From assembly GCF_011947365.2 (NCBI RefSeq), contig NZ_JAAVSH020000001.1, positions 2,551,823 to 2,588,137 of the forward strand: DNA of 36,315 nucleotides, given 5' to 3'. The DNA is from an endosymbiont of Lamellibrachia barhami. GTDB taxonomy: Bacteria > Pseudomonadota > Gammaproteobacteria > Chromatiales > Chromatiaceae. Both the position numbers and the translations under genes were made by a program. Under the pieces are notes generated by a model. It did no database searches and had not been told where the DNA came from. It worked only from the letters and a program-made list of their open reading frames with translations. Below, piece after piece: positions 1 to 36,315 of this stretch (position 1 is the stretch's first letter; the number at the start of each line of letters is the position of its first letter).

Positions 1-262
1 CGCTGCGGCGTCCCGTCCTCACCCAGCACGACTTTGTCGTTGACCACCACCGCCACCGAAAGGCGGCGCAGGTTGTTGCTGGGCAGTCTGGTATGACTGA
101 TGGTTTTATCCAGCTCAAAGTTACGGGTGGCGCGCTTGCTGGTATTGATCGGGGTCGCAGCCTCACTCCCTTGGCCGCCCGCCTGCTCTGGCGCATTGCC
201 TGCAGCCGGCGGCTGATTCGTCAGTGCGCCGGGAACACCCTGTATCTCGTTCAATCGACTCC
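1..262 (-). CDS. fliF: FliF continuation in the shifted frame (runs off the window)
   Basis: Reading the minus strand one base out of phase with the N-terminal frame restores FliF: GVPGALTNQPP, then a Gly/Ala-rich linker, then NFELDKTISHT and LSVAVVVND, which are characteristic of the FliF periplasmic region. It stays open to the window edge, so the C-terminal transmembrane helix and FliG-binding tail lie outside. Together with the 163-1167 frame it makes one fliF gene. The shift falls between the QQES codons and the IQGVPG codons. Confidence 0.8.
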
Positions 263-1167
263 TGCTGTTCATTGATCTGCTCGGAACGCAGAGCACTCAT
301 ATCCGGATCATAGCTCTCCTGAGTCTGTTCAATCACCGTAAAATCGACTTCGGCCGCGACTTCGGCCCGCAGATTATCCTGTCCCAACAGGGGCGACAGA
401 ATATCTTCGATGCGCTGTTTGTAATGTGCTTCCAACTCACGGGTATACTCGAACTGGCTGCTGGACATGGCCATCTGCGCGGATTTGTCCGCACCACTGA
501 GCAGCTTGCCTTTATGGTCCACCACAGTGACCTGGGAGACATCCAGCTCCGGCACGCTGGACGCCACCAGATGAGTGATCGCCTCCACCTGGCCCTTCTC
601 CAGCGTCCGTCCTGAATAGAGTTTTATCACCACCGAGGCGCTGGGCACCTTGCGCTGCCGCACAAACACCGACTGCTTGGGTGTGGCCAGATGGACACGG
701 GCAGACTCGATATTCGCCAGTGTGGCAATGGAGCGGGCCAGTTCCCCCTCCATCGCGCGCTGATAACGGGCCGCCTCGACCATCCGGCTGGTGTTAAAAC
801 CGGTATCTTGCTGCAGCAGTTCAAAACCAAGTGAATCGCTATGCGGCAAACCCTGTCCGGCAAGTTTCATCCGCGCCTCCTGCAGATCTGCGGATGGCAC
901 CATCACTGCACCTGTGGATTGATCCACCTGATACTCGATACCTATCTGCTGCAGCGCCTGAACAATCTCCATCGCATCTTTCTGTGCCAGATTGCCGTAG
1001 AGCAGACTGTAGTTCGGTGTCTGCGACCAGAGCACCACTGCCACACCCAACGCAACGCTGGCGGCAATACCGACCATAACGGCGATTTGGCGGAAGATGG
1101 GGTTGTCCTGAAGACGCTGGCTGACTTCCAGTGCCTTACCCGATTGATCAGTTGTTGCAAGTGCCAT
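163..1167 (-). CDS. fliF: Flagellar MS-ring protein FliF, N-terminal part (frameshifted)
   Basis: FliF forms the MS ring in the inner membrane, the base on which the flagellar motor and export gate assemble. The 334-residue frame has the expected N-terminal transmembrane helix (about residues 28-48), then the ring-building region with the SLLYGNL and SLGFELLQQ segments typical of FliF. Homology stops abruptly after the EQINEQQES segment; the last 30 or so residues do not look like FliF. The true continuation (GVPGALTNQPP, then FELDKTISH) lies in another frame and is listed separately. Upstream is fliE, on the same strand with a 66-base gap, as in fliEFGHIJ operons. The break is a single-frame shift near position 255-265, either a real mutation or a sequence error. 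Confidence 0.9.
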   Translation of the reverse strand: MALATTDQSGKALEVSQRLQDNPIFRQIAVMVGIAASVALGVAVVLWSQTPNYSLLYGNLAQKDAMEIVQALQQIGIEYQVDQSTGAVMVPSADLQEARMKLAGQGLPHSDSLGFELLQQDTGFNTSRMVEAARYQRAMEGELARSIATLANIESARVHLATPKQSVFVRQRKVPSASVVIKLYSGRTLEKGQVEAITHLVASSVPELDVSQVTVVDHKGKLLSGADKSAQMAMSSSQFEYTRELEAHYKQRIEDILSPLLGQDNLRAEVAAEVDFTVIEQTQESYDPDMSALRSEQINEQQESIERDTGCSRRTDESAAGCRQCARAGGRPRE

Positions 1168-1233
1168 GATTGCGATTCCGGCTTGATTAATCTGACTTTT
1201 CTTTCCAGTTGCGTATTATTTGTGCTGTAGCAG

Positions 1234-1551
1234 CTAGATAGGCATATTCATTACGTCTTTATAGGCTTCGACCAGCTTGTTTCTCACCTGCACCATCGCA
1301 TCGAAGGATAGGCTCGACTTCTGCACTGCGATCATCACTTGAGCAAGGTTCACATCCCCTTCACCGGTTTCAAACGCAGTGGTAAGCGCCTTCGCCTCAT
1401 GCTGGGTCTCATTGACCTGATCGATGGAATTTTTCAGCAGGTCGCCAAAGTTGCTCTGCCCCGCCGCTTCAACCGGCTTTGGGGCATCTTCGGCCTGGGC
1501 GGCCATCACCCGCATCTGCGCCAGAACCTGGTTGATATCCATGTTGTTCAT
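1234..1551 (-). CDS. fliE: Flagellar hook-basal body protein FliE
   Basis: FliE is the small adaptor joining the MS ring/export gate to the proximal rod. The 105-residue product has the family length and the conserved C-terminal helix region with QKSSLSFDAMVQVRNKLVEAY and the terminal VMNMPI. A second in-frame ATG three codons downstream (MDINQ) is an equally possible start. It sits between fleR and fliF on the same strand, with a sigma-54 type promoter directly upstream, so it is probably the first gene of a FleR-activated fliE-fliF operon. Confidence 0.95.
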   Translation of the reverse strand: MNNMDINQVLAQMRVMAAQAEDAPKPVEAAGQSNFGDLLKNSIDQVNETQHEAKALTTAFETGEGDVNLAQVMIAVQKSSLSFDAMVQVRNKLVEAYKDVMNMPI

Positions 1552-1591
1552 CGTTCACTCCCCACTCAAATCGATCTATATATCTGTTATA

Positions 1592-1607
1592 TGCAGATTC
1601 CGCACCA
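1592..1607 (-). promoter_or_regulatory. Sigma-54 (-24/-12) promoter for fliE
   Basis: On the minus strand the sequence TGGTGCGGAATCTGCA has the invariant GG and GC dinucleotides separated by exactly 10 bases. The downstream half (CTGCA) deviates slightly from TTGCA. It lies about 40 bases upstream of fliE, between the fleR stop and the fliE start. In Pseudomonas and Vibrio fliE operons are activated by FleR/FlrC with RpoN, which fits this order. Confidence 0.65.
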
Positions 1608-1608
1608 A

Positions 1609-2961
1609 TCAGCCGGCCCGGCCAGGAATAGCCATGCCAGCATTGCGCATGCGGGCTATCTTGTAACGCAACGTGCGCTGACTGATGCCTAAACGCTCCG
1701 CCGCCTGCTTGCGGCTTCCGTCACCTTCATGGAGGGCATCCATGATCATCTGCTCCTCCACTGAACGCAGGTCTTCCGGCAACCTCCCTGCTGAAATTTC
1801 GGCTGCTGGAGATACGCTGGGTGCTTCAATGCCATCTGCACTCTCAAACGCGAGGTCTTCAACTTCTATCTGTTCGCCGTTGTAGAGGATCAGGGCGCGC
1901 TGTATCAGATTCTCCAGTTCACGCACATTTCCGGCCCAATCGTGGGATAAGAGCTGAACCTGAGCCGCTTCACTGAATGGTGGCACAAGCTGTCCCGGCA
2001 GCAGGTGCTGGGATAAAAGATGTCTGGCCAGGGGAATAATGTCCCGTTTGCGCTCCCGCAACGGCGGCAAGGTCAGAGGAAAAACATTGAGCCGATAGAA
2101 AAGATCCTCACGAAAACGACCGGCAGAAATCTCCTCACGCAGCTTGCGGTTGGTGGTGGCCAGCACTCGCACATCGAGTTCGATCATCTTGCGCCCGCCA
2201 AGGCGTTCGACTTCCCGTTCCTGCAACACGCGCAGCAGTTTTGCCTGTAGCGCCATGCTCATTTCAGAGATCTCATCGAGCAACAGCGTACCGCCCTGAG
2301 CCTGCTCGAATTTACCTGCGGCGGACTGATAGGCACCGGTGAAGGCACCTTTTTCGTAGCCAAACAGGACGGCTTCCAGCATATTCTCAGGAATCGCCGC
2401 ACAGTTGATGGCAACGAATGGGCCATCGCGCCGCTCAGAAGTCTGGTGGATAAAACGGGCGAATACCTCTTTACCGGTGCCGCTCTCCCCGTTGATCAAC
2501 ACTGTCGCTTCACTGTGAGAGACACGACGGGCAAGCTCCAGCACCTCACGACTGCGCAGATCCTCGACAATCGGGCCACGCTGTAATTTGTCCACGGCAG
2601 CCAGGATATGCCCGGCAACTTTACTCACCAGCACCTCCGCCTCGAAGGGCTTGATCAGATAATCCACCGCACCATCACGCATCGCATCTACCGCCTTTTC
2701 GATCGTTCCGTAAGCGGTCATCAGCAATACAGGCAGATTGGGATATCCCGCCTTGATTCGGCGTAACAGGCGATGCCCATCCATCGGACGCATCTGCACA
2801 TCGCTCACCACTATGCCCACCGGCTCCTGACGTAATATCTCCAATGCCGCACTGCCCCCTTCCGCCGCCCTTACCGGGTAGCCGGCAAGTTCGAGGGTAT
2901 CGCTCAGTGCTTCACGCAGAGCAGGATCATCTTCTACGATGAGAACAGTTGCCTGACTCAT
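1609..2961 (-). CDS. fleR: Sigma-54-dependent flagellar response regulator FleR/FlrC
   Basis: This 450-residue NtrC-type regulator activates class III flagellar promoters with RpoN after phosphorylation by FleS. It has a receiver domain (residues 1-120, phospho-acceptor Asp54 in VVSDVQM, Lys104), an AAA+ domain with Walker A GESGTGKE (158-165) and the sigma-54 contact loop GAFTGA (205-210), Walker B LLLDE, and a C-terminal Fis-type HTH (SRKQAAERLGISQRTLRYKI). Its ATG overlaps the fleS stop in an ATGA, so the pair is translationally coupled. A fleQ paralogue lies upstream. Recognition is firm; the symbol follows Pseudomonas naming (flrC in Vibrio). Confidence 0.92.
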   Translation of the reverse strand: MSQATVLIVEDDPALREALSDTLELAGYPVRAAEGGSAALEILRQEPVGIVVSDVQMRPMDGHRLLRRIKAGYPNLPVLLMTAYGTIEKAVDAMRDGAVDYLIKPFEAEVLVSKVAGHILAAVDKLQRGPIVEDLRSREVLELARRVSHSEATVLINGESGTGKEVFARFIHQTSERRDGPFVAINCAAIPENMLEAVLFGYEKGAFTGAYQSAAGKFEQAQGGTLLLDEISEMSMALQAKLLRVLQEREVERLGGRKMIELDVRVLATTNRKLREEISAGRFREDLFYRLNVFPLTLPPLRERKRDIIPLARHLLSQHLLPGQLVPPFSEAAQVQLLSHDWAGNVRELENLIQRALILYNGEQIEVEDLAFESADGIEAPSVSPAAEISAGRLPEDLRSVEEQMIMDALHEGDGSRKQAAERLGISQRTLRYKIARMRNAGMAIPGRAG

Positions 2962-4181
2962 GACAATCTCCTCGCCTCAATGAGAGGGCTTCCGGCACCT
3001 AACACCGGTAATTCAACGGGTATCTGTTGGGGAGAAACAGGAGGAAATGCCAATTGGAAGCAAGCACCGCCGTTCAGGCTGTCAGACAGACAGATCTCAC
3101 CGTGATGACTCAGCACCAGATTCTGCACCACGGCCAGACCCAGACCGGTTCCACCTGCCCGATTGGTAAAGAAAGGGTCAAAAATCTGTTCCCGGATTTC
3201 AGCCGGGACACCGGGGCCGTTGTCACTGAAGAGCAATTCCACATTATCTGTAACCCTCAGCAGCAGCGTGATGCGCTTTGCACCTTGCTGTAATGCGTTA
3301 TCCGTCAAATTGCTCAATACGCCGAGCAGTGCATCACGGCGGCCTTTTATCACGGCAGCCCCAGCGCTGAGATCCTCTATCTTGAGTGTCACCGCCACAT
3401 CGTTCAGTTCTGGCCTGATACCCTCCGCAAATTCACCCAGCAGTTCTGAAAGGGAGATAAGCTCTTCGCCTTCCGACGAGCCTCGGGCAAACATCAAAAT
3501 ATCGCGAATTTGGCGTTCCATATGCTGCAACCGGGAACGCAGTTTGCCAGTAAATCGTTGACGTTGACCGGATGTCAGATCGTCGCGTGAGAGGTGGGAG
3601 GTGTAGAGCAAGGCGGAACTGAGAGGGGTGCGCATCTGATGGGCAAGCTGTGCGGACATCTCTCCCATCGCCCCCAGTCTCTCCTGACGGTTCAGGCGCT
3701 CCTGCAGCTTGCGGGTTTCGGTGACGTCGAGCATGACCAGGATACGCCCAGGCGCCTGCTCAAGGTCACAGGATGAGATGCTGAGAATACGGCCATTGCA
3801 GAGGCGCAGGTCATCCCCTGAATGTTGCGGGATCTGAAATAACCGCCGGCGCAACTCCCGCCAGTCATCCCCTTCGTTGATGGAACCCAGCAGACGCCGT
3901 GCCGCCGGGTTGAACTCCTGCACGCACTCTTCGCCATCAAGCACGATCACAGCCGCTGGAAGCGTTTCGAGCAGACGTTCCAGACGATCGGCAATACGTT
4001 CTTTATCCGCCAATTGAAGGATGCGTTCACTACGCGCAGCAGCCAGTTCGCTGCTCAACTGTAGTACCTGATGCTGTAACTGCTGGTATGAGCCGGTCAG
4101 CTCTTCAGATAGTTGATTGAACAGATTGAACGCCGCTTCGAGGGATTGTTGACGTTCAGGCGTTGAGCGGTTCATCGGCAC
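2958..4181 (-). CDS. fleS: Flagellar two-component sensor kinase FleS/FlrB
   Basis: A soluble histidine kinase of about 407 residues that phosphorylates FleR. No transmembrane segment is seen. An N-terminal coiled coil (about 15-70) precedes a PAS domain (about 70-155), then a HisKA domain with MSAQLAHQMRTPL (His181 counted from the first start) and a HATPase domain with the N-box SNLTDNALQQ, DNGPGVP and GGTGLGLAVV. The gene begins at GTG (4181) or the ATG two codons later (4175); a weak AGAGA lies about 9 bases before the GTG. The fleQ-fleS gap holds a strong sigma-54 promoter. Confidence 0.9.
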   Translation of the reverse strand: MPMNRSTPERQQSLEAAFNLFNQLSEELTGSYQQLQHQVLQLSSELAAARSERILQLADKERIADRLERLLETLPAAVIVLDGEECVQEFNPAARRLLGSINEGDDWRELRRRLFQIPQHSGDDLRLCNGRILSISSCDLEQAPGRILVMLDVTETRKLQERLNRQERLGAMGEMSAQLAHQMRTPLSSALLYTSHLSRDDLTSGQRQRFTGKLRSRLQHMERQIRDILMFARGSSEGEELISLSELLGEFAEGIRPELNDVAVTLKIEDLSAGAAVIKGRRDALLGVLSNLTDNALQQGAKRITLLLRVTDNVELLFSDNGPGVPAEIREQIFDPFFTNRAGGTGLGLAVVQNLVLSHHGEICLSDSLNGGACFQLAFPPVSPQQIPVELPVLGAGSPLIEARRLS

Positions 4182-4227
4182 GTTTTATGTCTCTGCAGTT
4201 GAATGTCATCTTGACATCCAGAGACAA

Positions 4228-4243
4228 AGCAACAACCGTGCCT
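4228..4243 (-). promoter_or_regulatory. Sigma-54 (-24/-12) promoter for fleSR
   Basis: The minus strand reads AGGCACGGTTGTTGCT, a near-perfect match to TGGCAC-N5-TTGCT with GG and GC exactly 10 bases apart. It lies about 50 bases upstream of the fleS start, in the fleQ-fleS gap. In Pseudomonas fleSR is transcribed by RpoN under FleQ, the gene immediately upstream here. Confidence 0.8.
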
Positions 4244-4296
4244 GTTTTATTATTTTTTATATTTCAACGAGTTGGATATTCCATTCTCAAGGAACG

Positions 4297-5772
4297 TCAA
4301 ATTCCCGTCGACTCATGCTGACGCTGGAGACCATATTTCCGCAGTTTTTCCACCAGTGTCGTGCGACGCATGTGGAGTCGCTTGGCTGCATGCGCGACAA
4401 CGCCACCCGACTCTTCGAGGGCTTGCTGTATCAGGCTCTGCTCCAGGCTGCCGAGATGGGCCTTGAGGTCGATACCGTTGTTGGGCAGTCGCGGGGCATG
4501 CTGTGTGGTGTCCGACTCACCTCCAGGGATTGCCACCTCGGGCAGCTGCACCGTATCGAGCACCTCGCCTGCAGGGCGGAATTTGTCGGGCAGATCACCC
4601 ACGTCGACCACTCCAAAGGGATAGAGGATGGCCAACCGCTCTATCAGATTCGCCAGTTCCCTGACATTACCCGGCCATCGATAGTGACTCAGGGCCGCAA
4701 CGGCTGCGGGGGTCAGACGTACCGACCCGCGTTTCTCATTCTCTATGCGATGAATCAGATCGTTGACCAGCACCGGGATATCCTCCACCCGGTCCCGCAG
4801 AGGTGGCACTTCTATGGGAAATACATTCAGACGATAGAAAAGATCTTCACGAAATCTGCCCTCAGCAATCGCTTTTTCAAGATCGCGATGGGTCGCGGCA
4901 ATGATACGGACGTTCGCATGCAGTGTCTTGTTGCTGCCGACCCGTTCGAAAGTACGTTCCTGCAAAACACGCAACAGCTTGACCTGCATCGGCATACTCA
5001 TATCGCCGATCTCATCAAGAAACAGGGTACCGCTTTCGGCCATCTCGAAGCGTCCCTTGCGCGTACTGATTGCGCCGGTAAAGGCCCCTTTTTCATGGCC
5101 AAAAAGTTCGCTCTCCAGCAGGTCAGCAGGAATCGCCCCGCAGTTCACCGGCACAAAGGCCTTGCCCCGGCGGTGGGAGTGAAAATGAAGCTTTCGCGCC
5201 ACCACCTCTTTACCTGTCCCCGACTCACCCAATATCAAGACAGTCGCATCAGAATCGGCCACCTGCTCGATCATGCGATTGACATGCCGAGTTGCGCGAC
5301 TGCTGCCGGATAGACTGCGAAACAGTTCTACCGGTCGTGCAACGACTTCACCCTGTCTGTGCGCCTCCTGATAGACCTGGGCTTTATGAATCAACCCCAT
5401 CAGGTTGTCATATTGCGTGGGGAGACTCAGCGAGCCAATAACGTTTTCACAACCCTCGAATCCCCGCCACAACTCGCCCCCATTCAAAATAGTCTGAAAG
5501 AGAGGAATCTCGGGATGCAATTCGTTCAGCTTGTTGGCAAAATTACTGAGGGCATCCCGATCCAGATCCGGACCGACCAAAACAGCAGAGCAGGCCTCGG
5601 TTGCCGATTTGATATGTTGATGGATATCATCCGGGTTACTGGCGAACAGAACATTCCCATCCAGAAAGCTGAGAATATGCTCCAGATATTTACGCCTCTC
5701 GGGATCCTCATCAACAAGATAGACACAGAGTCGAGGAAACGCAGGAGCTAGTTTTTCCGCCGCTTCACCCAT
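4297..5772 (-). CDS. fleQ: Flagellar master regulator FleQ/FlrA
   Basis: FleQ is the top-level sigma-54 activator of flagellar genes and, in Pseudomonas, a c-di-GMP-responsive switch between motility and biofilm genes. The 491-residue product has the receiver-like FleQ N-domain lacking a normal phosphorylation site, an AAA+ domain with Walker A GESGTGKE (182-189), GAFTGA (229-234), Walker B FLDE (251-254), and a C-terminal Fis-type HTH ([17 protein letters not shown]). The LFRS motif at 150-153, which contributes to c-di-GMP binding in P. aeruginosa FleQ, is preserved, so c-di-GMP control is likely here. The ATG at 5772 has a GGAG-type ribosome binding site close upstream. Confidence 0.92.
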
Positions 5773-6287
5773 TACACTCCGACTCCATAAGATGAATTGA
5801 TGAATTATTGAGTTGTCGCCAGAAAATCACTGATCACCAGATACAAAAATATTCAGGTTATTGATTATTCGGGCACAAATTTAATTTGATGCAAACCTTT
5901 GACGCAGAGTTAAGCAGTAAATCAGTAGAATGTCAAAATTATGTCACGCTAAGAAATATCACTAAGATATAGAGTTATCTCGTTAATTTTAAAGTGCAAT
6001 TCTCCAACAAACAGCATCATTCAACAGTTGGCGAAGCGTGAGTAATCATGGTGTGCAGGTTGCACCCCACGTTCGCCTCATTTAGAGAAGCCACACCTCA
6101 TGCCAACCACTACCACGAATCCCAAAACTTTAGTTCACGAAATCCAGGTGCGCCTGTGGCCCCTACAAAGGCAAACTGGGCAGATCAAAAGCCAAAGGCG
6201 CTGATTAACAGTAGTTCAGGTAGTTGATACCGTCCGAAAAATACTCTTTACTATCCCCCAGCGCAGTATATTGCAGTGAGTTATTCC
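5773..6287. other. Intergenic region between fleQ and the FHA gene
   Basis: A divergent region of about 510 bases. It is AT-rich near fleQ and presumably contains the promoters for fleQ (minus strand) and the FHA gene (plus strand), but no convincing -35/-10 or -24/-12 box was picked out. A short imperfect inverted repeat (GGTGTGCA at 6050 with TGCACCCC at 6061) is the only notable structure. A 34-codon open frame at 6100-6204 has no ribosome binding site and is not called. Confidence 0.5.
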
Positions 6288-6983
6288 ATGCCCAAGCTAA
6301 CCCTTTCTTTCAAAGGCCGTATCATCGATGTCCACCATCTTGCTCAAGGCGACACCCTTATCGGCAGGGATAGCGACTGTACGCTTTTCATCGACAGCCT
6401 GGCAGTGGCACCGAAACAAATACTCATCAAATTGGATGAAGCAGGCTCGCATCTCATTGCGCAAGATAAAACCCATCCCGTTCTCATCAATCGTAAGGTC
6501 GTTGAATCAACCGATCTTGTGCATGGGGATCTCATTCAGATCGGCAAACATACCCTCTCCTATGCCGAAGACGCTCTCGAACCGGGAGGGAAACTGCGCA
6601 CCGAAGCAACCAGCGTCGTAGAGGTGGAGACTGGGGGGGAGGAGGAGGAGAGCTGGAACATCTTTCCAAATATCGGCCCGGCTACCGCTACTGATGCCTC
6701 GTTACCGCATGAAGGCATGTTACAGATCATGAGCGGCGAGCATATTGGCCGGATCATCCCACTGAATCATAATCTCACCCGTATCGGGCAGGCCGGTTGC
6801 GACTGCGCCATTATTGCTCTCCGCAACGACGGCTATTTCCTCTCTCATCTTGAAGGTCCCGTATCCCCCAGCATTAATGACGAAAAGATTGGAGAAGAAT
6901 CACGTTTGCTACAGGATGGCGACATCATCCATGTCGGCGGAACCCAAATGCAATTTCACCTAATAGGGAGCCAGACACAATGA
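6288..6983 (+). CDS. Double FHA-domain protein
   Basis: A cytoplasmic protein of 231 residues with two forkhead-associated-like domains, about residues 5-93 (LIGRDSDCTLFID) and 145-226 (TRIGQAGCDC, then LQDGDIIHVGG), joined by an acidic linker with EEEE. FHA domains normally bind phosphothreonine, but both copies lack the Ser-x-x-His pair (VAPKQI is found where S..H is expected in the first), so they may be scaffolds rather than phosphopeptide readers. The ATG at 6288 follows a GTGAG-like ribosome binding site; a GTG four codons upstream is an alternative. The stop overlaps the next ATG in an ATGA, coupling it to the PilZ remnant, which suggests an original surface- or motility-related pair. 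Confidence 0.8.
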   Translation: MPKLTLSFKGRIIDVHHLAQGDTLIGRDSDCTLFIDSLAVAPKQILIKLDEAGSHLIAQDKTHPVLINRKVVESTDLVHGDLIQIGKHTLSYAEDALEPGGKLRTEATSVVEVETGGEEEESWNIFPNIGPATATDASLPHEGMLQIMSGEHIGRIIPLNHNLTRIGQAGCDCAIIALRNDGYFLSHLEGPVSPSINDEKIGEESRLLQDGDIIHVGGTQMQFHLIGSQTQ

Positions 6984-7399
6984 CTACTTCAGGAAACCCG
7001 GAAGAGCGCCGGCGCTTCAGGCGCGTCCTTTTGATGCATGATGCATATCAGAGGGCGAAAAAATCATTTGAAACGGCGTTGCTGGATACCATCGTTAAAA
7101 GGCGCTCTGGTCGTCCTGCCCGCCCGACTGGAGCGGCCAACCGGATCAGTCCGTTGAGTTGGATATCAAGCTTGGTGATTCGGAGACGCGAATCCAAAGA
7201 TGCGACCAGTGTTGCTCATTGGGGATGGCGCGATCGGTTTTCGCTGCAGCACCATCGATATGGAAGCATCTTACATCTTCGACGCCTGGTCAGACTCAAC
7301 ACCAGTGATGAGCTGTCGAAAGAGGAATTGGGCGCTGGCTTGGTTATATACTTACCTGAACTTAAAGTAATGCATAGATTGCGCGCGCTATCATGGTAA
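6980..7399 (+). pseudogene. PilZ-domain gene broken by several frameshifts
   Basis: PilZ domains bind c-di-GMP. The start (GNPEERRRFRRVL) holds the RRxxR-type motif. PilZ homology then hops between frames: SLKGALVVLP in a second frame (about 7092-7121), WSGQPDQSVELDIKLGDSE in a third (7129-7197), GAIGFRCSTIDMEAS in the second again (7227-7271), and LHLRRLVRLNTSDE back in the first (from 7274). The DxSxxG motif is thus present but out of frame. The first frame is open by chance to 7399, giving a misleading 139-codon ORF. It overlaps the FHA stop by four bases, so the intact ancestor was in that operon. Real decay or a locally poor sequence are the two explanations. Confidence 0.75.
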
Positions 7400-7466
7400 C
7401 CGCTTCGTTGGTGTAACATGGAGCACGCAACCAAACCATCATTTCACTGGTCTTACTGACCAAACA

Positions 7467-8123
7467 CTAGAGTTCGGGAATGAACATTTTAGGAATATCA
7501 GCGTTTATCACGATAGCGCGGCGGCCCTGGTCCAAGACGGAGAAATCACCGCCGCCGCCCAGGAAGAGCGATTCTCGCGCAGAAGCATGACGAGCGTTTC
7601 CCGCAGCGCAGGTTCGCTTCTGCCTCGACCAGGGTCTCTCCTCGACGACGTCGATCATGTGGTCTTCTACGACCAGAATCGCCACATCAATTTTGTACTC
7701 CCCGCGGGCCAGGCGTTCAGCATTCAATGGGGGAGCGATATAGTCGGTTTCAAGTATCTTGGGGGCGCCGTCATTTTTCTGCTTGAGCAGCTCACGCACC
7801 ATCTCCGGTTTAAGTACAAACTCAGCGCCACGGGACTCCAGCTCGACCACCGACCGATCCAGATCATGTACACGCAATCCGATGTGGTTGTTATAGAGAC
7901 GCTCATCTCCCGGTCCTGGTGGCAGTTGAAAATCGGGATCCTCACGAAAGACCAGGGTGGCGCCGCAGACGATCAGGCGACTGAAACGCAGTCCCATCAT
8001 CTGTCCACGAAAAATCACCTTGCCGTCGAACATCTTTACCCAGAACGCCTCCTGGACATCCACATCCGGGGTGCCGATGGAGAGTTCTATCAAGGGGAAG
8101 GTTTCCCTGTTGGTTTGACTCAT
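7467..8123 (-). CDS. VOC-superfamily (glyoxalase/dioxygenase-like) protein with a chimeric C-terminus
   Basis: Residues 1 to about 150 are a vicinal-oxygen-chelate protein: PLIELSIGTPDVD at the start, a central NNHIGLRVHDLDRSVVELESRGAEF, and IAPPLNAERLARGEYKIDVA at the end of the recognisable part. Such proteins bind a divalent metal and act as lyases, dioxygenases or resistance proteins; the substrate is unknown here. The frame then runs about 65 codons antisense through the decayed carbamoyltransferase (HMIDVVEERPWSRQ onward), so the C-terminal tail is not native and the final strand, where a metal-binding Glu usually sits, is lost. A GAGGGA ribosome binding site stands six bases before the ATG. 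It diverges from the radical SAM gene. Confidence 0.7.
   Translation of the reverse strand: MSQTNRETFPLIELSIGTPDVDVQEAFWVKMFDGKVIFRGQMMGLRFSRLIVCGATLVFREDPDFQLPPGPGDERLYNNHIGLRVHDLDRSVVELESRGAEFVLKPEMVRELLKQKNDGAPKILETDYIAPPLNAERLARGEYKIDVAILVVEDHMIDVVEERPWSRQKRTCAAGNARHASARESLFLGGGGDFSVLDQGRRAIVINADIPKMFIPEL
7480..7680 (+). pseudogene. N-terminal fragment of a carbamoyltransferase, frameshifted
   Basis: Starting at the ATG at 7480 (MNILGISAF), homology to the N-terminus of NodU/CmcH-type carbamoyltransferases can be followed through successive frames: YHDSAAALVQDGEI and AAAQEERFSRR (7506-7580), HDERFPQR (7586-7609), VRFCLDQGLS (7612-7641) and LDDVDHVVFYDQ (7641-7676). Each step equals loss of one base, four in about 180 bases. 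Homology then ends and the complement of the VOC gene begins. The rest of the usual 550-600 residue enzyme is absent from the window. No active product is possible. Confidence 0.75.
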
Positions 8124-8283
8124 GATTGTCCCTCAAGATTCGCATCGCTCGGTAAAAAAAGCTTTCCGGGATTGTAGCCCAAGTCCGCCTCCACAACCGC
8201 AAATTGAAAGTCATGCATAGTCCTTGAGTAACGCCGGGGATTCTTTTAGTCTCAAACCCACACACCTTTTGGAGCAGACCAAG

Positions 8284-9696
8284 ATGACGGATCTATTGTT
8301 GCTCAGCACCCCATTGGCCGGCGACACCCTGCCAGGCGGTCTCTGCCCTTCTCTCTCCAACATCACCCTTGGCAGCTATCTGCGCAGCGAAGGGGTTGCA
8401 GTTTCAGTCCTCGATCCCAGTACCGATCTCGATGACGAAGGGGATTCCGATTCCCCCAGGGCACTGCTGGAACGCATCGCCGATGCCGTGCTGAAGGAGT
8501 CGCCTCAAATGGTCGGCATCGCCTGCCTGTCACCCGTTGAAGGACGGTTCGGCGCCGCCATGGCGAGGGTCCTGAAACAGCGCAACGAGTCACTGCCGGT
8601 GGTACTGGGTGGTGTCTGGGTTACCGCCTGTGGCGCGGAGATCCTCGAACGCTGTCCCGAAATCGATGCCATCGTTGCAGGGCCTGGGGAACAGGCCGCA
8701 CTCGCTCTGGCAAGGAACGGCCTGCAAAATCCGGCTTCGATACCAGGACTGGTGTGGCGCGATGGAGAAAAGATCCATTCCAACCCGCCCGCAGAAACCC
8801 TCCCCACGGCACCGCCGGTGGATATGTCCCTGATGCGCCATCCGGAACGCTATGACATCTTCTGCTGGCTTACCAGCCGGGGCTGCCCCTACCACTGCAC
8901 CTTCTGCACCGAGCGCCTGACCAATCCTGGCTTCACCCACAACCCTATCGAAAAGGTGAAAGCGGATCTCGAACTCTTTTCCAACATGGAAAAGTCCTGG
9001 TATCTGTGGATCTGCGACCCCCTGTTCGGGGTCAATCGCAAGCGGCTCGCAGAGGTCTGCAGTCTAGTCAAAGAGACCCCCATGCAGTTTCTGGCCGAAA
9101 GCCGGGTGGATGTCCTGCATCCGGAGGATGTGCCGCAACTCGCGGCAGCGGGTTGCGACCTCATCTACTTTGGGCTTGAGGCAGTCGGCCACCAGTCTCT
9201 GCGTGAACTGGAGAAGATCGATGCCCGTCCAAAGGTGCATGAAAGGTATCTTGAGGGTACACGCAACCTGGTGGAGGCCTGTCTGAAGAACGATATCCTG
9301 CCGGTATTCGGTATTCTGCAGCCGGTGCCCGGCGATACGCCGGAGGACCTGGCGTTCACCCTGGATTTTCTTCGGGAACTGGCCGCCATCGCTGAGCGTC
9401 TCGGGGATGCCGCCAACCGGCTCGGTCCCTGCTTCTACGCCTTCCCCCTGCGCTTTGACCGGGGCGCACCTTACGAAACGATGCAGGGACACCTGGACGA
9501 AAAAGGCGTCAGCACCACAGCCAATACCGATCCACTGTTCGATGACCGCTTTCTGGAGATCGCCTCTCCAAGCATTGACGAACAGACAGCGGAGACCTTC
9601 AGGGAGGCGGTTCGCGCACTGAACCCGGCATCCGATTATGTGCGTCAACGCCTGCTGCGCTCCTACCCCAGACCCTACATCGAATTCGATGCCTGA
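8284..9696 (+). CDS. B12-binding-domain radical SAM protein
   Basis: A 470-residue enzyme. Residues 1-140 look like a cobalamin-binding-type Rossmann domain (MVGIACLSPVEG, then PVVLGGVWVT and AIVAGPGEQA), though no DxHxxG motif is visible, so B12 binding is uncertain. The radical SAM core has the 4Fe-4S ligand set C201-x3-C205-x2-C208 in SRGCPYHCTFC, followed by FGLEAVGHQSLRELEK. The start at 8284 is preferred because GGAG lies nine bases upstream; an in-frame TTG at 8224 would add 20 residues without a ribosome binding site. The gene overlaps the epimerase-like gene by eight bases. Substrate unknown; members often act in lipid, hopanoid or natural-product modification. Confidence 0.85.
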   Translation: MTDLLLLSTPLAGDTLPGGLCPSLSNITLGSYLRSEGVAVSVLDPSTDLDDEGDSDSPRALLERIADAVLKESPQMVGIACLSPVEGRFGAAMARVLKQRNESLPVVLGGVWVTACGAEILERCPEIDAIVAGPGEQAALALARNGLQNPASIPGLVWRDGEKIHSNPPAETLPTAPPVDMSLMRHPERYDIFCWLTSRGCPYHCTFCTERLTNPGFTHNPIEKVKADLELFSNMEKSWYLWICDPLFGVNRKRLAEVCSLVKETPMQFLAESRVDVLHPEDVPQLAAAGCDLIYFGLEAVGHQSLRELEKIDARPKVHERYLEGTRNLVEACLKNDILPVFGILQPVPGDTPEDLAFTLDFLRELAAIAERLGDAANRLGPCFYAFPLRFDRGAPYETMQGHLDEKGVSTTANTDPLFDDRFLEIASPSIDEQTAETFREAVRALNPASDYVRQRLLRSYPRPYIEFDA

Positions 9697-10594
9697 CCCC
9701 CAACGAATCGCCGTCATCGGCAGTACCGGCTGTGGTGGCCGGGCAGTGGTCAGCGCCCTGCGGGCTGCCGGAAACCAAGTCCTTGGCATCTCCCGTGGCG
9801 AGAGCAACGGCCCCGCCCCAGATTTCATCTGCGATCGGCACGACACTGGACGCTTGCGCCAACAGCTGGCCGAATTCCAGCCCCAGGCAGTGGTCGATCA
9901 GATTGCTTATAGCGAAGACGACGTCACCTCTCTTACCGAAACATTTCCCGCGAGCACCCGCCGCTACCTGTTTGTCAGCAGCGCAGTGGTCTATGGTCCC
10001 GGTTGTGACAGAGCCTACCGGGAGAGCGATTCAGCAGAACCGAACGGATTCTTCGCGGAAGCAAAACTGGCGGCGGAAAATGCAGCGCTGAAATGGGCGG
10101 TGAGTGGCCGGGAGACCGTCTCTCTACGCCTTGGGGGACTCTATGGGCCGGGGCACGCTCCACTCACCCCGTTCGGCAGAGACCCTGGGTTACCACAACG
10201 TCTGAATGCGCAGGAATCCCTCCCGATCCTCAGAGACGATCAGTCACTGCTGCAACCCTGGTTTGCGGCAGATCACGGCGCACTGATTCGGGATCTCGTC
10301 TCTCTACCGAACCTCCCGGCCCTGCTCAATGTGGCCGGCGACGAGCGGTTCAACTGGCAGACCTTAATGAGAACCTGGTCCCGCGCCTGCGGTGCGCCCG
10401 CTCCCCATTTTGAATACTGCTCAGAAGAAGAGATCAAGGCTCGCGCACCGGCAACACTGCAACCCTATCTTGACGCACTCCTGCGTCCACCTGTGATGGA
10501 CCTCGACAGATTGCACCGTCTGGCGCTGGGAAACCAACCGGCCACCCCTCTGATAGACGGTGGCAAACAGGTGTTTGACTGGATGGAGAAATAG
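9689..10594 (+). CDS. NAD(P)-dependent epimerase/dehydratase-like SDR protein
   Basis: A 301-residue extended short-chain dehydrogenase/reductase. The N-terminal nucleotide-binding motif is GSTGCGG (residues 11-17). The active-site area reads SSAVVYGPG and then NGFFAEAKLAAE: Lys126 of YxxxK is present, but the Tyr is replaced by Phe122, so the usual proton donor seems absent. LRLGGLYGPGH is the expected downstream family segment. The ATG lies in the ATGCCTGA overlap with the preceding radical SAM stop, so the two are coupled. Only four bases separate it from the patatin gene. It could be a sugar-nucleotide or lipid-modifying enzyme, or a non-catalytic binding protein. Confidence 0.82.
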   Translation: MPDPQRIAVIGSTGCGGRAVVSALRAAGNQVLGISRGESNGPAPDFICDRHDTGRLRQQLAEFQPQAVVDQIAYSEDDVTSLTETFPASTRRYLFVSSAVVYGPGCDRAYRESDSAEPNGFFAEAKLAAENAALKWAVSGRETVSLRLGGLYGPGHAPLTPFGRDPGLPQRLNAQESLPILRDDQSLLQPWFAADHGALIRDLVSLPNLPALLNVAGDERFNWQTLMRTWSRACGAPAPHFEYCSEEEIKARAPATLQPYLDALLRPPVMDLDRLHRLALGNQPATPLIDGGKQVFDWMEK

Positions 10595-10598
10595 CCGG

Positions 10599-12803
10599 AT
10601 GCCCGTGGCAGTAAAACGCATTCTGCTCGCCCTTCTGCTGCTGTGCCAACTGCCCACCGCTCTGGCGCAACAGCAGATTGAAAGACCAAAAATTGGCCTT
10701 GCGCTGAGTGGCGGCGGCGCAAGAGGCGCAGCTCACGTCGGCATTCTAAAAGTCCTTGAAGCACTCAGAATTCCCATCGACTATATCGCGGGCACCAGCA
10801 TGGGCGCCATCATCGGCGGACTCTATGCGAGCGGAATGAGTCCGGAGACAATCGAACAACATCTGACCTCAATGGATTGGGAGAATCTGTTCGATGACGA
10901 TCTCAGCCGCACCAAACACAACATGCGCGGCAAGATCAATTCCCGATTGCCACTGATCAATGCGAAACTTGGGGTAAAGGAACGGGAAATCAGCCTGCCG
11001 ACGGCTATGATCCAGGGACAGAAATTCAGTCTGGAACTGAAACGGCTGACCCTTGGCGTGTCGGAGATCACAGACTTCTCTCGTCTGCCCATCCCCTTTA
11101 GAGCCGTTGCCACTGAGATTGCAACCGGCAATCCCATTATTCTCAGCAAAGGCGACCTCGCCCTGGCAATCCAGGCCAGCATGACCATACCCGGAGTCTT
11201 TGCCGGTGTGGAGATCGAAAACCGATTACTGGTCGACGGTGGAGTTTCCAACAATCTGCCTATCGACGTAGTCAGAGAGATGGGGGCGGATATCGTCATC
11301 GCCGTGGATATCAGCACACCGCTCTACCATCAGGATGAGCTAACCACTGCCCTGACTATAGTGGAGCAGTTGACGACCATCCTCACGCGACGCAATACCG
11401 AAACACAAATCGCCGCCCTCAGTGATCGGGACATACTGATTATTCCTGCATTGGATGATATCGAGAGTGCCGACTTCAAACAAACCGGCGAAGCGATCAG
11501 GATTGGTAAGGTTGCAGCTGAAGCAATAAAACCAGCGCTCTCCCGGCTGGCGCTTGGTGAACAGGCATACCACAACTATCGTGAGAAACGCCGGATCAAG
11601 CCAACCACACCCATTGTGGAGTTTATACGCGTCGAGAACCAATCTGAGTTGCGCGACGAGCTTCTCAGCAGTCGTCTGTCCATCCACTCGGGCGCGCCGC
11701 TTGATCTCATAGCACTCGAACAGAGTATTGACGAGATCTATGGCCTGGATATTTTTGAAAGCGTCCGCTACAGATTGATCGAAGAAGCGGGCAAAACCGG
11801 CCTGTTGATCAAAGCCAAAGAGAAGCGCTGGGGTACGGACTTTCTACAGTTTGGTTTGAACTTCAGCGTTAATCCCCGCCTTGGCGATTCCCACTTCAAT
11901 GCATCTTCAGCCTATACTATAAAACCACTCAACGACCTCAATGGAGAGTTGAAAACCTTTGTCCAACTCGGCAGGGAACCCACACTCTTCACCGAACTCT
12001 ACCAGCCACTGGATAGCGAATCTGAATTTTTCGTCCATCCCATCCTTTTCTATTCAACCCAGTATGTCGGCAAATATCTTGACGACAATCTGGTGGCTGA
12101 ATACGGGATCAAAAAGTACGGTGTCGGCTTATCCGCGGGGAGGGAACTGGGCAAGTGGGGCCGCATTGAGCTGGGTTATCGAAGATTTCTTGGGGATCTG
12201 GACTATGTGGCCGGGCCGCCCAAACTACAGGGATACGATTTCAGTGGCGGTGAACTCTATGGCAGTTTTAAGCTGGATGAGGTGGATGACATCTATTTTC
12301 CCAGGGAAGGCTTTCGTTCAACACTTCGTTGGACCGGTTCGCGCCGCAGCCTTGGCGCCGATAACGACTTTGACCAGTTTGAACTGCAGTTCAACCTGGC
12401 AAAAAGCTGGGACGACCACACCCTTTTCGCCACGGGTTCACTCAACAGCACACAGGACGACAACGCACCGCTACAAGACCGATTCACACTTGGCGGCTTT
12501 CTGCACCTGTCGGGGCTGTCGGAAAATCAGATCATAGGACAGCACACCGCACTGCTTGTCGGCAGTTATATGTTTCGACTTCACCGCAGCAAATACTTTC
12601 CGGTCTATGCGGGCGCTTCCCTGGAAATGGGCAATGCCTGGCAAAGCCGTGATGATATAAGTCTGAATGACATGCGCTACGCCAGCAGTCTCTATCTTGG
12701 GGCCGATACGCCGGTCGGACCGCTCTATTTTGCCTACGGTCATGCCGAGGGCGGCCAATACGGCTTCTATCTTTTCCTGCGCCGACCATTGTTTATGGAC
12801 TGA
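10599..12803 (+). CDS. Patatin-like phospholipase autotransporter (type Vd, PlpD-like)
   Basis: A 735-residue secreted phospholipase carrying its own outer-membrane pore. A signal peptide (about 1-24, ending ALA-QQQ) is followed by a patatin domain with the oxyanion motif GGGARG (38-43), nucleophile Ser67 in GTSMG and the catalytic Asp213 in VDGGVSNN. A POTRA-like segment (about 345-425) leads into a C-terminal beta-barrel with alternating aromatic strands, ending YLFLRRPLFMD. This order matches PlpD of Pseudomonas and FplA of Fusobacterium. The ATG at 10599 starts the signal peptide; a GTG 13 codons upstream lies inside the previous gene. Third gene of the radical SAM run. It may act on host or competitor membranes, or on the cell's own lipids. 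Confidence 0.88.
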   Translation: MPVAVKRILLALLLLCQLPTALAQQQIERPKIGLALSGGGARGAAHVGILKVLEALRIPIDYIAGTSMGAIIGGLYASGMSPETIEQHLTSMDWENLFDDDLSRTKHNMRGKINSRLPLINAKLGVKEREISLPTAMIQGQKFSLELKRLTLGVSEITDFSRLPIPFRAVATEIATGNPIILSKGDLALAIQASMTIPGVFAGVEIENRLLVDGGVSNNLPIDVVREMGADIVIAVDISTPLYHQDELTTALTIVEQLTTILTRRNTETQIAALSDRDILIIPALDDIESADFKQTGEAIRIGKVAAEAIKPALSRLALGEQAYHNYREKRRIKPTTPIVEFIRVENQSELRDELLSSRLSIHSGAPLDLIALEQSIDEIYGLDIFESVRYRLIEEAGKTGLLIKAKEKRWGTDFLQFGLNFSVNPRLGDSHFNASSAYTIKPLNDLNGELKTFVQLGREPTLFTELYQPLDSESEFFVHPILFYSTQYVGKYLDDNLVAEYGIKKYGVGLSAGRELGKWGRIELGYRRFLGDLDYVAGPPKLQGYDFSGGELYGSFKLDEVDDIYFPREGFRSTLRWTGSRRSLGADNDFDQFELQFNLAKSWDDHTLFATGSLNSTQDDNAPLQDRFTLGGFLHLSGLSENQIIGQHTALLVGSYMFRLHRSKYFPVYAGASLEMGNAWQSRDDISLNDMRYASSLYLGADTPVGPLYFAYGHAEGGQYGFYLFLRRPLFMD

Positions 12804-12821
12804 GACCCTACCCCCTATCTA

Positions 12822-14294
12822 TTACCGATCGGTTGCCTCCGTATACCACACCCCCGTATCGAGACCGTTACGGGAAGCCGCATCCATGACGGATTCCAGC
12901 CAGGCGGCAGGTCCGGCGATATAGACCTCCGTCCGGTCACTATCTGTAGCGGCATTAAGTATTAACTGCGCCAGTTCGTCTGCAGAGATATCATTCGCTG
13001 TGCTGGTATAGCTGAAATTATCCAGCGAATCGTCCCAGGAGCGGCAGAGATTATCCAGCGAGGAGTCCGCAGGATTTCCGCCTATGTGGATCAGGTTCAA
13101 CCCTTCCGCATTGTCGATGGTAATAGCCTGTTCCACCAGGCTCTTGATCGGTGAGAAACCGCCCTCTTTAGCCAGAAACAGTGTCGGCACCGTGGAGTCC
13201 TCCTGCAACACAAAACCACCCTTCGGCCCCTCTAACAGTACCGTCTGCCTGGCAAGGGTAGCGTCAAAAACAGCATCCCCAAAATCAACATCATCTTCCT
13301 TGAAGATGATGAATTGCAGATTACGTCCATCGCAAGGGCAACTGGCGATATAGAGATCGGCAGTACGACCATCCTCAGTGGTGACACTTACCGACTGTCC
13401 TGCCTTGAAACGTAGCGACCGGGTACGAGGCGTCTGCACATTCATGAGCGCCAGCGACTCTCCCACCAGTTCTATTTTTTTAACCTGAGCCCTGATCTGC
13501 TGATGCGGCAGCGCCTCTGACATACCCGCTTCACCCGCCTCGACAACCAGGTCGGATATGGCCGTATTAGAACAGGCCAGCACATAGCCTGCTTCCTGTT
13601 CTTTGGTACTGAGCACATAGTCGTGGTTACGCAGTTTTCGCACAGCACCGGAGACCACCTTGCATTTACAGGCACCACAGTTTCCGCCGGTACAGCCATA
13701 ATCAAGATAGAGTCCGGCTTTTAATCCTGCCTCCAGAATGGAATCATTGCCTTCGATAAAAAACTCATGACCACTGGGCAGAAGACGTACGCTGGCACTG
13801 ACGATCTTCAACATGGCATCTTTTGCAAACAGGGTTGCCTTCGCATCTGAGGCGCGACCCAGCCGGTCTATCGCTCTGCTCAGCCGTTGGATACAGCGCT
13901 CCACCTCGGCAGGAAGCTCCTCCTCTGAAGCATTTAGAGCGGACTGTAGATTGGAGCGGGTTTCGTTGAGCAGATTCTCTGATGCGTTGAGTGAAGACTT
14001 TGTCTGCACCAGAGTATGCTGGAACTCCTTCAACCGGGTCATCAACACCTGCGGATCAGGCATCCATCCATCGCTATAGTGCGCCTTGGGACGGGCCTCC
14101 CGCTTGATGCGCTGCACCCGCTCCAGAACGGGGTCCTTCTCCATATCGATATGCGGGTAGAGAGAGACCAGGATCTCGACAGTAAGCTTACCTTCGAAGG
14201 TATCCGCGCCTTCCTTGCGTACCCTTTTCTGCAGTTCACCGCGGCTGACGCCCGCGAGCCGGGCTGCGCGAGACAGGGACAATAGTTTTGACAT
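12822..14294 (-). CDS. HTH / coiled-coil / 2Fe-2S ferredoxin / FNR-like reductase fusion
   Basis: A 490-residue protein of unusual architecture. Residues 5-30 look like a helix-turn-helix (LSRAARLAGVSRGELQKRV). Residues 80-150 are a predicted coiled coil. Residues 160-250 are a plant-type 2Fe-2S domain with ligands Cys201, Cys206, Cys209 and Cys241 (YGCTGGNCGACKC). The rest resembles a ferredoxin-NADP reductase-like module, but the FAD-binding RxYS motif is replaced (TADLYIAS) and the usual GGGTG nucleotide loop reads KEGGFSPIKS. It could be a redox-sensing regulator or an electron-transfer protein. A GAGGA ribosome binding site precedes the ATG. It converges with the patatin gene with an 18-base gap. 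Confidence 0.75.
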   Translation of the reverse strand: MSKLLSLSRAARLAGVSRGELQKRVRKEGADTFEGKLTVEILVSLYPHIDMEKDPVLERVQRIKREARPKAHYSDGWMPDPQVLMTRLKEFQHTLVQTKSSLNASENLLNETRSNLQSALNASEEELPAEVERCIQRLSRAIDRLGRASDAKATLFAKDAMLKIVSASVRLLPSGHEFFIEGNDSILEAGLKAGLYLDYGCTGGNCGACKCKVVSGAVRKLRNHDYVLSTKEQEAGYVLACSNTAISDLVVEAGEAGMSEALPHQQIRAQVKKIELVGESLALMNVQTPRTRSLRFKAGQSVSVTTEDGRTADLYIASCPCDGRNLQFIIFKEDDVDFGDAVFDATLARQTVLLEGPKGGFVLQEDSTVPTLFLAKEGGFSPIKSLVEQAITIDNAEGLNLIHIGGNPADSSLDNLCRSWDDSLDNFSYTSTANDISADELAQLILNAATDSDRTEVYIAGPAAWLESVMDAASRNGLDTGVWYTEATDR

Positions 14295-14634
14295 TGAATT
14301 TTCCTCGGTCTTTTCTCCGCTGAGATGGCAATAGTAGCAACTCTATCCTGCATGGTGCCAGTGTGAGTTTATAGGCTTCCAACCATCAATAATCCTGATA
14401 ATCAAAAAAGACACATCAGGATCTGTCGAAAATTCTTACACCAGAACAAAATCATATATTGCCTGTAATTTCAAAATGTTATGTAATTATTTATATAAAT
14501 CGAATAGAAAATGGCATGAACAGTCTGCTTTTTTGTCGGAACATTTGACACTTTTCAGCAGTCGACCCATTCGGTGCAATTCAACTCATTGAATTATTAG
14601 AAAATTTTTATTCCGGTATAAATATTGCGTAATA

Positions 14635-14666
14635 ATGAACGAGCACTTCGATGAACGAGCACTTCG
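14635..14666 (+). repeat. Tandem 16-base direct repeat
   Basis: Two perfect adjacent copies of ATGAACGAGCACTTCG stand just upstream of the ribosome binding site of the 30-codon ORF. The first copy opens a 15-codon frame (MNEHFDERALRRRAI) whose TGA overlaps the ATG of the next ORF, so the repeat may create a leader-peptide arrangement. No function is known. Confidence 0.85.
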
Positions 14667-14678
14667 CAGGAGAGCAAT

Positions 14679-14771
14679 ATGAAAGAATCTGAGAAAATTC
14701 TTAGTGGATGGCCCGAGGATCCGGCATGGCCAGATCCATTCGGCAATGATCCGTACGATATTGTTGATTGA
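14679..14771 (+). CDS. Small 30-residue acidic Trp/Pro-rich peptide (hypothetical)
   Basis: An ATG at 14679 with AGGAGAG four to ten bases upstream, an unusually good ribosome binding site, opens 30 codons ending at a TGA. The product begins MKESEKILSGWPEDP and continues AWPDPFGNDPYDIVD: strongly acidic, with two WP pairs and no hydrophobic segment. The stop falls in a (TTGA)5 repeat that closes all three frames. A perfect hairpin follows 65 bases later. I do not recognise the peptide; it could be a regulatory leader peptide, a small protein or a modified-peptide precursor. No modifying enzyme is adjacent, though the radical SAM gene lies about 5 kb away. Confidence 0.5.
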   Translation: MKESEKILSGWPEDPAWPDPFGNDPYDIVD

Positions 14772-14783
14772 TTGATTGATTGA
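14764..14783 (+). repeat. (TTGA)5 tetranucleotide repeat
   Basis: Five exact copies of TTGA at the 3' end of the 30-codon ORF. Because the period is four, the TGA triplets fall in every frame, so slippage would still end translation immediately. Confidence 0.85.
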
Positions 14784-14835
14784 CCTGAGCAACCAACGAT
14801 CACAAGACATAGATCGCGGTAAAAACAAACGAGTC

Positions 14836-14871
14836 TGCCGGTTATCTGCAATGTATTACAGATAACCGGCA
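14836..14871 (+). terminator. Perfect 13-bp hairpin, probable terminator
   Basis: TGCCGGTTATCTG pairs perfectly with CAGATAACCGGCA around a 10-base loop. Only a short, broken T-run follows (ATTTC), so it may be a terminator for the small ORF transcript, an RNA stabiliser or a protein-binding palindrome. Confidence 0.6.
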
Positions 14872-15265
14872 TTTCAATCGAGAACAGCAAAAACACCTCG
14901 CTGTATCCAGCCTGCGTTACTCAGCGCCTGTCTCGGACAGCCCCCCCCTTTACTTCAGAGTCAGCGTTCCAGGCATCATTCAGTTCGTTCATCCAGTCAG
15001 CAGAAAAAAGTTCAGCCATTCCAGGTACTTTGTGCGAGGATAAGAAATTAAAATTTGCTTTGAACCCAAATTCTCCTCAGTGATCCGCATAACACCAGAA
15101 TTCACAGGTCTGATCAAACATAGCGGATCATAAAAAGGCACCGTACAACAAGCAGTGTTTGCCGGTTCCACAAACTTGAACCGACCTGCAACTTGTCACC
15201 CGATCATTTGTGTAATAACTTATTCACGCCGCATCCCGGGGGACTAATAACCCCAAGAATAAAGG

Positions 15266-15282
15266 TTACGAAAGTTTCGTAA
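15266..15282. promoter_or_regulatory. Palindrome TTACGAAA-G-TTTCGTAA upstream of the OmpA-like gene
   Basis: A perfect eight-base inverted repeat around a single G, about 70 bases before the ATG of the OmpA-like gene. The size and position suit a transcription-factor operator, but the regulator is unknown. Confidence 0.45.
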
Positions 15283-15353
15283 TCACCTGGAAGATTGTTG
15301 TATCCACGCCAACAGCGTCGGTGAGGCTGTCTATATTTACATAGGGAACTGAC

Positions 15354-16028
15354 ATGAAACATCACATTTTACTATCATTCACTACTGCCGCCATTCTGTT
15401 ATCAGGCGCACTTTCCGTTTCTGCCGAAGAGAGTCTCGTCGACGGCTACGCCAAGTCCGGCGGAGGAGTCGCCAAAAACAGCTACGGTGAGTGCTGGCGC
15501 ACCGGTTACGCCAACTCAACCGAAAAACTGCTGGAGTGTGGATACGAGGCCCCAAAACCGGAGCCCATGGCGGCGCCAGCCCCAGTGCCTGAACCCGAGC
15601 CTGTGGTCGTGACCAAGGAAGTCGTCGCAACCAACACTGCAGTCAGCTTGACCACCACCATCGCCGAGATGGTCGACATCAAGGCCGGAGTCCTGTTCGG
15701 CTTCGACAGCGCCGAACTTTCAGATGATGGCAAGTCGATCATCAACGAACGCATCCAACGTTTCAGCGGCAAGAACGTCAAGACCCTTGAGGTCAAGGTA
15801 GTGGGATACACCGATGCCAGTGGTCCCGCCGCCTATAATCTAAAACTGTCTGAACGCCGCGCACGGACGGTTGCCGACTACCTCGAGCAAAATACTAAGA
15901 TCCCGGATGAGGAAATCGAGTCCGTCGGCATGGGCGAAGAATACCCCATCGCCGATAACGGCACTCGAGAAGGTCGTAAACTCAACCGCCGTGTGGAGAT
16001 CCACTTCGAAGGAACGATGGAGAGATAG
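15354..16028 (+). CDS. OmpA-family outer-membrane/peptidoglycan-binding protein
   Basis: A 224-residue exported protein. A signal peptide (about 1-24, ending SVSA-EE) is followed by a short Cys-containing region (ECWRTGY and LLECGYE), a Pro/Glu-rich linker (PKPEPMAAPAPVPEPEP) and an OmpA C-terminal domain (about 115-222) with VLFGFDSAEL, VVGYTDASGP, LSERRARTVADYL and the terminal NRRVEIHF. The OmpA domain binds diaminopimelate in peptidoglycan, anchoring the outer membrane. There is no beta-barrel domain, so it is smaller than classical OmpA and closer to the short OmpA-like proteins common in sulfur-oxidising gammaproteobacteria. A hairpin terminator follows the stop. Confidence 0.9.
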   Translation: MKHHILLSFTTAAILLSGALSVSAEESLVDGYAKSGGGVAKNSYGECWRTGYANSTEKLLECGYEAPKPEPMAAPAPVPEPEPVVVTKEVVATNTAVSLTTTIAEMVDIKAGVLFGFDSAELSDDGKSIINERIQRFSGKNVKTLEVKVVGYTDASGPAAYNLKLSERRARTVADYLEQNTKIPDEEIESVGMGEEYPIADNGTREGRKLNRRVEIHFEGTMER

Positions 16029-16040
16029 ACGCCCATCACT

Positions 16041-16062
16041 CCCGGCGGCACAGGCCGCCGGG
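16041..16062 (+). terminator. Rho-independent-type terminator after the OmpA-like gene
   Basis: CCCGGCGGC pairs with GCCGCCGGG around an ACAG loop, 13 bases after the stop. It is followed by AATCTTCCCCCTT, a weak T-tract, so termination may be partial. Confidence 0.65.
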
Positions 16063-16230
16063 AATCTTCCCCCTTCGCATGCGGCGCATCGTCCTCCATA
16101 TTCATTCCAGACTCTGATAAAATCCGATCTGAGCCTGGCCCATCCCTGGCTGGTATTCTCTTCATTTTGAACAACTTGAAGTCAATGTCTGTGGAAACAA
16201 GAAAATGAAAAACATTCGGAAAGAGAGATC

Positions 16231-16752
16231 ATGACGACATCATCACTACGCGCCTTCATTCTGCTGCTATTCCTGACCAGCCTGTTCGTGTTACCGGGTT
16301 GCTCCTCGCTGATCGTTCACTCAAAAGAGGGCACAGAAACCACTGTCATAATGCTGCGCCATACTGAGCGCACTCAGATCAGCAAAATGTTAACCGAGAA
16401 AGGGAAAGCGCGGGCCCGTGCGCTGGTCAATGCAGTGGGTGACAGAAAAATCCATGCAATCTACAGCCCTGATATTCAGCGCAACCTGGACACAGTACAA
16501 CCACTGGCCGATCACCATGGCCTTACAATTATCCGTGTCAGCCGAGGTGACATCACTGATATTCCGAAGAGAATTGCCCAGCAACATGCTGGTGAAACAG
16601 TGGTCTGGGTCGGTAATACCTTCAATCTGGAATCACTCTACTGGATGATGGGCGGCGCAGGTGAACCACCGGACAACTACGGTGACCTGTTCGTTCTGAC
16701 CATTCCCGATAAAGGTGAGACTCGGGTAGTCAAAAGCCGCTTTGGAGATTGA
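16231..16752 (+). CDS. Histidine phosphatase-superfamily lipoprotein (SixA-like)
   Basis: A 173-residue protein with a lipoprotein signal (lipobox LPGC, Cys24) and a histidine-phosphatase fold. The phospho-accepting His44 and Arg43 are in MLRHTER, and SPDIQRNLDTVQPL is the second conserved Arg segment. The distal motif, normally GHxNT with a second catalytic His, reads VVWVGNTFNLE, so that His appears to be missing. The protein may be inactive as a phosphatase or belong to a variant subfamily. It would be tethered to a membrane facing the periplasm. The next gene converges with a gap of about 70 bases. Confidence 0.82.
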   Translation: MTTSSLRAFILLLFLTSLFVLPGCSSLIVHSKEGTETTVIMLRHTERTQISKMLTEKGKARARALVNAVGDRKIHAIYSPDIQRNLDTVQPLADHHGLTIIRVSRGDITDIPKRIAQQHAGETVVWVGNTFNLESLYWMMGGAGEPPDNYGDLFVLTIPDKGETRVVKSRFGD

Positions 16753-16824
16753 GTGATCTGACAAGCACTCCTATGAGGCGGCGCAGGAATCAATGCTGAA
16801 TTCCTATACCAGAAAATCATTCCC

Positions 16825-17526
16825 TCAACCCCTCTGCATCCTTTTTTCCAGTAACCGCCAGGCCACCAGCAGATTAAGCATCACAAATGAGGGAACCACC
16901 AGAGCTGGCGCCAGTACCATAGGAAAAGCAAATAGTTTGGAAAACAGGGCTTCCTGCATGAAAACATGCATAAGCCCGGCAACTGGTGCTACGATCACCA
17001 GTGCACCGATGAGATGCCATACAAGAAGAAAACCATCAGTCAAACGGCCACGATGCACCAATAGCGTTACAGCTATCGCCGATAATCCGAATAACAGATC
17101 CATCCCTCCCACAAACCAGGCAAACTTTTCCGGGAACACTCCTATCGACGCCTTGATCAGGGTTCCAATCGCAAGAATTCTAAGGCCGTGTATCGCAGTC
17201 AGCCAATGATACGGAGTTTCATCAACAAGCTTTCTTAGGCCGATGCGCAGAGGAGTAACCAACAGTGTCAAAATGATCGCGATAACTACTGGAACATAGG
17301 GCAACCAATAACCGGGCAATAGGCTAAGAAAATCTTCAGTGGCGAAAATACCCACGCTAGACTGATAGCCGATGTAACCGCCCCAGATGAGCGGAATTAA
17401 AAGAAGTACAACCAGCCAATTTCGCTGTGATGAATTTATACTGCCGAGGCGATGGATTCTTCTGCTTAGAAACCACAGGAAACCAAAGATAACGGCAATC
17501 AGAATCGGTAGTGTCGAAAATTGCAT
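16825..17526 (-). CDS. Integral membrane protein of unknown function
   Basis: A 233-residue hydrophobic protein with about six or seven predicted transmembrane segments: near residues 5-21, 38-54, 75-95, 108-130, 137-158, 166-190 and 200-222. No catalytic or metal-binding motif was recognised and the family is not known to me. The gene lies 3' to the MarR gene on the same strand. An imperfect copy of the MarR-type palindrome sits about 265 bases upstream, so MarR control is possible. Confidence 0.75.
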   Translation of the reverse strand: MQFSTLPILIAVIFGFLWFLSRRIHRLGSINSSQRNWLVVLLLIPLIWGGYIGYQSSVGIFATEDFLSLLPGYWLPYVPVVIAIILTLLVTPLRIGLRKLVDETPYHWLTAIHGLRILAIGTLIKASIGVFPEKFAWFVGGMDLLFGLSAIAVTLLVHRGRLTDGFLLVWHLIGALVIVAPVAGLMHVFMQEALFSKLFAFPMVLAPALVVPSFVMLNLLVAWRLLEKRMQRG

Positions 17527-17788
17527 GAGAGCCTCCTCATTCTTTTACCTAAGCACAAAATCACAAAACAAATAACCGCCTGTCGCCATCCTCAATATTG
17601 CGTCTGGCCTTGAGATGAACAAGACCATCTTTAACCTGTGGCATTCATATCTATCGGACACATATGATCGATTTCCAGTTAGGTGGGATACAAGTCCAGG
17701 CCTGCATGATCTCAGGCCCGACACATTTGGGTTAAGATCCTTTTTCAAATCCCAGTAGACTCATGTGATATTCATGTCAATCTTCGCT

Positions 17789-17807
17789 AAGGTGTATATG
17801 CACCTTT
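17789..17807. promoter_or_regulatory. MarR-type palindrome, second copy
   Basis: AAGGTGTATATGCACCTTT has matching AAGGTG and CACCTT arms and shares the GTGTATAT core with the perfect palindrome at the MarR start. It lies between the MarR stop and the membrane-protein gene. Confidence 0.45.
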
Positions 17808-17823
17808 AAGGGATAAAAAGCAA

Positions 17824-18291
17824 TCAGGCAGATCCTGCAGCACTCACCACCGCTGTCAGATCATCAAGCAACCGATCCAGACGCACGCTGCCAAGTGCCT
17901 GGTCGATCTTGCATTGTGCCTCTTGCCACAGAGGCAGAGCTTCTTCCAACTGCTCTAAGCCCTTGTTCGTTAGGCTAACTTCACGTGAACGCTTGTCATC
18001 TTTACCAGGTACAACCAGTAGCAAACCTTCTCTTTCAAGGGGCTTCAGATTGCGTGTTAATGTGGTGCGATCCATCACCAGCAACTCTGCCATTGAGGAG
18101 ATAGTGATCGGCCCAAAGGCCCGGGTTACCACCAAAAGAGTAAACTGTGTCGGTAAAATCCCGCTTGGTTTCATAATCTCTTCATAGAGCTTTGTTACCG
18201 CTCTGGATGCCTTACGCAGATTAAAAACAGCGCAGGTCTGTCCAATCAAGTTGCACTGCCCGAGATCGCAGGTTGTGTTGTGATTAGTCAT
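17824..18291 (-). CDS. MarR-family transcriptional regulator
   Basis: A 155-residue winged-helix dimeric repressor. The HTH is ISSMAELLVMDRTTLTRNLKPLEREGLL, with the wing VPGKDDKRSREVSLT, the usual MarR signature. The N-terminus carries three Cys residues (8, 13 and 20), so thiol-based redox or metal sensing is possible but unproven. A perfect 14-base palindrome is immediately upstream of the ATG, indicating autoregulation. No ribosome binding site is visible between the palindrome and the ATG, so the mRNA may be leaderless. The likely target is the downstream membrane protein. Confidence 0.9.
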   Translation of the reverse strand: MTNHNTTCDLGQCNLIGQTCAVFNLRKASRAVTKLYEEIMKPSGILPTQFTLLVVTRAFGPITISSMAELLVMDRTTLTRNLKPLEREGLLLVVPGKDDKRSREVSLTNKGLEQLEEALPLWQEAQCKIDQALGSVRLDRLLDDLTAVVSAAGSA

Positions 18292-18295
18292 ATTA

Positions 18296-18309
18296 AGTGT
18301 ATATACACT
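18296..18309. promoter_or_regulatory. MarR operator (AGTGTATATACACT)
   Basis: A perfect 14-base palindrome five bases upstream of the MarR start codon, the typical position and form for autoregulatory MarR binding. Binding there would cover the transcription or translation start. Confidence 0.7.
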
Positions 18310-18699
18310 GCTTTGTGATTTGTCAAGGTTGGAATTACATTCTTGCCCTGCTAAACGACGCTACTGAAGGCCTCCCTGTACCGCATTACGAGGCACGCAA
18401 ACACGTGGATACCTCTTTTCACAAAGTCCTCTCAGGTGCAACTTTGACGAATTTCTCCTGAAAGATGCGCCTAAACCCTTTCAAGTTTTGCGCATCCTGG
18501 ACGCTAACTCAGGATGGGAAGCCAACAATACGTGAAGGCATTGAAAGTGGAGCTGAAAAAGTCTGATGAATCACCCGCTCAGACCCCAATGGTTGTTTGC
18601 AATATGTAGGGGATATTCCAAGGGAACTGCGGCACTTTCCTTACGCCAAGTCACGGCTCACGAAAAGCAAGCCGCTGCGTGTGATTGGGAAGGAAGAAT
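18310..18699. other. Intergenic region before the first hybrid kinase, with an HPt-gene tail remnant
   Basis: No intact gene in 390 bases. Positions 18522-18598 resemble the remnant after the second kinase, described separately. The last bases contain AAGGAAG, the ribosome binding site for the kinase gene. Confidence 0.5.
18522..18598 (+). pseudogene. Remnant of an HPt-domain gene 3' end
   Basis: This stretch aligns without gaps, at roughly three quarters identity by eye, to 24643-24719, including the last HPt codons (QQYVKALKVELKKSDESP against QQVVTALKTELTKPD), and the similarity continues past the stop of the other copy. It is probably the tail of a deleted third kinase copy. Confidence 0.55.
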
Positions 18700-21474
18700 A
18701 TGAACAACAGCATTCAGGCTAAAATCTTTGCTGAGCGAACAGCGCTGCTCTACAAAAATGCCCCCGCATCCACCATCACTGTTCTTGTCGCTTCCTCACT
18801 GCTTACCGGAATATTGTGGGGCGAAGCACCGGCTGAATGGTTAATTGCCTGGTTCTGTGGTTTGACGACAATCGTGCTTGTCCGCTTTGGAGTGGTAGTC
18901 CGATATCGTAAAACGTTCTCTGAAAGGTCAGATCCTAAGCCTTGGGCATGGCGTTATGCCGGTGCAACCGCGCTAATTGGCATTTGTTGGGCACTGCTCG
19001 TGCCATTGGGTTTTACCGGTGAACTCTGGACCCGAATGCTTATCGTAATCCTGGTCACTCAACTCCAGTCAGCATCGATTCCCGTCCTGGTTTCATTTCC
19101 ACAACTTATGATGCTCTATACGTTACCTTCTGCCGGTGCACTGGTTTGGCTATTGGCTGCCCGTGGTGGAAACGATGCCCTGCTGAGCATTGCAATCGTC
19201 ATCTATACCATTTTGATGGTGCGTAGCTCATACAGTCTGTATCACACACTGAAAAACAGCCTGCAGTTACAGTTTGAAAAGCTGGAGCTTGCTGGAAACC
19301 TGAGCGAAGAGAAGGAGAAGGCGGAAAAGCTGAATCAAACGTTGCGACAGGAGGTGGTGGAGCGCAAACAGGTGCAGCATGAATTGGAAATGAATCGCCG
19401 GAATCTTGAGTCACAGGTCTTGGCGAGAACGGCTGAGCTGACGCAGTCTATGGAGGCAGCAGAGGCAGGAAGTCGCGCCAAAAGCGAATTCCTTGCCACC
19501 ATGAGCCATGAGATTCGTACCCCCATGAACGGCGTATTGGGGATGACGGAACTGTTGCGTGATTCTGGATTGAACGGCAAGCAACAGCAGTTTGCCGAGA
19601 CCGCCCATCGTTCCGGTCAGGCACTGCTCGATGTCATCAACAACATACTGGATTTCTCCAAGATCGAGGCCAATAAGCTGAAGTTGGTGCATGCACCCTT
19701 TGATTTGCAGGAAGTGGTCGAGGATGTGCTGCAGATGGTTGCGGAGCAGGCTCGTGAAAATCACCTGGAACTGCTCGACGATATCCCGGCTGAAATCAAC
19801 AGTAAAGTGATTGGCGATGGGCCACGCCTGCGCCAGGTGCTGATCAACCTTGTGGGTAATGCAGTGAAGTTCACCAAACAGGGCGAGATTGTGATAAGCG
19901 CTGCATTGGTGAAGGAATCCAGCGACGAGATTCTGATTCTGTTCAAGGTGCAGGACAGCGGCATTGGCATTGATGCGGACAAGTTAGCGGGAATATTTGA
20001 TGCCTTCACACAAGCAGATGGATCCATTACTCGCCAGTATGGTGGCACTGGACTGGGTTTGGCCATCTCAAGGCAGCTGGTCAGCCTGATGGGTGGCGAG
20101 ATCGGTGTGGAAAGTAAAAAGGGCGAAGGTTCAACATTTAATTTCACAGCACGGTTTGGCAAGCAGACACAAGTCATGAAACCTGCAGCCACGTCATTCG
20201 ATCTATTGATGGGAACCAGGGTACTGATAGTAGACGACAGTATCCCTACCCGCAGCTTGTTATTGAAAAAGATTGAGGACTGGGGTCTACAAGCAATCGA
20301 TGCAGATAGTGGTGATAAGGCACTGATGTTGCTTCAGGAAGCCGCTGCCAACGGAAAACCCTATAGACTGGCAATCCTCGACCGGATGATGCCCGGTATG
20401 GATGGCATCACCCTGGCACGCAGGATCAAGGCGGATCCAGCGATTGCAGATACCCGACTCCTGATGTATTCAGCCCTTCATGAGGATGCTGGCGATACAG
20501 ATTGGCGTGAAGCAGGAATCCAGGCTTATCTGAGCAAACCCGCCCGACTCAAAGATCTGCATCATCAAGTGCTGTCCCTGCTGACCGACAAACTTTCAAT
20601 ATTGGACCAGGCGAAAGTTTTGCCTGCAAAAACAGTCAATGTCGCCAAAACCACACAGAGCGGCTCTCGTATCCTGCTGGTTGAGGACAATGAGGTAAAC
20701 CAGACAGTGGCCCGAAATATGTTGGAGAGGTTGGGCTGTCGGGTGGATGTCGCAGCACAGGGGCACCTGGCAGTGGAAAGCATAAAAAAGAATCGCTATG
20801 ACCTGATTTTGATGGACTGCCACATGCCGGAGATGGATGGTTTCGAGGCCACAAAAACGATCCGCAATCAGGAACCCGACGCAAGTCACGTTCCGATCAT
20901 TGCACTGACTGCAGACGTACAAAAGGGTACGCAGGAGCAGTGCCATGCTGCTGGCATGGATGACTATCTGAGTAAGCCATTTGAACAGGAAACCCTGCGT
21001 GACGTACTGGAGAAATGGCTACCCATAGAGCAAACAAACTCGACTGACCACAACCCGCCGGTAACACCCACACAGATCGAAAACACACTGGCACAGACTG
21101 ATGAGGCCGAACCGCTGGATCAAAGGGTACTGGACAAAATACGTGCTCTGCAGCACCCTGGGGCACCCGATATCCTGGGCAAAGTGATCGGCATCTACCT
21201 GAACACAACCCCTGGGTTAATGGAGAAGATGAAAGATACGGCAGTCAATGGCGACGCGGACGTTTTGTACCAGGCAGCCCATAGCATGAAGTCCAGCAGT
21301 GCCAATCTTGGCGCCATGCAGCTCTCTGCTATTTGCAAAGAGTTGGAAGCCATTGGTCGTGAGGGGGAAATTCATAAAGCTCAGCCACTGATGGAAAGCC
21401 TGAAGATTGAATACCAAAAAGTCGAAATGGAATTGTTGGCGAACTTGGTGAAGACGAATGAAGTGTCAGCTTAG
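18700..21474 (+). CDS. Membrane hybrid sensor kinase with two receivers and an HPt domain
   Basis: A 924-residue BarA-like phosphorelay protein. Residues 22-185 hold five or six transmembrane helices with no large periplasmic loop, followed by a coiled coil (about 190-255). The HisKA domain has His270 in [15 protein letters not shown]; the HATPase has NLVGNAVKFT, DSGIGID and GGTGLGLAIS. The first receiver has its acceptor Asp561 in [11 protein letters not shown], the second Asp706 in [11 protein letters not shown], and the C-terminal HPt has His861 in AAHSMKSSSANLG. The ATG at 18700 has AAGGAAG upstream. A TTG five codons earlier is less likely. It is paralogous to the soluble kinase downstream and separated from the FIST gene by 118 bases. 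Confidence 0.92.
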   Translation: MNNSIQAKIFAERTALLYKNAPASTITVLVASSLLTGILWGEAPAEWLIAWFCGLTTIVLVRFGVVVRYRKTFSERSDPKPWAWRYAGATALIGICWALLVPLGFTGELWTRMLIVILVTQLQSASIPVLVSFPQLMMLYTLPSAGALVWLLAARGGNDALLSIAIVIYTILMVRSSYSLYHTLKNSLQLQFEKLELAGNLSEEKEKAEKLNQTLRQEVVERKQVQHELEMNRRNLESQVLARTAELTQSMEAAEAGSRAKSEFLATMSHEIRTPMNGVLGMTELLRDSGLNGKQQQFAETAHRSGQALLDVINNILDFSKIEANKLKLVHAPFDLQEVVEDVLQMVAEQARENHLELLDDIPAEINSKVIGDGPRLRQVLINLVGNAVKFTKQGEIVISAALVKESSDEILILFKVQDSGIGIDADKLAGIFDAFTQADGSITRQYGGTGLGLAISRQLVSLMGGEIGVESKKGEGSTFNFTARFGKQTQVMKPAATSFDLLMGTRVLIVDDSIPTRSLLLKKIEDWGLQAIDADSGDKALMLLQEAAANGKPYRLAILDRMMPGMDGITLARRIKADPAIADTRLLMYSALHEDAGDTDWREAGIQAYLSKPARLKDLHHQVLSLLTDKLSILDQAKVLPAKTVNVAKTTQSGSRILLVEDNEVNQTVARNMLERLGCRVDVAAQGHLAVESIKKNRYDLILMDCHMPEMDGFEATKTIRNQEPDASHVPIIALTADVQKGTQEQCHAAGMDDYLSKPFEQETLRDVLEKWLPIEQTNSTDHNPPVTPTQIENTLAQTDEAEPLDQRVLDKIRALQHPGAPDILGKVIGIYLNTTPGLMEKMKDTAVNGDADVLYQAAHSMKSSSANLGAMQLSAICKELEAIGREGEIHKAQPLMESLKIEYQKVEMELLANLVKTNEVSA

Positions 21475-21592
21475 GCAAAGATCGCTGTCACTAATGTGAA
21501 CGATGTAGCCAAGAAATTTTCTTCGCAGCACATTCAGTGCATCTTTCACTGATCCCGCATTGCGAAAAAGATAGCATTACCAGGAGTCAAAA

Positions 21593-22729
21593 ATGATATC
21601 AGAATCAATTTACGTAAAGAGAGGGGAAGTCATTGCACGGGATGAAGAAACTGCTGTTGCTGAATTTGCCGAAAACGTAAGACAACCGGACATGGCGGGA
21701 GTCATCTTCTTCTGCTCCGCTGATTATGACCTCGATCGACTCAGCCTGGCGCTAGGTGAGCAGTTCACCTGCCCTGTGATCGGATGCACAACCGCCGGCG
21801 AGATCGGATCTACCTATCAACATGGCGGAATCGTTGGGTTCAGCCTCTCGTCAGAGATGTTCAGGATTCACACGTCAGTCATTGATCCTCTCAACGAATT
21901 CAATCCTTTGGCCGCTGAGAAGCTCGCATCCGATCTGCAAGCCAACCTACAATTTTCCGAGTCGCTGGACTCAAAGAAGATGTTCGGACTCCTGTTGATC
22001 GACGGCCTCTCCTGTATGGAAGAGCAGACTGTCGCGTCCCTTTTCAACGCATTCGCTGGTATTCCTATTATTGGGGGTTCTGCGGGTGACAGCCTCAAGT
22101 TTGAGGAAACCCATGTCTATGTGGAAGGCCGCTTCAGGACAGGCGCTGCAATATTTTCGATAATCGAAACACTCCTTCCCTTCAAGACCTTTAAGCTACA
22201 GCACTTTGAACCCTCGGATATGGATATGGTCATTACCGGGGCAGACCCATCACGCCGCATCGTTACAGAGATCGATGGTGCCCCCGCCGCCAGCGAATAT
22301 GCCGAAATCATAGGTCTTGAAATTGACAAACTTACACCGCAGGTATTTTCAACCCATCCTGTCATGTTGCAGATTGGAAATGACTGGTATGTAAGATCGA
22401 TCGAAAAGGTCAATGAAGACGGCAGCCTGACCTTCTTTTGTGCGATTGATGATGGATTGCCATTAACAGTAGCCAAAGGGGTCGGTTTTGTCGATACGCT
22501 TAAGAAGCAGGTTGAACAAATTGAGGGGGAGTTTTCCAACATCGAATTCACATTGGGGTGTGATTGCATTTTACGGCGCCTGGAAATACTGGAATCAGGT
22601 GAGAAATTGGAGGTCGAGAAACAGCTCAATAAGATCAACTTCATCGGATTCAGCACCTTTGGAGAACAATATAATTCTATTCACGTGAACCAGACTCTGA
22701 CCGGGGTCGTGGTTGGAAAACTGGATTAA
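21593..22729 (+). CDS. FIST-domain sensory protein
   Basis: A 378-residue cytoplasmic protein with FIST N and FIST C domains. FIST domains are proposed small-ligand sensors, possibly for amino acids, found next to signal-transduction proteins. Family signatures include [36 protein letters not shown] and the C-terminal [29 protein letters not shown] precedes the ATG. Its TAA overlaps the ATG of the soluble hybrid kinase (TAATG), so the two are coupled and the FIST protein is the likely input for that kinase, which has no sensor domain of its own. Confidence 0.9.
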
Positions 22730-24525
22730 TGAATTCAGAAAAAGACCTTCAGTCACAAATCGCAGATCTTAAGATCCGCCTTGAAAAACAGGAGAAGATC
22801 AACAAGGCACTCAAGGCGCGCGTCAAAAGGAGTATCAACTCAAGTGGTACCGCCTATTCGGTATTTGAACGCAACATCCAGTTACAAAAAGAGGTGGATC
22901 GCCAGATTCATGGCTTGAAAAAAGCCAAGGAGGCGGCAGAAGCAGGCAGCCGTGCCAAGAGCGAGTTTCTGGCTACCATGAGTCATGAGATCCGCACCCC
23001 AATGAACGGCGTCTTGGGCATGACGGAATTGTTGCTTGATTCAGGATTGACTGGCAAGCAGCGGCAGCTTGCCGAAACCGCCTACCGTTCCGGACAGACA
23101 CTGCTGGATGTCATCAACAACATACTGGATTTCTCCAAGATCGAGGCCAATAAGCTGAAGCTGATGCATGCGCCCTTCGATCTGCAGGAAGTGGTTGAGG
23201 ATGTGCTGCAGATGATGGCAGAACAAGCACGCAAAAAACACCTGGAGCTGCTCTGCAATATTCCGACTGAAATAGACAATCAGGTAATTGGCGACGGAGC
23301 CCGTCTTCGTCAGATATTGGTCAACCTGATGGGCAATGCAGTGAAATTTACCCATCAAGGCACGATTGCGATCAACGTCTCCACTGTGGAGGAAAATAAC
23401 GAAGAGGTCGTGGTTCAATTTGAAGTGTGTGACAGCGGTATCGGTATCAAGGCAGACAAATTGGCTGGGATCTTTGGTGCCTTCAGCCAGGCGGACGGTT
23501 CCATCACCCGCAAATATGGTGGCACCGGTCTGGGTCTGTCTATCTCCAAGAAGCTGGTGATGCTGATGGGCGGAGAGATCGGCGTGGAGAGTAGAGAGCA
23601 GGAAGGCACGACCTTTCGGTTCACAGTCCGGTTTGGCAAGCAGGCGCAAGCCAGCATGCCTATGGGGGCATCTCTCGCTCAGTTTCCCGGGGTCCGGGTA
23701 TTGGTGGTGGATGACAATTCACCCACCCGCAGCCTGTTGGTACGAAAAATTAACGACTGGGGACTTGAAGCAAATGGCGCCAGCGGTAGCGATGAGGCAT
23801 TGAAGATTTTGCAGGAAGCAGCAGCAACAGACCAGCCCTTCACCCTGGCTATTCTAGATCGGATGATGCCGGGCATGGACGGCATCACCCTGGCGCGAAA
23901 AATCAAGGCGGATACAAACACTGCTGAGATTCGGCTCCTGATCTATTCCGCACTTCATGAGGAGGCTGACGATACTCTTTGGCGTGAGGCAGGGATCGAG
24001 GTCTATCTGAGCAAGCCCGCCCGACTCACGGAACTGCATGATCAGCTACTCTCCCTGTTGATCGAAAAACCATCCAATGAGCAAACGGCAGACGTGTTGC
24101 CCGACGAAACTGCCACAGCTGCTGAAACCACACTGAGTGGCTGCCGTATTCTGCTGGTCGAGGACAATGAGGTAAACCAGGTGGTGGCCGAGAGTATGTT
24201 GGAGTCATTGGGTTGTCGGGTGGATCTTGCGGATCAGGGGCAGGTGGCAGTAGAAAACGTGAAGCAGAATAATTATGACCTGATTTTGATGGACTGCCAC
24301 ATGCCTGAAATGGACGGCTTTGAAGCGACTAAATCGATCCGCAATCTGGAATCCGCTGGTAGTCGCATACCTGTCATTGCTCTAACCGCAGACGTGGAAA
24401 AAGGTACGCAGGAGCTATGCCATGCTGCTGGCATGGATGACTATCTGAGTAAACCCTATGAACGGTTAACCCTGCAGGTTATGCTGGAGAAATGGCTGCT
24501 CCCAAAGCAAAGAAAAGGCGGTTGA
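22729..24525 (+). CDS. Soluble hybrid sensor kinase with two receivers (HPt lost)
   Basis: A 598-residue cytoplasmic kinase partnered with the upstream FIST protein. An N-terminal coiled coil (about 5-75) of the kind common in FIST-associated signalling proteins is followed by HisKA with His86 in [15 protein letters not shown], a HATPase ([20 protein letters not shown]), a first receiver with Asp377 in [11 protein letters not shown] and a second with Asp522 in [11 protein letters not shown]. It is very similar to the membrane kinase from the HisKA domain on. The frame ends KQRKGG at 24525, just before where the paralogue has a linker and HPt domain; a HPt tail survives out of frame. It may rely on another HPt protein to pass phosphate on. 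Confidence 0.92.
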
Positions 24526-24526
24526 C

Positions 24527-24691
24527 TGCAACATCCTGGGGACAACGCAGTTGTCAGCTATCTGTACGGAGTTGGAGGCCATGGGCCGTGAGGCAAGAAC
24601 CGAAGCTGAATTCCCATTGATGGAAAGTCTGAAGACTGAATACCAACAAGTCGTAACGGCTTTGAAAACCGAGCTGACAAAGCCGGATTAA
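24527..24691 (+). pseudogene. HPt-domain C-terminal remnant of the soluble kinase
   Basis: Fifty-four codons in the +1 frame relative to the kinase read NILGTTQLSAICTELEAMGRE, then FPLMESLKTEYQQVV, ending ELTKPD and TAA. They align with NLGAMQLSAICKELEAIGREG and PLMESLKIEYQKVE at the C-terminus of the membrane kinase. The phospho-accepting His and everything between the second receiver and this point are gone, so a deletion of about 120 codons also shifted the frame. Confidence 0.8.
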
Positions 24692-24754
24692 TCACCTGCA
24701 CACACCACGACGGTCGTTCGTAAAACTTCCACTCATACAATATTTATGTTGTTC

Positions 24755-25366
24755 TTATTTACCGGGAAATGAATCCTCAATCACGACATCATCCAACGTC
24801 AACTGTCCAGGACGCGGCCATGCATCTTTGATTCCTTTGCCAATAACCACGAACATGGCAATTACATGATCGTCAGGAAGCTTGATCAGTTCGGCAACCT
24901 TATCAAAGTCGAAACCATCCATTGGGCATGAGTCATATCCCATCGATTTTGCGGCAAGCATTAATGTTTGTGCGGCAATACCGCATGATCGCATCGCCTC
25001 ATCCCGCTGGACCTGTTCCCTACTGCGATAATAGCCATCGATTGCAGGAACCATAAATTCCTGAACCTCTTTCGATGCGTTTTTCCAGTAACGGACTGGG
25101 TTCTTTTGCCAGGCATTCAAGTCTGCACATAGAACGATTAAGAGTGAGGCATCTGTGACTTGGGCTTGATCCCAAGCCACAGCACGTATTTTATGCCTCA
25201 ATTCCTTATCGTGTACGACAACATATCGCCAGTTCTGAATATTGAAAGCCGTAGGAGAAAGAATCGCCAATGAAAGCAATTGATTGATCTCCTCATCTGT
25301 CATCCGATGGGCTGGATCGTAGTGTTTAATAGCACGCCGCATTAAAATCGCTTCTTCAGTATTCAT
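24755..25366 (-). CDS. Nitroreductase-family FMN oxidoreductase
   Basis: A 203-residue NAD(P)H/FMN-dependent reductase. The family features are the N-terminal MRRAIKHYDP with Arg10 and Arg11 for FMN phosphate contact, SPTAFNIQNWRYVVV (38-51) for the isoalloxazine site, and GIAAQTLMLAAKSMGYDSCPMDGFD near the C-terminus. Substrate unknown; such enzymes reduce nitro-aromatics, quinones or enoates. The start at 25366 (MNTEEAIL) has a GAGGAG ribosome binding site and is preferred to a start 17 codons upstream. It lies between the HPt remnant and the large CHAT gene, on the same strand as the latter with a 75-base gap, so it may be the downstream gene of that transcript. Confidence 0.9.
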   Translation of the reverse strand: MNTEEAILMRRAIKHYDPAHRMTDEEINQLLSLAILSPTAFNIQNWRYVVVHDKELRHKIRAVAWDQAQVTDASLLIVLCADLNAWQKNPVRYWKNASKEVQEFMVPAIDGYYRSREQVQRDEAMRSCGIAAQTLMLAAKSMGYDSCPMDGFDFDKVAELIKLPDDHVIAMFVVIGKGIKDAWPRPGQLTLDDVVIEDSFPGK

Positions 25367-25441
25367 GAACCGTCTCCTCAGAGAGATACTAAATAATTCA
25401 TAGAGTAGGCGCCTCAAAACACAGGCAATCCCATCCCATCA

Positions 25442-28400
25442 TCAATCTTTGCCATTCAGGTTGTCGATCAGCCATTCCAAAGGCTTCTGTTCCGCAAGTT
25501 TGAAATGTCCGCTCATACGTTTAAGAAAATCAAGATGCTGCATGACGGATTGGAACTGGCGCGGAGAAGAGGCACGCTTGCGGATGTGTTGATAGGTGTC
25601 TGCAATTGCCTCCTTCCTGTCAACCAGATCACCCTGTTTCAACGCAGCCAGCAATCTGCAGTCGTTCTCCGCTATGGCGTTCCAGAAATATTCACCACCC
25701 ATACTGGACTCAGACACATGAGCCTGCTGCAGAGCCTGACCCAACAGGCTGTCAAAGTCCCCGTCTCCACCCAGATCTTTATCACTGCTCATCCCGGCCT
25801 TTACCAGTAGCCAGTGAGCAGTCAGCCAGTTGGTCAGGGGGTAGGTGTTGATCTTGCCCTGCTGACTGAGGCAGAGCTGGTAGGAGGCTTTGTAGGCTTC
25901 CTCCATCTCCGTCAAAGAGCGACGACACTCTTTATCCTTGTCCAGATAGACAATTGAACGATGCTTGGCCGCACTCCCTTTCAATGCAAGCCGTTCGACA
26001 GTCGTGCCAAATTTTGAGTTCAGTCCATCAATGCGCTTACCGGCACGATTCACCAAACGTTTCGCAATCACCAACTGACCTTCATCGTGTAGCTTGACCG
26101 CTTCGCGCGCCTCAAAATTCGCCAATTGTTCTGCCGATTGAATTGTGGCGCCCGCCGGGTCGGCTGAGATGGCCCGTTCATAAGCCTCTATCGCTTTGGA
26201 AAACTCTCCAAGCTGGCCCCAAGCGCGTCCCGCCATTTCAACCAAGCTGGCATTCTCCGCCCATTTCGGTGGCACACGTTGCAGTAGGTCGGCCAACTTC
26301 TGACTCCAGCTTCGGGCGTCTGAGCCGGATGCCGTCTTGGCCCACTCGGCAATATTCTCGATTGCGCTTACATATTCCGCCAAAGAGACATAAGTTTGTT
26401 TGCTGCTGCGGCGCCGTCGTCCAGCTTCCGTCATCAAGGCATAACCTGGATCGCCATAACACTGGTAAGCCCCCCAGGTATTGAACCGATCATGCTTGTG
26501 ATAGGTTTCCTTCCGCGCCTGTTTCACGGCATCACCGAAGCTGCTGCCGTCGAGAAAGGCATCGTAGAAGGTCTCGGCAAAAGTCTGGGCTGCATCATCG
26601 TTAACTGCCCAGCCAGCGGCAATAACGGCCTTCACCCCTTGTCCTATCAGCTGCGTGGCCAGATTAGCCGCCAAACGATGAAAGGCTGGGTTTCTTTGTT
26701 GGCCCGAAGTATCGGTACTGCCAAGATGGCAGCAGTTAATGAAGACAAATGCCGGGGTGGAAGGCATCTGACGTATCTCTGTGGGTGTCAGAAAATGGTC
26801 TTTACCAATCACCATCCCTGTTATCAACTTAGGCCTGTCTTTGCCCTGTTCGCTTTTACAGATCGAACCATCTTCAGGTAATGAGTAGTCAACCACGCCA
26901 TGGCCCGCCAGATGAAGGATCTCGTAGTCATCCGTCATCAGCTCAGTGAGAATCTCAGTACCGCTGGCACCGATCAACGCGGGTTTTACATCAAAACCTG
27001 AATCTGACAGCAGACGTTCCACAACCCTCGCCTCCTTCTGTGCTGCGGACAAGGCAACAAACTCCGAACCATCAAGCCGGGGATCGCCCACAACCAGGGC
27101 GCGGTGGTTGTTGCAGACGCTACCAATATCACTCTCAAACGAGGCAAGCTGCCGAACCATGCCTACCTTGCTGGCCAGGGGTTCATCTCCGTCAAATCCC
27201 GCATATTCAAGCAGTTCCCAGGGGTAACGCGCTGAATGTTTATCCACCACTAATACCATGTCCTGATTATCCCGGACGTGAGTTTTGAACTCACGGGGCA
27301 CGAGCAGTTCGAACAAAGTACGCCCTGCCCTGGAATTCGACCAGGTATTGCCGGTCAGTTCTTGCAGGAATGGTTCGACCGACTGTTTCTGCAGGGGTTG
27401 TATGCTCATCTCCAACCGGGCTCGCCCCGCCAGGGAGGTATATTTCAGGCCACCGTCATCAGTACTCTCGATACGCAGGCGCTGCCACCACGCCGGGTCT
27501 TCATCATAATAGACGCGCCGCAATCGACCATCGCTGGAAATAATCTCAGGTAGAGCAGTAATCCTGTTTCTAAACTCCGGACCTTTAACAATCTGGTGTA
27601 AGGCATGCAGGGCGCCAACGGCCACATCCTCATACAATTCGATAAACCGGACGCTTTGAATCGTACGCTCAATATTGTTGGCAGGCCCGGCAAGCAGTTG
27701 GTTGGCCTGCAACACCGCACGCAGCATTGCAGTAATGGCATCTTCTGTAGACATACCACCGGCACCGGTACCGATCAGCAGCGCAGACAGGCCGATCTCT
27801 TCCGGCTGGGCAATGCCCTCTTCCTGAACGGTAAGTACGTAGCGCAATACCGCTTCGCGGAGCGTGTCGGTAAGACCGCTGCTGGTCAAGGTTCCCACCT
27901 CTCCCAACCCTATAATGATGGCGCCGGGCAGCTCATCCTGGTGGTTCCTCAAAAGTACTTCGTTGGTTTGTAATGGGCCGGGATAGAGATTTAGCAGCAG
28001 ACGCTTTTTCAGCCGGTTTTCCAAACAGGCATCCACTGCCGCCTCTGCACTGACAATGCTGTCACCCTGATAGTGACCCACTGCCACCGGGCTTGTGGCG
28101 AAACGCAGGTTGCCATGCACCACCGAGACCTGGATTGGAAGTTGCACGGGTTTACGGGGGGCTGCTGCCATTGAGCGTCCCAAAAATGCCGCTGTGAGTG
28201 CATCTTCATCAGGATAGACATCGATCTGATCAGGCAGCATTTCACGCCGCGCCTCAACACCTCGCGCCGTCTGCGGACGAGTGGATAGCAGTTGTGTATT
28301 GCCCGTTTTCAGTATCTCCAACATCCCCGTGAAGGCAGGTTCATGGTCAGGAATATCACCATGAGACGCGTCGACAAACCAGTGTTTGATGCCCGCCGGA

Positions 28401-30859
28401 ATACCTGTGTTCCAGGGAACCTGACCGTCTCCCTGGGAAGTGGAGAAAAAACGGATCTTGGTTTTTCCCTTCAGGGCCTCATCCACCTCCACCGCAACCG
28501 GCGTCTCATCCGCGCGCCCCGCTATGTAGAAAACCCTTTCCGGGTCCAGCGGGTGGCTATCCAACTTATTCCAGGTACTCTGAGCACGGCGCAAATCTGC
28601 CTTTCCGGGTCGCTTCCAGTCACCGCCCAACACCTTGCCGAATTGGTCCCACAGATTATCTGCCGGTATCTTTCCCTGATCATCCACGGGCAGCAGCTCA
28701 AGCATACCCCTGAACTCGCTTAGCACAGCCAGCAGTTGATCCTGATTATGCCGAAGATCCGCCAGCGCCAACATTTTCACCGTACGGTCCTGGCGGGAGA
28801 ATATTCTGGGAATGGAGTAGGAACCTCTGTTCGGGGTACCCAACATCAGCACGCGTGAACCGGTTCGTTCCCGTAGCCGATCCCACAACTGCGGATCCTG
28901 AGCGATCATTGCACGGAAGACGATACCACCCATCGAGTGAGCCACAATATGTACCGGCTGATCGGTATTGCGTAGCCGCTCATCCACGGCTGCGGCGAGC
29001 AACAGTCCACTCTCCATTACGCTGCGGCGCCAATCGTAAGGGAAGGGAATCACTTCGTGGGTAGCAGCAAGAAAATCGATCAGGTCACCGTAGGCGAGGC
29101 CAACAACCTGCTGGGCACTGACGTCAGATGCTTCGTATTCAAGCGCTGTAAACCTGCCCCGCAGCAGGTCGAATGGATCCACCCAGATTCGATTGTTGTC
29201 GACAGCGAGATGGCTGCCGGTCAATCCGGGAAGGATAAACACCGTGGGAACTTCACCAGACACCCGTTCGGCAGACAGGGTGCGAGCCACCGTCTTTTTC
29301 GTCTGCTTTCTCAACTGAAAGCCAGTGGGAGGTGAGGCGGTCTCCGTCAGGGCAGACAACAAGCCGCGGCGGGTTCGTTTGTTGCTGAAATACTGGAAAT
29401 GGTTGACGTCCCTGCCCTGATCGAACAGCACCGAGATACGGGCCACCCGGCGTGCGCCACCATCCATGGAAGGCGTATTCACCACCAGATCATGATCACT
29501 CTCGTAGAACTGATCGAGGAAGAACATGGCAATTTTCTTAAAGATCCCTGTGGGATTGATATCTCCCTCTATCACTGCCAGCGAAGCATGGGTACTTACC
29601 GGTGCGCTGTTGAGCAATCCGATGAGCGGTGAACCCGGCATCTGTGCCTCTAACCCAGGCAACTGTTCCGGGCGTGTACGCTCCTTCGCGACCGCCAAAG
29701 TGAAGGTCTTGAGCAGGCCATATATGGGGCTGACCTTCAACACCGGTATCTGACCAATGACATTGAGCACACCAGACAGATAGAGATCCAGCTTGCCACT
29801 CGCCAGTGTAGTGCCGCGCGCCGGACAGGCTACCCGCACGAACCTTTCTATCTTGGGCTGCTTCTCCATGAGCAGCGTATTGAGCTTTCGGAGTTGCCGA
29901 CGATGATGTGCGTAATCGTCTTTGACCTCTTGCAGGAAACCGGCGAGACTGAAGAGGTTCTCCGCATCGAATAACGCAATCTCTTCACGGGTAAATGGCT
30001 CACGCGATTCATCGAATTGAGCCCGGCATAACAGCTCTCCAACCAGTCCGCCACGGGAGTGGCTGACCAGATGCAAGGTTGCTTTGTCCGGCAAGGCTTC
30101 GAGCAGTTCTATCGCATTATCGATAGGACTTTCGCTGAGTGTGCGGTGTTCAAAGGCGAGAATATTTTCGCCATAGAAGCCTTTGAGCTGATCCCAGGTA
30201 TCGTCGAAAGACATTTTCCAAAGATCGGAGAAGCCACCTCTGGTACTGGAGGCTGTGCCATGAATGAACAGCAGTATGGGAACCCTGTTATCAATCTCTT
30301 CAGGTTTTACGGGCTGAAATCCGGAACGCTCATCCCCACTGCTGTCGAGTTGATGAATCCTAAACAGGGCACCGTCGCCAACCAGCTGATCCTCGATCAA
30401 CGCCGCAACCTTTCTGGCGGTAAACTCGGCGGCCTTTCCGGTCACATGGTCGATAATCCTGCCTTTGACATCCAGCAGCTTGAATGCCTCGACCAGCAGT
30501 CCATCCTCACCTCGTGAATGCTGGTTCGAGAACGTCAGCCGCCTGGGTATCACCAACTGATTCGGACTCGCTCCCCGATGAGACTCAGCCGTTAAAATCT
30601 CCTCCCGAAGCCTGCCCACCGAGGTAAAAACCTGCAGATTGCCCTCAAGGGTCAATTCGACCACGTCCTCATCCGTAGCCGTCAACTCCACAGCGCGGCT
30701 GTCAGCTGATCGATCCGGCACCAGACTGACGGCTGAACCGTCACGCACCTCAACCTGAAGAATATCTGTCAGCTCTTCCGCCAGCTGTTCGTTCAGCTCC
30801 CGGGTCGAAATATCTCGTCCCTGTACCACAAAGGTGGTTTTATTTCGCTTTGTTGGCAT
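25442..30859 (-). CDS. Giant dual-hydrolase / CHAT caspase-like protein
   Basis: A 1805-residue cytoplasmic protein. Residues 1-180 have no recognised family. A first alpha/beta-hydrolase (about 190-480) has ILLFIHGTASS and the nucleophile elbow SHSRGG (Ser268). A second, LCAT/lipase-like (about 535-850), has FILPGLTGS, AHSMGG (Ser642) and a candidate His833 in SHGD. Residues 905-1020 resemble a macro-like M17-peptidase N-domain (AVGHYQGD, then IIIGLGEVG). A CHAT protease domain (about 1180-1475) has His1320 in HLAGHG and Cys1377 in INCCHLG. The tail (1480-1805) is alpha-helical with a TPR-like unit near 1535-1565. The start at 30859 has a GAGGA site upstream; a GTG at 30931 would add 24 residues. 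CHAT proteases with lipase-type partners are known from antiphage and death systems; the role here is unproven. Confidence 0.85.
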   Translation of the reverse strand: MPTKRNKTTFVVQGRDISTRELNEQLAEELTDILQVEVRDGSAVSLVPDRSADSRAVELTATDEDVVELTLEGNLQVFTSVGRLREEILTAESHRGASPNQLVIPRRLTFSNQHSRGEDGLLVEAFKLLDVKGRIIDHVTGKAAEFTARKVAALIEDQLVGDGALFRIHQLDSSGDERSGFQPVKPEEIDNRVPILLFIHGTASSTRGGFSDLWKMSFDDTWDQLKGFYGENILAFEHRTLSESPIDNAIELLEALPDKATLHLVSHSRGGLVGELLCRAQFDESREPFTREEIALFDAENLFSLAGFLQEVKDDYAHHRRQLRKLNTLLMEKQPKIERFVRVACPARGTTLASGKLDLYLSGVLNVIGQIPVLKVSPIYGLLKTFTLAVAKERTRPEQLPGLEAQMPGSPLIGLLNSAPVSTHASLAVIEGDINPTGIFKKIAMFFLDQFYESDHDLVVNTPSMDGGARRVARISVLFDQGRDVNHFQYFSNKRTRRGLLSALTETASPPTGFQLRKQTKKTVARTLSAERVSGEVPTVFILPGLTGSHLAVDNNRIWVDPFDLLRGRFTALEYEASDVSAQQVVGLAYGDLIDFLAATHEVIPFPYDWRRSVMESGLLLAAAVDERLRNTDQPVHIVAHSMGGIVFRAMIAQDPQLWDRLRERTGSRVLMLGTPNRGSYSIPRIFSRQDRTVKMLALADLRHNQDQLLAVLSEFRGMLELLPVDDQGKIPADNLWDQFGKVLGGDWKRPGKADLRRAQSTWNKLDSHPLDPERVFYIAGRADETPVAVEVDEALKGKTKIRFFSTSQGDGQVPWNTGIPAGIKHWFVDASHGDIPDHEPAFTGMLEILKTGNTQLLSTRPQTARGVEARREMLPDQIDVYPDEDALTAAFLGRSMAAAPRKPVQLPIQVSVVHGNLRFATSPVAVGHYQGDSIVSAEAAVDACLENRLKKRLLLNLYPGPLQTNEVLLRNHQDELPGAIIIGLGEVGTLTSSGLTDTLREAVLRYVLTVQEEGIAQPEEIGLSALLIGTGAGGMSTEDAITAMLRAVLQANQLLAGPANNIERTIQSVRFIELYEDVAVGALHALHQIVKGPEFRNRITALPEIISSDGRLRRVYYDEDPAWWQRLRIESTDDGGLKYTSLAGRARLEMSIQPLQKQSVEPFLQELTGNTWSNSRAGRTLFELLVPREFKTHVRDNQDMVLVVDKHSARYPWELLEYAGFDGDEPLASKVGMVRQLASFESDIGSVCNNHRALVVGDPRLDGSEFVALSAAQKEARVVERLLSDSGFDVKPALIGASGTEILTELMTDDYEILHLAGHGVVDYSLPEDGSICKSEQGKDRPKLITGMVIGKDHFLTPTEIRQMPSTPAFVFINCCHLGSTDTSGQQRNPAFHRLAANLATQLIGQGVKAVIAAGWAVNDDAAQTFAETFYDAFLDGSSFGDAVKQARKETYHKHDRFNTWGAYQCYGDPGYALMTEAGRRRRSSKQTYVSLAEYVSAIENIAEWAKTASGSDARSWSQKLADLLQRVPPKWAENASLVEMAGRAWGQLGEFSKAIEAYERAISADPAGATIQSAEQLANFEAREAVKLHDEGQLVIAKRLVNRAGKRIDGLNSKFGTTVERLALKGSAAKHRSIVYLDKDKECRRSLTEMEEAYKASYQLCLSQQGKINTYPLTNWLTAHWLLVKAGMSSDKDLGGDGDFDSLLGQALQQAHVSESSMGGEYFWNAIAENDCRLLAALKQGDLVDRKEAIADTYQHIRKRASSPRQFQSVMQHLDFLKRMSGHFKLAEQKPLEWLIDNLNGKD

Positions 30860-31223
30860 CTTGCCGTCCTCTTCGGTGCAGTGTGCTGGGCTTGGTGGGA
30901 ATGGCATCCACTCCAGCGAAAGACAGACCACTCTTTGCCATGAGGATATCTGGTCAAAACCCCGGATGCCCGGTACTCCTTAGAGAGTTTCCTTCCCAGT
31001 TTAGCAGACAGGCTGAAATTATCTGTGAAGCAACCGGCCTGCCTTCAGGAGGTGTTAAGAAGCACTTGAGCAAGGGTTATACTTAACATATCAATGGCGT
31101 CAAGGGGGGCGAACACCCTGTCAGAAAGACAATGCTTGCCTGCCTGCACAAACCTGTGTCACTACACTCGTAAATCTGGGAAACAGCTGCTGTAGACATG
31201 CCGAGTCATTCATTTCCGCCACG
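30860..31223. other. Divergent intergenic region between the CHAT gene and the DISM kinase
   Basis: About 360 bases with the candidate minus-strand promoter noted separately. A 78-codon plus-strand frame at 30850-31086 overlaps the CHAT start and has no family resemblance, so it is not called. Nothing else recognisable. Confidence 0.5.
31076..31103 (-). promoter_or_regulatory. Candidate sigma-70 promoter for the CHAT gene
   Basis: The minus strand reads TTGACG, 16 bases, then TATAAC. Transcription would start near 31069, leaving a 5' leader of about 210 bases before the CHAT start. Confidence 0.4.
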
Positions 31224-32582
31224 ATGCGCTTGCTGGTGACCCTGCTGTTGCTATGGTCAAGCCTTTCTGCAAACGCCGCTGACCAACGGCTTCTCTCGGG
31301 TCAGACGGAGCAGGTCATTCTCGGTCCATACCTGGAAATATTCGAGGATAAACAGGCAGACCTGGATATTTTCGATGTAGCCTCCCCTGCATTCGAACAA
31401 CGCTTTCACCCTGTCGGCAAGGAGCAGCTCAGCCTCGGTTACAGTAGATCCGCGTTCTGGCTGCGTTTTTCTGTTCGCTGGACCGACGCCAGTCCCCTGC
31501 TGCTGCAACTGGCTTATCCACTCTTGGATTCCATCGCCTTCTACCTCCCGAATGGCCCGGAAGACTTCAAGGTATCAAGAGCAGGTGACACGCTGCCAGC
31601 TTCCATTAGGGAACTCCCCTCACCTGACATTTTGTTCTCTCTGCCTGCCATACCGGAGTCCGAACAAACCTATTACCTGCGTATTCATTCCGGAGGTAGT
31701 CTGCAACTGCCGCTGTATCTCTGGTCCACAACGGTATTTGCCAGAGAGAATGGCAAGGTCCGTTATATCCATGGGGTCTACTACGGGATCATGCTGGTGA
31801 TGATCCTCTACAACTTGTTTCTGTTTCTGTTCGTTAAGGATCGAAACTATCTGCATTACGTGGTTTACATCACCTGTTACCTGTTATTCCAACTCTCCCT
31901 CAACGGCTATGCCCAGCTCTACCTCTGGCCGGAAAACCCCTGGTGGGCAAATCGCTCGGTGCCTTTCTTCGTTGGTCTGGTAACTTTCTTCGCCACCAAT
32001 TTCTCCCGGCAGTTTCTCACCACGCGGGAATATCTGCCGAGGATCGACTGGTTATTGAAGGGCCTGATGGTATTCAGCCTGGGCATCATGCTAGGCAGCC
32101 TGGTTCTGACCTATGACATCATGGCCCCTGTCTCAAATATTGCGGGCGTATTGTTACCCATAGTGCTCTTGCCCGCCGGCTATCTCAGCTTGCGCTCAGG
32201 TTATCGGCCCGCGCGATTCTACGTCATTGCCTGGAGTATGTTTCTGTTCGGGATCTTTGTCACCGGTTTGATGTTCACTGGCTTTGTGCCGCGTAATCTG
32301 TTTACCAGTTATGCGATGCAGGTCGGCTCCGCCATGGAAGTCGTGCTGCTCTCCATCGCACTGGCGGACCGCATCAATATATTGCGGCGCGAGAAGGAGA
32401 TCGCCCAGCGTGAATCCACGAAAAACCTTCAGCAGCTCAACGAAGGGTTGGAAGCCCAGGTGGAACAACGCACGCAAGCATGCTGGAGCAGACCGTGTTT
32501 GAACGCACCGCAGACCTGCGTCACAGCAACGACGAATTGTCACGGGCCGTGCACGCCAAAGATCAATTCCTTGCCACCATGA
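31224..32582 (+). CDS. 7TMR-DISM sensor kinase, N-terminal sensory half (frameshifted)
   Basis: The sensory half of a hybrid kinase. A signal peptide (about 1-18, ending ANA) precedes a periplasmic 7TMR-DISMED2-type beta-sandwich (about 20-175; LGYSRSAFWLRF, PLLDSIAFYLP) and seven transmembrane helices (about 185-385; GVYYGIMLVMILYNLFLFL, NYLHYVVYITCYLLFQL). The cytoplasmic linker (about 390-420) begins a coiled coil ending EAQVEQRTQ. The frame then reads non-homologous sequence to a stop at 32582, while the kinase continues in the next ORF, one base out of phase. DISM proteins often sense carbohydrates or other periplasmic ligands. The break is one missing base near 32475. Confidence 0.85.
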   Translation: MRLLVTLLLLWSSLSANAADQRLLSGQTEQVILGPYLEIFEDKQADLDIFDVASPAFEQRFHPVGKEQLSLGYSRSAFWLRFSVRWTDASPLLLQLAYPLLDSIAFYLPNGPEDFKVSRAGDTLPASIRELPSPDILFSLPAIPESEQTYYLRIHSGGSLQLPLYLWSTTVFARENGKVRYIHGVYYGIMLVMILYNLFLFLFVKDRNYLHYVVYITCYLLFQLSLNGYAQLYLWPENPWWANRSVPFFVGLVTFFATNFSRQFLTTREYLPRIDWLLKGLMVFSLGIMLGSLVLTYDIMAPVSNIAGVLLPIVLLPAGYLSLRSGYRPARFYVIAWSMFLFGIFVTGLMFTGFVPRNLFTSYAMQVGSAMEVVLLSIALADRINILRREKEIAQRESTKNLQQLNEGLEAQVEQRTQACWSRPCLNAPQTCVTATTNCHGPCTPKINSLPP

Positions 32583-33700
32583 GCCATGAACTACGCACGC
32601 CTCTTACTGCCATCCTGGGTCTCTCGGAGATATTGTCCGGGAAAAGACCTGGACCACTGACCGATCTGCAACAGCGCTATATCGGCATCATCTCCGATAG
32701 CGGCAACCAATTGCTCGCACTGATCAACGATATTCTGGACATAGCCCAGATTGAATCCCAAGGCATGGAACTGGAGCCCGATTGGATTCAGGTGGAGGAT
32801 ATCTGCCAGGCCAGTCTGACACTGGTCAGGCCAGCTGCGGAGAAAAAGGGCCAGCACATTGCTTTCAAGCGGGATCCAAAGACAGAAACTGTTTGGGCAG
32901 ATAAGATTCGCCTGAAGCAGATCCTGGTCAATCTGATGGGAAACGCTGTGAAATTCACTCAGGACGGGGGGACAATTGGTTTGGATGTTCAAGGAAAGCA
33001 AGAGGACAACAGCATCGAATTCACCGTATGGGACACCGGATGCGGTATCGCAACGGAGGATCTTGAACGGCTGTTTAAACCCTTTGTCCAGTTGGACGAC
33101 ACTTTCTCACGCCAACATGAAGGAACAGGACTCGGGCTCAATCTTGTATACCGGCTAACAGAATTGCACGGAGGCAGCATCTGGGTGGAGAGTGAGGTTG
33201 GGCACGGCAGCCGCTTTATGGTGCGCCTGATATGGAACAGGGACGCGCAGGTTCAGGCTGAGCCATCAACTCAAGAGAGCAGCAACTTACCCGCCCCTGA
33301 CGCACCGCCCCCTCGCACGGGATCAGCCACCGTACTCATGGCGGAAGACAATGAGCTCAATCTAATCATACTTTCCGAATTCCTCATCGGTCAGAGTTTC
33401 GAAATCCTGTCAGCGAGAAACGGCGTGGAAGCCGTGCAAATGGCATCGAATACCCATCCGGATATCATCCTGATGGATATACAGATGCCAGAGATGGACG
33501 GCCTGGAGGCAACACGGCGCATCCGGGCGATGCCACACCTGGCATCGGTTCCAATCATCGCCCTGACCGCACTGGTCATGCCGGGCGACAAAGAGCGTTG
33601 CATAGAGGCCGGTACCAATAGCTATTTGAGCAAACCGGTAAACTTGAGCCAATTGTCAAAGGAGATGACCTCACTGCTGAACAAACACGCATCAGCTTAG
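32480..33700 (+). CDS. 7TMR-DISM sensor kinase, kinase-receiver half
   Basis: The 406-residue continuation of the preceding gene. It starts within the coiled coil (MLEQTVFERTADLRH) and has HisKA with His36 in [15 protein letters not shown], a HATPase with [17 protein letters not shown] and GTGLGLNLVY, and a C-terminal receiver with the acceptor Asp in ILMDIQMPEMDG. No HPt domain. The ATG at 32480 has no clear ribosome binding site and the ORF overlaps the previous one by about 100 bases, so independent translation is doubtful; most likely both halves were one protein of about 825 residues. Confidence 0.87.
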   Translation: MLEQTVFERTADLRHSNDELSRAVHAKDQFLATMSHELRTPLTAILGLSEILSGKRPGPLTDLQQRYIGIISDSGNQLLALINDILDIAQIESQGMELEPDWIQVEDICQASLTLVRPAAEKKGQHIAFKRDPKTETVWADKIRLKQILVNLMGNAVKFTQDGGTIGLDVQGKQEDNSIEFTVWDTGCGIATEDLERLFKPFVQLDDTFSRQHEGTGLGLNLVYRLTELHGGSIWVESEVGHGSRFMVRLIWNRDAQVQAEPSTQESSNLPAPDAPPPRTGSATVLMAEDNELNLIILSEFLIGQSFEILSARNGVEAVQMASNTHPDIILMDIQMPEMDGLEATRRIRAMPHLASVPIIALTALVMPGDKERCIEAGTNSYLSKPVNLSQLSKEMTSLLNKHASA

Positions 33701-33778
33701 ACCGATTGCGTCAAACGACCTATACTGATGCCCCGACAGGTGTCATAAACCAGGTCTGCCATCGATCCGGAGGATCGA

Positions 33779-34357
33779 TCAGAATTCGCCCGCGGCTGCG
33801 CCTTCCATAATCTCCCGCAACACCCGACGCACCCGTAGAGCATCATTCTTCAACTCCGGGGGTAGTTCGTTGGCTCCGTGGATGAGAAAATCCATATTCA
33901 TGGCATACAGCCACACCTTGCCTTCCTTGTCCTCCACCACGCTGATCACACAGGGCATGAAGGCGGAATAGGCATCGTTGTAGTCGAGCATCTTCACACC
34001 GACCTTGACGTCGCAGAACTGCATGAAGGACACGTGCCGAAAATCTTTTCCGGTAACGGCCTTGACCTGTTTGTAAAAGGGTGAGTCGCTGACAAAGAAG
34101 AGGTTCCTGTCAACGGCAAGGCTCTTCATGGACTCCTTGACATCCTCAACTTTAATATCGTCTTCCACCTTTACTCGCCAGACGAAGGCACTGGCCAGGT
34201 CGCCGGTTTCCAGGAGATTACCGGCAAATTCCCTATAGAGGGCAAAGGCATCGGGATCGAAGTGCCGGGTAGCTGACCAGATCTGACTTACAGCCACAGT
34301 GACAATCAAAAGGGTAAGCAGGCCGATGACGGCCAAAACATTTCTTAGCAGTTTCAT
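33779..34357 (-). CDS. DUF302-family membrane-anchored protein
   Basis: A 192-residue protein with one N-terminal transmembrane helix or uncleaved signal (about 5-25) and a DUF302-like domain (about 60-175). Recognisable segments are FKHVSFMQF-type sequence (FRHVSFMQFCDVKVGVKML), ISVVEDKEGKVWLYAMNMDFLIHG and the tail VRRVLREIMEGAA. DUF302 proteins are widespread and of unclear function; some are linked to sulfur and thiosulfate metabolism in sulfur-oxidising bacteria by neighbourhood. The ATG at 34357 has GGAAG about nine bases upstream. It converges with the DISM kinase gene. Confidence 0.82.
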   Translation of the reverse strand: MKLLRNVLAVIGLLTLLIVTVAVSQIWSATRHFDPDAFALYREFAGNLLETGDLASAFVWRVKVEDDIKVEDVKESMKSLAVDRNLFFVSDSPFYKQVKAVTGKDFRHVSFMQFCDVKVGVKMLDYNDAYSAFMPCVISVVEDKEGKVWLYAMNMDFLIHGANELPPELKNDALRVRRVLREIMEGAAAGEF

Positions 34358-34757
34358 AGTGGTGCTTCCGACGGGATATTTATTGGTGGATTAGGGTTTG
34401 GATCGTGAATGCCAACTGTAGTAAACAGCGGATCCATCCTCCCCCTTGTGAGACTATTTCCAGCGGTTGAGTATAGGAAGGATAGCCTACCTTTCGCGAG
34501 AATCCACCTGGGGCCTGTTAGCAACGGCATTTTCTTCCGCATTCTCGGCTGGGAAATGGTGGAAAGAATCTGTAAACGGGATCGGGGCAGGTTAGGCAGA
34601 AGCTGCGAGGAAGATTCGGCTGAGGCGTTGTTCCCACTCGTCATGCATAAAAAACCGCCCTCCAACTACATGGATCTACCTATATCATGCTGTCGCTCAG
34701 CGTACACACTTAGTATAGAAATCTTAGGATGTGTGCTGAAAATAGTAGGAGAGCATC
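34358..34757. other. Intergenic region between DUF302 and the 130-residue ORF
   Basis: About 400 bases, divergent. Two long chance frames overlap here on opposite strands (34354-34665 minus, 34409-34810 plus), neither with a ribosome binding site or family resemblance. Promoters for the flanking genes must lie here but were not identified. Confidence 0.45.
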
Positions 34758-35150
34758 ATGATAAAGACCGATCCAGTTCTGGAAGAGTGTCTTCCAAGCG
34801 CTCATGGTAACCGGCAAGAGTCCGATATCACGCAAAAGGGGATATTGAGCAGTCAATCATTGAGACATGAGAATCATCGCTTTGCCAATACAAGAGGTAT
34901 CAGCACCCGCAATCGGGAGCAGGGATTTATACCGGCCTTTCAGGATACCCGCAGTGGCCTCTGTGTTGTTTCGTGCTTTGCTGATGGTTGTCCTGCACCT
35001 GTGCATATTCTCGATGGTTTGCCAGATGACTGGGTAGGAAGCCGGGATGCCAACGGCAGTGTCCTCAAGGCTCATGCAGAGATAATATCCGGTTTTATGC
35101 GCAATGGCTGTTTCTATACCAGGGAAGAGGCGTCCCAGACTCCACAGTGA
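34758..35150 (+). CDS. Conserved hypothetical protein of 130 residues
   Basis: The ATG has an AGGAGAG ribosome binding site directly upstream. The second half has the pattern of a small family of uncharacterised proteobacterial proteins: NTRGISTRNREQGFIPAF, then CFADGCPAPVHILDGLPDDWV, then KAHAEIISGFMRNGCFYTREEA. No catalytic motif or membrane segment is visible; the first 40 residues are variable. Its stop lies just inside an accA-like fragment that follows on the same strand in another frame. Confidence 0.7.
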   Translation: MIKTDPVLEECLPSAHGNRQESDITQKGILSSQSLRHENHRFANTRGISTRNREQGFIPAFQDTRSGLCVVSCFADGCPAPVHILDGLPDDWVGSRDANGSVLKAHAEIISGFMRNGCFYTREEASQTPQ

Positions 35151-35251
35151 TGGGGCCTTCGCAGATGACTGCGATCATGGGTGGTGTGGCGCGCATCGAA
35201 AGAGAACCTGTGATGATCATCGGCCAGCAGATGGGGCGGGATGCCAAATAA
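35140..35251 (+). pseudogene. Fragment of accA (acetyl-CoA carboxylase carboxyltransferase alpha)
   Basis: About 36 codons in two frames: LHSDGAFADD (35140-35169), then after a one-base frame change TAIMGGVARIEREPVMIIG and QQMGRDAK with a TAA. This matches the AccA core pattern of an acidic GDRAYADD-like stretch, then AIVGG-ARL-G-PVMIIG-QKGRDTK. The rest of accA is absent. Probably debris from a deletion or insertion event. Confidence 0.6.
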
Positions 35252-35362
35252 CCCACCTGGCAATCGATCCTTGAAGTCATGCGGCCACGGCTGAACCCCC
35301 TCTGTGCTTCCCTTGATCATTCGCTCTCACTGGCGTTTGATCTTTGATTGCCGGATTGATTC

Positions 35363-35390
35363 AAAAAAAACGCCGACTGACGTCGGCGTT
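35363..35390 (-). terminator. Rho-independent terminator of the TonB receptor gene
   Basis: On the minus strand AACGCCGAC pairs with GTCGGCGTT around a four-base loop and is followed by a run of eight T. It lies about 25 bases beyond the stop of the receptor gene. Confidence 0.85.
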
Positions 35391-35415
35391 GAAAAGGTGC
35401 AGACAACAATTCCGG

Positions 35416-36315
35416 CTAGAATGTGACGTTCACTCCGGCGTAGAGCGAACGTCCCATGCCCGGAACCGAGACGCCCCAAGGAACGTCGGTTCCGGTCATG
35501 GTCTTGCCCTCACCGAGATAGGCGCCGCCCAGCGGGTGGTTGTAGAACTTGTCGAAAATGTTCTCGATTCCGAAATCAAAGCGGACCTGTTTCCACTGGT
35601 AGTTGCTCCGCAGGTGGAACAGGCCGTACCCCATAGTCTGGAGTTCATTCCTGACCTGTGAGACGCGGGTCTTCTCATCCACCAACTCAAGTTCGATAAC
35701 GTTGGTCAAGCCGCCCGTATGATGCTCTATTGCCAGTAGCGCATTCAGCGGCATGATGTTATAGAGGTTGTCGTCGGTAGTCTGGTTCTTGCCGCGGACA
35801 TAATTCAGCATGCCACTCGCAGTGAAATCGCCGTACTGGGTGTTTTCCGCCAGTACCTGTTGGCCGGAGATATCCACGCCATACATGTGCGCGGATTGAT
35901 TGACGAACTGGAGGTAGACGAAGGCGTCGGTAGAAGTATCGGCTGGGTCGATGCGACGGGCATCGATGTAATCATTGACGTAGGTGTAGTAAGGCGTCAA
36001 CGTCAGGCTCCATTGCTCCTGGCCAGCATCATGCCAGTCGAAGGACGCGCTGACGGTATGGGCGGTTTCCGGCTCCAGGTCGAGGTTGCCAACATAGCCA
36101 TTTCCGTCACCGGTCATGTTGATCATGCGCATGGCCATACCGCCGGTCGACCAGGCGTAACGCTCATACAGGTTTGGCGAACGGGTCTTCCGGGCATAGC
36201 CGAACTCGATGGTGCTGGTGGCGTCCGGCGCGAAGCGAGCCAGCGCGGTCAGATCGATATTGTCGTCGGATTTCTTGCGATCGGCAGCATTAAAGGCATC
36301 GGCTTCAACCCCGTA
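35416..36315 (-). CDS. TonB-dependent outer-membrane receptor, C-terminal part (runs off the window)
   Basis: About 300 residues at the C-terminus of a TonB-dependent receptor; the plug domain and start lie outside the window. The frame stays open to the edge: TIEFGYARKTRSPNLYERY is the strongly conserved barrel segment, followed by GNLDLEPETAHTVSASFDW, WSLTLTPYYTYVNDYID, RFDFGIENIFDKFY and a terminal Phe (YAGVNVTF) as needed for barrel assembly. Such receptors import siderophores, cobalamin or metals by TonB energy. The NLYERYAWSTGGMAM region with a Met-rich patch (MAMRMINM) recalls copper-receptor-like members, but this is only suggestive. Confidence 0.88.
   Translation of the reverse strand, partial: YGVEADAFNAADRKKSDDNIDLTALARFAPDATSTIEFGYARKTRSPNLYERYAWSTGGMAMRMINMTGDGNGYVGNLDLEPETAHTVSASFDWHDAGQEQWSLTLTPYYTYVNDYIDARRIDPADTSTDAFVYLQFVNQSAHMYGVDISGQQVLAENTQYGDFTASGMLNYVRGKNQTTDDNLYNIMPLNALLAIEHHTGGLTNVIELELVDEKTRVSQVRNELQTMGYGLFHLRSNYQWKQVRFDFGIENIFDKFYNHPLGGAYLGEGKTMTGTDVPWGVSVPGMGRSLYAGVNVTF

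Follow-up and report, generated by a model that had tools for sequence, protein, structure and literature searches.

A predicted lipase-lipase-CHAT protease fusion from a tubeworm endosymbiont as a candidate single-protein conflict effector

A single open reading frame of 1805 codons in an endosymbiont of Lamellibrachia barhami joins two lipase-type alpha/beta hydrolases to a caspase-like CHAT protease and a TPR-S tail. We suggest, with a probability of roughly one half, that the product is a conflict effector of the abortive-infection type contained in one protein, in which a sensor-gated CHAT protease would unleash the fused lipases. To our knowledge, the partner cut by bacterial caspase-like proteases is often unknown; here a likely partner lies in the same chain, which also has conserved active sites and a candidate cut site, and the coupling of protease to effector is therefore testable by point mutants of one gene. 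No publication was found that joins a CHAT domain with LCAT or mentions DUF7379, and titles and abstract openings of the papers listed on CHAT and phospholipases, lipases or caspases revealed no such fusion. Likewise, no report of this protein's function was found.

Gene structure and module composition

The window, that is, the whole stretch of DNA analysed, is 36,315 nucleotides long (NZ_JAAVSH020000001.1, 2,551,823 to 2,588,137), and coordinates below refer to it. The frame runs on the minus strand from an ATG at 30859 to a stop at 25442, while an upstream GTG at 30931 is an alternative start giving 1829 aa. Four relatives from the same genus (L002-L005) have the identical ATG and the identical length of 5418 bases, and relatives covering nearly the full length, at 29-46% identity, likewise keep their frames free of stops, which places the 1805-codon frame far beyond chance. 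A relative in L006 is 44% identical. In a search of the 4.17 Mb host genome, the frame was the sole match to its own sequence and the sole CHAT match found. From the N- to the C-terminus, the protein consists of a region without Pfam match, a DUF7379/lipase-like hydrolase, an LCAT/phospholipase-A2-like hydrolase, a Peptidase_M17_N-like domain, the CHAT domain and TPR-S. The hydrolase, M17_N-like and CHAT modules were refined with profiles built from 15 family members, among them the window protein.

25442..30859, minus strand: whole gene, lipase-lipase-M17_N-like-CHAT-TPR-S, 1805 aa; same start and length in L002-L005
30290..30859, minus strand: N-terminal region, residues 1-190; no Pfam match; mean dN/dS 0.126 within the genus
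29330..30289, minus strand: hydrolase 1, residues 191-510; PF24096 (DUF7379) E 2.3e-32; lipase 3auk E 7e-4 (profile)
30056..30058, minus strand: Ser268, nucleophile elbow SHSRGG; Ser in 37/39 clusters
29489..29491, minus strand: Asp457, predicted triad Asp of hydrolase 1 (DHDLVVNT); 39/39 clusters
29399..29401, minus strand: His487, predicted triad His of hydrolase 1; 39/39 clusters
28286..29248, minus strand: hydrolase 2, residues 538-858, LCAT/group XV phospholipase A2-like; PF02450 E 6.5e-8; 4x90 E 9.7e-11 (profile)
28934..28936, minus strand: Ser642, nucleophile elbow AHSMGG; Ser in 36/39 clusters
28427..28429, minus strand: Asp811 in GDGQV, predicted triad Asp of hydrolase 2; 39/39 clusters
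28361..28363, minus strand: His833, predicted triad His of hydrolase 2; 39/39 clusters
28163..28285, minus strand: linker between hydrolase half and protease half, residues 859-899, mostly variable (entropy scan)
28259..28264, minus strand: Arg866-Gly867, candidate cleavage site; Arg aligned in 33/39 clusters
27356..28162, minus strand: Peptidase_M17_N-like domain, residues 900-1168; 3jru E 5.2e-5; PF02789 in relatives
26450..27331, minus strand: CHAT caspase-like protease, residues 1177-1470; PF12770 E 1.1e-28; 8tl0 E 2.7e-5
26900..26902, minus strand: His1320, CHAT catalytic His (HLAGHG); 39/39 clusters
26729..26731, minus strand: Cys1377, CHAT catalytic Cys (INCCHLG); 39/39 clusters
25820..26236, minus strand: TPR repeat running into TPR-S, residues 1542-1680; PF20308 E 1.1e-7 over 1553-1680

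All four Pfam families scored above their curated cut-offs: DUF7379 with 112.9 bits against 33, its Ser elbow included, LCAT with 32.6 against 21, CHAT with 101 against 24, including the catalytic His1320 and Cys1377, and TPR-S, beside an effector-type domain, with 32.8 against 27.6. A TPR_1 match in the tail (E 0.0013) fell under its cut-off. The Pfam results agree with the first-pass annotation, which had read two alpha/beta hydrolases, a CHAT protease and a helical-repeat tail from one uninterrupted frame of 1805 codons, without giving the strand; the four motifs it had named (SHSRGG, AHSMGG, HLAGHG and INCCHLG) are all present. TPR-S stands for Tetratricopeptide Repeats-Sensor, and Burroughs and Aravind reportedly named both TPR-S and pYEATS as immune sensor domains.

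The two hydrolases differ in how closely they resemble solved structures. In hydrolase 2, the Ser, GDGxV and His stretches all align to 4x90. The match of hydrolase 1 to the thermostable bacterial lipase 3auk, presumably of the Geobacillus type, is weak, with a best single stretch at E 0.03, and the Asp457 stretch aligns at 1.1 bits only, to what we take to be the segment holding the catalytic Asp of thermostable lipases. For the CHAT domain, the best solved structure by profile was 8tl0, entitled "CHAT domain-containing protein" and in our understanding a SAVED-CHAT protein; no SAVED family was matched in the window protein by Pfam, and the PADLOC SAVED_CHAT match was not significant (E 0.012). 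PADLOC returned three matches to the protein in all, the best of which, a 42-residue match to a type I specificity subunit (E 0.0028), was judged to be spurious. Structure predictions of the two halves gave mean pLDDT values of 31.1 and 32.4, most likely because the input alignment consisted of five near-identical rows.

A module at about residues 900-1168 had been absent from the earlier description. It resembles the N-terminal domain of the cytosol aminopeptidase 3jru, and PF02789 was recovered from three relatives, above the cut-off in L037 (E 6.3e-7) and below it in L036 (3.7e-3) and L052 (8.6e-4). In the Pfam scan no family corresponding to the catalytic C-terminal M17 domain was matched, only the N-terminal domain being recognisable, and we do not class the protein as an M17 leucyl aminopeptidase.

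Conservation, selection and distribution

We aligned 56 sequences that contain both hydrolases and CHAT, the window protein included, and grouped these into 39 clusters at 75% identity; L039, which has a different layout, was left out, as were redundant, contained and partial frames. Asp457, His487, Asp811, His833, His1320 and Cys1377 were invariant across the clusters, while Cys1376 was replaced by Ala in 2 of the 39. Ser268 was absent in L107, L106 and L013 and Ser642 in L111, L046, L076 and L095, and no sequence lacked both serines (0/56); the two sets do not overlap, which may be due to chance since the losses are so few.

Comparisons with the four genus relatives yielded whole-gene dN/dS values of 0.114-0.166. 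The means were 0.087 for hydrolase 1, 0.105 for hydrolase 2, 0.106 for the M17_N-like domain, 0.126 for the N-terminus, 0.141 for TPR-S and 0.220 for CHAT. The gene is under purifying selection, as had been supposed from the intact frame. Among the matches listed there were six genomes from the genus of the window, all of which carry the gene, one of them in broken form: in G373 a segment that includes a gene for a DDE transposase domain interrupts the frame at about residue 965-970, indicating that the fusion gene is probably dispensable there.

The nearest four relatives in the species collection, with 93-95% identity over the whole protein, come from records titled as endosymbionts of Escarpia and Lamellibrachia, both of which are tubeworms (excerpts of PMC12045306). 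With the own genome and partial matches counted in, the search of the class Gammaproteobacteria matched 13 of 369 genomes (E <= 1e-20), that of the order 25 of 210 (E <= 1e-50) and that of the family 7 of 57 (E <= 1e-10), where two of the matches are short stretches. One other order yielded 4 of 250 genomes and another 33 of 63, with genus g601 represented by all of its 16 genomes, four of which have two places. The M17_N-like profile matched 5 of 398 genomes in a sample of the phylum, one of these weakly (2e-6) and perhaps corresponding to a true aminopeptidase. Matches were also found in 24 of 72,556 plasmid records, 7 of them covering 80% or more of the query; the plasmid relatives and module variants in Paracoccus, Azotobacter and Rhizobium are named "CHAT domain-containing protein", an annotation without function. 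There were no matches among 50,697 phage records, and 49 pattern matches obtained from viral contigs with a 15-row profile included zero confirmed relatives.

A midpoint-rooted FastTree phylogeny of the 39 cluster representatives placed the host family of the window (f1) in several separate positions. For example, L082 falls inside family f75 and L081 groups with L109, also of f75 (support 0.99-1.0), a pattern suggestive of horizontal transfer. The distribution is patchy and the gene tree mixes host families.

The modules also occur in other combinations. L037 consists of LCAT, M17_N and CHAT and adjoins a SIR2-pYEATS gene, L039 of DUF7379 and CHAT next to a SIR2-AAA gene, and L053 of LCAT and CHAT, while L038 combines LCAT with trypsin in the place of CHAT. 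L052 has LCAT, M17_N and TPR-S with no match to CHAT, which appears to have been deleted. The protease half is found without hydrolases in L036, L120 and L121, the first of which contains M17_N, CHAT and TPR-S and has a TIR gene on each side, neither directly adjacent, whereas the last two have a caspase gene beside them. These forms suggest that lipase and peptidase modules tend to co-occur and that the peptidase can be swapped.

Genomic neighbourhood

The window copy is located between a nitroreductase gene and a two-component kinase gene, with signalling genes as its other neighbours, and the eight window neighbours scanned included no immunity gene, no MoxR or vWA gene and no gasdermin gene. 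Several loci of the genus retain the kinase, FIST and DUF302 genes that flank it, with differences between loci. Nearby genes had been described as decayed, which holds for the 7TMR-DISM histidine kinase gene at 31224-33700, a single frame of 839-875 aa in four relatives that is split into two overlapping frames here, but not for the FIST and 598-aa kinase genes, which are open in the window and have dN/dS values of 0.12-0.16 (0.118-0.133 for FIST).

We surveyed 34 relative loci, two of them from genome G1247, with three genes on each side. An immunity-type gene (caspase, TIR, nSTAND or restriction) was located close by in at least 8 of the 34, a lower bound since the individual scans covered part of the neighbours. 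Restriction genes were found near L033, nSTAND1 near L034, TIR near L040 and L124, caspase near L120 and L121, caspase and TIR near L139, and caspase and a TIR-NB-ARC-TPR gene near L046. The caspase gene is situated one to two genes upstream of L046, L120, L121 and L139. Besides this family (4 loci), no neighbour family occurred within three genes in more than 2 of the 34 loci.

For a joint scan, we assembled 65 neighbouring proteins, consisting of 63 of the 67 first neighbours, after removal of four frames judged to be overlapping or antisense, and two hand-picked second neighbours, an nSTAND1 and a caspase gene, each of which raises its own count by one. Caspase was recorded 4 times and TIR_2 3 times in this set, and the other Pfam families, among 25 of 70 listed, were mostly ordinary. 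The control consisted of 60 genes from 20 other regions in 15 of the same genomes and matched 63 PADLOC families, compared to 16 for the neighbours. The control families, among 25 of the 63 listed, were for the most part restriction and methyltransferase models, each matched by a single member, in addition to a few others, and we infer that the restriction and methyltransferase matches probably represent one and the same protein. Caspase was not among these 25, and a single control caspase is possible among the rest. As the control was richer in PADLOC families, a general defence-island signal is not supported, and caspase and TIR alone stand out.

The defence context is partial and not clean. 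A location of the homologues in defence islands, which had been proposed as a check, finds partial support in the immunity-type genes near at least 8 of the 34 loci, but most neighbour matches are ordinary and the window copy itself adjoins nitroreductase and signalling genes. The broader statement of the first-pass annotation, that CHAT proteases are linked to bacterial conflict systems, is borne out by the TPR-S tail and by these same caspase, TIR, nSTAND and restriction genes.

Candidate cut site, alternative readings and known systems

In the variable linker between the two halves, the entropy of column 866 was 0.6 bits, compared to 2-3.6 bits for most linker columns, with values of 0.9, 1.9 and 1.1 bits for columns 858, 862 and 863. 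An Arg was aligned in 33 of the 39 clusters, and in 31 of these the next residue is Gly, Ser or Ala. Irrespective of the alignment, Arg-[Gly/Ser/Ala] was present in the linkers of 35 of the 39 clusters, in L097 at least away from the aligned place, whereas random windows of the same length from the same proteins averaged 14.5 and reached 25 at most in 500 draws. Four other regions yielded 15-22 of 39 for the same pattern, with random-window means of 10-17. The presence of any Arg in the linker was uninformative (38 of 39 versus a random mean of 33.1 and maximum of 38). The six clusters without the aligned Arg (L101, L097, L096, L099, L107 and L013) form one clade in f75 (support 1.0) in which the CHAT dyad is intact, and L107 has an Arg-Gly nearby. 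The distant variants L037, L038 and L053 have the Arg followed by Ser, Ile and Thr, respectively.

We consider the Arg866 linker to be the best candidate for a cut site and self-cleavage to be plausible from these patterns. The Craspase protease Csx29, also a CHAT protein, cuts a flexible loop of Csx30 in which no residue is essential (excerpts of PMC10028731), and by this precedent an Arg motif would be neither necessary for cleavage nor proof of it. That the hydrolases are the targets of CHAT, as originally proposed, accords with the linker Arg and with the joint occurrence of hydrolase and peptidase modules in the rearranged forms, the trypsin variant included, and is at odds with the Arg-less clade and its intact dyad and with the Arg residues of unfused lipases.

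Under the reading that we prefer, the C-terminal TPR-S, perhaps together with the M17_N-like domain, would sense an infection-related cue or partner and thereby switch on the CHAT cysteine protease. The protease would free or activate the two N-terminal lipases, most simply by a cut in the Arg866 linker, and the lipases would attack membrane phospholipids such that the cell stops growing or dies. We infer each of these steps, from sensing and protease activation to the cut, the lipid substrate and cell death; a role for TPR-S in sensing invaders is suggested by the name of the family. An unlikely extension is a one-protein counterpart of pyroptosis with lipases in place of the pore, in which the chain would be a zymogen from which a single cleavage at the Arg-Gly/Ser/Ala linker would free an active phospholipase pair. 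The two lipases could then back each other up, since either serine, and never both, has been lost in relatives. If the host is a dense intracellular tubeworm symbiont, to which its closest relatives point, an altruistic response to phages would presumably be favoured. For Candidatus Endoriftia, a tubeworm symbiont with a closed genome of 3.6 Mb, the restriction system is described as seemingly dysfunctional and CRISPR is stressed in the genome paper (PMC9796809), in the main text of which the terms CHAT and caspase are absent.

The linker Arg might alternatively serve in structure or docking, or simply reflect a tail rich in Arg, and have no relation to cleavage, the hydrolases being active uncut; to this we assign somewhat less than even odds. 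The stand-alone LCAT-like lipase L020 has Arg-Thr at the same place, in a 4-kb locus where no protease is apparent from the reading frames, and among seven short unfused LCAT-like proteins (L166-L172), six of which have a readable tail, Arg-Ala was present within about 40 residues of the His in 2 of the 6, so that this control does not cleanly separate fused from unfused proteins. The indifference of Csx29 to particular residues in its substrate loop is also consistent with such an explanation. It accounts less well for the low entropy of column 866 amid variable neighbours and for the excess of Arg-[Gly/Ser/Ala] over random windows, even with the off-place match in L097.

Cleavage in cis and cleavage of a separate protein in trans have about equal probability. 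The fuller version, that CHAT spares the fused lipases, which act as a second effector of the same sensor, is possible but on the unlikely side. It is in line with the cleavage of a separate protein by Csx29, with the protease halves that lack hydrolases, two of them adjoining a caspase gene, and with the intact dyad in the Arg-less clade, but the survey produced no recurrent partner apart from caspase. Doubtful, in our view, is a housekeeping or stress enzyme of environmental bacteria that remodels lipids independently of phages and is regulated by the attached protease. The complete representation in g601, the presence in all six listed genomes of the window's genus, the mostly metabolic or signalling neighbours and the low dN/dS would fit such a role, whereas the patchy occurrence elsewhere (5/398 and 4/250), the mixing of families in the tree, the plasmid copies and the associations with TPR-S, caspase, TIR, SIR2 and nSTAND would not.

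Returning to the conflict effector, several known arrangements offer the closest comparisons. CHAT proteases that regulate gasdermins have been described as bacterial and fungal pairs (excerpts of PMC10197012), and as in these the protease here would control a membrane-attacking effector; the effector in our case is a candidate known from sequence and, unlike in the gasdermin pairs, is lipase-like and fused. Csx29 (TPR-CHAT) from the type III-E CRISPR Craspase, which cuts Csx30 after a conformational switch (excerpts of PMC10028731), shares with the window protein a CHAT His-Cys protease and TPR repeats and is switched by a sensor, but it works with Cas7-11, whereas in the window protein the TPR lies C-terminal and the two hydrolases N-terminal to CHAT. 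The closest solved CHAT by profile, 8tl0, and the PADLOC SAVED_CHAT model would differ in a SAVED domain, a family to which the Pfam scan of the window protein gave no match. In the MoxR-vWA (VMAP) conflict systems, the caspase always occurs with a neighbouring alpha/beta-hydrolase gene and the authors suggest that the two operate jointly (excerpts of PMC7159879). The same pairing of a caspase-superfamily peptidase with an alpha/beta-hydrolase is seen here, although in those systems it is encoded by separate genes around MoxR and vWA proteins and here by one chain that also contains an M17_N-like domain and TPR-S. The protein is most likely a variant of the known CHAT/alpha-beta-hydrolase conflict systems.

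Copies of the giant gene

Matches to the giant protein (two hydrolases joined to M17_N-like, CHAT and TPR-S parts) were found in all 16 genomes of g601, a genus from another order (L092-L098, L100-L107, L110); one match is partial, and 4 of the 16 genomes contain two matching places. At L051, from a single-contig genome of the window's own genus, the giant gene is broken by a DDE transposase gene (6352-7635).

Genes upstream of the relatives

At four loci a caspase (Peptidase_C14) gene lies one to two genes upstream of the CHAT relative, placing another caspase-type protease beside the CHAT protein; two of these four relatives (L120, L121) lack the hydrolase half. Two Paracoccus plasmids share a gene of about 1090 aa immediately upstream of the giant gene, which it overlaps by 4 bases in L035.

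Upstream genes
L120 11161-11952, caspase gene
L121 9221-10099, caspase gene
L046 12870-13715, caspase gene
L139 11003-11998, caspase gene
L032 4613-7897, ~1090-aa gene, Paracoccus plasmid
L035 4246-7521, ~1090-aa gene, Paracoccus plasmid

Histidine kinase genes in the window

The 7TMR-DISM histidine kinase gene near the giant gene (31224-33700) is split into two overlapping frames; at four loci from the same genus (L003, L004, L005, L051) the kinase occupies one frame of 839-875 aa. A FIST-domain sensor gene is flanked on both sides by hybrid histidine kinases resembling each other.

Hybrid histidine kinase pair
18685-21474, hybrid histidine kinase
22729-24525, hybrid histidine kinase
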